DNA of 64,000 nt from Coffea arabica (lineage: Eukaryota > Streptophyta > Magnoliopsida > Gentianales > Rubiaceae): the NCBI RefSeq assembly GCF_036785885.1, contig NC_092323.1, positions 14,330,501 to 14,394,500 on the forward strand. Direction: 5' to 3'. Each line of letters begins with the position of its first letter. Position 1 is the stretch's first letter. Positions 1 through 64,000 of the stretch are shown piece by piece. Under the pieces are notes generated by a model, which saw only the letters and a program-made list of their open reading frames with translations, made no database searches and was not told where the DNA came from. The translations under genes and the position numbers were made by a program.

Positions 1-700
1 TAGAGAGACTGGACTAAAGATTTGAAATCATTTCAAATGCCTCTAATCATTTACATTATTTAGAAGATATTTAGATTTGTAAATTATCAATTATTTTATT
101 ATTTAAAATATATTTTAATAGTTGGCATATTACAAGTCCAAATGTCAATTAAGCGATCCAAACAATTGAAGCGATTTAAATAAATTTCAAATCTTTCGTC
201 AAATTCCTCGATTCAAATAAAGGCAAGCGAATCGCTATCATTCATGAATGGTATTCTTGGGATTTCGTTAAGGTGCCCCTTCATTCATTTTTTTGTTGTG
301 TACATTAATTTCAAGAGGTTAGAATCTTGTAAGTGTAAAGTTGCACAAGATGCTTTAATGATGTTGCGTTTAAGAGGTTAGAATCTTATATATGTAAAGT
401 TGTACAAGATGCTTTAATGAAGTTACGTTTACGCTGTCTTTAACCATATAGATAAAGAAGGAAAGGCCCCTGCCACCTAGGATGGTCGTCCGCCCATGTG
501 GCAATTGGAGATTGGCTGGAGGTGATATGGCACTTGGTTGTCCTTCCTCTTGTATTTGTTTGAGGGCTTTCCCCCGATAAACCAAACGACGTCGTCTGTT
601 CCTTCTTTTTTCCTCTGTCTTTCAAACGTAGCAGCATCAATCAATGTCAAAAGCTCTTGAAGACTGGTTCCTATACAAAACTCCATTTTATCCTCTAGGC
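1..700. other. AT-rich flank without a recognised gene
   Basis: No credible coding region is visible. The first 430 bases are AT-rich and include a short tandem duplication listed separately. From about 440 onward the composition becomes more balanced and resembles promoter or 5' UTR DNA upstream of the gene fragments that follow. Whether this stretch belongs to the Helitron-like element cannot be decided because no 5' end was found. Confidence 0.5.
313..430. repeat. Two-copy 59-bp tandem duplication
   Basis: Positions 313-371 and 372-430 are the same 59-bp unit with a handful of substitutions. Both begin AAGAGGTTAGAATCTT and end near GTTACGTTT or GTTGCGTTT. It has no coding sense on either strand. 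Confidence 0.85.
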
Positions 701-1550
701 AAAACTCTATTTTTTCCATGAGACCCAGAAGTCTCCCCTCAATTTCCGGCATTTGATTGTACTTGGGAGAGATTGTAATCTCGATTGGAGGGTCCAGATT
801 TTTTTCTTCTTCTGAGGAGTGGGTGCTTAGAATTTGATAGGCGATGGGCTCGAGATAGAAAATGGTTGGTAATCTTCTTCGCCTTCCACTCCCGGTTCTC
901 TCTCTTGTTCTTCTTCATCTTCCTCCCTCCCTCGAGTCTCTTTATGGGTCTCTTTTTTTGTTTGGCTACTCACAAGTTTTATTTTCTCCCCTTCATTTTC
1001 CCTTTTTTTAATGCATGGTTTCTTCCCTTTTTGTTGCCGTGACTTTCCTGTAATTTTTTTTGGGGTAACTCAAAAAATCTTCAACAGCCTCTAAGAAGAG
1101 GAAATATAAGGGTTTTGTGTTGAAGTTTTTCTTTTGGGTTCCATTTGGTTTGTTTCTCATCATTTCATCCTATGCTGGTTTCTTTTTGCTCATACTTGCT
1201 TGCTGTGTTTGCTGGTGATTTCAGACCCCAACAGCTTGAGAATGGGAGAGTTCTGCAGCGATTTCTCGAAAAATGCTAGGCTCAGGGATATGGTTGACGA
1301 AGAAGATGATGAAAAAGAGAGATTGAAGAAGGTCTGAAATTCTAGGGCTTGTAGCGGCCAAAACTTGATAGGCATGTGGATTCCTAAAGCACCTGATAAT
1401 TTTTTCCCCACAATTCGGGAAAATTTTATACTATGATGGCTCTAAAAATACAGAGTTTTCAATCTGAATCTATCAATTTTTTGTGCTCGCCCAGATTCTT
1501 CTCTCTCTCTCTCTCTCTCTCTGTATGTATGGGTCTCTGTTGGTAATCAG

Positions 1551-3222
1551 TTTTTCCATCGCTGCCTTCTGGACCTGGTGATGAGATCTTCTCTGAAGGT
1601 TCTTTTTTTATTTTTATTTGTTTTGATAATTTTTCCTTTTGTTGATATTTCTTTAATTTTTTATTAGTTATATTTTAATTTTTTTTGTGGTTCGATTTTT
1701 AAATCTTAAATTTTGGTGCTCTTTTTTTTTTTTTTTTTTTTTATCTGAAGCAAAAAATTTGTGCTAATTTTAGGGGTTCTATGGTGAGGTTTTAGGTTAT
1801 ATTCTTCGGGATTTAATTTTTGTGAGGCATTATGTTCCAGCCTTTTGTATGTAATAGTAAGTGAATATTTGACCGTCTCCTTCTACTAATATCTATTTCA
1901 TTGCCATTTGTAGTCTAAACATCATCTTGCATTTTTCCCTTGCAGAAGAGGTTATCCTCGATTTTGTTACATTACAGGTATTTTGCTCTCTTTTTTTGTA
2001 ATAACTTTTTTTCCCTTGAATTGTTGATTTATTTATGATTATAACCTATTAGGTGTAAGGTTCAATAGTGGTTATCATGGATTAGTTGACCTTCAAAATA
2101 TTAGGTTGTGGCATGTTTCCTTAAACCTTTGAAACATGAAAGTTGATATAACGTTACTAGAATTTGCGGTCATTTGAACATTTATGGATGTCTAGCTTTT
2201 TGTGTCTTTCATATACAAGATTGCTTCTTTTCTTCCCTTTTCTGATTCTAAATCCCTGTAATAATACAATGATAGCCCAACTGTTTGCTACATTTACTTA
2301 TTTCTTGATATGTTGTCCCTGGACCAACTGTTTGCTACATTTATATATTTTTCAACTTCTTGATGCATTTCTGCCAAGAAAAAGTAAGTTTAAACCGAAT
2401 TGCTCTTTCATTTGTTGGTTTTAGAGGTTTGTCATGCTTTATGCTGATAAAGATTGAAAGATTGTTATGATTTTCTTCGGTGCATCTGGAAGATGCTTAG
2501 GCATTGTCTCACAACGATGAAATAGGATTGTATCTTTCTGCTTCTAGCATATGTAGCAATGATTCCTCAATATGAAACTGAAAAATAAGTGTTGAAACCA
2601 GTTTTATGCACTGTCTCACTGTTGTGAAATAGGATTGCGTCTTTCTGCTTCTAGCATATGTAGCTGTGAATCCTCAACACATAATTGAAACATTAGTTGA
2701 AATTAGTTTTATGCTGTTGTGGATTTCAGAGTTTTATTGGCCATTCACAAAATGGGACGAATTCTCTGGAGAGACGTGTCGATGGTCTAGAGAAAGCTCT
2801 TGATATGATATGCAATGCTCTGGCAATATCAACAGGAAAGATTGCAGACACTGATGCTACAGGAAATACATGCTGCCTGGTGCAGAATTCTTGAGTCCTA
2901 AGTTCTGGAGGAAAAGTGAAGCACAAAATTTCAGTTGAAAGATTTCTTTTTCAAACCAATACCAGTCACTTAATTATATGCCGAACAAATATGTAAATTC
3001 TGAATCATCAAAACTGGAGAGTCCAATAGAGAAGCATCAAATAGGGAGTGTTCCTGGTGTGGACTTCATGGGAGATGCTCAAGCAGGCTCTAGGGAAACT
3101 CCGGATTCCTACTCAAAAAGAAGGTTAAATAGGTTACTCAAAGATGCTGATGCGGTAAAAAGTTGCTATAATGGTGGCCTTGATATAGCATCACATGCTA
3201 CTTGTGTACGAAAGGAGACTTA
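1551..3222 (+). pseudogene. TORTIFOLIA1-like (SPIRAL2 family) C-terminal gene fragment
   Basis: Three exon-like pieces join in frame: 1551-1598, 1946-1977 and one starting at 2730. They give a peptide containing EEEVILDFVTLQ, then SFIGHSQNGTNSLERRVDGL and EKALDMICNALAISTGKI. This matches my recollection of the C-terminal region of TORTIFOLIA1-like microtubule-associated proteins, where the coiled segment is followed by a PGAEFLSPKFWRK-type motif. That motif is present, but one frame away: the reading frame shifts near 2872-2880 and hits TGA at 2892. A further homologous-looking stretch (NSESSKLESPIEK) follows at 2993-3031 after another stop. The N-terminal ARM/HEAT repeats are absent. It is therefore a truncated, frameshifted fragment, probably moved here by a transposon. 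Family assignment is by memory of the motif, not by search. Confidence 0.6.
2502..2714. repeat. Two-copy ~107-bp tandem duplication in the TOR1-like fragment intron
   Basis: Positions 2502-2608 and 2609-2714 are diverged copies sharing GAAATAGGATTG, CTTTCTGCTTCTAGCATATG and GTTTTATG blocks. It lies just upstream of the acceptor at 2729, so one old duplication lengthened this intron. Confidence 0.8.
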
Positions 3223-3747
3223 AATAGCTGGTAATTGGCATTTGTTATTCAGTTTCTGCTCCATGCTTTGAAACATTTCATTTGCTCTTTCTTGTTTTCT
3301 GCCTGAATAATGCTTTCTGCATTGCAGTTGTTAGTGCATAGAGCTTTGTCCTTTTATGAAAACCCAAAAACTCCAGATGTCCATCTAATATTGGATACGT
3401 ATTTTAGTTTTTCTGAATAGGTCATGAGGAACATGGAAAAGTCACCACAGGTTCCACATTCAGATGAGCGATTGTCCATCAGATAATCTCTTTTTTTAAG
3501 CTCTCAAAAGTTTCTTCTGTTTTTTTTCCATGCTTTACCCTTGCATTGGAACTTGTGGTTATTTCCTCAGGTGAAATGGTTTAACACTTTTTTTTCCATA
3601 TTCTTAGAAAGTTTCGTGTTCCTTTTGATATTGCCAGCAACTCTTTACAGTTCAGAAATTCAAAGTAAAAGGGCGTGGATTGATTGTTTCTCTTAAATTA
3701 TTTTAGTTACCTGGTAATGATTTTGTCATTTTTTTGTCTTTTTGCAG

Positions 3748-5165
3748 CCAGCTATTTTATACTGTTTTGGACAACATTTTATGGCCATGTGGGTGAAATT
3801 CCATTTGGGGCCTTCTTTCTTGGATTTGGATCAATATATTTTTAATGTAAATAGAATAGATATCAAAAGTTTGATTAAACAAGTAGTAGCAAAAAACTCA
3901 GTAATTCATGTAATTTTTGTGAATATTAAATAGGAGCAGCCCTGAAACAAAATTTAAGACCAATTTTTAAGACAAGTATTTTTTATTGTCTTTCACTTTG
4001 ATTGACCACATTGATTGACACTATTGGCTTCAGGTATGTCTTCATTTTTTCTGGTATTTTTTGGTGATTTTTCCTTGGGCTGACATTGGCAAGAAAAGCA
4101 GCTATGCGAAAGAAGAAGAATGAACAGCAACTGATGGTAGGTTTTTTTTTAAACTATTTCCTATTTTTTCTTGCATAGATGTTTGTTGCTGTCGTGGCTC
4201 ATGAATGGCATTGTTTTGGGTTCTCTGAGTTTTTTGGAATTATAGAAATAAAGCACTTTTCATCTTTGTTTGTACAATCTCTGTTTCTTAGGTCTCAAAA
4301 GTGTTTTTTTTTGCTTTTCTCTGTTTTATCTTCTGCTGCAATTTTTTTTGGTGAATATGTGGTGAACTGTGATAGAAATAAAGCATTTAGAATTATAGAA
4401 ATAATGCTCTTTTTATGCAGCGAAAGCGAACTGTGATAGTTTGACAAATGGAAAGAATGAAATTAGGCTCTTTTCTCAGTATTTTTATTTTGTTTTGGTT
4501 TAGCTCACATGTTTTAAAATTGATTATTTTGCACCTTCCGGTATATTATCAGATGTAAGTCAATCCTTCAGAAAGACAAGGATTGGTGGCTTCATGTTAT
4601 CTTGGTGTTTTTGTCACATTTTTAGAAAAGCTTTTTTTTTTTAAAAATGATTCGCATTTAGAAAAGACATCTCATCTATTTTCGCAGACCTTTTCTTACC
4701 CTTTTTCTAATTATTGTATAAAATTTAAATCATGGTTCTTTATCTTAATTATTGCTAGAAACTTAGTTTGACCAGCTTTGTTGCGTCTAACTTGCATGGA
4801 AGAATGCTCATGTGCTACATCAAACCTTTCTGTCCCAAGTTTAGGGCACTTATAGAATTTGCCTTCTCTATAATGAATTCTCACATTTGGTTGAAATTTT
4901 CGGCATTGACAATGCGAACTTCAATAGCCTTAATATTCAGAACTGATAATAATAAAGAATGCAGGGTATGCAATCAATATAGAGACGTCCAAGGAGCTTT
5001 ACAGACACTTGAAATCATTCCTTGTTAATCCTCTCCCACCGTTTAACAAACAAATAAATGGCAGCAGCCGCAAGAATGATCGAGAGAATACTGCAAATAA
5101 GATTGGTAGATATCGATACAGCTTAGCCTATTCCTCTTTGAGTAGTTATTGGAGCCTTGAAGGCT
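3748..5165 (+). pseudogene. Exon-like fragments of an unrecognised membrane protein gene
   Basis: Three same-strand open segments look coding but do not splice into one frame as read. Segment 3748-3852, after a TTTTTGCAG acceptor, encodes a hydrophobic peptide including FWTTFYGHVGEIPFGAFFLG. Segment about 4087-4136 encodes ARKAAMRKKKNEQQLM and ends at a GTAGGT donor. Segment 4965-5165, after a GCAG acceptor, encodes INIETSKELYRHLKSFLVNP with a polar tail and stop. The order suggests a membrane span, a basic stretch and a C-terminus of a conserved plant protein, but I do not recognise the family. No 5' part is present. Together with the adjacent TORTIFOLIA-like piece it looks like captured gene debris. 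Confidence 0.35.
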
Positions 5166-5460
5166 GATTTTGTTCCAATCTTGACACTAAGTTCTTTCGT
5201 CCTTTTTATATTTTTAGCAAATTGGATTATGTACTTTGAATGTAATTTATATTCTATAATGTGTTTCCTAAGTCATGGTATTTAATAAACATTTGGGAAG
5301 ACCATTTTAACTCCTGTATTAATTATTATTTCGACCTAAAACCAAGTTCTTGACATAGATGATTTGCAATCATAGTTTACTTAGTATTGTATAATTTATT
5401 TCAAGCACAATTTACATTGCTGCTAAATAATCCTGGGCACAGCGCAATATTGGGCATCAA

Positions 5461-5492
5461 CACCGTGCATTTGCACGGTGATCACCTCCTAG
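5461..5492 (+). other. Helitron-type 3' terminus (stem-loop plus CTAG)
   Basis: CACCGTGCATTTGCACGGTG at 5461-5480 is a perfect 9-bp stem with a two-base loop. It is followed by ATCACCTC and then CTAG, with T next. This matches the CTRR-T terminus and subterminal hairpin of Helitrons. Confidence 0.6.
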
Positions 5493-6942
5493 TTGTTATC
5501 TAACATATAACAAAAATCTTCAATTCGTCGGCCGTACGTGCTCAAGATCAAATCAATGTTACTAAAACTTATTCAAAAGGTCACCATTAACTGCATTTGG
5601 TCCTAATTTTGGGCAAAGAATCCTTTGCTTTAATGAAGAATTGAAAACCCAAGTCTCTAGTTAAGCAATATTTCTTAAAAAGGAGAGAACAAATACTAAA
5701 AGGGGCAATATTCTTGTTAATTAAAAGGTGTTTACTCCTAGATCGTTCCATGAATACTGTGATCCTGTTGGCCTTCTGTGAAAGAAGGTTTAATGAATTA
5801 ATGGTACAAGGAATACTCGTTTACAATGGGTGAAAGTTTTAGGTGATGTGATGTAATTAACTCTCATTTGTGTGAGAACTTTTTTCATTACTTTTCTTTT
5901 GTTTTTGCTTGAAAATGAGATATCTATTTTATATAATTTGATTATGTAGACATAGTTATACACCTTACACATGCATGCATGTGATCAGGGAAAAATCAAC
6001 TTATAAAGATATTTATTTAATCGTTATAATTTAATTTATTTTTTTTAGGAATTATAAGTGAAAAAATTCGAATTCAAAACTTTCCATTTAAAAAAAAACA
6101 CACAGACACACACGCAGAGTCAACATGAGTACGTCGTACATTTCAAATCATCGAAACAAAGAAAACCCTACTTTACCCATTTTTTTGTGTATTGTTTGCA
6201 TAGAAAAAACATGATAAAACAGTCGACATAATTTTTGCCAAATTCATGACACAGATAATAAAGATCTATGTTTGACTCCAAATGAACGGCAACCAAATAA
6301 TACAATCACAAATTTGATGACAACACAAAGGTTAGGTTACCTAGCAGCAACAAAGAAAATTTGAAACTACTTCAACATTATGGTAATATAATAAGTTTGA
6401 TGTTATTATGCATAAAATATGACAGTAGTCAAGAAACCTCAAAAAGGCAAACTTTGGATTTAGGCTAAAATTGAAAGGCACACAGGAAAAGTCGCATGCA
6501 GTTAAACAAGTAAAAACAAACATCCAACACATTCATATATGTTTGTCCAAGGGGGAAAGAGTGCGAGCATAAGCATATTTTGCCTCCCAAGGTACTTTTA
6601 CATGCATGGCATATAATTGTTGATCAAATTAAATGTTTTAGATGCAATCTAAATTTCTCTAGCACAAATTACTTTTTTCTTAGTTATACATTGTATGTGG
6701 ATTATGGGAATAGCTAGGGTAAATTCTTCTTACTTTGAAATGTTGCACAACTATAAGTTTTCAATGCATGATTTGCGACAAAAAAAAAAAAAAAAAGATT
6801 GACGCACACTATAAGTTTTCAATGTTGCACAACTACACTGTAACTAATGATTGACGCACACTTTTGTAATTGCGACAAAAAAAGAAAGTTAAAACTTTTT
6901 CTATACTAATTTTATTGTTTTTAATTTGGATCAATCTTTCTT

Positions 6943-7064
6943 ACACTGACAATGTATACACTATCAGCGTTAGATGAATGACAATTATGCAAAATTTAAA
7001 TTTGAATTCAATTTTTGCACATATGTCATGAATCTAATGGTGATAGTATATTTATTGTCAGTGT
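6943..7064. mobile_element. MITE-like foldback, ~122 bp
   Basis: The ends are inverted: ACACTGACAATGTATACACT on the left pairs imperfectly with TATTTATTGTCAGTGT on the right, and the inner parts GATGAATGACA and TGTCATGAATC continue the pairing. The interior has no coding sense. A related, more decayed interior occurs at about 55725-55870. No clear target duplication was identified, so the superfamily is open. Confidence 0.6.
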
Positions 7065-9860
7065 ATATAAGATTTACTCTTTTAATTTTAGATTCTCAGA
7101 GATTAGGATAATGAGTAGATGATTTTAAAAAATAGATAAAGAGCAAATATAGATTGTAGCTATTTCCGTAGTAGCCAATATTCATGGATAGCAAGGGATA
7201 GGATTTAGAGTTTTCAAAATTTTCAAAGAATTTGTTTTTTCAAAAAAAGAGACACTACAAACCATTGACTATTGTCCCCTCTGCTATAGAGCCAGACATC
7301 TAGAGCCTTGAATAGAAAGTTTTAAAAGCTATATAACTAGTTACAATTAACAAGTGTCCCTAATTTATTCTAGAAGACAGGCCAACAAGTGCTTAAATTT
7401 TGATGCCTCTCAACACTATAATAGAATTGTGTCCTAAATTTAAGTGTAGTAAAGCTGGACATTGGTATGAGATCATTCTGTACATCTACAGCAAGAACTG
7501 GTATGGAATAAAACATAAACATCAATAATAAATAGGTTCAAGGAAAGAATATTAGATCACTTCCATGAAAATTTTCTTTTTATACCAAAATAAATAAATA
7601 CATACATAAAATAAAAAATATACGGGCGAGGTGTAATATGGACATAATAATTTTGGTTGATCAAGATGAGAAAACTAGCTCTTTTTTTTTTCCCCTTTTT
7701 CACATATATCTACCTTAAAAGTGATGATACACATAATATGGACTAAATCTAATGCTTTAGTTACACAAAATATAAATATATAAACTACCCATATGTATCA
7801 CATATTCACATAAATGTATTATAAATAATGCTTCCCAATACTGTAGGCATTTTATTAAGAAAAAAAAGGTATATTTGGATGTGTTTACTAGTTAGCTTCT
7901 TGGTAACAATCTGCTGCCATGCCATAATGGTCTGGGAACTAGGAAGCAGCCAGACAAGAAAACTAATCATGAGAAGACAAATGTATGACATGGGGAGCTT
8001 TTAACTTTTTTTTAAGACTTTGTAGATTATGTTTTATAGTCATTGTTTAGTCATTACGTACAGAAAAATCTGTCTTGATACTTCCAATAATACGAAGTAT
8101 TATATGATTAAAGATGAAGAGTCTGACATGATTTCGTAGTATATATGTCATGCAGACTTTGTTTTAACCACTTCATAGACATTTGGAAGTTACATATAGT
8201 TTATCTCCATGTCTTTATTCCTTTTTTCTTTTCAGGTCATAAAAATATTAAATTCTTGTTTTCAATTCAACTTAGGTCACCAATCTTGTAGGTGGTTTCC
8301 CATCCTTCACCAATATTACAATAAATGAGTCTAAAAATTGTAAGATTATGATCATGTCTCCTAGAAGGTGATCAAAATTAGAATCAGCATGTGAACAATT
8401 AAACTAATTACCTAACTATAGTTTTGACCAAAAGGTTTCATAAATATCAAGGTCTAAACATTTTGTCAGCAAGCTGAGTGACATCTTCTTTATATATATA
8501 GAGTGAAAATCAGCCATTTGGCACATTTTAACTGTGCAAGCCTAGCTTGAGGGATGACCTATCTGCTAGTTGAATTTTTGGAGTGAGCTCAGCGTATAAA
8601 TCTTAGATTAAAATAAGTACAATAGGGTTCGAAATTTATTACAAGAGTTTACAAATTCAATCATTTAAATGTGGAAGTTGATGGATGCATGCGCCTAATT
8701 ACGCATGGTTGATGATTTAAGGCCGATTCTTTTTTTTTTCCCCTTTTCTTTTCTATTTTTCTACTCAGTTTTGCATAAACTAATTAAGGGATAGCTTAGA
8801 AAAAAGGGTAGGTGGAATAATGGTACTGTGACTGAGTTTTGATTCTTCGTAAGAATGACTATTTGGAGCCTACATCAGAATTAAATTGTACTAGTTAGGC
8901 AACATGTCTCGTTAGATTGTCGAGAAGATCTTGATTTAACAGTTAAAATTGAGGGTTTAGAAATTAAAGGTCTTAAATTCTAATTAAAAGTCTCGTTGAA
9001 TTATCCGTCTGTGCAAAGATAGCTGGTAGATTGATGTTGTTCTCCATTAAAAGAGGGAAAAAAATGGAATTCTTGGTAGCTGATTCTTCACTCTAGGTGG
9101 AGAAAATGTATGTTAGTTTCTTTTGATCATTGTGAGAAAAGCATCCAAATTCAAAATAATTGGAAAACTATTGAAGTTGAAAAATAACACCTTTTACTTC
9201 CAAATCTAGATCTAATTAATATCGAGCTAATTACAAGCATTTCAATCCAAACAAGTGCCATGCATGGGACGGCAATTTTGCTGAGATAGCACATTAACAG
9301 ATAGTATAAAAACAAGCTAAAAGAAGAGTGGGAGCTGGGAAGACATATATCTTCATGGGTCTGAACCAGTGGATTTCCTTTTTGTGATAATGATATGATG
9401 TATTCGAACATTCAATTTAGCCTTGAGATAAATTAAAATTCACATTGCAAGTTTGGCAATGGATGGTAATGATTAGCATATGTACACAAAAATAGGGTTT
9501 TGCTTCATCTTAATAGTTAACACCACTAAAATTTACAAGACTCCTATCTATTAAAATTATGTCTAACAATCTAAAGGAGGATGATTTGTTCATTAAAGAA
9601 GTATAGTTGGGATTTATTAATTTCTTTAAAATTTAATATGTAGCCAGCAAAAGTAATAGTTTCCTTATCATTCTTTTTGAAGTCGGATGAGACATGTAGA
9701 ATCTAAAGAGACACAACAAATAACAATTAAAGAAGAAATGAAGCATATATGCTTGTCCAGTTGTCCCACTCCATTTGTTGTTGCTTTTTTCAGCCGTAGT
9801 AGATACCTCTTGTTATTGGCATGAAACTGAAAGCAAAACCTACAATGCTTTGTGCACCAA

Positions 9861-9861
9861 G

Positions 9862-9887
<26 letters not shown>
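9861..9887. repeat. TA dinucleotide microsatellite
   Basis: About 13 TA units in intergenic DNA. Similar tracts occur at 12857-12878 and in intron or UTR-like DNA elsewhere. Confidence 0.9.
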
Positions 9888-9893
<6 letters not shown>

Positions 9894-11809
9894 GCCTAGC
9901 TATTTTAACTAAGGGAATTGATCCAAACACGTAAAAGGCAACCACCATTTTCATTTTTGGGAAAGAAAAAAGAATAATTGAATGTAGTGAATCTTGAAAT
10001 GAAAATTGAAAAACTTCCATGTTTTTGCTTTGCACCGTTAAATATTGTTGAAACTTGAAAGATCAATTGTAATTGGAGACAAGAAGATCAAACAAATTCT
10101 TGACACATCTTATAGGGGAACCATCCATGTCCTTTCCAAACATCATTTCCCATCTAGGGTAAGGCAATTTCCCATGCATGGGAAAATCTCTACCATTAAT
10201 TCTAAACTCAGTTATATTGTGTTCATGCATGCACATGCACTTGCTTTAACTTTCTTCATCGAACTTTTGGTCATCTGCTTTGAATGTGTGGACTGCATCT
10301 AATGCGATCTACGCCAAGAAATATTACTGGACAGTCAAAATATACCATAAGCTGCAGCATCGGATAGCAATGAACAATGTGGGAGACTATATTCTGTTGA
10401 AAATTCTGAAGTTGGAAGAACTTTTTGGACCACTACTCTACTGCTCTAGGAAGAAAAAGATTCATGTTCTGCAGCAAAGAAAGTGTACGGCACCAGCACT
10501 TCGAAATCTGCATCTTGTACTCTAGATATCATGCCAAAGAAGCATCAAGCCTGCTAAAAAAAACCCAAGTTGGAGACTAGTTAAAGAGTAAATTGATAGA
10601 GAAACTCAGGTGTAATGAGACATGAATGAAGCTATTAATAGTCGATTATTGTCTCTTTAATTGATTGAGAAATTATTGCAACGAGACATGATCTACACAT
10701 ATATAGGAGTTAGGACCATGTATCTAGTTTCATTGTCCTAATAACTCCTATGATTTGTAAGTCTTCGAGCTCATGTATCTAGCCAGATAAGCTTTAGCTA
10801 GTGATTGGAAGGCCTTACAACTGACTGAAAAGACAAGCTATATATAATTCAATGACTACTGCGTGTAACAATCTACCACGTACTGACATTAATTAAAGAA
10901 TTCCAGATGAATATTTTCCTTTTCTTTTCTTTTTCCTTTCTGGTTTTAGCTGAGGAATAAATCCTCTCGAGAAAGGATGGGGCATGGAATTCTGAAAAGA
11001 AAATGAAAATAAAATAGGAGTTTTGGGGCTGTGTAGGATTTGGTGGTTGAAATTGCTATGCAACCACATGTTCATGGCTTGATGCTTTATATCTCAGATA
11101 ACAATTGCTTATAAATGTACACCTTGTAAACATAAGTGTACATCAAATCCTTATCAATTTAACGATATTTGCTGTAAACAAAGGCCAGGACAGATCAGGC
11201 TAGTTAGCTTGTCAGTTGGTGAACATTTTATCCTTCAATTGACCAAAAAGGTGGTTGTACAGGACTCTAGTACAATGCCAATCTGATATCAGCCTTTAGC
11301 TTGTGGAGTATCTGATGGATTCACTTGTTTAACAAGTGGAAAATATTGAGGGAGCCTGCAAAAGCAAAACAAACTAATACTACATAATTTAAACCAAATA
11401 AATCTCTTCAAATGTTATAAAACCATCATGTATGTAGTTATTAATTAATGTGGCCGTTTGACCTCAGGAAGATGTTGAATAATTTCTCAGAACCAGCTAT
11501 TTGCTGCCGATATTCAATTGGAGACATCAGCTAAAATTTGAATAGGAATTTCTTCTGCTACAAGATTCTAGACTTCCCTTCTTCCTTTGCATGATTTCTT
11601 TAATTATCAGGTGATATTTTCATTTGTTTTCTCTGTCAACATCAGACCGCCTTTCCACTACTTTCTATTGTTCCCTTATGCCTTCTTTGGTTAGCTTAAA
11701 ACCCCCCCTCACCCCATCCCTCGTTTCATAACATTCCGCAAGCCCAAAAAACTCTTCCAAAAGTTTAAACCTTTCTTCCACAACTTCTCTGCATTGCCTA
11801 TACTCAATC

Positions 11810-12475
11810 ATGACCGGGAAAAAGAGCCAAAACAGCCCAGTGGGAAGTCCATTATCGGGTAATGTCTCCGATTTCTCATCTAAGGAGCAAGACCGCTTTC
11901 TTCCGATAGCAAATGTTAGCCGGATCATGAAGAAATCACTCCCTGCAAACGCAAAAATATCAAAAGAAGCCAAGGAAACCGTCCAAGAATGTGTATCTGA
12001 GTTCATTAGCTTCATCACGGGCGAAGCGTCGGATAAATGTCAAAGGGAAAAGAGGAAGACCATCAATGGTGATGATCTTTTGTGGGCTATGACGACATTA
12101 GGGTTTGAGAATTATGTCAGTCCATTGAAGGTTTATCTCAACAAATATAGGGAAAATGAAGGTGACAAAAGTTCCATGGTCAGAGAAGAGGATCAGCTTC
12201 CACCTATTAGTCCTAATAAAACCAGTAGTGGCCATGGTGAAGTGTCTAGAGGTAATGATCCCATATCAGCAAGGCCTAATTTTCAGACTCTTTCCAATGC
12301 TTATTATTCACTTGATTCAAAGGTGGCCTCAAAAGGCCATGGAGATCCAGGAAGGATGATTGGCTATGGTGAGAATTTGATGGCCGGTGCCTACAATATT
12401 GGCAAAATCCATGAAATTGAGGGAAGTGGTAATAGGGTCATCACCACTAATCTTCATCATGGGATTGAGTGGTAG
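11810..12475 (+). CDS. NF-YB: NF-YB subunit of the CCAAT-binding NF-Y complex (non-LEC1 type)
   Basis: Encodes 221 aa in one exon. NF-YB pairs with NF-YC through a histone fold, and the dimer recruits NF-YA to bind CCAAT promoters in the nucleus. The conserved core is about residues 26-117: [20 protein letters not shown] (DNA-contact region and first helix), then [20 protein letters not shown] (long central helix), then [20 protein letters not shown] (C-terminal helices). Residue 52 is Lys in [10 protein letters not shown], where LEC1 and L1L proteins carry the diagnostic Asp, so this is the non-LEC1 class. The intronless layout and core resemble the NF-YB2/NF-YB3 group, members of which act in photoperiodic flowering; that role is inference. 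The N-terminus (25 aa, Ser-rich) and the 100-aa C-terminal tail are lineage-variable. The start ATG at 11810 is followed at once by the typical short leader. It stands alone, with no close neighbour within 3 kb. Confidence 0.93.
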
Positions 12476-15067
12476 ACTTGGGAATATATATATAAGATAC
12501 CACATATATATATAGTATTAATAATTTGTAACTTTTTTGTATGGACTTCAATTTTCTTAGCTTTTTGTTAACATGACTATAATGAAGCATTTTGACTAGA
12601 ATGCAATTTGGAGGACTATCATGTTTTCCATGTATATTAGGCTAAAATACCTGTGTTTCTTGCTTCAAGACGACTGTCTTGGTGACTATATCATATTACT
12701 AGTAATGGGATTTTCATTTCACGGTTATGGAGTAACTACTTTGGCAGCTACAAAAGGGATAATTCCTTGAGGGATTATTTACAATTAGCCCCTTGAATGT
12801 GGGGTTATTTGCACTTTGCCTCACTTAATGTATACAATAGGCACTTTACACATTAAATATATATATATATATATATATTATATGCATTAGGAGTGACAGT
12901 GGGGTGCATCGTAGATCTAATTGAGGGGTAGGGAGGGGCCGCCGCCGCCGCCGCCGCACCAAGATTTGAAAAATTCTTTCATAGTCTTTGAAACTAATTA
13001 AATTTTCACTTATATCCTAATAGAAATAAGATTTTGTCCCTCTAAAATTTTGTACATCCTTCAACACCCCCTTAAAAGCTAACATTTTCCATGTAAATAT
13101 TAGTCTTTACTCCTCAAAAGTTTTAAAATACATAAGGAGACCTTCTTAAATGTACAGTTTTACTAATTTTGTTCCCTCAAACCTTAATCTCTAGTTTCGC
13201 CAATGATAAGACAGGCATCCATTCCCGCATTCCTATTGCGCTGCCGCTACCCCGGTGCTTGCTTCCCTTCCCAATCCTGCTCACCCTTTTTTTTGTCCTA
13301 TTGTGTTTCTTTGGGAAATTTTTACAAATGAGCTTAAGCATGTAAAAGTCAAGATTTTCATACAAATTAATTCAAAGTTTTTCATGAATTTAATTAAGGA
13401 ACACTTAAATTAATTTATATATTATAATACATTTTTTTGTAGCACTACATATTATGTGTGTTTATATTGAGGTGGGACTAATAGACAAGGAAAGCAGCCG
13501 GATTGCTCTCCGGTCCCTTACCCCCCTATGTTTTGAAACTCGGACCAAGTAATGACTCAATAGAACTCAGAGGTTAATGGATTCAATTGGTTAGACTCAA
13601 GGTCGAACTGAATAACATTATAATGATGTCATAAATATATTTTTAATTATATATAAAATAAAAATATAGAATAAATATATACTCATAGTGATTTCAACCT
13701 TTCTCTAGCTAGATGTCGTATATATTGAGGGGTCAAATTAATGACAACCAAATCAAACACAATTGATGGTAAAGTATACAAAGCACTCTGACAAAAACAT
13801 TTTTGAGTAAGATATAATAATATTAATAAGTCTCTAATTCTATAAGATGAGAAATTTATAATGAAAATATGAATCATTGTAAAAATGAAAAAACTAAGGT
13901 TGCAATTTGCAAATGAGTAATAAAAGAATTCCATATGTGTAATTATAATTGTTCAACATATTAAGGGGTCAAAGTACATAATATGAGAAAAGTTTTCCTT
14001 CTTGTTTCTTCTTCTCCGCCCGTCCGCCGTTAAGAGCCGTCCACATTCCAGATCTTTATGTCGCGCATCACAAAGTTTCCAGTTCACGTGCTTGGTGTTT
14101 TTTTTTTCTTCTAATGGTTTCTTTTCATTTTTTTTACACTCTCTTCTTCTTCTCTCTCTCTTTTTTTAATCTTTCTTTTACCATTCTTGATTTCTTTTTC
14201 TTTTCTTTTGATTTTAGATCTTTTCACTCTTTCTCATGGGAGACTTCTTCATCTCTTCTTCTTTTCCTTTCATACATTTTTCTTTTATTTTTCTCTTGAT
14301 TTCAAATCTATTAAACATTTGACCAAATCTCGAGCTTTTAGAGTTGCAATGGAAATTCAGCAAAAACAGAAAATAGCAAAAAACCAGATTTTTTTGAATT
14401 TATTGGTTCACGGTCAAATCGGGTTCTGATCGAGTTTCTTGCATCTGATTTTTAATACTAATTTGAAAAAGAAAACTAGCCGATTCTCAATTAAATTGAT
14501 TAAACTGACCAATCCATTTCGAATTTAAAAACACAGTTGCCCACCCCATTTAGGGTAGGGGAGAGAGATGGCCCACCTGTTTCGTTCGTTACCTATATAA
14601 CATGTACTATGATTATCGATGCTTATACTTATTGTCATTTCTAATTATAGAGGACATAGTAAAAATGAGCTCCAAATTCAAAGTTACTAAATTAATTATG
14701 CAACCTTGTTTCCCAAAAAAAAAAATCTAATGCATGCTTTCTTTAGTCTAAGTATCACACATTTGAGATAATCGCCTGTATTACATTTCTTTGCCACTCG
14801 AAATCACGGAAGCCAGAGGCTAGAAACCTCCATAATTTAGCAGTGGAAAAAGTGGAGAAAGCTATGTTATATATCACCCATGTCTCCCATGAGCCAGCTT
14901 TTGGTGATGCCCAGTGATTTAGACTAAAAGAGAAGTTTAATCATACTCAGGATGCATCTTCCATCACGAAAAACTTGTGGTCCTTGAAAAGTCATTACAA
15001 CTAATTTCAATAGGACAAGATGCACTCTTGTTGCCATATTGACAAGGTACATTTATTTAATGAGGAA
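12476..15067. other. Intergenic DNA downstream of the NF-YB gene
   Basis: Begins with the NF-YB 3' UTR. Then AT-rich DNA with a TA tract (12857-12878) and a GCC trinucleotide run (about 12938-12957). A small hairpin lies near 13498 (CCGG-rich). At about 14000-14300 there is a strongly pyrimidine-biased stretch preceded by a CACGTG G-box near 14084; this looks promoter-like, but no gene follows it before the foldback element. The short frames here (such as 14114-14299) reflect base composition. Confidence 0.55.
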
Positions 15068-15076
15068 TAACATGTA

Positions 15077-17145
15077 GGGAAAATCGCCAATTTAGTCCCT
15101 AAACTTTTTTTTTCCGTCAATTTAGTCCCTATATATTATTTCTAGCCAATTGGATCCCTAAACCTATATATCGGTTCCAATCAAGGATCTTTGCAGCGGC
15201 GCCACCGTATAATTTCCATTAGGTTCATAATCGTGCAATACAAAAGGGGCATTTTAGGGAATTCCATTCTGGCGCCTTTTCCAATTAAAAAGTAAACGAA
15301 ACAAGTCTGCGATAAATACACACCCAAAAATCCAAAATGAAAACAAAAAATGTCTTGGACAAAATCCAGGGCTTGAGTCGATGATCTGCTAAATAAAATC
15401 AAAGCAAATCGTGTTAAATAAGGAATCGGAGGGCATAAGAAAGCAAATGATGGAGGCAGTGGGGGACAATATGCAGGAAAGGAGCAATGTTGAGGAGAGG
15501 AAGTCAAGAAAAGCAAGTAAGTTTAAATAGCCTGCCTGCCTGAAACCCGCTTGCGGGTTTCCCCCTTATGTAAAATGACTAAAAGCTGCGTTTCTGTTCT
15601 ATTTATATCAAACACATACTCTCAAACCCTCACCTGAAGGGTGAGGATGAGAGGGGAGGTTTGCTGGGCATCCTAGGGCCCTCCGATGGGCATGTGCAAC
15701 TCAACGCAGCTTGCATGTAAAAAAATTTTTTTTTTTTTAAGTAATTTGTTAAATAGCCTGAAACCCGCTTGCGGGTTTCCCTCTTTTTTTTTTTTTTTAA
15801 AAAAATAAATTCTATGCTAAAATGACTTAAAACAAAAATAAAAGACTAAAAGTAAATAAAAACTAGCATGAAAAATAAAAATAACAGTAAATAAAAATAC
15901 ACTAAAAATTTGGTGTCTACAGTAGTTAATGAATAATCTGGAAACAGATTGAATGAAGACTCAGAAGAAACGGAAGCTGGTCTCTTATTATTAAAGAGTG
16001 AAGGCTAAAATAGGCATATCAGGTGAAAGTTTGTGGTGGAAATCTGTTTTTCGCATATGCACGCGCCTTTGCAGTTCGTTTAAGACACACTTTATGTACG
16101 GAAAAGTGGACGGAAATCGTCAAATATTCGGCGTGTGTCTTAAACGAACTGCAAAGGCGCGTGCATATGCGAAAAACAGATTTCCACCACAAACTTTCAC
16201 CTGATATGCCTATTTTAGCCTTCACTCTTTAATAATAAGAGACCAGCTTCCGTTTCTTCTGAGTCTTCATTCAATCTGTTTCCAGATTATTCATTAACTA
16301 CTGTAGACACCAAATTTTTAGTGTATTTTTATTTACTGTTATTTTTATTTTTCATGCTAGTTTTTATTTACTTTTAGTCTTTTATTTTTGTTCTAAGTCA
16401 TTTTAGCATAGAATTTATTTTTTTTTAAAAAAAAAAAAGAGGGAAACCCGCAAGCGGGTTTCAGGCTATTTAACAAATTACTTAAAAAAAAAAAATTTTT
16501 TTTACATGCAAGCTGCGTTGAGTTGCACATGCCCATCGGAGGGCCCTAGGATGCCCAGCAAACCTCCCCTCTCATCCTCACCCTTCAGGTGAGGGTTTGA
16601 GAGTATGTGTTTGATATAAATAGAACAGAAACGCAGCTTTTAGTCATTTTACATAAGGGGGAAACCCGCAAGCGGGTTTCAGGCAGGCAGGCTATTTAAA
16701 CTTACTTGCTTTTCTTGACTTCCTCTCCTCAACATTGCTCCTTTCCTGCATATTGTCCCCCACTGCCTCCATCATTTGCTTTCTTATGCTCTCCGATTCC
16801 TTATTTAACACGATTTGCTTTGATTTTATTTAGCAGATCATCGACTCAAGCCCTGGATTTTGTCCAAGACATTTTTTGTTTTCATTTTGGATTTTTGGGT
16901 GTGTATTTATCGCAGACTTGTTTCGTTTACTTTTTAATTGGAAAAGGCGCCAGAATGGAATTCCCTAAAATGCCCCTTTTGTATTGCACGATTATGAACC
17001 TAATGGAAATTATACGGTGGCGCCGCTGCAAAGATCCTTGATTGGAACCGATATATAGGTTTAGGGATCCAATTGGCTAGAAATAATATATAGGGACTAA
17101 ATTGACGGAAAAAAAAAGTTTAGGGACTAAATTGGCGATTTTCCC
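15077..17145. mobile_element. Foldback Mutator-like element (MULE), 2069 bp, non-autonomous
   Basis: Two ~1014-bp arms (15077-16090 and 16133-17145) are near-perfect inverted copies around a 42-bp spacer (16091-16132). The outer ends are GGGAAAATCGCCAATTTAGT and its reverse complement. The element is bracketed by a direct 9-bp repeat, TAACATGTA, at 15068-15076 and 17146-17154, the duplication length typical of Mutator superfamily insertions. Arm differences seen by eye are few: for example one base in the GGAATCGGAG(G/A)GC block, one in ATGACTTA(A/G)AAC, and length changes in homopolymers. The equal and opposite 111-codon frames (15181-15516, - and 16706-17041, +) are arm sequence, not a recognisable protein, and no transposase is present. 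High arm identity implies a recent origin or ongoing arm-to-arm conversion. A read-through transcript would form a ~1-kb hairpin RNA. Confidence 0.92.
15542..15561. repeat. Small GC-rich stem-loop, four copies in the foldback MULE
   Basis: GAAACCCGCTTGCGGGTTTC forms a 9-bp stem with a two-base loop. It occurs twice in each arm: 15542-15561 and 15760-15779, then reversed at 16443-16462 and 16661-16680. It is the most GC-rich motif in an otherwise AT-rich element. Confidence 0.9.
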
Positions 17146-17154
17146 TAACATGTA

Positions 17155-18058
17155 AAACACAAGTGTAGTTATATGATAAGATTTGTACACAATTCATTGA
17201 ATATATAATATATTTTTTTAAAAAAACAATTTTATCAATGCAATTGTTGAAAATCGTCCAGCACTATTTGCTTAACAAAATCCAAAAAAGAATTTCAAAG
17301 AAGCTCAACTTGATCAGCGGATCTAAAATGTTGTATTAAAGCGTGCGTAATTAAATTGATTTTTCTCAGAGTGTCTAACTTACATCCATCTCAATTACAA
17401 ACCCTGAGAAAATTTCCTGAGAGCTATTAATCAAGTGTAACAACTAGGCTAGCATCTCCCTCCAAGATAAAACTAGGACGTGAAGTCTTGTGAGTAATTT
17501 GTGTAGATCAATTTTATATTACCTCCTTCCATTATAAATGAAATAAGTGATCAAAAAAAACGAAGAAAGGAAAAGAAACAAAAACCAAAAAAATACAAGT
17601 CCATCCAATATGGCATCACAAAGAGGGAATTTCCAAGAGTCAAAATTAAAAATGACCCCACCAACACAACACAACATATTCATAAGCATATCCAAAACCA
17701 TTATTATGTCCCCGAAAAAAAAGGTGGAAAATCAGCAACCCGTTGACCAAGTTACCGGTGTCCAATTCCCCCAAATCTGTTGAAACACTGTTCTCCGTTC
17801 CATTCGCCGTCATCCAGAACCCAAAAAAAAAAAAAAAAAAATCCGCCACGTCATCCATCAAGCATTTAACCGACACGTGCCAGTTAGGGTTTCTTCTTTT
17901 AGTCCCCGACCCAACATCATTTTGACTCTCCAGACTTCTTGTAATTCGTTCTAGTAATAGTCTACTACCAAAAGAAGAAGGGGGAAAAAGCAAAAAAAAC
18001 CTCAAACACAAATAATTACAAATAATTAAACCAAAAAATCAAATGTGGAAAAGTCGTT
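17155..18058. other. Upstream region of the RKP gene
   Basis: AT-rich DNA without a gene. The last ~300 bases, with ACACGTGCC-type and TTAGGG-type plant promoter motifs around 17870-17900, probably hold the RKP promoter. The frames here (17519-17701 and 17646-18011, -) have no family resemblance. Confidence 0.5.
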
Positions 18059-18226
18059 TTGTTTCCCACTTTTTTCTCTCTTTCTCTTCCACTGCATCAA
18101 TGGAGTCTTCGTAAAAACCCTAGTAATTTCATTTACTATTCTTCTTCTTCTTCCGCCGCCTCTACTATTTGGAGGAATTTGACCGTAAGAGGCTTTGGAG
18201 CTTATTTATTTGTGTCTACTTCTGCT

Positions 18227-18538
18227 GTAAGTAATTCAAAATTGCGTTTTATCCATGAGGATTATTGTGGTTTTTTACGCATATTTAGGTGTTTCTTTTG
18301 CCTTTGCTAATGACTTGTATTGTTTAGGATAGAAAGTTTGATGTTTCTTGATTTATAGGCGTGGTGGAGTTAGTATTTGCTTAATTGATCAGGTGAACTG
18401 GGGGGTTTAGGAATTTTGATGAGTTAATGATTGGATTATGGTTGATTTTTCGATTGAGTTGATTAGGCATTCGAATATGCTTGTTTTAAGTGGAAGATAG
18501 TGAGATATTTGTTGTATGTTTTGGATTTCTTTTTTCAG
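18227..18538 (+). other. Predicted 5' UTR intron of the RKP gene
   Basis: A consensus GTAAGT donor at 18227 and a TTTTTTCAG acceptor ending at 18538 bracket a 312-bp intron in the leader. The coding ATG at 18669 lies in the next exon. Plant housekeeping genes often carry such leader introns. Inferred from splice signals only. Confidence 0.5.
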
Positions 18539-18668
18539 GTGTAGGTGGGTAAGTTGTTCCTATGGTTGTGGAACGTGTTGGATTGTATAGATGTTTTGGT
18601 GAATTTAAGGTAAGGTAGGATAGGTTGCTTTTGGAATTCTGTTGTGGTGGTGTTTTGTTTTGGCGGGA

Positions 18669-21600
18669 ATGGCTGAGGACGGCCTACGAATAGGTGGGCT
18701 ATCTCCTGGGTTGGCTGTAGTGTTAAACGGTGAAGATAGGAGAGAGGGCTCTCAAAGAAGTCGTCTTGTTTCGTACTGTGATGATTTTGGTGATCAGTCT
18801 GTGGAAAGGACTCTTGAACACATATTTGATCTTCCTTATAAGACCATTAATCAGCTGACTTGTCCTGTAAATACTGGAGTAGTTCGTTCTATTATAAAGA
18901 ATCACTTCAGGAAGTACCATGTAGATTTGGGGAGTGGTCGTGATGTAAATAGGGATGGGGTGTGTACCACTGCTGATGGTTGTGGTTCACAAGTTGTTGG
19001 GATTGAAGAGTCGAGCATTTGTGGCGATATTCGAATTACTAAGCCATCTTTGCTTTTGGAGAGTCATGCCTTGTTCAGCAGCGTGAGGGCAAATGCCTGT
19101 GTGTGGAAGGGGAGATGGATGTATGAAGTAACACTTGAATCTTCTGGTGTACAGCAGCTTGGTTGGGCTACTCTTTCCTGTCCTTTTACTGATCATAAAG
19201 GTGTAGGGGATGCTGATGATTCCTATGCATATGATGGGAAAAGGGTCTGTAAATGGAACAAGGGAGCTGAGGCTTATGGCCAGTCTTGGGTTGTTGGTGA
19301 TGTAATTGGGTGTTGCATAGATTTGGATCATGACGAGATATCTTTTTACAGAAATGGTGTCTCACTTGGGGTTGCATTCAGAGGGATTCGTAAGATGGTT
19401 CCTGGATTGGGATATCATCCTGCAGTTTCATTGTCTCAAGGCGAATGTTGCGAGTTGAACTTTGGGGCATACCCTTTTAAATATCCTGTTGACGGTTTTC
19501 TTCCTATTCAGTCTCCCCCCAAAGTCAACTCCTTTGCTGTTCATTTGCTTTGTTGCTTCTCCAGGCTGTTAGAGTTGCAGCATGAAGCGAGGGTGGGATT
19601 TGGGTCAGTCGAGAAATTTAGAAGATTGAAAAGATTTGCGTCATTCAAGGAACTTTATCACCCTGTCTCTCAAGGAATATCTGAGGAATTATTTTCTTCT
19701 CTTGGTATTGAAACTGGAAGTGCAGCATACATTGCAAGGGGTCCACTTTTGTCGTTCTTTTTGGAAGCCTTTAAAGTGCATCCACCGCATGACTATACAA
19801 ATTTGGACAGAATAATTGATTGCTTCCTAGAGATTCAGGACTCACGAAAACTTTTTGAGCATCTTATATTAGCCCTTTCATCTGCATGCAAAACTGCAGT
19901 GTGGGTCCTTTCTGACTTTCCCTATTCAGGATCATATATCTATCTTGCTTTGGCATGTCATTTATTAAGGAAAGAGGAACTGATGATTCTCTGGTGGAAG
20001 TCTGCAGATTTTGAATATGTTTTTGAAGGATTCCTATCACGAAAGAGTCCTAACAAGCAGGATCTTCAATCTTTGATGCCTTCTGTCTGGTGGCCAGGTT
20101 CATGTGAAGACCTGTCCAGCGAGAGTAGCATGGTTCTGACGACTACAGCTTTATCCGAAGCCATCAATATGGTATGCCTTTGAGTGATTGCTTCTGATTA
20201 CTTTTTTTCATCCTCTTGCTTTTGGAGAAATAATCACCTCGTTCTGCACATGCTCCTCTATTCTCACTGAAATTTAGAAAATCAATTACTGATTTTTTGG
20301 GAAGTTGAGACTTTAGAATGAACAGAGTTTTCTCCACTGATTAATTTAGAGAAGTAAAAAACTCTTTAGAAGAGTGATTACACATGTAAAAACTACTCAT
20401 GGGTCATTTCTTGAAAATGAAGAACTTAAGTGTATTGGTAAGTTGCTTTGAAAAGGTAAAACGGTTGATTAGACAGAAAATGCACACTCTTCGATGTTTT
20501 TCTTGAAGTTTTCAGTTTCTGACAGGATTGCTTCATATGTTGATAGTATTTGGGTTCAGTATTATATAAAAGGCGAGACATAGGTTGATTGCATAATGGT
20601 ACCTTAAATCATTAATAAAACTATAATATAGCTCATTAATTTTTTGCTATATTGCCTACAGGTTTTTAACTACTTGACCTTTTGTAGTTGCGATATTTGA
20701 GTATGGATGAGTTTGTGAAATGGATTTTTGTGGAGACACTAAAGGAGCAGTCAGTGATCTGTTCTCTATATTGTCCGTGCCCTTTCATTCTTCCTATTTT
20801 TTCCAAATGTACAAATACAATATTGTCCTTAGTTTCTTAGTATTTGTTGTAGTGCCAGTTAAAAATTAGGCATTGCATTTTTCTTAAACGATCACCTGAA
20901 ATCTAGTTTTTAAAGGGGGGACTAATATTGAGAATAGAGCGGGCATTTATAGTGGAAATGTGGCTGAAGCTGAGATTCCTGGATTGATGTTTGTCGCGTT
21001 TAAGTTGCATCTTTTGCAACTAATGTTCAAAAGATCAATGGAATTCTTCCAATTCTGTAAAAAAATACCTCATGATCAAGGGACTTTATTTTTTGGAGGA
21101 CCTGCAACTAAAAAGAAGGGGAAAAAAATACTGGGGAAATTAGGAATCTTAATTTTTAAACTGCATAGCTGGAATGCATTTATCCTTCAGCTTTGATTCT
21201 CCTGTGTTTGTCCTTGTAACTTACATTTCTTTGAGACTTAATCGAATGGCCTGGAATACCTGATTATGATTGAACTCTTTAGTGCATGGACTCTCTCGCC
21301 CTCTCTCTCTCTCTCTCTCTCTCGATATTCCCTGTCCACTATTATTCTGTAAATCTGGGTAGCTGCCAAGTATTTGGGAGAAATATTGCTTATCATAACA
21401 AGCAACTGTTGCTTTTTTAAAGTACCTTATACAATGCAATTGTTCATTTCTCTTTTGCTTTTGCACTTTTTTATTTTACAAAGTATGGCTTATCTAGATT
21501 TCCACATCCCAAAATAAATTGGGTTTGATTTGGGTGAAGCAAAATTTTGCATTATAGTTAAGCCATTAGAAGATTAAATAATGTGTTTTTACAGGTTGAA

Positions 21601-24600
21601 GAGAAACATAGGGACCTGTGTTGCTTGGTAATGCAATTTATACCACCTGGAGATCCGCCACAGCTTCCAGGCTCAGTGTTTAAGACATTTTTGCAAAACC
21701 TTTTGCTCAAAAACAGGGGTGCAGACCGTAACTTACCACCTCCTGGGGTTTCAAGCAACTGTGTCCTTGTTTCATTGTATACAGTCATACTTCATCTTTT
21801 ATCAGAAGCATCCACATTGAGGGGCATTTGCGGTTGGATGAAGAGCTGTGGAGCTAATTCTGAACTTGATGTGGGTTTTCTTCACAGGGGTGGCCAACAA
21901 AGTTTTTCTGTTGGCTTACTTTTGAAGAATGATCCTCATCGAGTTGACTTTTCTAGACTTGGAGGATCATATGGCCATTTGGCTAAATCTCATCCTACAA
22001 ATGATGAGCAAGAAGAAGAAGTTATCAGGTGGGAAGAAGGTTGTATGGATGATGAAGACTCTAGAGTAACACATTTTGGTAAGCTGCAGCCGTGCTGCTG
22101 TTCGAGTTATGACAGTGACTTCGCAAAGATCTCAAAGCATCCTATTAGGTATATGGCCAAAAGTGCTCGCGGTCACTGCAGTTCTATTCAAGAAAGATCT
22201 GCTCATGTTGCTGCAGAATGCAGTGCTGAGAATTTGAATGATGAGATAGAAGATAAACCTGGTACAAGTGACCAATCTGAATCTCAGTTTGATTTTCGGC
22301 CTATGCAGCAGATGAGGATTATACCCCCTAGGGATATCAATTTGTCTCCAGCTACATTGAAAGAAGAAGAGCTCTTGGATGCTATGCTGTTGCTATATCA
22401 TTTGGGAGTGGCACCGAATTTTAAGCAGGTGACTGAGGATTCTTTTAATAAGGTCATAATACCGCAATAAGAATTGAATTATGCTTCTTCAGGCAAGAAA
22501 ATAAACTAAAGTAGAGTAAATGGAAAATAGAAAATAGATGTACAAAGCAAACTTCATCTGCCACTATGTAACAGAACAGAGCTCCTATGTATGCATGATT
22601 GGAAGTGGTGTTTTTGTAGCCCCATCTTATTGACATATAAATAAGGAATGCAATGATGTTTTAGATTTGGTTGTTGACAAAATAAGAATGTGTACAATTA
22701 AAGTGGAATTGATGCAGATGAGGTCGAAATTTTTGTAAACAGTTGTAACATATGTTTTTTAATGGTATGATACTTTTTCCAATGTAATGAGCAAATTAAT
22801 GATAGGGTCTGGTTTTTGCAGTAAATGGCCTCCTTAACTTGGTATTCTTTCTTTAGTTACCTTCATTTTCTGGTGGTTTTCCCCTTCCTTTGCTGGTTTT
22901 TGTTTGTGAAACATGAATGCCCGTGCTGGGAATTACGGTTGGTCACTAGATCTTTTGGATTTATACTTTTACGCCATAATGATTTAGGAACTTTTGATGT
23001 AAATATCTAAACTGATTATTCTTGCTGTAGGCGTCTTCTTACATTGCTCGACAGTCACAATCGATAGCTCTCCTTGAAGAGACCGATAAACAAATTAGAG
23101 AAAAAACTAATGGAGAACAAGCAAAGCGTTTAAAGGAAGCTCAAAGTGTATATAGAGAAGAAGTTATGGATTGTGTCAGACATTGTGCCTGGTATAATGG
23201 TCTCTTCTAGAATGTGGTGATTTGTGAAATTGGATGTGTATTCGTTGTTGACTGCCTGCAAACATCAGCTTATAAACTCATTTTATTTTCATCCCCCATC
23301 AATATTTGCTGAAAATCCATGGATCATTTTTTGTGCTTTAAAAAGTATGCGTTGGTTTACAAACATGTAATATCATTTATAATTATGTTGATTTAGTTAT
23401 GATAGGAAGGTTCCTTGCTTGAAGTGGTTAATTTTATTTGGTTGTTGATTGTGCCGTCCTTTCTTCATCAAGATCTATGATCTCCTGGTTTCTTTCAAGT
23501 CGTAGTGCAGAGTGCACTTTGATCAACAAAAGAAGCCATTCTGAGCAGTAGAAACATCTACTCACTTAAGATTAGTGTTTGATGATCTTAGGACCTTACC
23601 TTGCTATTCACAGTCTGGGAGTTAACATTATAGATTCTGAGACTGACATTAAGCTTTACAAAGAGAAGGTATTGCATTCTGCATTGTCATGGCTACTCTT
23701 CTGTAATTTTGATGGTGTGATTAGGATGTTTTAGTGGTTCTCACATTTTCATATCAATCACTTCTCTATATAAACTGAGGTGATATGCATAATGCGATGG
23801 TTAGAACTTATGAGTTATGCCTATGCATGTTTAAGATTTTTGTTGTTTCATGATAATAGAGTGTCTCTGTCCATGTAAAACATATTGGGTGATTGGAGTG
23901 GTTGAACGCTACAGCAAGGTAAAAGCATTTGAATGGCTGGTTTCATTAAAATAACATGCTGCAATTAGGTTTCTTGTGTTGGATTATCATGTCGCTCCTT
24001 TCTCTTCTTCGTATGTCCTCTGCACTGATTATGGGAACGTGTCATATACATCATTTGTCTTTGATTCTTTTGTTGCTTTATGAAAAATAAGTTAAAAACA
24101 AAAGTCAAGGACAAATGAGAACATCATAAGAGCTTTTAGTTTAACAATAGCTCAAATGAGCATATCTTTGAAAATCGATAGCAGGCTTTGAAGCTTTTGA
24201 TTTTGAAAATGATATTTTTTTCATTGGGTTTGCTTGTAGCTTGCCAGCATTGGTCAAGTTCTTTTTAAAATTGTCCCTTCACTAGTACAGTCATAATTCA
24301 GTAAATTCCTTCAGGTTTTGCAAGAAGGTTATCCCGTTCAAAATAATAGGTCAATAAGAACAAATAGCAGGTTTTCTTTTTTTTTTTGGGGGGGGGGGGG
24401 GTGTTGTGTGTGGGGTTACTAGAAGAATTTGTAGCCAACTCCAAGATAAAAGAGTTATCATGGTGAGCATTTTGCTAATAATAATGCTTTTACAACTTTG
24501 GTCCTCCTCCAGTTAAACAGGAAAACTTTTTCCTCTTGCATTAAAAGCAAGAACACGAGTTCACTAAAATGATGTTAGTACTTTTGTTTGCCTTCATTTT

Positions 24601-26099
24601 AAGTAGTTTTCATGGGGAAGGTTTAGATGTCACTGTGTTTACTGGTATTATTTCTTGTCAGCATGAATCGTTTCATTTTTGGATTATTGTTAATGTCTGC
24701 CTTGAAGTAACTTTTTGCTGATGTTAAAGTGGGTCTAATTTTAGTATGCCAGGATGGCTCTACCAGAGAATTTTTGGCACAGCGGGGCAATAAAATGAAT
24801 AATGGTTTAATATAACACTTTTACATTATGACAAACTGAGATTTACTGACTGTTGTAAAATTTACTTCTAAATTCAGATTTCTTTGGCAATAGGAAACAT
24901 ATTAACTGCAAGGCTAAGAGTTCCAAACAGATCTCAATACTTACTTTAAAACCCCTCAATAATCTGAGCTGTCTGGCAAAACATCTGATAAGACCTATCA
25001 TCTTTTTATTAAATCCTGATTAATATCAATGATATGTAATGATTATTTGTTTCCAAATGTGGGACAGGTAAACTGTAAATGGTTTTATTCCAAATTTCTT
25101 AGGCATGAAAACTTCCACTTTATGTTTGGTTGGATTAAAAAAAATAAATTATGTTGGGTTTTTCCATACATCATGATTGGTGATTTTCAAGTGTTCATTG
25201 TGCTGAGGTTTCACAATTCTTAATTTTTACATGCATTTATTACTTTTGCTTCCAAGAGAGAAGCAGTATAGTTGTGTAGGACTAAATTTCATGTATGAAT
25301 GCGTGTCTGTGTGTGTGTATTTGTTTGTAATGAGAATAATTCTTCTCACAGTTTTTTGCTGAACTTTGTTTTATAGGTACCGCATATCTCTTTTTTCTCG
25401 ATGGAAGCAAAGGGGAATGTATGCGGCATGCATGTGGATCGTTCAATTGCTGCTTATTCTTAGCAAATGGGACTCTATTTTTATTTATGTTCCTGAATAT
25501 TATTTGGAAACTCTGGTATTTAATCTCTTCTTCTCCTCCCTGCCTAATGGCAATCTGACTTTACTTGTTTTATAGCTCCAAAGTAATTGTGTAATTTTCT
25601 TGTGCAACACCCCCCAACACACGAAAAAAAACCCAGTTCAACGCTAATATTGTGTGACAGTGGTTGTTTTGAGTATAGATGTAATTTACTCCTAAAGATA
25701 TTGCTTTTTCAGCTTTTTTGTTTTTGACGTGAAGTTCTATAAATAGTTTGACAAAATGGGGCCGATGCTCCTCATGCATGGCTCTCTACGTTTAGGTTAT
25801 GAAAAGTTTAAAACAAGTGGCAAAGAGAACCTGACTGTTGCTGTACATTCATGGGAACTGCTCAAATGTACTGGGTCATTTTTGAGCTTCTTTCACTTGC
25901 CTCTTATAAGATAGTAACTTTCTGCTATTCTTGATTTGCCTGGCAGCAAAGAATGTTTACGTTGTTATTATAAGATGTCCTGCATTTTACTTCTTTAGCC
26001 TTTTGAATTGCTCTGTAATTGTACTTCTGTCCCATTGTGTTACAATTCCATCTGAATTTCGCTCCTTGAATTACTTTTTCCCTTATGTTTGGCAGTTTA

Positions 26100-26138
<39 letters not shown>

Positions 26139-29100
26139 ATATATATATATATATCTCAAACATAAAGAAACAAGAAGAGGAGTATAAGGATTTGATGTCT
26201 ATAACTGACATGGCAAATCAATAAATGGATAGATAAAATTTAATATGGCAAAGAGAAAAAGGAAAATCTTCTGGTAATTCTTCCTATATTTCTTTTCAAA
26301 TATCCATGGGATTCTCAAAAATTGGCTTTAGATAAATGGCACAATCTTTTTAGAATGGTAGAGTGGGTAGAGTTTTTATTGTCCTGTACCTAAAACCATT
26401 GGATTCTTTTCTTTTGGTTGTAAGTTGCCCTTTTAGGTGAGCTATAACCAATGAACAACGGGGATCAAACTTAGGTGGTGGTGTGGTTGAAAATGGAAAT
26501 TGAACCTCAGGTTGGTTTGAGTAGCTTTTAATCATATGATGAAAATAAAACCATTTGTGTCTACTCTGTAGGCTTGGGCCCTATGGCTGTGAATATGCTG
26601 TATATCAATGCTAGTTTTACATGGATCTTAGTTCATTTGTTTGTCTTTCTTTTGCTGTTTAGGTGTAGAACTGACATTAAATTGTTTTTATTGGTATTTT
26701 CTGCGTCTTCTTATATGTTATACTTATGCACATGGCAGGTTGACTCTTTCCATGTGCTGCGTAAGAGTGATCCTCCTTTTGTCCCTCCTGCAATATTCAT
26801 GAAGCAAGGACTCGCTTCTTTTGTACGTCTGAAGCCTCTCCCCCCTCCCCCTACACCTTTTCTATCTAATTAATATATATTATACCATGCATATGTGCCT
26901 TGTTTTTATTCCCTTCAAACTTTCAAAAGTTGACTGTGATCTGATGTATCACTATTTTTTCTGGCAGATATAGTTTGTTGAAGATTTATGTCTCTTTAAG
27001 CATGTCTAGATAGTATTAATCCAAGATCTGTTTGAATGTGGTATTTCTAGCTAGTATCAAGTGAAAACATTACCCTGGTGCCCCTTGCCATCCATACCCA
27101 CATGCCCTTCTCTGATGTCCTGCTCGGAGAGGATTGTCTCAATATGTGTAACCTTCCAAAATGATTGGCTTCTCATTATGATCATTGAGTTTTACCGTAG
27201 AAAAACTTAAGCATTTTGTCAAGAAAATTATATATTGGATTAACTTTGTAGTTTCCTTGCTTCATTGGTTGGTGTTGCATATTTTGCCTTGCTTTTTAGG
27301 ATCAATTGCATATATATCTAGGTCTATTATTTAGTTGCTTTGGGCATTTTGGGTTCAGGTTACTTTTGCTGTCACCCACTTTAATGATCCAAGGATATCG
27401 AGTGCCGAGCTGAAAGATCTTCTTCTGCAGTCTATATCCGTCTTGATACAGTACAAAGAATTTTTAGCAGTTTTTGAGCATAATGAAGCAGCAATACAGA
27501 GAATGCCCAAAGCACTATTATCAGCTTTTGATAATAGGTCCTGGGTCCCTGTAACAAATATTCTTGTGCGGCTTTGCAAAGGATCCGGTTTTGGTTCTTC
27601 CAAGCGTGGTGAGTCATCATCATCAGTTGTTTTCCAGGTAAGACCCGTCATGCTTTCGTTCTTTTGATAATATTTTGATCATTAACTCTTTTATTGTACA
27701 TCCATTAACAAATATAGTTGAAGTGTTCTTTTACTTTTTACAGAAATTGCTGCGAGATGCTTGTGTTCAGGATGAAGAACTTTTTTCAGCTTTTCTCAAT
27801 CGTCTGTTTAACACCCTGAGCTGGTCAATGACTGAATTCTCTGTTTCAATTCGAGAAATGCAGGAGAACTATCAGGTAGTTGGCTTGTGAGGCTGTACCT
27901 ATTCATTTTATCACCCCTACTGTGGTTGATTTTCATGTTCTTCGATGTCAGTAGTTTTTTCTAATTGATTTTAATGGATAATGAAATTATCTCCTGTTAT
28001 TGACTTCATTTATGCATAGACTGCATGTGAGTTGGATGCGAGATAGAGGTAAATACATTCTTCGATAGGTCAGGCCATATCCACTGGCAGTGAAGTTTTT
28101 AGGGAAAGAACTGAATATTTGGATCAAGTTATTGTCTATTTTTTCCTCCATCTGTTTCCTTGACATTCTTGTGGCATCCTTTTTAGGTGGTGGAGTTTCA
28201 GCAGAGGAAATGTAGTGTTATATTTGATCTCTCTTGTAACCTTGCAAGGGTGTTAGAGTTCTGTACTCGTGAGATACCCCAAGCATTTCTTTCGGGGGCA
28301 GATACAAATTTGAGAAGGCTGACTGAATTAATCGTGTTTATACTTAACCAATTGACTTCGTCAGTTGATCCAGAATTTCTAGACCTGTAAGTTTGTGGAT
28401 GTTCTTGTTACATTTAACATGTTGTCACTTATGACGAATCTCGACTTCTGTGGTGTGCTATCCTAATCTTTCTTGCTGCTCTTCATTCATGTACTGTTTT
28501 CTTGGATAGATGGATGATAACATTAGTTAACATATTTGTGGTGGTAGAAGTGCTGTTATAGTTTCCTAAATTTTTTGTGTACTGCATTTTGGTTTTGTTA
28601 GGTTTAGGAACGAGGCTTTGTAATTTCTTGTGGTCTAGAAATTTAGTAATTCATCTCAATCTAAAGCCTTAGTACCTGCAAAGCAAACAATGGAAGAGCA
28701 AGAATTTATTTAGATTGTATATGCTCATAAGGCTAACTAAGGATAGGGAAAAATCCAGAAGTTTAGTTGATGTTTCCCTGAAATTTTGGTTTCCCTGTTG
28801 ACTTTATATCTAGGAGAATGCTTATAAGTATAAACCACAGAAGTTGGTTATCGACAAATTTCAATTGATGTGCATGCAGTGTTGTATATAATTCGTCCAC
28901 GTGAAATACTGCTTAATCATATTGATCAGTTCATTTTATCCTTCTTGCATATGAAAGTGGACTATGCTTTAAAAAAAAAAAAATTAATGAACTACAGGAG
29001 TTTGGTTTATCCCTCCAAGTTTGATGCAGTTGTAAAAGTTTTAAGTTCAGATGACTGAATTTAGTGGTATTGCAAGATTTGCCCTTGTATGTATCTCAAT

Positions 29101-30072
29101 GTTGGTTTTTCACAAAACAAGTTTGTTGTGAACTTCTAGGAGGAGAATAAGTTGGTTGCAAGATTGGAACTTATGGGAATAAGATATTTCAGAACTTATT
29201 CTTCAGATTTCTTTATGCTATTCTTGCAGGTCCATTAGGCGTCCTGGTCAGTCTCCAGAGAAGGTTAATGTTGGCATGATCTTAGGACCGCTGGCTGGCA
29301 TCATTTTGAATTTGTTGGATGCTAGACAAGAGGCAGACTATGGAGATCATAATGACATTGTCAATATATTTGCTAGCATGGACTGTGCTGAGACTGTCCT
29401 TCGTGGATTCTACCTCTTAGAATACAATTGGGTTAGTAATTGATTCTGTTCTCTCCTTAGATGCGTTTGGAGTATTACATAATACATTAATAGCTTGTCT
29501 TTTTTTTTTTTTTTTCAATTTATTTTGCTTTTCAAGTTGGTAGAATTATGCCCATGGGCATATATGGTTTTAAAAAAAAAAAAAATTCAGGGGCAATGGA
29601 GTTCTTGGTGGCCCAGATTATACGTATGGTTTGTTTAGGGCGATAGCAACTCTTTTCTTGGTGGTATAATAATTCAATGTTCAACTTGTGGTTTTCGGAA
29701 GATTGTATATCCATTCTTTCCATTTTATCTTTTTGCTAAATCTTGTTCATGAACTTGTAGGCTGGTTTGGTTAAGGGTGTTGATGATATCTCAAAGCTCA
29801 AGCAGCTAGAGACCTTATCAAGCCTGCTGATATGCCAGAAGGAGTCACAAGAATTTGAGCGGATGGTTTGTGCCGGAGAAAGTAATTCTGATGAAAACAT
29901 ATGCTGCATCTGTTATGCATGTGAAGCAAATGCTCAGTTCGTACCTTGTTCTCATTCTTCTTGCTTTGGATGCATAACGAGGCACCTCCTTAACTGCCAG
30001 AGATGCTTCTTCTGTAATGCAACTGTCACAGAAGTTGTGAGAACTGAAGCAGAAGCAGCAAATACGGCATGA
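18669..30072 (+). CDS. RKP: E3 ubiquitin ligase RKP (related to KPC1), SPRY plus RING
   Basis: Ten coding exons join in frame: 18669-20171, 21595-22428, 23031-23191, 25377-25515, 26739-26822, 27359-27637, 27744-27875, 28187-28386, 29230-29431 and 29761-30072. All introns have GT-AG ends, and the product is 1281 aa, almost the length of Arabidopsis RKP. I chose MAEDGLRIGG as the start (18669) over the in-frame ATG nine codons upstream because it matches the family N-terminus. A SPRY domain covers about residues 140-270 (YEVTLESSGVQQLGWATLSC, then DEISFYRNGVSLG). A C-terminal RING finger lies at about 1226-1263 (CCICYACEANAQFVPCSHSS, then CQRCFFC), with the usual C-x2-C, C-x-H and paired Cys ligands. 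The family acts as a cytoplasmic/nuclear E3 that ubiquitinates CDK inhibitors such as KRP1 and so promotes cell-cycle progression. Intron 3 is 2.2 kb. No frame damage was found. Transcript end is probably near 30410. Confidence 0.93.
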
Positions 30073-30419
30073 GGTCTTCCTCTCAACACTCTCTTATTTG
30101 TTTTTTCTCATTAGTGGTAGTTTCTTCTTGTTTCTTTTCTTTGGTTTCGGATTGGGGCTCTTCCGTGAAGCTTCTGACTATATCTAAAGAGGAAAATGGT
30201 GTACCTTATAGGTCGAACATGCTACATTTTTAGCTTCATCATTGCAAGGCAGAATTTTATCAGTGTATATAGATAGATAGATAGGCTTGGAAGGTGATAA
30301 AAAAAAAAAAAAAAAAAAAAAATCACAGGGGATGGAAAAATTGGGGTAGGGCTGAAGTTTTGTTAGCAGAATTTGAGGGCATTACTTTGTAAATACACGA
30401 GTTTCAATCGAAATGAAAT

Positions 30420-30858
30420 CTTTCCAGCCTCTGTGTTTGCCTGCTCTCCTCTGTTCCTGTTCAAGAACACAAGTTTGCGTGTGTTTTTACCATTTATTTC
30501 CTGAAATAGAGAAGTTTTAATATATTTTTTTTGTGTGTGTGTTCATTTACAATTTGTTAAGATAGAATTCATTGCCTATATTGTAAATCATTCTAAATAG
30601 TAGGGCTGACAACGGTTCGATGGCAATAGAGGTGCTTCTTAAGAACCCAAGATTTGGTCTGAAAATTTTCGCCTTCAATAGAGGTCTAAAAGTTGCATTG
30701 AGGACTCACAGTTGTATTTAATTGAATCCAAGTTTGAAGTAAGTTACAGTTGGCTCTGCATTCAATTTTGAGAAACTGTGTACAACTCTTTCAACAATTT
30801 GTATGTAATTTGTTAAAGACAATTTTTGAAACAGTAATATGTTAAAACCTAGCACTCA
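30420..30858. other. Spacer between the RKP gene and a SINE
   Basis: AT-rich, with a TG-rich run near 30530. No gene or repeat boundary is visible before the SINE target duplication at 30859. Confidence 0.5.
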
Positions 30859-30877
30859 ATTGTCAAAAGTACGTATC

Positions 30878-31150
30878 GCCCAGTCTGGGTTCGGTCCGGT
30901 GGTTGTAGCCCAGTTGGGTGAGAGCCACCAACCAAGGATCGAATCCCAGTCGTTATCATTGACCGATGATGTCGGGCAGCCTCTCGCGGTCACGCAGTGG
31001 GATTAGTTGGGGCGTACGGTAACCAGTCCTCGGCCCCATTGACCGATGATGTCGGGCAGCCTCTCGCGGTCACGCAGTGGGATTAGTTGGGGCGTACGGT
31101 AACCAGTCATCGGCCCCAGATACCCACTGTGATGAAAAAAAAAAAAAAAA
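30878..31150 (+). mobile_element. tRNA-derived SINE with an internal 80-bp tandem duplication
   Basis: Pol III promoter boxes are clear: TAGCCCAGTTGG (box A, 30906-30917) and GGATCGAATCC (box B, 30936-30946). The body contains an 80-bp unit twice (30958-31037 and 31038-31117, differing at one base in CCAGTC(C/A)TCGG), then ends in a 16-A tail. The target duplication flanks it: ATTGTCAAAAGTACGTATC at 30859-30877 and the same 19 bases with one change at 31151-31169. This is a complete and fairly young insertion. Confidence 0.93.
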
Positions 31151-31169
31151 ATTGTCAAAAGCACGTATC

Positions 31170-31787
31170 AACTTAAATTACAAAATCATCCTAGCAAAAG
31201 TTACGTGATGTTAATAGAACTTGATTTGAATTAAAAAATTTGGACTCGCTCAAATTCAAGTTTGTTTAACTCTCAAAAATCGAGTTCAATTTTGTTTTGT
31301 CTTATTCAAACTCGACATCGTGCAAATTGAACCCAATTTGAGCTCAATTCGAGCTTAATTAAGCCTAATTGAGTTTAAGAAATATGAATTTATATTTCAT
31401 ATTATTTTAAACAGGGGACAAAATAGACATTTCAACTGTTGCTTTAGTACCCAAACAAATCTTGGTCTGCAAAAGCTAATAACGATATCGCTTCTCGAGT
31501 TCACGTGCGGGCAAGCCAACTTAAATGACAAAATTACCCTCATCCTTGATTCTTACGGTTACAGCTGGCTTGCAAAATCCTTCAAAAAAACTCATCAGTG
31601 CCAGTGTGCCACTTCGAAGATGTCGAAGAGAGGGAGCAATTCCTTCAGAGAAGAAGTGAAGCGCTTTTTCTCTCGCACACAACACACAGTTGGCAGTACT
31701 ACACGCTTATTAATTATTGTTTGTTACTGTATAGCTACCGTGTGACTGTGTGAGAGTGTGAGAGAGGGAGAGAGGGGTGGAAGGAAA
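31170..31787. other. Promoter region of the DUF948-like gene
   Basis: The first 200 bases are rich in TTCAAGTTT- and TCGAGCTTAATT-like words that resemble the CTCGAG-rich hAT elements further on, suggesting a decayed copy. The rest is presumed promoter and 5' UTR, ending in a GAGAG-rich leader at 31750-31780. Confidence 0.45.
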
Positions 31788-33721
31788 ATGTTGAGTACAC
31801 TGAAAATTCAGCCAAAAACGACGCCGCCTCGAGTTTATCCCAGGTGTAATGCCGGAGGATTCAGTAACCATCGCCGTTTTAATTTACCGTTGAATAGAAA
31901 CCGGCGGTTTGTGTCTGTGTCTTTGGAGCAAGCTGAGCCGTCGGATTCATCCTCTCATCTGACCTCCACCGTCGGATCATCATCTTCTTTATCTCCCGTT
32001 CAATGGACCCTGTCCAGTCGCCACCTTAGCATTCTCAGTTACACGGCTTGCGCGGTACGGTATCACTCTCTCTAATTTAATGTTTTTATTTCAATTCTTC
32101 ATATTTTGATCTTTACCGCTTTCGTTTTGGTTTTTTTTTTTAAGGGAATTAATGAAATCAATTGATTAAATTCCATGATTTTGTGGGAGTTATCTAGACT
32201 GAATTGGGTTTAAGTGTTTTAGATGATTGTGTTAATGTAGATTGAAAATTTATATTTTCTTAATTTGATTGAACTGAATCCCCCCCCCCCCCTCCTTCTT
32301 CCTTCCCCCGGCTCCCAAAAAAAAATTAAGAGTAAAATGAAAAGGACGTTCATCTGAATGAGGTTTGACGTTTTTAATTGAAGTGATTTACCTAATAAAT
32401 TTACAGTTTTTGTGTGTGTGTGTGTGTAGTGTGTGCGAGTGTTCCCTCTACATTTTGATTGAAATGAAGCACAGAAAAAGAAAAGCCCATTTCTGGCGCA
32501 TAATAACTTCCCAAAATTCTGCGCAAAGTTGGAGTTATGTAATAAAGCTAATGAGTAAAATGAGGAAAGAGTGGGAAAGATTTACAAATTTTCAGGTTTG
32601 CTTAATATGGGATTCATCGATTTTTTTGCAGGTAGCAATATCAGCAACCTGGCTTTTCTGCTGGGCGATTCCAACAATGCTGGTTAGCAATGGGATTTTT
32701 TTTAGTTGCAAACATGTTCTGTTCATTGGGTGTTTTGTCAACATTTTGGTTGAAATTCATGCATTAACTATAAAAGGGAATTTAAGTTTGATGGCCCTCA
32801 AATTTCTTTAAGCAAATTGGAGATTGAATTTTAATATATTAATCATGGTTTAGGTGTAATTGATTGATAATCTTGGATCAGAGAACTGTGATTTGTTAGA
32901 TTTGCATCATTGCTAGAGTCTTGTACCACCAAAGAATTGACAAACTGGATTCAACGTGACAAGTCATTGAATCCCAAGGCCCATTGTCATGTTAAGCAAT
33001 TTCGTTTTTCCAAATAAAATCAATGCAATTATGATGTAAAATGTGTTTGAATTTTAGCTTTTTAGAGTTCGTACTGGCAAATAGGACTAGCTTCTGTGAG
33101 GAAAATGATAATTGACTAATGTGATATTCTTGAAGGCTTTTAAGAGAGCAGCTGAGTCTTTGGAGAAGTTAATGGACGTCACAAGAGAGGAGCTTCCTGA
33201 TACAATGGCTGCAGTTCGATTATCTGGGATGGAGATAAGTGACCTAACCATGGAGCTTAGTGACATTGGGTGAGGATAATATGGTGAAGCTTGAATTTTG
33301 CTTGATAAGTTGTATCATTATTTTCAGATTTTATATTTGACTTGTCTCGATGATTTTGCAGTCAAGAAATTACACAAGGTGTCAAAAGTTCTACTCGAGC
33401 TGTTCGGGTGGCAGGGGAAAGATTGAGGCAGTTGACTAATCTGTCTCCATCAGGTTATTAATTTGAGAATTGGCAGTGTCTTACCGGTTGTCTTTTATAG
33501 TAATTTGGGGAGATGAATTTCACATCATCTTTACTTGTTTAGTGCCTGTGCAGGTGGTAGCTCCGATGGAGGCGAAGGATAAAGTACCAGTTCTAGCTAG
33601 AACAGCCAGAGGCATAAGGATTGGGATTGTAAAGGGTCGTGGATTTTTTCAAATGATTTTCACCCTCACTCATTTTTATAGGATTGTCTTGAACTTCTTC
33701 AAAGCTCGAGCTAAGGCATGA
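31788..33721 (+). CDS. Plastid-type membrane protein with a DUF948-like region
   Basis: Five exons (31788-32054, 32632-32682, 33136-33269, 33362-33453, 33543-33721) join in frame to 240 aa. The last acceptor is the TTTAG at 33542, not the nearer GTGCAG, because only that choice keeps the frame. Residues 1-75 are Ser/Arg-rich and poor in acids, as in chloroplast transit peptides. Residues 79-106 (SILSYTACAVAISATWLFCW) form a membrane span. A helical region follows, with KLMDVTREELPDTMAAVRLS and a ~70-residue stretch of the type called DUF948 in bacteria and plastids. A second hydrophobic patch (GFFQMIFTLTHFYRIVLNFF) lies near the C-terminus, ending in a basic tail. Function unknown. Plastid location is inferred from the N-terminus; the DUF948 link is from memory. 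Confidence 0.8.
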
Positions 33722-34414
33722 ATTGAGATCTTGAAGTCACATGTTACTTGGAGAATCAGGTAGTTCTGTATATATCTTTTTGTAGTAATGTGTGGTTGCT
33801 AAATTGCTATTCAGTTAGGCTGATTTTATGGATTGTTGATATTATTTTTTGGAGTAGAATCAATATGAATATTTGGAACCTTGTGCGTTTCTTCTACAAT
33901 TTGCTCAACTAATGGAGACGTTTTTCATACTTAAAATGTTGATAGGAACTTCGATGATGTTTGCTTCAGGGACAAAGAAAATTTCAGATCTTATGACGGA
34001 ATATACCAGATATAAAAGTAGTGCAGTGAAGGAACATAAGTTGGGCTTTTCTATTGATAATCTTGATGGGATTAACTCTACCTGGTTCTATAGTGTTTCA
34101 GGCGGGTATGGTTAACATATGTACATGGTTTTCTCAGGCATATCTGGTAATGGACCTCGTGTCCATCTGGATGAGAATGAACTGTTGGAGATTGTATTGA
34201 CTCTTGAGCTTCATGTAAGGGGATTTGCTGCATTATGTTTCTCTCGTACCCACCAAACAAAAAAAAAAAAAAAGGAGAGAGAAAGGGGATTTGCTTAATT
34301 CTGATCCTAGATGTACTGATTTTGGTTGTTTTTTTTTTGTGTGTGTGGTTGTTGGGGAATGCCGGAATGATATATATGTTGGGAAATTTTCTCCTCCATT
34401 GTATAGCATGAAAA

Positions 34415-34620
34415 GGGTCTTAAAGTTCCTCCTTGGGCTATAGGTGGGGATTCAACTCTCACCTGCAGCGAAAAAAATCCAAGGGTGGTGCCAAAGCATC
34501 CCTTTGATCTAGTAAGGTCTGTATACCTGTTAGTCCCTAACACACGTCTCTTTAGACTCCTTCTCTACTGTAGTTTAGAATAGAATAAGTTATATAATTG
34601 TTATCGATTCCGGGAAAAAA
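34415..34620 (+). mobile_element. 5'-truncated SINE (family of 56501-56724)
   Basis: It is flanked by the 14-bp direct repeat GTATAGCATGAAAA (34401-34414 and 34621-34634). The body shares GGGGATTCAACTCTCACCTG (box B region), GTCTGTATACC and TAGAATA(G)A-TAAGTTATA blocks with the SINE at 56501, but starts after the box A position, as in 5'-truncated insertions. Confidence 0.8.
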
Positions 34621-34929
34621 GTATAGCATGAAAAAATTAGGGATACCTTGTTACAGGTTTCTTGCGAAACTACAGGCCTCAATAACAAGTTTCAGTAATA
34701 TTTTGTTTAATTGCCCACTTTTTTTGGTTAAGTTGCTTTTGGCATTCTTTCTTGATGCCAAAATTAAGGGGAAGTTTTAACAGCTGAAGCATCCTCTGTC
34801 CATCATTGAAACGATGATATTCGGATGGGTCCTGAAGTTATCCCATCAAAGAATATAATCCACATGCGATTATGGTAATTAATCAATGCCTACAAATCTG
34901 TCAACATCTTGGCATTTACATTCAAGTTG

Positions 34930-35119
34930 TCTAACAAGTGTCTAATAGATACTTTTTAAGATGTATTTTATGTGTTAAATTTTTAAAAATAAAATTAATT
35001 TTAAAAAAGTGTATAAATACAATAGAGGGTAATAATTGTTAGTGTGGATATGTTCATGATAAGTCATGTGTGTGTATAATTTCTGTGTGTTAATGAATGT
35101 CCATTGAATACCCGTTAAA
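34930..35119. mobile_element. MITE, family with AACGGGT termini, copy 1
   Basis: Left terminus TCTAACAAGTGTCTAATAGA and the reverse complement of the right terminus, TTTAACGGGTATTCAATGGA, match except mainly for transitions. The interior GTGTATAAATACAATAGAGG is shared with copies at about 41370-41515 and 58115-58315. No protein coded. Confidence 0.7.
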
Positions 35120-36230
35120 AAAGTCCTGTACTTAAATTTGTTTATTTACGGTAATCTCGAGGCAAAGGAGTAATACAATTGGCTTAAAATTTTGCATGAC
35201 AGCAATCTGATCTTTGTTAACTGCAGTATTTCACTATATAGAATTTCGAATGCATATAGATAATTCAATACCCAACTAGTATTTTCTTAGCCTTCGTCCT
35301 CATTGTTGTTAAACAGCAGAATTTCGTACCATATCTAGAAGAAGTTTTTGTATTCAGTAGTATGAAGAGACTCTAGTTAAGAGTGATTCTGAGAATCAGA
35401 ACATAAGCTGTACTAAGGTGAACTGAGACCTGTTATATATGGAGTTAGGAATTTCTTATGCTTGCTTCGTACACCTGTTCTCAACTCCTTGTACACGCTT
35501 ATTTCTTTCTCTCCATCAATGGTGGTGCAGTATAACCCAAGAATATCCATCAATATAAACTTCAATTGTCAAAACTCTGCAGACGTACGTTATCGTTTGG
35601 ATCCAAAATCTCTAATTTACAATTTCTTTCACTTTATCATCCAATCCAGTCCTCCTCTCCGAGTAAAAGGTGACTTTGATTCAAGTTTGACAACAAATGA
35701 CTTGACTTTAGTTTACAAACATTATATAAGGCAAAGTGTTATGGTGTTATTTTAACAAATTTTTCTAAATTATTTTTTTTTCTATAGCAGTAATATCGGT
35801 CCAACCAGTATTACTCGAAAAATAAAAATAGCGACAATTAATGACAATTTTAGACTTAGCACACTTGAAGATTATTGGAATAACTGTCAAACAACATACA
35901 AACTACTGCAGGAAATTTTCAACAACAAAATACATAAAATGATCTACCATCTTGATGATGACAAAAATAACAGTAATTTTCAGTGCAAACTGAACTTGTT
36001 TTTGGCTAGACTAGACAAAAAACCACAGAGACGAACTCCACAGCAATTCTTGAACCTTCAATATGAATAGCAGATGGTCATCAAAATATGCAGCTTCACA
36101 CTGATCTTGTCCCACATCATATTTCATAATATTCACCCCTTAAAAGCACACAATATAAGAAACATCCAAAGAGAAGAACTAGTAGATAATCATCCTCATT
36201 TAATCTCAGACTTATATGGAGGATAAAATA

Positions 36231-36591
36231 TCAGTTGGTTTGACCTCCATTCCCTCTTTCTATTGGTGGCCTAGGAGGTGATGCAGCAAGAGTTCTTGAA
36301 CTAATTGTTTCACTTGGAAGACCTTCTTCCTATTTAATATTATCAAATGCCCGTTAATGATATCCTACAAAATTGGTTAATGCTAATGAACATAATGCAT
36401 ATGTTACTACAAGATTTCAGCTATATATTTGGAGATATACCTCTTTAGTAGTCCAAGAAAGGTTATTGATCTTCATCTCTTGGTGGATATGTACTGTTGA
36501 AGGTATAATCATGCCAGCCAAAGCATTTGAGAAAAAATCTACTCGTAATTTGAACCCAACGAATGCAAAGGATTCCTGCAAAATCAGCCAT
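36231..36591 (-). pseudogene. PROPEP-like locus A, frameshifted (elicitor peptide precursor)
   Basis: Exon 2 (36329-36231) is well formed: after a TTAAATAG acceptor it encodes 32 aa beginning EEGLPSETISS and ending RPPIERGNGGQTN plus stop, the basic/Pro-rich GQ-x-N ending of plant elicitor peptides. A matching exon 1 lies just upstream on the same strand. It opens at 36591 with MADFAGILCI and contains RFFLKCFGW, equivalent to LLQCLG in the two intact copies. Its frame meets TAA after DEDQ. Running on to a good donor at 36440 gives NNLSWTTKE, which would join EEGLP in phase 0, but the exon is 151 nt, one base off. So either one base is extra (mutation or assembly error) or another donor is used that I missed. 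The PROPEP role is extracellular danger peptide supply for PEPR receptors; here inferred from shape. Confidence 0.6.
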
Positions 36592-37594
36592 TACTATATT
36601 TTTTCTGATTCACTTCCAATACTTTTTTCTTCAACTTCTTTTCAAAGGGTACAGCGAAACAAACTAAGAAAAATATACAATCACCCACACAAAACACATC
36701 TCTTTCCCCTCAATTTATGTTGAAATTGTCGATCGTCATCATTATCTATTACCTGCTGTAATTATTATTTTGCTTTCCAGGCGCATGCAGAAAATTTATT
36801 TCAGGAAACACTAACTGAGGACCACATACACGTTTAGGGGAATTTCACACCAACCAAAATTGAAAGCATACTAGGAATGAAGTTGTTCTGCAATAAAATG
36901 GGGAGTGAATTCAATTGTTAACCACCGAATTGAACAATGTATCTTAGGGAAAAATTTTCAGTCTCAAAACTTTTATGGCATCTTCTGCTGCTAATAGAAA
37001 TAGCAAAAAATGCCTTTAGCCAAGTTGTTAGTAGCATATAATTCAAAATCTTATGGCATTACTTTTAGAATCCCTCATAACACACGTTGGAAACTAATTG
37101 CGCACATTATATGAGCCATTCATCTAAGGATTCAATTCGAGATAGGGATAATACCTTCAACACAGGAACAAACATGATCTTATTGGGTTGGAATTCTTTG
37201 TAATTGGCTGACTAATTGTAAAAAAACAATTGGATGGCACAGATGAAGCTGATTTGAGTTGTGGTTAATGATCTTTAGTGAGTGGTGGTAAAATTTTTGA
37301 TGATTTTTCTCATCCTTAGCATTCACATTTATCGTTATAGCGTCTACATCATTGTGTTAGTACATATATTATATGATACAATAGATGCTCAAAATTACAT
37401 GGCAAAATGCCCACAAGATATAGATAAACGATGATGTAATACTGCAGGCAATACTGCTACGTAAAGATCCACTAGTAACTAGACTGCAAAGGAATATCCA
37501 ATGATTATCTATAGATTAATGCATGTCGATAAGGTTGTAATATCAGAATTGAAACTTGGGCTAGCTCCGAAGCACTCTGATTACTTGTGCGCGA

Positions 37595-37877
37595 TCGATA
37601 AGCTGGAATGATCTTCGAATGCTTGGCTCTTGATGTTACGATACCAAAAACCTCAAACATATCCAAATCTGTTGGCTGAATGTTATCAGCAAACTCCCAA
37701 TTGAAGCAATGCACCAATTGTGCTAGCAAAAAACCAACAACAGTGAGCCCCAGTTGCAAACCTGGGCAACTTCTTCTGCCTCAGCCGCATGGTAAAAGTT
37801 GGAAATCTTTTGTGTGTGTGGATGATGATCTGCACTTTTTTCTGAATATTGAATTCATCGACTGTGCAATCCTGCAT
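37595..37877 (-). pseudogene. Cytochrome P450 3' fragment (CYP71-clan type)
   Basis: On the minus strand the pieces run in the right order for a P450 C-terminus. DCTVDEFNIQKKVQIIIHTH (meander entry) is followed directly by DFQLLPCG-stop-GRRSCPG, the heme-binding loop. Then come [20 protein letters not shown] and a tail ending PAYR. Damage: about 25-30 residues normally between these parts are deleted; the loop Phe of FxxGxRxCxG reads Cys; a TGA interrupts the loop; and an in-frame tail runs beyond the usual end. The heme Cys is still present. No upstream exons (I-helix, ExxR) were found nearby, so this is a relic, with no function expected. Confidence 0.85.
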
Positions 37878-38240
37878 TGATTCTTATGGGGGAGCAGTAG
37901 TGGTGCCTGGCACAGGATGAAGCCTCATTGATTCTTTGACAACCATGTTCAAATACTTTATCATTATGCGATTTGACAATTAAGAAATTCTTCCTTGTAC
38001 CAAAAATTGAACACAAATATTAATTGGGGTAACACCAAAAATGTAAAACTTTTCAAATACAAAAAGCACGAAGAACAAATTGGAGATTACATGGTACAAT
38101 GTAACATATAGCCAAGTGTTTATTGAATTGAAAAGTACATTTTAATGCAAAGCATCTAGCCTTTGCTAAATTTTCTTCACATCTACACAATATAAATGCA
38201 AAAAAGCAATTGTACGTGAACAAATTCTGTAGAGCATCTC

Positions 38241-38573
38241 TCAGAACTTTCCCTCCCCCTTGTTAGTCTGGCCAGGTCCCCCTACTGCAGGAGCTGGTCT
38301 CTCAGGATTCCTTCTCTTACAAGGCCTAGGGTGTCTTTTGTTAGTGTCATCTTCCTGCTAAATATGCAATTATTGACACCATTAGCGATCAAAATTGAAT
38401 ACATACAAACATATACACACACATATACATTGATCACCCAGAAAAAAATTAAACCTTACATGTTCATGGCTGGGCCTATTTGTCTCAAAAGAATCAAAAC
38501 CCAAGCACTGAAGCAGATTCTTGATGCCAAGTGGAAGGCAAGAGCAAGAACTGGAGTATGCAGAAGGAGCCAT
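38241..38573 (-). CDS. PROPEP-like elicitor peptide precursor B
   Basis: Two exons (38573-38460 and 38354-38241) join in phase 0 to 75 aa. Exon 1 starts MAPSAYSSSCSCLPLGI and contains KNLLQCLGF, the short amphipathic helix typical of PROPEP N-termini (Arabidopsis family members have ILKCLGL-type helices). Exon 2 is acidic then strongly basic, with RPCKRRNPERPAPAVGGPGQ followed by TN and a six-residue tail. PGQ-x-N is the signature of the active Pep segment. There is no signal peptide, as expected for PROPEPs, which are released by metacaspase cleavage after wounding and sensed by PEPR1/2. The residues past the N are unusual, since most Peps end at that position. Donor GTAAGG, acceptor TTTAGCAG. 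A TATA-like box lies upstream. Not confirmed by search. Confidence 0.75.
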
Positions 38574-38630
38574 TTTGTGTCTCTTTTGTGGAAATTTGTG
38601 CCGTTTTCCTGTCCCAAATATCTAAGTCTG

Positions 38631-38640
38631 CATTTATACT
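38631..38640 (-). promoter_or_regulatory. TATA-like box of PROPEP-like gene B
   Basis: Minus-strand AGTATAAATG lies about 60 bases before the start codon at 38573, giving a short leader. Position and sequence fit a core promoter; not proven. Confidence 0.45.
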
Positions 38641-39030
38641 ACGTTAGTCTTTGGCCTCACCAGGACATCCAATTTAGTTAGGTGCTTTAAAAATATTAAA
38701 ACGACAAATCCATTACATGTTGTTACTGTTTAATCACAAAAATGTTGGTTACAATATACAACTTGCATTATTAATTATGCTATAGTTTATAATTCATGAA
38801 ATAAACAAGAAAAAGTGGCGCCTAAAAGAATCAGAAATGGTGGAGTTGTTCCAACCTTTTACAGATACTGATTGTTTGGTTCTCGATGACTTTTGGGAGG
38901 TACTCTTAATTTTTGTACTCTTAATTATGTAGGCAATTAAAATAGTCCCGGAAATAATTGTGTGTACCAATGTTTTTTCTTTTCAAAAATTAGCGATACT
39001 ATCAGAGATCAAATTTTTTTCTATCGGAGA

Positions 39031-39151
39031 AACAATTCACAAGTTAATACCAATACTATCATTGACAGTGAACCCCAAGCTCTTATCATATTTACATGAG
39101 ACCAATGTATATATATATGACAGAAATTTTGGTATTAACTTGTAAATTGTT
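39031..39151. repeat. 121-bp foldback with 23-bp arms
   Basis: AACAATTCACAAGTTAATAC plus CAA at 39031-39053 is the inverse of 39129-39151 with one mismatch, separated by 75 bases. It could be a MITE or a small hairpin-RNA source. It lies between PROPEP-like copies B and C. Confidence 0.75.
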
Positions 39152-39929
39152 TTGGCCTTTTTCTAATCAAATAAACATGAGCTGAACATTCCTGCATGCA
39201 TGATTGCCTTCTCCAGCTACAGTGTCACGATAGCAAACCAACCCCAAGTGGTGAGATTTACAATGGTATCACATCTTGGTTGTTGGAGGGCAAAATAATA
39301 ATCTAGAGAATTAATAGAGAAGGGGAAGAATTAAGAAAATCACCTGTTTTTCCCATGCATTGTTCTCAAAAATGTTGGAAAACTCTTGCATTGAGTCTCT
39401 ATTGTGTCACTGATCAAACTTCTTGATTAGTTGCAAGGAATCTTTTGAGCACTAAGAAATCAAGAATTACCAGCAATAATTGTACTAACCCTAAAATATT
39501 ATTCAAATATCCATGACTTGGATTGGTAAGGATATTCTATCTTCTTTTACACTTCTTGATACTACACAATATTATAAACTGACACTTGTCCTATGTTTTT
39601 ATTGTACCATATTTATTGTATATATCCATTGGACAATTGAAGTGGAGACGTAATAACTATATCGAGTTATTATAACTTCCAGCTTAAGAAACTTACACAT
39701 ACCAAATTCACTAAAAATTTGCTTTAAAATTTTCAGGGAAGTAATTAGGAAAAAAAAAAAAGAATAATTTCCCACAACTTTGGCAGTGTATATAAGCCAG
39801 TGGCAGTGGGGTACTAACTGTGTCAGCAAATGGCATTTTCAGAGACTCAGTCTATGATCGTCAACTTTCTTGTTCGACTGCACATAAAAGAATATGAAGG
39901 TACGAAGATCTAATGAATCTTAGGATTAT

Positions 39930-40190
39930 GACTTCGAATATATTGTAATGAGAATTGATTTTATTCCACCTCCTTAGTAACGATGTTTGAACTAAAGTTG
40001 AGATTTCACGAGTTAGAAATTCTGAGTTCAAATTTCATTACGCGTGAAATTTTTCTTTTTTTTACTATTTACGGGTTCATTTGTATCGTTATTGAATTGT
40101 AATTCTTATCATTTTTTGATTAGATTTTTTAATTGCATTAGATCTACAAGGACAACCTCCTTGTAATTAATGTTGTCAAAAAAAAAATGA
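39930..40190 (+). mobile_element. Possible degenerate SINE
   Basis: Contains a box B-like GAGTTCAAATTTC near 40020, ends in TTGTCAAAAAAAAA near 40188, and is flanked by AATGAATCTTAGG and AATGAACTTAGG, a possible target duplication with one indel. Box A is not convincing. Confidence 0.4.
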
Positions 40191-40370
40191 ACTTAGGTCG
40201 ACATAATCACATGACTGCAAAATTCAAGCAACATATATTATAGAGAAAGCAAGTAAAAACGTGCATCATGTTAATTCTCAATTTTACACGAAATCAACTT
40301 CATATGTTTAACATTTATTGCACATCACATTATGGCGATTTTCTTGCTTAGAAGAACAAATCCCACAGCA

Positions 40371-40378
40371 ATATATAG
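40371..40378 (+). promoter_or_regulatory. TATA-like box of PROPEP-like gene C
   Basis: ATATATAG lies ~75 bases upstream of the ATG at 40450, consistent with a leader of about 45 nt. Confidence 0.45.
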
Positions 40379-40449
40379 ACCATAGTTCAAGAATAATACA
40401 ACACAGTCGCATTACAGAGAGGAAAGGTAATCTGAGGAAATTCATAAAG

Positions 40450-41184
40450 ATGGCAAATGATGATTCATCTTCTCGATGCTTTCCATTTGACTTCCAAAAA
40501 CTGCTTCAATGCTTGGGTCTCCAGAAGAAGATTCCCGGGTCAGAGGAAAACCCTTCTGCCATTGAACCCACTGCAGCAGTACGAACATCCACCTATTTTA
40601 CTTGTTTTATTTTTCATAATGACTTTTTTTTTTTTTTTTTTATTTGGGTGAACCAATAGTTTTAGCAGTCACAGCTAATGATGCCCTGGGTAGCCATTAG
40701 GGATTTGAAGCACCTTGTAGCAAACTGGAATTACTTATAAATAAATTGTGGGCTAGGTTCTCTCTCTCTCTCTCTCTTTTTTTGGTGAGTAATTTACTTA
40801 CAAAAAAGTGAAGTCTTCGAAACTCTTAACATATTTAGCATCACAATTTTTAAAATTTAGTTGTGGAACAAATAAGTATTTCACGATTAAGTGCTATCAA
40901 AATTTTTATGATACTTTTGACAGTGTCGTGATTTTTTTCTATACGACTTACAATGGCGCTTCGTTCTAGTGTCGGAATACCACCACTATAAATTATCTAT
41001 GGCGCTTTTTCACAACCCTAAATAGTCTAGTCTATTTTCTTGTAATGAGATGATTATAATGCTAAGAATAGTTCATATTCTAGGTTGGTCACTTTGAATC
41101 TGAATCTTGTTTCAACAGGAGACTACTCTGCGAGCTGCGCCTTCAAGACCTCCAATAAAGACGAAGCCTGGCCAGAGTCATTAG
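40450..41184 (+). CDS. PROPEP-like elicitor peptide precursor C
   Basis: Two exons (40450-40578 and 41119-41184) join in phase 0 to 64 aa. Exon 1 encodes MANDDSSSRCFPFDFQKLLQ and then CLGLQKK, the same leader pattern and LLQCLG helix as copy B. Exon 2 after a TTTCAACAG acceptor encodes ETTLRAAPSRPPIKTKPGQS and then H plus stop, a basic Pro-rich peptide with the PGQ signature at the extreme C-terminus as in canonical Peps, with His in place of the usual Asn. I chose the ATG at 40450 over an upstream in-frame one at 40318 because the latter would lie before the TATA-like box and adds unrelated sequence. The 540-bp intron is AT-rich and includes a CT microsatellite. Divergent orientation to copy B suggests inverted duplication. 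Role inferred: wound- and pathogen-linked danger peptide precursor. Confidence 0.72.
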
Positions 41185-41369
41185 TAGAAAAATCTCCATC
41201 GAATCGTCTCAGCCCTTATACCTCTTGTTCCTGTTATGATACTTCCTCTACATTTCTACAAGACCAGCCTTATTTCCATGCCCCTTGTTACTGTATTGTA
41301 AAATAACTGAACAATAAAGATCATGTCATGTACAGTTTTTTCCCTCAATAATGATAGTACTGATAATGA

Positions 41370-41515
41370 AAATTATTGATGAGTGTTAAATTATTGAAAA
41401 TGTAAGATTAATTTAGAAAAAGTGTATAAATGCACGAGAGGATAATAATTGTTAACGCTATATATACAGGCAAAATTTAGATGTGTTATCGAGTGTCCAA
41501 AAAAAATTGAATTTT
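41370..41515. mobile_element. MITE, AACGGGT family, copy 2 (decayed)
   Basis: Shares GTGTATAAATGCACGAGAGG, ATAATAATTGTTA and GTGTTATCGAGTGTCC with copies at 34930 and 58115. The termini are eroded. Confidence 0.55.
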
Positions 41516-41576
41516 AAATTGATGAGTCAGCATTTCCTTAGTTAGCCTCAAGTACTTCAATTTTTGCTTTCTGATT

Positions 41577-41580
<4 letters not shown>

Positions 41581-41624
<44 letters not shown>
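41581..41624. repeat. TA microsatellite, 22 units
   Basis: The longest simple repeat of the window, in DNA between PROPEP-like gene C and the membrane protein gene. Confidence 0.95.
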
Positions 41625-41626
<2 letters not shown>

Positions 41627-41639
41627 TTCAATCATACTA

Positions 41640-42643
41640 CAAGAGAGAGAGAGATGGGATGCGTAAACAAAAAGGCTTAATAAATAAAATTAAAAATAAA
41701 AATCCAAACAGAAACTCTCCATTTGCTGTTCTTCACCAGGCATAAAGATCAAAAGAGAAATTGGTTAAAACAGCAGAAGCAGAAGGGCTGCAATTATGCA
41801 CTCTTTCCCAACAAATTAACAAATGACAAATTGTCCTTCCTGAATAGACAGCAGCCATAGATTAATTAGATTGCTGAGTTCTCAATAAACGTACTAGAGT
41901 TAGCTAGTTTCTGGAGCCAAATTACAGTGAGATGTGAATATGGATTACAAATTCGTACAATTGACAACAGCTAATTCTACTTGGATTAATCCATCCACCG
42001 CCCAAGACTGACTGCAATCTTTTCCTGCAAAAGAACCAAGTCTAGCTAAGAAAAGAGAAGCTCAATTCCTTGCTTCAACATAAGCATAGGAAATGTCCAG
42101 TCATCTTTGTCTCTACTTCTAGTAAACTTCTCTACTAGTCCCCTCTGCATTATATCCCTTTACTTTCTATGGAACTTCTATCTATTAAATCAAGATAAAA
42201 TCTGACCAACTAATAGGGAACAACATTCTTTCAACCAAGTGTTCAGTGGCTCATGCTGTCTGCAGTCTTAACCATTTTTTCCTAGAACTCCATCCTACTC
42301 GTAGCTAAAAGCTTCAAGCAGAGTGCATACAGCGCTGACCTTTATGCCCGTGTTGAAATTTTCAAAAGTTTCAAAAATACTACATCTTATTTTTAAATTT
42401 ATACTTCGACATTTTTCTTATTTTGTGACATATTGACCTGGTCCAGAATGAAATGTCCAAACATCAATGCTCAATCTTAAATTTCATTTGGACCAAGGAA
42501 CAAGCAAACCAATAGGTGATGTGCATTTTTCCAGCATAAGAATATCCGTGTGATATAGACAATTAGGTAGATGGAAAGCACCATTGGTTCATTAATGTGG
42601 ATGAGCCGTGCATGAGAGAGAGAGAGAGCGCACACGGCACACC
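41640..42643. other. Spacer, probably 3' UTR of the minus-strand membrane protein gene
   Basis: No coding sequence seen. A GA microsatellite lies at 42612-42628 just beyond the stop codon. The remainder is unstructured. Confidence 0.5.
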
Positions 42644-45600
42644 TTAGTCTTCCTTTCGATGTTTACAACTGTGAGATCTCTCAGAGGTATAACCTAAGCC
42701 AAAACACTTGAGAATAGCCTGTTTAGCAAGATTCATATAATGGCAGGGGTGGTTTCCCTGTCCCAAAAGCCTCAGAAGGGCTATATCCTTTACTGACGCT
42801 TCATCTCTTTCTTCAATTTCTTCTCCTATGGTAGCTTTATATGCACTTGCCTCCGTCTCCCTTTGAATGCTTTGACTTTCTTCAACCTGCAGGAAACACT
42901 AAGTTCATAAGCCTTTCTTTGGATCAAAACTACATAGACATGCATTATGAGCTGGAACTTCAGGTTTAGTCATACAAATAGCATGAAGGATGTCCGGAAC
43001 GAAATAGTGCAAATAGCTGATTATAGCTAACAACTCTTCTTATCAAAGACAACCATTTTAATCATGCATCTGCTCACTGACTGCAATATCAACTTTCCTT
43101 GCCTTAAGCAAGTAATTCCTTATATGACAACAATAGTAGTGCTATATGTTATAGGAAACGATTTAATTGCTACATGACAATACTCAGGATGCTCAGTTAT
43201 GCTTAGTTTCAGCATTTGGTTTAAGTTGCAAAGTCCCTATATACTTGAGCATTCAACATATGAGGAGTTGTGTTTGATGGTGTTTATATATGAGAGATAT
43301 TTTATGAAACAAGTTCTGGAATGTCCTAGATCATGAGAGAAATTAAACTCACAAATGTCTTGGTTTAGTAGGTTATTTGGTTGTGAGGTTCTATTCATTT
43401 CACATTCTCAGTAAGAAGTCATGTTCACAATTCTTTACTTGTCCAATTTGAAAATTAAAAAGAGAATAGATGCTGCCACCTTTATTTTATCTGTAATCCA
43501 CTATTTTCATTCTTAAGCATTTAAACAGAAACAAGCATGTAACTACAGCAGTTGGTCAACTTATTAGTTCAACAACTTCAAGCACTTTTCATGTCGTAGC
43601 AAAAATTTTAATTTCTATAGCAGTTATTCTTCTTGTTTCTTGTAGGAGAAAGATTTTCTTTTCTTTTTTTTTTAAAAGGTCAAGCATGCCTGTTCAGTTC
43701 TCGGCTATTTGGGACAAGGGATTCAAGAAAAAAACAGGCACACATCTCCAATTGTTGGAAAAAAAAAAAGAAAATTAAATCACAATCAATATAAAATAAG
43801 TACACTTTAATGACCGTCAAAATGAAAACTACAATTTTCATCAAAGAAAAAAAAAGGTAGGTGACCTGTAGAATCAGTGATTGTCAAGACTAGACAGAAA
43901 ATTTTAAACTACAGCTTGTTTCTTCTACTATTTTTAACCCAATTTCAGCTTTTCTTCAATAATGTTCTGAGAAGAAGTTTTCTGCTTCAATACCTCCCAA
44001 CTAAAAAGATGGTTTCCACAGCAGGCAACAGTACCATGGGTCAGTGATCAACTAGTACCTCTCAAGAAAACATTACAGGAATAAAACAAGCTACAATCTA
44101 ACATGGCTTAGGATCTATAAACTTCTCTTCTAGAAAATAGCTCAGAATGCAAATAGAACAGCTTCTATTGGCCTGATTTCACCACAATAACAACCAAAAA
44201 ATTTTTTTTGTCACCTTTTATAAAAATATATTTTTCCAATTTTGGCTCAAGTTAAATTGATTACTTTTCTATAACCTGTATATATGTTAGCCGTTTTCTG
44301 TAACTGGTTACACTTTTAGAGTTGTACATTATGTTAGTCCTAAAAATTCCCAATTTTTTGGAAGCCGCATGTCTAAAGTTAGAACACGTTTTCATTTTAG
44401 TAACACCATGCACAAAAGGAACTTATATATAATTCTGAGTTTTCCTTTACCGTCGGTTGTTCAACTAACACTTGAAATTATTATTTTTTTAAAAAAAGGT
44501 AGATTTCATTAAAGGCATTGTAAAGTAAGAAATTATTACGATATAGAGTTGTCCAGTTGGAATCGGACTGCTTAAGCCATTCGTGATTAGCCACAAATAT
44601 TCAAAACTTCAAAAAACAGTGGAAATATTCTATTCGGAATTCACAAAAAACAGAGGCAAAATCGGAAAGACATCAGATAAAGCAATATCTTGAAGTACTT
44701 CAAACAGAACAGTAAAAGCTATTTCAACTTCTTGAAAAGTTTAATACCTTATCAGTAGTGATCAGCTAGATTCATAGACAAGCTTGTACCACATAGGAAA
44801 GCAGATCACTATTTTCAACATATTCCAGCAAATAAAAACACTCAAAGTATGTTCCATTCCACTAAGACAAGATATCCTTTTCTTTGTCCTAATTATGACT
44901 TTTGCCAATGGAAATTACCTCTAAAAATCTCATTTAGCAATTATTAAATGCAGTTTGATTTGTATTGCAGATACCCAACAAAAAGGCTCATACTTTTTAA
45001 TAAGAACTACACAGCCACCGGCAATTTTCTGAAGATAGAATTTTCTAACTATTGACCCCCTGAAAATCCATTATCTCAGTCTTGACTCCATAAGCTCCTT
45101 CTGTGAAACTTCTACTTCCCAGGCTACCTCATTAAATTCCAGGTTATAATGTACAAAATTTTGGTCAAACCACCATGTTTACTACATATGCCATCCTTCA
45201 ACACGTTTACCACTTTTTCTTTTGAATAATTAAAACTCCCAACCCCACACAACCACCACCACCACCTCGAAAAAAAAATCTAAAAGCTTCCCAAAATCCC
45301 TACTCACAGCCCACGGAAAAAAGCAGCAACAATAATTGACCACTTTCGCCAACCAAATATAGTACCTAAATTTATTCCAATGTCATGTTGCTTTACGAAA
45401 AAAAAATTTAGCTGCAAAAAAAAACTACGGGGCAAATTAAATCAAGAAATGTCCTAACTTTGCTACTCAGCAATCTTTCAATCTCAATTCCCTCCTGGCA
45501 ACTACACCAAAAGTAGTAATGGAAGAAAACAAACAGAAATAAAAAAAAAAAGGATATTCAATGAGGAGGAAATACTGAAAAGAATAGATTTGGCATCAGA

Positions 45601-45865
45601 AATGTAAAGACAAGAAAAGAGATTAAGTTGAACAAACCTTAGAGCCATGTGAAGAGCTGGATTTATTGAGCAAAGCGTCTTTGCCATGGGATTGAGAGGA
45701 AGAAGATGCTGAGCTGCAGGAGGGATTGCTGAATCGATCCAAAGCAAAGATGCTGAATCCAAAAAAAAGTATAACAACAAGAAGAATCGTGACAAGTAAC
45801 TGAGCCCATATAAGCCATGGAACACTCTGGCTCTCAATCACAAATTCATCACCAAAATCGAACAT
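42644..45865 (-). CDS. Small single-span membrane protein of unknown function
   Basis: Two exons (45865-45638 and 42886-42644) join in phase 0 to 156 aa across a 2.75-kb intron with GT-AG ends. The N-terminus MFDFGDEFVIESQSVPWLIW leads into a hydrophobic span (about residues 17-41: LIWAQLLVTILLVVILFFGF), then a Ser-rich linker, an acidic stretch (GEEIEERDEAS) and a C-terminal motif HPCHYMNLAKQAILKCFGLG with a basic end. I recall this pattern as a conserved uncharacterised plant family, and the two exons match it at both ends, which supports the long intron. The ILKCFGL helix resembles the LLQCLG and FLKCFG helices of the PROPEP-like neighbours; whether that is descent or convergence is open. 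The long intron holds poly-A/T runs and no second gene. Confidence 0.78.
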
Positions 45866-46575
45866 ATATGTCTATATGATGATAAATAGCTGAAATATTA
45901 CTAATTCCAAGCATAAAAAATGACGAAAGAATATTGATGGGTTTTCAATATTAAGGAGGAAAAAGTATGAAAAGATGAGTGAAAGCAACTTCTTCGATGG
46001 ACAAAGAAAGATTTAAAACATGGAAGTTGGAAAGGTGTGCTGTAATTCTCCCGGCGGTTTTCTTCGAGGGAAGTGGACTTGGAATTGGAGTTGGAATTAT
46101 TACAAGTTCAGAAGTATGCTGCCTTATTTGGACTAATTGCATTTTGCTCCCCTTAACTCTTTAAAACTGGTATTTTAGTTTGTAAGGTGTCAGTTGTAGT
46201 ATTTAAGTACCTCAAATTTTTAGCAAAGTAGTGTAACTGCAATACTATAACGAAGTATTCAGTTTGGTTTACCATTCATGAGTTTAAGAAATGGCAAAGA
46301 AATAGTTGTGTAATTTCCAAATGAATTTTGCAGTCACTCGTGAAGAAAAAATATATGTACTTTTTATGCTTATTAATTACTAGAAAGTAAAATTAAATTA
46401 ACCAGTTTTTGAGGCAAATGACACTCACCTGCACTAAAGCTCCTCAAGGCTTGGTTGCATGTACCATTGGTTATAACCACTTTTAATTAATATGAATCAT
46501 CATGAACCCATGATTCTCAAGTGTTTTAATTCTAGCAACAACCTAACATGGATAAACTAGAAATGTATGCTATAA

Positions 46576-46858
46576 ACCAACAGTACTTTGGACTGTTGGC
46601 CACCACCAAAACTTGAATTCTTTGTGAGGTGAAAGGTCAAACGTTCAAATCTTGTCTCCCATTAATATATCACTATATATGGCTTCTTCGAAATCCATAC
46701 GAGTGCGTAGTGCACCCATTTGATCCGATGATAGTTCCGTCTCCATTGATTTCTCTAGACCTCGTTAGACCTCTCTCCCTCCTTAGTGTAGACTAGAGTA
46801 AGAGTAGATCTAAACTAGACTAGCTGTTGCCGTCTGATAAAAAAAAAGGGAAAGAAAA
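46576..46858 (+). mobile_element. SINE with 11-bp target duplication
   Basis: Flanked by GTATGCTATAA at 46565-46575 and 46859-46869. It has a box B-like GTTCAAATC near 46651, a CT-rich body with ACTAGAGTAAGAGTAGATCT, and ends in a short A-rich tail. Box A is weak. It is a different family from 30878 and 56501. Confidence 0.75.
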
Positions 46859-46984
46859 GTATGCTATAATTTTTAAAATAGATTTGCTATTTATTAAAAA
46901 AAACCTTAATTTCTCAAATTTGACATTTCTTTAAACGTAGGCAGCACTATTTATATGCACAAGAGAAAATAAGTAATTAGGCAA

Positions 46985-47110
46985 CGGCTCACAGTTGAAT
47001 AAATCTGATCTTTAAAGATCAAATGATCCAAATTGTGCCATACCATTATCAAATGGTATAACACAATCTGAATCGTTGAATTTTTAAAAATTGAATCTAC
47101 TCAAGTTTTT
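46985..47110. repeat. Foldback MITE-like hairpin
   Basis: The two halves pair around the centre at about 47047: AATTGTGCCATACCATT against AATGGTATAACACAATC, with the pairing continuing outward through GATCTTTAAAGATCAAATG and GTTGAATTTTTAAAAATTG. About 125 bp, no target duplication identified. Confidence 0.6.
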
Positions 47111-50100
47111 GGTCGGTAGACAACCATGGTAAGAATGACAGTTTAGGAACTTCACCAGAGCAACAGTGCTTACACAAATTGGAATCATGAAGGCAATCCA
47201 AATTCCAATACCAACTTTCTCGTTGCATTACCTTGCAAGAGATCAGAAGTTTAAGGTAGTACAATGCTAAAATTGAAAGTTCATCGATGATAAATGGATA
47301 ATAGTGAACAATGTAGGGGATAAAATGTAACTAAACCATTATATGCCACTAGTAAAGAGCGGCCTTGAATTGATGATGCTGACTAATGGGGCGACGGGAC
47401 AAAAGAGGGCCGTGTTTGGTAGATGCCCCGTGGCCGAGCAGCCGCCAGCTAAGCAAGGGAACCGGCAATATGCGGTTGTTTTTGTAATTTAGTCCAATAT
47501 TATTATTATTAACTAGGCTCCAGAAAAGAGCATTCATTTTCATCATCCGGAGGATCTTATACCATCATCAATCTAAACGAACTGATCCACAAGATATAAA
47601 AATTGCATAAACAGCAATACCAAGCCAACATATAGTTTTGACTTCATTTGGATGGCCTTTCTTGGCTTTGTGCCAAGGACGGTGGATTCAGGACTGTGGC
47701 GTGGTCCATGACCACAAGACTAGGTCTCATGCACGTAACCTTTTTTCTTTTTTTTTTTGGTAGGCTAGGGATAACCAAAGAATATTTTTTGTTCTAGTTT
47801 ACAGGGTTGTAATGGGGTTTTTCTTTTTTTGTTTTTTTTTGGGTTCTTGTAATGTTGGAGTAGTATAGCTACTTATTGTTTTTGTAAATTGCAGTTAGGA
47901 TGGATATTGTATTAGAGCATGAAAGTAACTTAAGCACGAGAGAGGGGTTAGGTTAGGTAATAAGATAGGAAGGATCGTAAGTAGAAGATGTTGGATTCAA
48001 GATACTTACTATAAAAAATGTATATATAAAAAAGTACGTTTCGCATATTTCAAATGATTAATCTAATAGGACACTCATTAGCACATTTAAATTATATTTA
48101 ACGGGGAGGGGGAGACGAATTGTAAGTGAGAGGTCCTGATTCAAGGCTTCTCACTTACACACGATTACAATCGTTACACTCTGTTGTATTTAGATACTTC
48201 TATAAATTAATGTATTTTTTTTTAAAAAAAAACTTAACACCTGAAACTCCTCTTAAATAGGCACCCATTACCCAAAACGTATTTCAAATTAGCAGCTCTC
48301 TCTCTTTGGCTTTGGAAATATCGTTTAGTGCACCTATTGCAGTAATTTGATATTTTTAGCTTGTAGGGACAAATTTTTTGGCACACATAAAAATCATTTA
48401 ATTTCTTTGAGTTACGAGTTACATGGAGCAAACAAGAATGATCGTTACAACAACTCATATTACAGGATTGGATGATATAATCCGACTTCTTTTACAACTA
48501 ATTCACTCATCCAATAAAACCATTTTCCACGACTTTATATATCTCTTTCGAGAAAACATCTACCAGTTGGTAACATGAACATTGAGGAAAATGCATCTCC
48601 TAGATTGCTTGCGTACCATACATGTTAAGTAATCATTAATATAACCTATGTTAGACAAGTTTTTGAATGATTCTCTTAGAATTGAAGAAATTGTAATCCC
48701 CTTTCTTACCTTGAAAAAGGATTTCTAGAGCATTTGTTGTACCTCTCTCTTTTCTTTTTTTTTTTCAGCAAAAAACAAGCCAATCAGCAGGACAAGTTTT
48801 TGAATGATTCTTTTAGAATTAAAGAAGTTCTAATCCCCTTTCTTACCTGGAATGATTCTCCTTTTTTTTCAATCCTGAGGTCCTGATTCAAATCTCCTTG
48901 CCATTTTTCCGCTTTTTAAACTCCACCCCACTTCTGTTAGGGAAAAAAAAATCAGCAGAGCAAAAAAGCTAAGAAAGAATGTGATTTTTTTGGAAGGTTA
49001 ACAGTAAAAAAAAAAAAAAAAAAGTCATGTGCTCAATTCTGACCAAATATTGCTCAAAATTTACAACCTGAATTGTTTTGTATTTCTCTGTTTGTTAGTG
49101 TGTACAATGTCTGCAATACTCTGTACATTGCAAGGAACAATCACCAAACAACCCTCCTGCGGGTGATTATTGATGCATCTGTCCAGCCTCACCCTGCCTG
49201 CCAAACCCATCCGTGACATGCTTATTTTAATGGATCCACGAGGAATGAGTTTGTTTTTGTTGAGCCCAAAACAAGTCTTTACTAAGCCCGGACGAGAATA
49301 TAAAAGCTCTAGCCCCAAAAAAGATATTGACACGGAAAGTCTGCCCAGGCGAGAGGTGAAAAGGCCCATTAAGGACCATGTCAACTCTCTATAAAATGGG
49401 AGTGCAGATTCATTTTTCTTGTATGATTTTTTTTCTGGTAAAACTATTTTTCAAATTCGGATGACAGAAGCATTTTTTTTTTGGGCTGATGATAAATTTT
49501 TTTTTTTTTGGTGTCATATCAGCATTTCAATTCCTGAACTAAATTGCCAAAAGCACATGCAAGACAACACTTTACTGTAATTAGTTGATAAATAATGAAT
49601 AAATTTTAATAAAATGGTGCCAAACCTAAAAAACATCTCAAGTCACTTGTGCATATTCAAATATTAATGTTTTAAGTACACAATTTTTTTTGAATTATTT
49701 TAGATTAATAAAATTTGTTTAAATGAATCCAAAAGCAATAAATCAGGTTCAGAAATTCGATTATCAAATGAGCAATACACTAAGTTATTGTGATATACAT
49801 ATTAGTATTTAAAAAAAAAAAAAACATGTTAGAGGCCAAATGTGTGCAATTGAAAATTTTTGTATCATAAAGTCATTTTAATGATCTCATGAGGGAAAAA
49901 ATTGAACTTGCCAAAACTAATTGCTAAACTTGCACATATAGTAAATAATCATTGTTATACAGCATACACATTTGAAAATCAAATATCCAAATGTTCCAGA
50001 CTATGCCTGCAGGCTCATTTGTCTCTCTTAGTATATTGTACATTCAAGAAAGCATCTTAATTGAATCCCTTTATACAAAGCCATGGAATAGAAAGCCTTG

Positions 50101-50441
50101 AATCCCCTTTCTGAGTTGAATTCAAGTTCAAGAAGCCATTATTTTGGATTAGTGAGGTAGCTAGAGTAGGGAAAAAAAAAACAAGTTTTTCAACTTAATT
50201 GTACGCAAAAAATATTAGCTAATCAATATAAGACTTTGGAAATATACTACTATAATGCGGTAGCACTGATAATATATTGCAAGTAAAGACGACCAATTAT
50301 AGGATGACAAGTAATAAACCCAAATCAAGATTTTCAATTTTGGGAGAGGAGGAAGAGAGGCAGGAAAAGCCTGGTAGTTGAGAAGAAATGGACATGGTAT
50401 AGAGTTGGGGTTAATTTTTAATTATCCCCTCAAAAAAATAC

Positions 50442-50617
50442 ATTTGTTCGGATACCCCAATTATCCCAAATAATATTTCGCTTGCATCATAGACACATTT
50501 TTCAACCCACCTTTTTATATTCCCAATCACCTTTTTATCTCACATACATCACATCACAAAAAGTGCTACAGTAATTATTCCAAATAGTATTTCAAATAAT
50601 ACACTATCCAAACAAAT
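50442..50617. mobile_element. MITE with ATTTGTTYGGATA termini
   Basis: The left end ATTTGTTCGGATACCCC and the reverse complement of the right end, ATTTGTTTGGATAGTGT, match. The interior TGCTACAGTAATTATTCC motif is common in plant MITEs and recurs in shortened form at about 54515-54650. Confidence 0.7.
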
Positions 50618-52134
50618 TGGTGATACAGGAAGAGAGAGTGTAAGTGGGAGGTCTTGAATCCCACTTATAATAAAAAATAAATGGATTTATCGGATTCTTG
50701 AATTTGTCAAATTTTCAATTTAATACAATAAACTTAGTAACCACAAATCAAAATGGGCTCTATTAGGTGAGATGTATACGTTGCAACAAAAAGGATTATC
50801 ATTCCCTTAATTTGATTAATGATTTGGTTAGAAAGAAATACGCACGGTCCGTTTCCACGAAAAAAGGATACAAATCACAACTGACGAGAAATCGACTTGC
50901 CAATGCACGAACGGAGGGTTGAATTGGGTGATAAGGAAAAAAGATTATAAATAGGAGGTTTTGAGTTTAACACCTTTCATTTATCCAAAAAAAAAAACTT
51001 GCTAATGCACTTTCTTCTATAAGAAAAATAGAGCAGTAAAATTCACGCTAAAAGGAAGAAACGGTACTAGGAAAAACATAAGCAAATGAGAATCAAAGGA
51101 TGTCACTCCCTTTATCGTACAAAATTAGAGTAGAGAATTTTCAAATAAGCCTTATATCCGAAAAAATAATTTTATATATTGGAACAAATCCTAATTAGGT
51201 ACATAAATATTGTTTTTCACACTTTTCCCCTACAAATCTGTATTTACAACTGGCCATAGCATTTTTCTTTTCCCTCTAACGAGCTTTTTTATTTTTTAAT
51301 TTTTGGGGAAGAAGAGGGGAAGGGGTTGTTACATCTATCAGGTAGTTGTTATCTTCTGCTTGGCGTTGGCGTTTGTATCTGGTTGTCTTGTACGTCTGCA
51401 CAAGCAACATCCAACTATTCGGTTATATATATTAATCAATAATAATAATTAAAGTAATCATTCGTAGGAGTTCAAACAAGAGGGGGAAAAAAACAGATAG
51501 AGGGTTGTTGGGAAAGAGAGAAGCAATTAAAATTGAAGATCAAATGGTTTTAGGTAACGCAAAGGTACGCGTAGTAAGCGTGATTAGTCTAATAACTAAG
51601 ATTGAAACTCTAGAATCTTTTTTATAAGTTGGAGATTTCGAATACGAAATTTTCCATCAACACTCAACCTAATTCATTCTTCCTCGTAAAATTCAGAATT
51701 TAAAAATTCTACATTTAAATTATCCTTTTGCTTCTTCGATCCTTAAATCATACCCTTCTCTTGTTTAAAAGACAAAAAAAAAAAAGTCTGGTGAAGGAAT
51801 TGAATATGCCACTCAGGCCAAAAACGTTATTCTCATGGCTCAAAGTACGTAGGAACAAGAAAAAGGCCGGAAGTTACTTTGTTCTTACAGCGCGAAGCGC
51901 TGGACATTTACTCTTTGATTAATTATTAAGAGTATAAAATGGAGAGTCAAAGCACTGTTGTTAGTCCTAAAGGGGCTGCAGAATCTAAGGAATTTTTAGT
52001 GCTTTTCTAAAAAGAAATTTCTGTCATCCCACCATACACGGTCAATGAGCCAGGGGGCAGAGAAATCGTGGTACGTCTGAATACATGCATGTAGTGCTCT
52101 TTTGGACTTAAAAGAAGGGATAGTTAAATGGAGA

Positions 52135-52461
52135 TCAAATTATCTGAATAGTCACTAAATTTTTTTAATTATCAAGATTTGATCATTTAATTATTAGTAG
52201 TATGTTTTTATCTATTAAATTATCAATAGTATAAATTTTGGGTCATTACGTCTAATTTCACCTTTAATTGCATTAGATCTTTGCACGATTTATGAGACAT
52301 ATTATTAATAGTTAGATCTGATAGAGTCAACGATAAAATCAGACGGAATGACCTAAAATTTACACTTTTAATAGTTTAGTAGGTAAAACCATACTATTAA
52401 TAGTTGAATGACCAAAATTCGACTATTCGAAAAGTTTAATGGCTTTCGGGATAATTTGCTT
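52135..52461. mobile_element. ~327-bp foldback, possibly Mutator-like
   Basis: The two halves form an imperfect hairpin (for example TTTTGGGTCATTACGTCT against CGGAATGACCTAAAATTT, and ATTAGTAGTATG against CATACTATTAAT). The ends are CAAATTATC-type on both sides. A flanking AAATGGAGA/AAATAGAGA pair would be a 9-bp duplication with one change. No coding sequence. Confidence 0.6.
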
Positions 52462-53051
52462 TTAAATAGAGAAGGAAATTATGTCAAGCGTAGTGAGTAA
52501 TGAAGTGGAAGCTTCTATCCCAACAAATCTTGAAGACCTTGACTAAATTCCACACTATTCCAAAGGTAAAGGACCAAGTACTTTAGTAGGAAATTTCTAA
52601 ATTTTTTACCCATTAAAAAAGTACTATGAAACTGGTAATTCTAATCAATTAAGTCAACCAAACTTCTGATTTGCACAACACCCTGAAGCCTGAAACCCGT
52701 ATTACCCTCTCAGCTATCCCATGTTTGTGCGAATAATTCTCGAAAAACCTACAAACTATAACTTGTTTGATTCGCCTTTTCAGTCAAAAAAAAAAAAAGA
52801 TATTTCAAATACGTTTTTTAAATCAATTTTTTTTCAATTTAAAATGAAAGTCATGAATACGCTTATCTTAAAATATACTACTAGAATACTAACATTGAAA
52901 AATAAATAAAAATTTTCCCGGCAGAGATATATAACTTGAGATATTCAACAATTTCCTAATCATTTCTTCAAAATTAAAGTATATAACATCCAATGAACCT
53001 TCTGTGCAATATATCGCATCCCTATGTACCCCACTGACGCTCATCACCCAC

Positions 53052-53059
53052 TATATAAT
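53052..53059 (+). promoter_or_regulatory. TATA box of the HSR203J-like gene
   Basis: TATATAAT sits about 130 bases before the chosen start. A transcript starting ~30 bases downstream would exclude the out-of-frame ATG at 53058, which would otherwise open a frame overlapping the esterase start. Confidence 0.55.
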
Positions 53060-53185
53060 GGCAAGCAAACATGTTGGAACCACTATCCATAGCTACCCAC
53101 AAAAGCTAAAAACCATTCTAGTCCTCTCCGAGGCCGAAATATCAAATATTCATTTTGAGCTTAGTCCTGACTGCCAAATCAAACC

Positions 53186-54211
53186 ATGGTCCAAGAGAAA
53201 AAGGTTGTTGAAGATGTATCAGGATGGCTTAGAGTCTTTGACGATGGTTCAGTAGATAGAACATGGACTGGACCTCGAGAGGTAAAGTTCATGTCTGAAT
53301 CTGCTCCTCCCCATGAAGAATTTATCGATGGAGTCGCCACCAAGGATGTTATAATCGACCCGGAATCAGGCCTTCAAGTTCGAATCTATCTCCCTCAAAA
53401 CACTGATGACAAGAACTTGAACAATCATCATAAACTTCCCATCATTCTTCATTTCCATGGAGGCGGATTTTGCATCAGCCAAGCTGACTGGTTCATGTAC
53501 TACACAGTTTACACTCGCCTGGCTCGTTCTGCCGGAGCCATAGTTGTATCCGTCTACCTCCGGCGCGCGCCTGAGCACCGCCTCCCTGCCCCCTGTGACG
53601 ATGGATATGCAGCGCTCCTGTGGCTAAGATCTTTAGCCCAAGGTAAAGTTGAGCCTGAGCCCTGGCTCGGGGAAAATGCTGATTTTTCCCGTGTGTTTCT
53701 TATAGGTGATAGCTCAGGGGGCAATATAGTTCACCAGGTGGCTGCTCGATCTGGGAATGATGATTTGAAACCTGTAAAAGTTGCCGGGGCGATCCCAATT
53801 CATCCGGGATTCGTCAGGAAAGAAAGGAGCAAGTCTGAACAAGAGCAACCACAGTCGCCTTTCTTGACTTTGGATATGGTGGACAAGTTCTTGAACTTGG
53901 CTTTGCCAATTGGAAGCACGAAAGATCATCCCATAACTTGTCCCATGAGGGATGGTGTTGTGCCAAAGATTCAGAATCTGAATCTTCCTCCTTATCTCTT
54001 CTGCGTGGCGGATTGTGATCTCATCAAGGATACTGAAATGGAGTTCTATGAGGCCATGAAGAAGGCAGGTAAAGATGTGGAATTGCTCCTCAATTCTGGC
54101 GTTGGTCATAGCTTTTATCTGAACAAGATTGCTTTTGACAATGATCCAACTACTGCTAAGGAAACTGAAAAGCTATTCACAGGGATTGTAGAATTCATCA
54201 AGAAGCATTGA
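53186..54211 (+). CDS. HSR203J: HSR203J-like carboxylesterase (plant CXE family)
   Basis: Encodes a 341-aa single-exon alpha/beta hydrolase. Motifs: oxyanion-hole HGGGF at 91-95; GDSSGGN at 174-180 with nucleophile Ser176; probable acid Asp278 in ADCDLIKD; and His308 in GVGHSF. This is a complete triad of the hormone-sensitive-lipase/CXE class (GID1 relatives that keep catalysis). The N-terminus (VSGWLRVFDDGSVDRTWTGP) and the DWFMYYTVYTRLARSAGA stretch closely match what I recall of tobacco HSR203J, a serine esterase induced during the hypersensitive response. Probable role: hydrolysis of short acyl esters in stressed or dying cells, cytosolic (no signal peptide). The ATG at 53186 matches the family start. 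Intact, normal length, codon use unremarkable. Confidence 0.92.
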   Translation: MVQEKKVVEDVSGWLRVFDDGSVDRTWTGPREVKFMSESAPPHEEFIDGVATKDVIIDPESGLQVRIYLPQNTDDKNLNNHHKLPIILHFHGGGFCISQADWFMYYTVYTRLARSAGAIVVSVYLRRAPEHRLPAPCDDGYAALLWLRSLAQGKVEPEPWLGENADFSRVFLIGDSSGGNIVHQVAARSGNDDLKPVKVAGAIPIHPGFVRKERSKSEQEQPQSPFLTLDMVDKFLNLALPIGSTKDHPITCPMRDGVVPKIQNLNLPPYLFCVADCDLIKDTEMEFYEAMKKAGKDVELLLNSGVGHSFYLNKIAFDNDPTTAKETEKLFTGIVEFIKKH

Positions 54212-54514
54212 ATCTTGTAATAGTCTTGATTTGTCCTTGCTGTTTTTGTTAGTTTGTTCGGTCCACTTTTTCAAGGATTAGTATTCCAATCGTAAAATAA
54301 AGGACAAGAAACCATTATGTTAAATGGCTCTTGGGGTGGCATAAATTGCACCTCCATTATGTTAAATGGGGGTGTAAGGAAGTGTGATCAAGTCACCGGA
54401 GTGTTTAAGTTTGATTATTTATTTTGATGGTTTTGACCTTGTGTTTACATTTAATTTGTTTATTAATTGAGTGTGAGTTTAAACTGAATTTTTATTGTAA
54501 CTGAGCGGCCCTGT

Positions 54515-54650
54515 TTGGATTGCCATTTTCTGTCAGAAAATTACGTCGTTTTCGTGATCATGTTTTTTTATTACCTTTTTTTCTCATATACATCAAATCG
54601 CTACAGTAATTTTTTCATGAAAAATGACGAAAAATACAATTTTTATACTG
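54515..54650. repeat. Partial MITE related to 50442-50617
   Basis: CCTGTTTGGATTGCC at the left and an interior CATCAAATCGCTACAGTAAT motif resemble the MITE at 50442. The right end is unclear. Confidence 0.4.
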
Positions 54651-54852
54651 ATCTAGCCAAAAATATTTTTAGTTTTAATTTTATTAATTGACGAACCAAA
54701 TTCAAATATATAGAATCATAGCTGAATTCATATGAATTTAAAAATGTACTTCAGGCCTGGTTACAGGTCAAGCTCAACAGTTACAATACACAATCACTCT
54801 ATGTGCCAAAAGCAATCGTGAAGTATCACTGTAGGGTCTTAGCAGTAACAGC

Positions 54853-55348
54853 CAGGGCTGTCAACGGGCCGGAATTCATTATTCCGGACCCGGACCCGAA
54901 TTACTATGCGGATCCGGATCCGACCCATTTACCCGACGGGTCTTTTATTCTATGTTCCGGATCCGGATCCGGGTCTACTCGAACAAATTTATCAAAATTT
55001 ATAATTTCTAATAAAAATGAGAAAAAAATATATTTGTAAACTAATTTTTAACTAATGCAAAGAAAAAACCAAATAAGAAAAGAAATCAAATTAACTTTAT
55101 TAAAATACATCACCCTAATCAAATTATATTGATAAATATATATTTTTTAAATTATTAATTCATTTATATCCGGATCCGGGTCTAAAACGGGTCGGAATAC
55201 TATATTCCGTATCCGATCCGTTTTTTTGTTTGACAAAACGGATCCGGATCCGGATCCGGGAAACGGAATTAAATCCCTACCCATACCCGCAATAATTTCA
55301 CGGATCCGGTCCGGATCCGGGTCTAAACCCCACCCGTTGACAGGCCTA
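54853..55348. mobile_element. hAT-type non-autonomous element, 496 bp, GGATCC-rich
   Basis: Terminal inverted repeats CAGGGCTGTCAACGGG and TAGGCCTGTCAACGGG (two mismatches) are flanked by a perfect 8-bp duplication GTAACAGC (54845-54852 and 55349-55356), both hAT hallmarks. Both ends are packed with GGATCCGGATCCGGGTC-type words in both orientations (about 54886-54980 and 55170-55325), probably subterminal transposase-binding repeats, around an AT-rich centre. No transposase. Confidence 0.92.
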
Positions 55349-55596
55349 GTAACAGCAAGCAACATGAAACTGACAAAATGTTAAGTATTTCAACAAACAT
55401 TTTTTAATAGCGTGTCCCTTTTGGTTTCTATTGACCTGTAATCTATAGTTGGATTGGATCCTATAGGGATAATTAATCTGGTTTGGATAGAGCACTACCC
55501 AAATGTACAACAATTTTCTTGTTTTTCTAATGTACGCTTGTAAATAATTTAGAGAGCACCTTAAACTATTCATGTGTACTTAAGTGTAAACACCAA

Positions 55597-55702
55597 GTGT
55601 GTACATAATTAACGAGTGTGTACATAAAAATAAAAGGGCGCTAGTGTGTACATAATTAGATACTTTTCAAAAATAAAAGGGCACTAGTGTGTACATAATT
55701 AG
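55597..55702. repeat. GTGTGTACATAATTA short tandem repeat
   Basis: The word GTGTGTACATAAT or a close variant occurs four times in ~106 bp, alternating with AAAATAAAAGGGC(G/A)CTA. Non-coding. Confidence 0.75.
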
Positions 55703-55945
55703 CCAGAAAAAATAAAGCTTAATTTTTTTATATACTGACATTATAGTGATTTTTTTACATTCAGCTTTGAATGTATGTTACATATGTATAATTTGAATTT
55801 CAAATTTAAATTCATGATATGTGATGGCATGATCTAAACCTGCTAGTGTAAAAAAAAAAAATTATGCATTGATAGCGTATAAAAAAGTTATTCAAAAAAT
55901 AAATATGCTTTCATCTATACGAATAATCACAAATTTCACCCTTAG

Positions 55946-56031
55946 TTTACACCGATCTCTCGCTGTCCAGCCACTGCCTGGTTTTGGTTTTACACCTATC
56001 TCAGGCTGTCCAACCATTACCTGGTTTTGCT
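55946..56031. repeat. Two-copy 43-bp tandem duplication
   Basis: Units at 55946-55988 and 55989-56031 share TTTACACC, CTGTCCA and CCTGGTTTTG. They explain the internal repetition of a minus-strand frame here, which is not called as a gene. Confidence 0.75.
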
Positions 56032-56500
56032 TTAAATAAATCTGTCCTTGAACATCCAATTTATTACTTAATTTCTTTAATCTCCAACATCTTGCTGTTT
56101 CTTGAATCTCTATCGTGTTACCCAAAATTGACTATATAGTGATTTCTAGGTAATTTCAGGTGTTTAATGACTGCCACTGTACCTACGCCTAAGTTCGAAA
56201 ATCACCCCACAGAAATGGCAAGCAAAAAAAGATCATAAATAAAGCTGGCAAGTAATAATCACTCCATTATATAGAGGCATGTAAAGTTCCAACTTCCAAC
56301 ACCATCCATGTGCATGTCCTAATATGGATATATATACTGTGGCAAAGTGGCTTGGTATAGCAATCATTCATCCACCCGTCATTGTTTTGGCATTATGGGA
56401 AAAACCAATTAATAATTCTTGTTCATCCATGTCCACACGTTATAAAAAGTTTGATGAAAGTTCTTGAAAAAGCAAATGTGAAACATATCAATCTGTTGAA

Positions 56501-56724
56501 CCACAAGGCCAATGGCTCAGTGGCCACCAGGGAGTGGCTTAAGTCCCTCGTTGAATTGTAGGTGAGGATTCAAATCTCATCTGCAGCAAAAAAAATTTAA
56601 GGATTATGTCATAACATTTTTTTGATTTAATTGGGTCTGTATACCCACTAACCCCCTACCATAGCCTCCTTAAACTCCCCCCTACATTAGGATAGAGTAG
56701 GTTATACATTGCTGACAAAAAAAG
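56501..56724 (+). mobile_element. tRNA-derived SINE, full length
   Basis: Box A TGGCTCAGTGGC (about 56513-56524) and a box B-like GGATTCAAATC (about 56566-56576) are present. The body ends in a GACAAAAAAA tail. A perfect 21-bp target duplication lies at 56480-56500 and 56725-56745. It is the same family as the truncated copy at 34415. Confidence 0.93.
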
Positions 56725-56745
56725 AAACATATCAATCTGTTGAAG

Positions 56746-57164
56746 TATCGGTAAAAGGATGAAAAAACGTGGTGATTCTTCTGCCCTACTTTCTATCACA
56801 CTTTCGATTCCATTTTTTATTATATTATAATTTTTTCTTTATAAATATCTTATCGTAATCCGTCATATCCTGTGTTTTTATTCAGTTGAATCCTATATTT
56901 TAACCCATAATTAGTAGTTATTAGACGAAGGATCCGTTGCAATGTAAAACCCATAATTAGTAGTTATTAGTTTTTTGTTTCCCTTTGCTATTATATCGTC
57001 CAATTGCTTGCGGGTTTAGTTCCTTCATTTAAAAATTTTACCCTTCAGATTCTAGTTGCAGCACTTCGTTCCAGTTGGACGATTACTTGTGTTTTTACGA
57101 GAACAAGGCAAAATGCGTAAAAGAAGAGTCGTCATCGCCATTAGTCATCTTTGGCGGAAACTGA
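56746..57164. other. Spacer
   Basis: Holds a short direct repeat (CCCATAATTAGTAGTTATTAG at about 56909 and 56951) and no gene. Confidence 0.5.
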
Positions 57165-57172
57165 TTGAGTAC

Positions 57173-57642
57173 TGGGGGTGATGACGAGTTTAGATGAACT
57201 CAAGTAGTGTTATGCTCAAGTTCGAATAGTCTACTCGAGTTCGAGTTTGATTTGACTGAGTAGAAATTATACAACTCGACTCAATTCGAGGAAGAACAAT
57301 TAAAACTCGAATTCAACTCGATAAGGTTTAATACTGTTTTCAAGTCTAATCAAGTTTAGAGTACTTGAAAATCCAAAATACAAAATTTTGCATAAATTAT
57401 CTAAAACATAAATCATTATTGGTCATTTCATAATCAAATAAATATATTATATAAATAATAAAATTAATCAACCCACCGGACAAGCACTCGAGCAGCACAA
57501 AAGAGAAGCTCAAACTCAACTTGATTCCTATATTGAGTTACTCGAGCTCAAATTTGAATTTGGTGAAACTGAGTTTGAACCGAGTGTTTAACCAAGTCAC
57601 TCGCAAACTATTAGCAAGTAGTTTGGCTTGCCAGCACCCCGA
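57173..57642. mobile_element. hAT-type non-autonomous element, 470 bp, CTCGAG-rich
   Basis: Ends TGGGGGTGATGACGAG and (reverse complement of right) TCGGGGTGCTGGCAAG are similar inverted repeats. The flanks TTGAGTAC (57165-57172) and TTAAGTAC (57643-57650) fit an 8-bp duplication with one change. The ends are full of ACTCGAGTTCGAG-like words. Similar word clusters at about 31250-31370 and 61200-61390 look like decayed relatives. Confidence 0.75.
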
Positions 57643-57650
57643 TTAAGTAC

Positions 57651-58114
57651 TAAGCGTGACAATTGACTAATTTTGGAAGATAATATTGAAATGGCCATAT
57701 TACCCTCTTTTTTTATTTTTTTTATCATCATTCACTCCATTTTGCTTTCAATTAGTGGCGTTGCTCACTCATGTAAAAAACTAACACGCAGTCACCAAGT
57801 AGGCAGTGGGGCAAACAGACAAACAAATTAATAGAAATTTGCCCTAGATTTCATATGGAATATGCCAAACTACATAGTCTTCTAGCTTTTTGATTTGAGT
57901 TGCGGTCTAATGTTTCCTTCTCTTGTCCCTACTAAGGAGGAACTGTTTATATGATTAATGATTCATATGTTGGCGGGGTAAAGATTTTTTTGTTTTTTTT
58001 TTTGCTATAATAATAAACTTGAACGCATGCCATGTAAATATTAATTAATATCTCAATTTATTCCTCAGAAGTAGTATGTAACTAAACTCACCAGTGTAAA
58101 TAAATTATGGGTTG
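57651..58114. other. Spacer
   Basis: AT-rich, no gene or repeat ends seen. Confidence 0.5.
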
Positions 58115-58315
58115 TTTAACGGGGTACGCATTAAGATATATTTTACGTATAATATTTTTTAAAATAAATGATTAATTAGGAAGTAAATAAATATAAGGAA
58201 GGATAGGAAAAATATATAAATACTAAGGAGGGTAATAATTGGAGTATGTGTATATATAAGGCAGATTAGATGAATTTTAGGTGCGTTAATGAGTGTTCAA
58301 TGGGCACCCGTTAGA
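58115..58315. mobile_element. MITE, AACGGGT family, copy 3
   Basis: TTTAACGGGGTACGCATTAA at the left matches the reverse complement of the right end, TCTAACGGGTGCCCATTGAA. The interior GAGGGTAATAATTG is shared with copies 1 and 2. A further fragment (GGTGCGTTAATGCATCTGC to TCGTTAAAA) lies at about 60176-60212. Confidence 0.75.
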
Positions 58316-59133
58316 AAATTCCAATAAATTATTATACTATCAGAAATATGATTAATCCCTATTAATAGCCAAAGCATAAATAAGCAGGGAATGAGGAAAA
58401 GCTAGCAATCTATGGACAAAGTAATTAACAAAGAAGTCCTTGTACCTAAATCAGGGGTAATAGAAATCTAAAATTATTTCTTTTTCACTAGTCCAGCCCG
58501 CTAAACGATGGTTAGGATATACATCAATTAAAAGAGAAGTTATTCAATTTTGGGGTACTCGCAATTGTTTTCTTTTGAAGTTCTTAATTCATTATAAAGC
58601 AATCAAAGTTTATGTAAAGAAAGCCCTTGGTATATCGCAATTCCATTTTGGGTCAGTACAAAGTTAAAAGGAAAAAATAAATTATCTAATTTCCTGCTTC
58701 CCGTGATGATTTAAGTAAGAGAACTAATCCCACAAGCAACCAATAATAATCGTAATAGCAAGTGTAATCCTAACTCCTAATTACTTAATTAGCTTCACAT
58801 GGGACAAATTTATGGTAGTTGTAGTTTGTTTTGTGTCTACATTGAAGCAAAGTAGGTTATAGGGGATGGATTTAGTATCACCTTTTTTTAAATAGCAATT
58901 ATGGGTTGAGATTTTTTTTTCTCATCCTCTCACACCTCTTCACATATTTTTCATCTTTAACCGTCAGGTACAAGATAACTATAGGTTGAGGTACACGTAT
59001 CACGTACTTAATCTCTATTTAGATACACATTATTTTCAAAATTGTGTTAATAATTTACCACAATGGGGTACAGCACAACAACTCCTAATAAAACTCCTAA
59101 AAATTGGTACACCAACTAATACAAGTTATAGGC
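58316..59133. other. Spacer
   Basis: No gene, RNA or repeat boundary recognised. Confidence 0.5.
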
Positions 59134-59138
59134 CAGAG

Positions 59139-59674
59139 TGTTAGGGTGGTTATCTAAATTTAGCCTTTGGTGAAAATCATCACCTATTAAACCCAAAATC
59201 TATATGGCAATTATTAAGAAATTAATTAACAGGAAAATAGCGGAAGCGTACCTTGATTCATGTTGACAAATTGGTGCTTGAATCCCTAGAGAATTTTGGG
59301 GTGGCCTTCCAGATCAACACGTATTTACCGATCCTTGAGAGAGTCCTTTAGTATCTCTCTGATATCTTTCATGACAATGGGATATCAGGAAAGGACTGTA
59401 TATTGTGGTACTAGAAAAATACGACAAAAGATCCGTGTGACCTGGGGACCATAACCCTATTTATAAGTAACATTCTTGTTACCTTTTTGAGCCCTATTTC
59501 AGCCCATCATAGAAATAGGAGCCCTTAAGTTTCTACACATTAAAGGCCCACATCCTATTAGATACATTAAGTTCAAATCATATTTGATCACTTTAATTGG
59601 ACTTAATCTTATTTGACAGTTTGCAACCCATAATTATTCACATATAAGTCCAATGTTGGATTAAGGATCCAACA
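59139..59674 (-). mobile_element. Solo LTR of a retrotransposon, 536 bp
   Basis: On the minus strand it starts TGTTGGATCC and ends CCCTAACA, with TG...CA boundaries. It is flanked by the perfect 5-bp duplication CAGAG (59134-59138 and 59675-59679). A minus-strand TTATAAATAGGG TATA box lies near 59465, as in an LTR promoter. No internal domain, primer-binding site or second LTR was found, so it fits a solo LTR left by recombination. The start includes a small palindrome, TTGGATCCTTAATCCAA. Confidence 0.88.
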
Positions 59675-59679
59675 CAGAG

Positions 59680-60568
59680 AACCTGAAAAACTTCAACAAA
59701 CTTAAATATAGGTGAATGGCTTGGCTAGTCATTTAGATATAAAACTTCTAAATTCGAAGTGCAAATGAGGGTTAACCGGCAGGACTAGGAGTTGTAAGTT
59801 GAGATGTTGGCAAAAATAAAGAAGCTGAGTTTAGACAATGCAATAATTTTTGCATCAAAAGGTGCAATAAATTTACTCAGGGATTTGAAATGGGAAATTC
59901 TGAAATATAGAAAATGAAACCATGTTGCAGACGAAGACCAAAACAATCAACAAGATAACGCATGAATGACCCTTGATCATGAGGAGAATGCCCTTTCCAA
60001 GATTCACTGCCTCAGAAGCTCGTAGCCATCTAGTGCTGATAGGCCCATCCAGATTCTTGGTGAAATTGAATACTTGGTAAAGGCCATTGGTTTTGATTTG
60101 AACCCCTAGTGACCCTGTAATTGCTAGTTTTCATCCTGGCCGCGTATATTAACATGATAAATTAGGTATAATTTAGGTGCGTTAATGCATCTGCATCGGA
60201 TCCTCGTTAAAAAAAATCCTTTTTTACATAATATGCTTCAATCTAGATAAAATCCTTTTTAGATCCGGATAAAATCTAAATTTCAATCTACATATAAGCT
60301 TGGACTGTGCATTACCAAGACCTTACCTAACCCGTATAACTTTTTGCAGGGCTTGGATCTAGGCAGCCTTTAAGTCAAAAATCTGAATCCACACCCATTA
60401 CATAAATATAGCTTTGAATATTTAGCAAAATCCGATTCATTGATATGTCTACGTCAAAGTTCAATTTATGAACCCCACTGAAAATGATAACAATGACAAG
60501 CCAATGAAACATCCCCAGTTCAGCAGCCAGCAGCAAGTTTGCTTCAAGACGCTCAGCACATTCTCTTG
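59680..60568. other. Spacer
   Basis: Contains the MITE fragment noted under 58115-58315. No gene found. Confidence 0.45.
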
Positions 60569-60901
60569 CTATCCTCCTAGAACCGGCACGTTCCCCTGAT
60601 GTTGCTTGCTTGCTTTCCTATAACATGCAAAATCCATCAATTTCACCACTTCAAGATGTTCATGGCGGCGATGAGGTGCAAGATATATAAGCCTGGGAAT
60701 CCTTGCTCCTGTAACAAAGAGAGCGTCCACTTTTTCCTGACAGTAAATATTAAGGAAGGTTAACATATGGTTATAAAGAAGAAGGTCAGAACTATCAAAC
60801 ATATATACTTGTGGAAATTTTCTTGTCGATTCCAAGGTGCAATACTTCTTTCCTGGATTGAGTGCATCCCAAATTGAACTGTGAAAAACTAGGAATACCA
60901 T
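60569..60901 (-). other. Unidentified 110-codon open frame
   Basis: A minus-strand frame contains SSIWDALNPGKKYCTLESTR and EKVDALFVTGARIPRLIYLA, longer than expected for surrounding AT-rich DNA and mixed in composition. Acceptor-like sites (TTTACTGTCAG before EKVDAL, TTGTTACAG further on) raise the chance that only parts are exons. I do not recognise a family, and no adjoining exons were found. It may be a gene relic or chance. Confidence 0.25.
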
Positions 60902-62440
60902 TTATCATACCACATAATGCAAAAATGAGAATAAAAGTATAAAACAAAGTAAACAACTAGAATAAATATTAGTAACTCAGTAAAAAAAAAGTACTCAGTA
61001 AATGCGTTTTCTAAGAAATACTTGCACGTACAAATCAAAAACTGCCTGAATACGGCTTTTACCATTCGAGGAAAAAAGGTTGAAAAACAACACCCTGTGG
61101 CTTTCTTTTTCTTTTTTTTTTTCCCCTTTTTATTCTTTGTGAGAATTCACTTACATAAGGTAACCTGCAGGCAATATTTACTTTGTAAGAAGTTTTGAAG
61201 CAGACATTATCTACTCCTCGTAACCAGGCTCGCTGGATCGAAGTCAAGCATGAGCTCGATTGAGAATCAAAATCAAAAGTCAAGATTAACTCGTCTTATG
61301 AGAGTGAGATTAAACTCAACATTGAGAGTCAGACAATTGATTGAGATCGAGTTTTTATTTGAGACGAATTCAAGCTCGAACTTGAGTAAAAAGAAATAAC
61401 ATTTTGCTTCCCAAACATCATCGTGGTAGGCACCAAAAGCAAACATAGAGAATAAGAGATACTAATGTGTAAAAACATACTAAACTTTATCATCCATTCA
61501 CAGTTGCATCCCACAATTAATTTCACATATCAGTCATCAGAATCCGGATCCGGTTCCTTATCTTTGTGATGACTAATAAAATGACAATCCAAACTTTAAT
61601 TTAACCAGTAAATTGTGCACTTAACCTCTAGCAGTGTCCAGGGTAACTTTTTCGTTTGTTTGAACTACATTTGAGTTCAAAGGTTTGGTTTGTTCATTTG
61701 GCACCTTTCTTAAACAGTCAGAGCAGTGGCAAAATGTCAAAAAATCAAAAGCTATCCACCCCTATCTTTTGGAGATGTTATTCTGTATCCACTCCAAATT
61801 AGCCTGTAAGTTTTTCTATAGTTGTAGAACTTTTGATGTTTGACTTGGAAAAATCGCATATGAAAGCTAAAAACCAGAAATTGAATGAATATTTTCAGCA
61901 ATCAAAACTGAGGTATTTGGTTCATTGGTTTATTCTCCTATACATTTCGTGATGTACCAAATTGGATTCTCTAACTATTTTATTTGTTTGGGTAAAATTG
62001 ATGTTAGCCCTCAAAAATCTTGGCTGCAAAACGATTCAATGAATTTGAATCTTTGGTGCCCCAACACCTGTTAGAAATATCCAGTTGGTATTTACGGTGG
62101 AAATCTTTGAATATTTAATTCAAATCCAAGTCCTAAGTGTATAAATACCAAAAAACCAAGGGGATAAGATAGGTCTAATCACCATCGAAATTGAGGAATC
62201 AGTCTATCAACACATAATCTTGTACCAGTATTTTCTCAATTAAATATATAATGACAATAAGAATAACACTTGACACAGATGCAAATATAACGTAATCTAG
62301 TTTCCAATATTTCAGGTTCCTAAACCCATGGACATCAAACTTAATTCAAGCAAAAGATCCAAATAAATATCACCAAGTACTAACACCTGAAAATCAGCTC
62401 TACAAAGACTTGGCCACAAACTTCAGATCAGCCACTTGAT
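60902..62440. other. Spacer upstream of the MIZ1-like gene
   Basis: Contains CTCGAG/GAGCTC-rich words at 61200-61390 that resemble the hAT element at 57173 but lack clear ends. The last ~400 bases are presumed promoter. No gene seen. Confidence 0.5.
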
Positions 62441-62523
62441 TTGACAACCAAGCCTAGTCTCTCTCCCCCATCTTCTGTCCCTCCTGACTCTCTCTCCATT
62501 TCTTTTTCTTTTTCTTCCCTTTC

Positions 62524-62550
62524 ATGGAATTTCTCCATTGCTGGTTGTGA
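62524..62550 (+). promoter_or_regulatory. Short upstream ORF before the MIZ1-like gene
   Basis: ATG at 62524 opens an eight-residue peptide (MEFLHCWL) ending in TGA at 62550, ten bases before the main start. If transcribed, it would be a classical translation-damping uORF. Confidence 0.4.
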
Positions 62551-62560
62551 CGGACCGGTA

Positions 62561-63277
62561 ATGGGGGAGCCAAGAGTTAGCACTAGCTCTCAATCATCAA
62601 CCTCATCAAAACCTCCTCCACCTGCGCCACCATTGTCCCTTCTTCAACCATCAACCAAGAAAAAAAACAAGCCAAAAGTTCTTCGCGTTTTTCGATCTGT
62701 TTTTCGATCATTTCCCATCATATCACCTGCATGCAAGTTCCCCACTCTTCCGGGAGGCAAAATACCGGATGGAAGGAACAATGCCGGCTCGCGAATCACG
62801 GGCACGTTGTTCGGATACCGGAAAGGCCGCGTTAGCCTTTCCATACAAGAAAACCCTAGGACTCTCCCCACGTTGGTTGTAGAGCTGGCCATGCAGACCA
62901 CCGTATTGCAAAGGGAAATGAGCATAGGGATGGTTAGGATTGCATTAGAATGCGAAAAGAGGCCTGAAAAGGACAAGACAAAAGTGTTAGAGGAGCCCAT
63001 GTGGACAATGTATTGTAATGGGAAGAAAGCTGGTTATGGGGTCAAAAGGGAGGCTTCAGAGGAAGACTTGTACGTCATGGAAGTTCTCAAGGCCATTTCC
63101 ATGGGCGCCGGCGTCTTGCCTGGGAAATCAGAGGTGGAGGGGGCAGATGGGGAAATAGCATATATTCGGGCACATTTTGAACGTGTGGTTGGATCAAAGG
63201 ACTCGGAGACACTGTACATGTTGAGCCCAGAAGGGAACAATGGACCTGAATTGAGTATTTTCTTTGTAAGGGTATGA
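62561..63277 (+). CDS. MIZU-KUSSEI1-like protein (DUF617)
   Basis: Encodes 238 aa in a single exon. I chose the ATG at 62561 because no in-frame ATG occurs upstream in the open frame. The N-terminus is Ser/Pro-rich (about 1-60) with a basic patch KKKNKPKVLRVFRSVFRS. The DUF617 domain fills residues 78-238: RITGTLFGYRKGRVSLSIQE, then PTLVVELAMQTTVLQREMSI, EEPMWTMYCNGKKAGYGVKR, and a C-terminal SPEGNNGPELSIFFVRV that matches the family end. MIZ1 is needed for root hydrotropism and acts at the ER membrane. Most paralogues are uncharacterised, so MIZ1 function itself should not be assumed. Intact. Confidence 0.93.
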   Translation: MGEPRVSTSSQSSTSSKPPPPAPPLSLLQPSTKKKNKPKVLRVFRSVFRSFPIISPACKFPTLPGGKIPDGRNNAGSRITGTLFGYRKGRVSLSIQENPRTLPTLVVELAMQTTVLQREMSIGMVRIALECEKRPEKDKTKVLEEPMWTMYCNGKKAGYGVKREASEEDLYVMEVLKAISMGAGVLPGKSEVEGADGEIAYIRAHFERVVGSKDSETLYMLSPEGNNGPELSIFFVRV

Positions 63278-64000
63278 TGATTTTTAGGTCATCTTGGTTA
63301 TGGTCTCTTTCCATCTCTAATTCATAAGGTGAGTAGTTTTTTGTAGATATATTAGGCCTAGAAAATTATTTGTAGGGGAAAGATTCAATATATGATCAAC
63401 GAGGTGCAAAGAGAGGGACCGTAAAAGTAATTCATTTGTCTGTTCGTTCTTTCGAATATATGTACTCTGCATCTGATTTCACATGGCCATAGACAAATCA
63501 TTTCATTTTGTTCATATATTGGGGGAAGGGGGGAGAAGGGTGTGGTTAATTAGCTACCTTGATTTCTATATTTCATTAGGCTTTATCTTGTGATCTGGAT
63601 TCTAAAAATATGAAATTGCTCAAATTGTATCTTCCACAATTTGGGAATTGACAATAGATTTAATATCTTCCAGCACTTGTGCACTGAATGCAGAAATGGC
63701 TAATATTCCACGATTAAGGCGAAAAAGAACCTGTAGAGAGGCGATAATAGCACATTATGGATCAATGTGATGCTTCCCTAAGATTCTAAATCTTCAATGT
63801 CTACAGAACTCTAGAAGATTTTCAATGATGGTGGCGAATAAGAAAAAAAATAAAGAAACTCTACTTCCACGTACTGTCAGATGTTGGGATGATTCATGAA
63901 GCCATAATGGACCATAAACATGTAGTTGTATTAGGCTCTGATTTGGAGTCAACTTTAATAGATGGTGTCGCTTGAGCTAGTCAAGATGATAGAGTTGGTG
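63278..64000. other. 3' flank of the MIZ1-like gene
   Basis: 3' UTR then AT-rich DNA. Nothing else recognised. Confidence 0.5.

Follow-up and report, generated by a model that had tools for sequence, protein, structure and literature searches.

Does a short stretch of coffee chromosome carry several genes for elicitor-peptide precursors (PROPEPs), and which of them still look able to work? The window, i.e. the whole stretch of 64,000 nucleotides of Coffea arabica DNA that was analysed, contains loci that are new members of the known PROPEP family of plant immune-signal peptides. The initial annotation had placed three such loci there (A, B and C), and re-reading of the sequence confirms their coordinates (Table 1); a Pfam scan of the genome revealed a fourth, locus D, that had gone unnoticed and that has exon 1 only. 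Two of these loci (B and C) look intact, A is doubtful and D resembles a relic. Taken as a whole, the data very probably reflect a small PROPEP cluster in a genome made of two subgenomes, in which B and C represent PROPEP genes of two exons, A is on balance a decayed copy and D probably the remnant of an exon 1.

Setting of the cluster and chance expectation

The cluster is located between an RKP gene and a DUF617 gene. We take the PROPEP6 gene of Arabidopsis to adjoin RKP and a DUF617 gene as well; a literature search gave no confirmation of this RKP-PROPEP6-DUF617 gene order.

Table 1. Features of the PROPEP cluster and its flanking genes, in positions of the window. A slash marks a splice junction; splice-donor bit scores, here and in the text, are matrix scores.
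Feature	Positions	Strand	Details
RKP-type E3 ligase gene, N-terminal part	18666..20180	+	RKP_N E=6.1e-62, SPRY E=3.4e-31; flanking marker
Segment carrying loci A and B, missing from the homeologous C13 region	35925..39107	.	homeolog comparison
Locus A, Pep-like exon ...SPPRPPIERGNGGQTN and stop	36231..36329	-	ends GGQTN; acceptor TAG/GA
Locus A, helix-bearing ORF (FFLKCFGW) and stop	36463..36591	-	ATG 36591; stop 36465-36463; frame differs from that of the strong donor
Locus B, exon 2, basic Pep-like peptide and stop	38241..38354	-	ends GGPGQTN plus six extra residues KGEGKF
Locus B, intron, phase 0	38355..38459	-	donor CAT/GTAAGG, 6.6 bits; tandem acceptor TAGCAG/GA read from sequence
Locus B, coding exon 1	38460..38573	-	ATG 38573; 38 aa, helix IKNLLQCLGF
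Locus C, coding exon 1	40450..40578	+	ATG 40450; 43 aa, helix FQKLLQCLGL; 0/129 bases differ in C13 homeolog
Locus C, intron, phase 0	40579..41118	+	donor GCA/GTACGA, 2.4 bits (weak), acceptor CAG/GA; donor kept in homeolog
Locus C, exon 2, Pep-like peptide ETTLRAAPSRPPIKTKPGQSH and stop	41119..41184	+	1/66 bases differs in homeolog
Locus D, PROPEP-like exon-1 frame (NHPCHYMNLAKQAILKCFGL)	42647..42898	-	stop 42646-42644; Pfam Pep1_7 E=0.00074, 20.4 bits, below cut-off
DUF617 gene	62561..63274	+	PF04759 E=4e-72; flanking marker

The N-terminal helix of the ILKCLGL type has four matches in the window, namely loci A to D. Open frames that occur by chance in AT-rich DNA between genes could resemble PROPEPs, as the exons are very short and the scores of single loci are weak. 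This explanation was examined by counting motif pairs, i.e. a helix followed on the same strand and within 1.5 kb by a C-terminal motif, regardless of frame and splicing. Three pairs lie inside 5 kb of the window, whereas none occurs in any of 200 dinucleotide shuffles or across other coffee loci totalling 99,539 bases; these counts rest on motif classes that were broadened, after the loci had been seen, to take in A, B and C. The exons are also similar to one another: three of the ten exon-1 pairs (B with C, and both B and D with a PROPEP gene found on contigs C19 and C20) outscore all 2000 residue shuffles, while four (A-C, A-C19/C20 gene, B-D and C-C19/C20 gene) have p above 0.05. Together with the conservation of locus C in its homeolog (see below), these data make a chance origin very improbable.

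Loci B and C

The two-exon architecture with a phase-0 intron that had been ascribed to all three loci is that of B and C; it does not extend to A, where a stop codon closes the helix frame ahead of the strong donor. As read from the DNA, B and C each appear to be a two-exon PROPEP gene with a phase-0 intron. Their identity is well supported by this architecture, by the helix, by the Pep end and by likeness to AtPep2, AtPep6 and the C19/C20 gene; at A, the Pep exon fits but a phase-0 gene fails. The joined proteins comprise 75 (B) and 64 (C, ending in PGQSH) residues. Both are short precursors with the C-terminal peptide in a last exon of its own, an organization that A offers only as separate exons or through weak joins; in Rosaceae, the Pep and the N-terminal part are encoded by two separate exons (PMC5782389). 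Rival donors of phase 2 were found for B (6.7 bits, with acceptors that fall inside exon 2; among the 6 joins listed of 83) and for C (4.2 bits, at the expense of part of exon 1 and of exon 2; among the 6 listed of 25).

None of the four loci of the window exceeds the cut-off of the Pfam family Pep1_7 (PF17232, 26.2 bits), and PROPEPs of different plant families have little sequence in common (PMC4526913). The joined B protein gives a match below this cut-off (E=0.0084, 17.0 bits, or 19.0 bits with one more Gln), and locus C has no match at E<=10, either for exon 1 alone or for the joined protein. Searches of the PDB returned no match for locus C, nor for AtPep1 used as query.

In AtPep1 numbering, the peptide of B keeps Gly17, Pro19, Gln21 and Asn23. 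That of C keeps Pro19 and Gln21 and has Thr instead of Gly17 and His instead of Asn23, and ZmPep1 likewise has a C-terminal His (PMC4526913). The peptide of A keeps Gly17, Gln21 and Asn23, with Gly in place of Pro19. Ser15 is absent from all three, and Solanaceae Peps carry Gly at this position (PMC4526913).

Locus B gives the top scores of the set to Arabidopsis Peps (47 to AtPep2 and 45 to AtPep6). Shuffle p values, uncorrected, are 0.001 for its exon 2 against AtPep2 and 0.001 (B), 0.0025 (C) and 0.0065 (A) for exon 2 against AtPep6. As 26 of the 32 coffee-AtPep comparisons have p >= 0.01 and none of the eight with the C19/C20 peptide, which has the strongest support of the Peps considered, falls below 0.05, this test is weak in both directions. 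As regards a secretion signal, a simple hydropathy scan gives maximal means over 10 residues of 1.28 for B, 0.92 for C, 1.09 for the C19/C20 gene and 1.97 for A. Proteins A, B and C, read by eye, are devoid of an EKE-type motif.

Loci A and D

A phase-0 join of locus A that would keep the helix was rejected, as the helix frame ends at 36465-36463, upstream of the strong donor GAG/GTATAT (8.7 bits). This donor leads in phase 0 to exon 2 only from the internal ATGs 36512 and 36476, which exclude the helix. Among the 6 joins listed of the 22 found from ATG 36591, the top donor (ACA/GTACAT, 2.9 bits) is in phase 1 and retains the helix and nearly the whole Pep exon, with a poor acceptor AAG/AA. 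Locus A was graded doubtful rather than broken because this weak join exists. It could work through this join or, without helix, from ATG 36512. The phase-1 donor is not below that of locus C (2.4 bits), and the 36512 join combines a strong donor with a Pep exon open to GGQTN. However, the phase-1 acceptor has a pyrimidine share of 0.38 against 0.5 for TAG/GA, the join departs from phase 0, in which the introns of B, C and the C19/C20 gene lie, no Pfam match is obtained with the 36512 join, and A has no second copy on which selection could be tested. A working locus A is less likely than not, and the balance of these observations favours a decayed copy whose Pep exon is still readable. Neither its separate exons nor the 36512 join match Pep1_7. 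One match (E 0.074, 14.0 bits) was discounted, its query being the unsupported phase-0 join; the same query found no convincing place for A elsewhere in the genome.

Locus D was rejected as a full gene, since no Pep-exon motif was found downstream of it and it shows no clear constraint relative to C13; it is probably an exon-1 relic. Three weak Pfam matches outside the window region on C18, C20 (4.1 Mb) and C19 (2.6 Mb) (L016, L018 and L019; E 1.3 to 7.5) were rejected as PROPEPs, as they have no helix motif.

Retention on the homeologous chromosome

Among A, B and C, only C is kept on the homeologous chromosome (C13), where it is nearly identical. A single one of its 195 coding bases differs, which changes an amino acid, whereas the aligned non-coding DNA has 84 differences in 2572 bases (Fisher p 0.028). 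No close second copy of B, on which selection could be tested, was found in the genome, and full-length queries with C and B find neither each other nor the C19/C20 gene.

One alternative is that C alone works, B, A and D being dying duplicates; the cluster would then be one PROPEP with debris instead of an array. The absence of A and B from the homeologous chromosome, the failure of A to join its helix in phase 0 and the missing Pep exon motif of D are consistent with such an outcome. By contrast, B is open across both exons, with a good donor and a sub-threshold Pfam match, and scores highest of the set to Arabidopsis Peps. That only C is functional thus appears unlikely, and B and C are retained here as the two probable genes of the cluster.

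Receptor and proposed mechanism

One strong place for a PEPR-like receptor was found per subgenome, on C8 and C7 (52% identity; 706 and 704 bits, the next place having 354). Both candidates retain an Arg at position 487 of AtPEPR1; a literature search found no mention of PEPR1 Arg487.

We infer that coffee Peps are expressed, processed, released and bound by a receptor, and the following model can be drawn. Exon 1 encodes a short amphipathic helix and shows no obvious signal for secretion, so that the precursor would be retained in the cell, as judged from AtPROPEP1 and AtPROPEP6, and exon 2 encodes a basic, proline-rich peptide. Upon damage, cleavage by a metacaspase-type protease behind an Arg or Lys close to the beginning of the peptide would release the C-terminal peptide. 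It would then leak out and bind the PEPR-type receptor of neighbouring coffee cells, which would lead to ethylene, reactive oxygen species (ROS) and defence signalling.

Implications

The available text of Zelman et al. (PMC11289955) gives one PROPEP sequence per coffee species and, so far, one Pep for each solanaceous plant except Solanum chilense. We tentatively propose, as a possibility that falls somewhat short of probable, that the ancestral PROPEP6 position in coffee is occupied by a second PROPEP locus, so far unreported, which has grown to several differently ended peptides and has been kept unequally on the two subgenomes. One parental species would thus have contributed danger signals that the other lacks, and the receptor, with its one strong candidate per subgenome, would have to read them all. 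If true, such additional Peps would alter how danger signalling in coffee is understood. They would also be candidate peptides for induced-resistance tests, and their uneven retention would be a natural test of redundancy. The asterid counterpart of AtPROPEP6 is disputed with Lori et al. in the accessible part of PMC11289955; the RKP-DUF617 neighbourhood could help to decide by position which asterid PROPEP matches AtPROPEP6.

Comparison with known systems

The C19/C20 gene probably corresponds to the PROPEP that Zelman et al. 2024 (PMC11289955) describe for Coffea. On each of the two contigs it exceeds the Pep1_7 cut-off (E=5.3e-8 and 33.7 bits for the joined C20 protein). It contains EKD, a motif reported for the coffee PROPEP in the available text of that study. 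Like B and C, it has two coding exons and a phase-0 intron, and its exon 2 begins with Glu. Its helix is MLKCLGF, and its peptide TPPRPGIRTGNPQTN is close to SPPRPPIERGNGGQTN of A and PSRPPIKTKPGQSH of C. Its precursor is longer (124 residues) and has an acidic linker as well as an SSSS tail, whereas B and C are shorter and lack EKD.

Among eight AtPeps, AtPep6 (ITAVLRRRPRPPPYSSGRPGQNN, as given in the available part of PMC10902123) has the top score against exon 2 of C and of A and the second against that of B; in the shuffle test, A gives a smaller p with AtPep7 than with AtPep6. The SSGRPGQ block of AtPep6 is missing from the coffee peptides, and AtPROPEP6 is solitary on chromosome 2, according to the available part of PMC12893677, whereas the coffee locus is clustered. 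C-terminal tails occur in AtPep2, AtPep4 and AtPep5, as far as the available part of PMC10902123 goes.

The same portion of PMC12893677 describes two PROPEP clusters on Arabidopsis chromosome 5, PROPEP2/1/3 and PROPEP8/7/4/5. Since such clusters exist there, that of coffee, which the initial annotation took for a possible lineage-specific danger-signal array, is not new in kind, and both plants have clustered PROPEPs with differing peptide ends. The chromosome neighbourhood of the Arabidopsis clusters presumably differs from that of the coffee cluster, and the coffee and Arabidopsis chromosome 5 clusters would have expanded independently.

Structure of the loci and specificity of the motif pair

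Loci B (minus strand) and C (plus strand), two of the PROPEP-like elicitor-peptide precursor loci of the cluster, each read as two exons separated by a phase-0 intron, with Glu as the first residue of exon 2, from the sequence and from the joins of a splice-join script. The donor of locus C is weak (2.4 bits) and is kept on C13, the contig carrying the homeologous counterpart of the window, where exon 1 of C is identical. Among the joins listed, somewhat higher-scoring rival donors exist for B and for C, each of which sacrifices part of the protein; with the splice matrix used here, large score differences alone count. Upstream of C, reading of the sequence picked out a TATA-like stretch together with an ATG frame (MAFSETQSMIVNFLVRLHIKEYE) and a donor-like GTACGA site, which may represent a leader exon of C or be of no significance at all.

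The initial annotation attributed this architecture to all three loci, which holds for B and C but not for A. Locus A retains both a helix piece and a Pep exon, but its helix frame runs into a stop and its strong donor (8.7 bits) lies out of that frame. A phase-1 join given by the splice-join script, whose donor is weak (2.9 bits) and whose acceptor is poor, would yield the helix and most of the Pep exon. Locus A may be a working gene, but we lean towards a decayed one. Locus D carries an ILKCFGL exon, also found on C13, and a motif scan downstream of it found no Pep-exon motif. Loci A–D account for all helix-motif matches in the window.

Pairs of helix and C-terminal motifs, counted without requiring frame or splice sites, number three in the window versus none in each of 200 dinucleotide shuffles (means of 0.055 helix and 0.225 C-terminal motifs), although the motif was shaped in part on the window loci and misses the C19/C20 PROPEP, which ends in NPQTN, so that the motif is biased and incomplete. 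A control of 99,539 bases from coffee loci elsewhere, which excludes 21 loci situated in the window, on C13 or at the C19/C20 PROPEP, contains no helix motif, two C-terminal motifs and no pair. The only pair in 80 kb of C13 is locus C.

Coordinates of the features discussed (window positions unless a contig is named)
Feature	Position	Strand	Handle
Segment with A and B	35925-39107		
Stop ending the helix frame of A	36465-36463		
P450 fragments	37505-37780, 37884-37979	-	
Possible leader exon of C	39786-39900	+	
Locus D exon	42647-42898	-	
Carboxylesterase-like gene, between cluster and DUF617 gene	53186-54208		
Homeologous stretch	C13:12650001-12730000		
Filler replacing the A and B segment	C13:12696723-12696992		
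PROPEP passing the Pep1_7 cut-off	C20:6549643, C19:5244812		L013, L014
Candidate PEPR-type receptors (AtPEPR1 ectodomain search)	C8:360792-362927, C7:410940-413075		L051, L052

Differences between subgenomes

The genome searched comprises 131 contigs (1.198 Gb), with the window on C14 (14330501-14394500). A fragment of 135 residues from contig C2 matched two coffee enzymes, xanthosine methyltransferase (2eg5) and 3,7-dimethylxanthine methyltransferase (2efj), at about 1e-85, with 4e-29 for the next entry. This methyltransferase family gave 148 matches on 20 of the 22 contigs C1-C22, plus C47 and C53, often paired across neighbouring contigs; C13 and C14 are closely paired, and we infer that the contigs form 11 pairs. 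Aligned blocks of more than 150 bases between the window and C13 share 81-98% identity, with two blocks falling below 90%.

The coding sequence of locus C differs from C13 at one of 195 bases, an amino-acid change in codon 2 of exon 2, versus 84 differences among 2572 non-coding bases in the alignment (Poisson p 0.013, Fisher p 0.028). For locus D, constraint is not clear from the comparison of its frame (3 of 249 counted bases) with its surroundings (37 of 1720).

On C13, some 270 bases of unrelated filler stand in place of the 3.2 kb segment carrying A and B; this segment may have been lost on C13 or gained on C14. One end of the filler is GC-rich and repeat-like, and the filler is possibly a mobile-element scar. 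Genome searches found no second copy of B (its own two exons alone matched; one candidate scored) or of A, for which two places at chance level (E 4.3 and 5.1) came up besides its own two pieces. Of the three loci of the proposed lineage-specific cluster, A and B are absent from C13 and C is kept; clustered PROPEPs as such are already known in Arabidopsis. Among the papers listed on coffee PROPEPs, on PROPEP synteny or tandem arrangement and in a general listing (30 of 94), titles and abstract openings contain no report of the coffee cluster.

Between A and B, within the segment absent from C13, lie two cytochrome P450 fragments, probably a pseudogene; their hits to the Pfam p450 model (E 0.0012 and 0.00021) fall below the curated cut-off.

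Exons 1 of B and C share 42 bases with 81% identity in opposite orientation, which suggests that the two loci would have arisen by inverted duplication. Full-length B and C queries matched their own loci alone, plus the C homeolog; neither recovered the other in the genome, indicating high divergence.

Family membership

Scanning the genome with the Pfam PROPEP model Pep1_7 gave seven matches: a homeologous pair on C19 and C20 above cut-off, D together with its copy on C13, and three weak matches. The C19/C20 gene has two exons joined in phase 0 and encodes a 124-aa protein that contains an EKD motif and carries, with an SSSS tail, the peptide TPPRPGIRTGNPQTN. Between its copies, exon 1 shows five synonymous and four amino-acid-changing differences and exon 2 one synonymous and none changing, the Pep exon protein being identical. 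It is probably the coffee PROPEP of Zelman et al. (PMC11289955), excerpts of which describe coffee PROPEPs as carrying EKD, one per species.

The P-P/S-R-P-P/G-I core of this peptide is common to peptides A and C. Among eight AtPeps, AtPep6 scores best against C and A, and AtPep2, followed by AtPep6, against B. The p value is below 0.01 in 6 of the 32 comparisons of coffee peptides with AtPeps, and in none of the eight for the C19/C20 peptide.

Receptor, position and comparison with known Pep systems

The AtPEPR1 ectodomain search found one strong place per subgenome (C8, 706 bits; C7, 704 bits; 52% identity, 709/710 residues); among the 63 of 2755 candidates that were scored, the next match drops to 354 bits. 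The two open frames are identical at 982 of 1011 aligned positions. Both keep the Arg of AtPEPR1 position 487, a residue in contact with the C-terminus of the peptide; the third-ranked kinase has Val.

An RKP gene lies on one side of the cluster and a DUF617 gene on the other. We take Arabidopsis PROPEP6 (At2g22000) to be flanked likewise, by RKP (At2g22010) on one side and the DUF617 gene At2g21990 on the other; if this order is right, AtPROPEP6 corresponds by position to the coffee cluster rather than to the C19/C20 gene. AtPROPEP6 is reported as solitary on chromosome 2 (PMC12893677). The tail of B has a reported precedent in AtPep2, AtPep4 and AtPep5 (PMC10902123), and the final His of C one in ZmPep1 (PMC4526913). 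By reading, A, B and C each have in their Pep exon an Arg close to where the likely peptide begins. In Arabidopsis, metacaspase 4 is reported to cut PROPEP1 at Arg69, and PROPEP1 and PROPEP6 to be located on the tonoplast (PMC13157962). By analogy, coffee Peps would most likely be released by a metacaspase-type cut of the precursor and act as in Arabidopsis.
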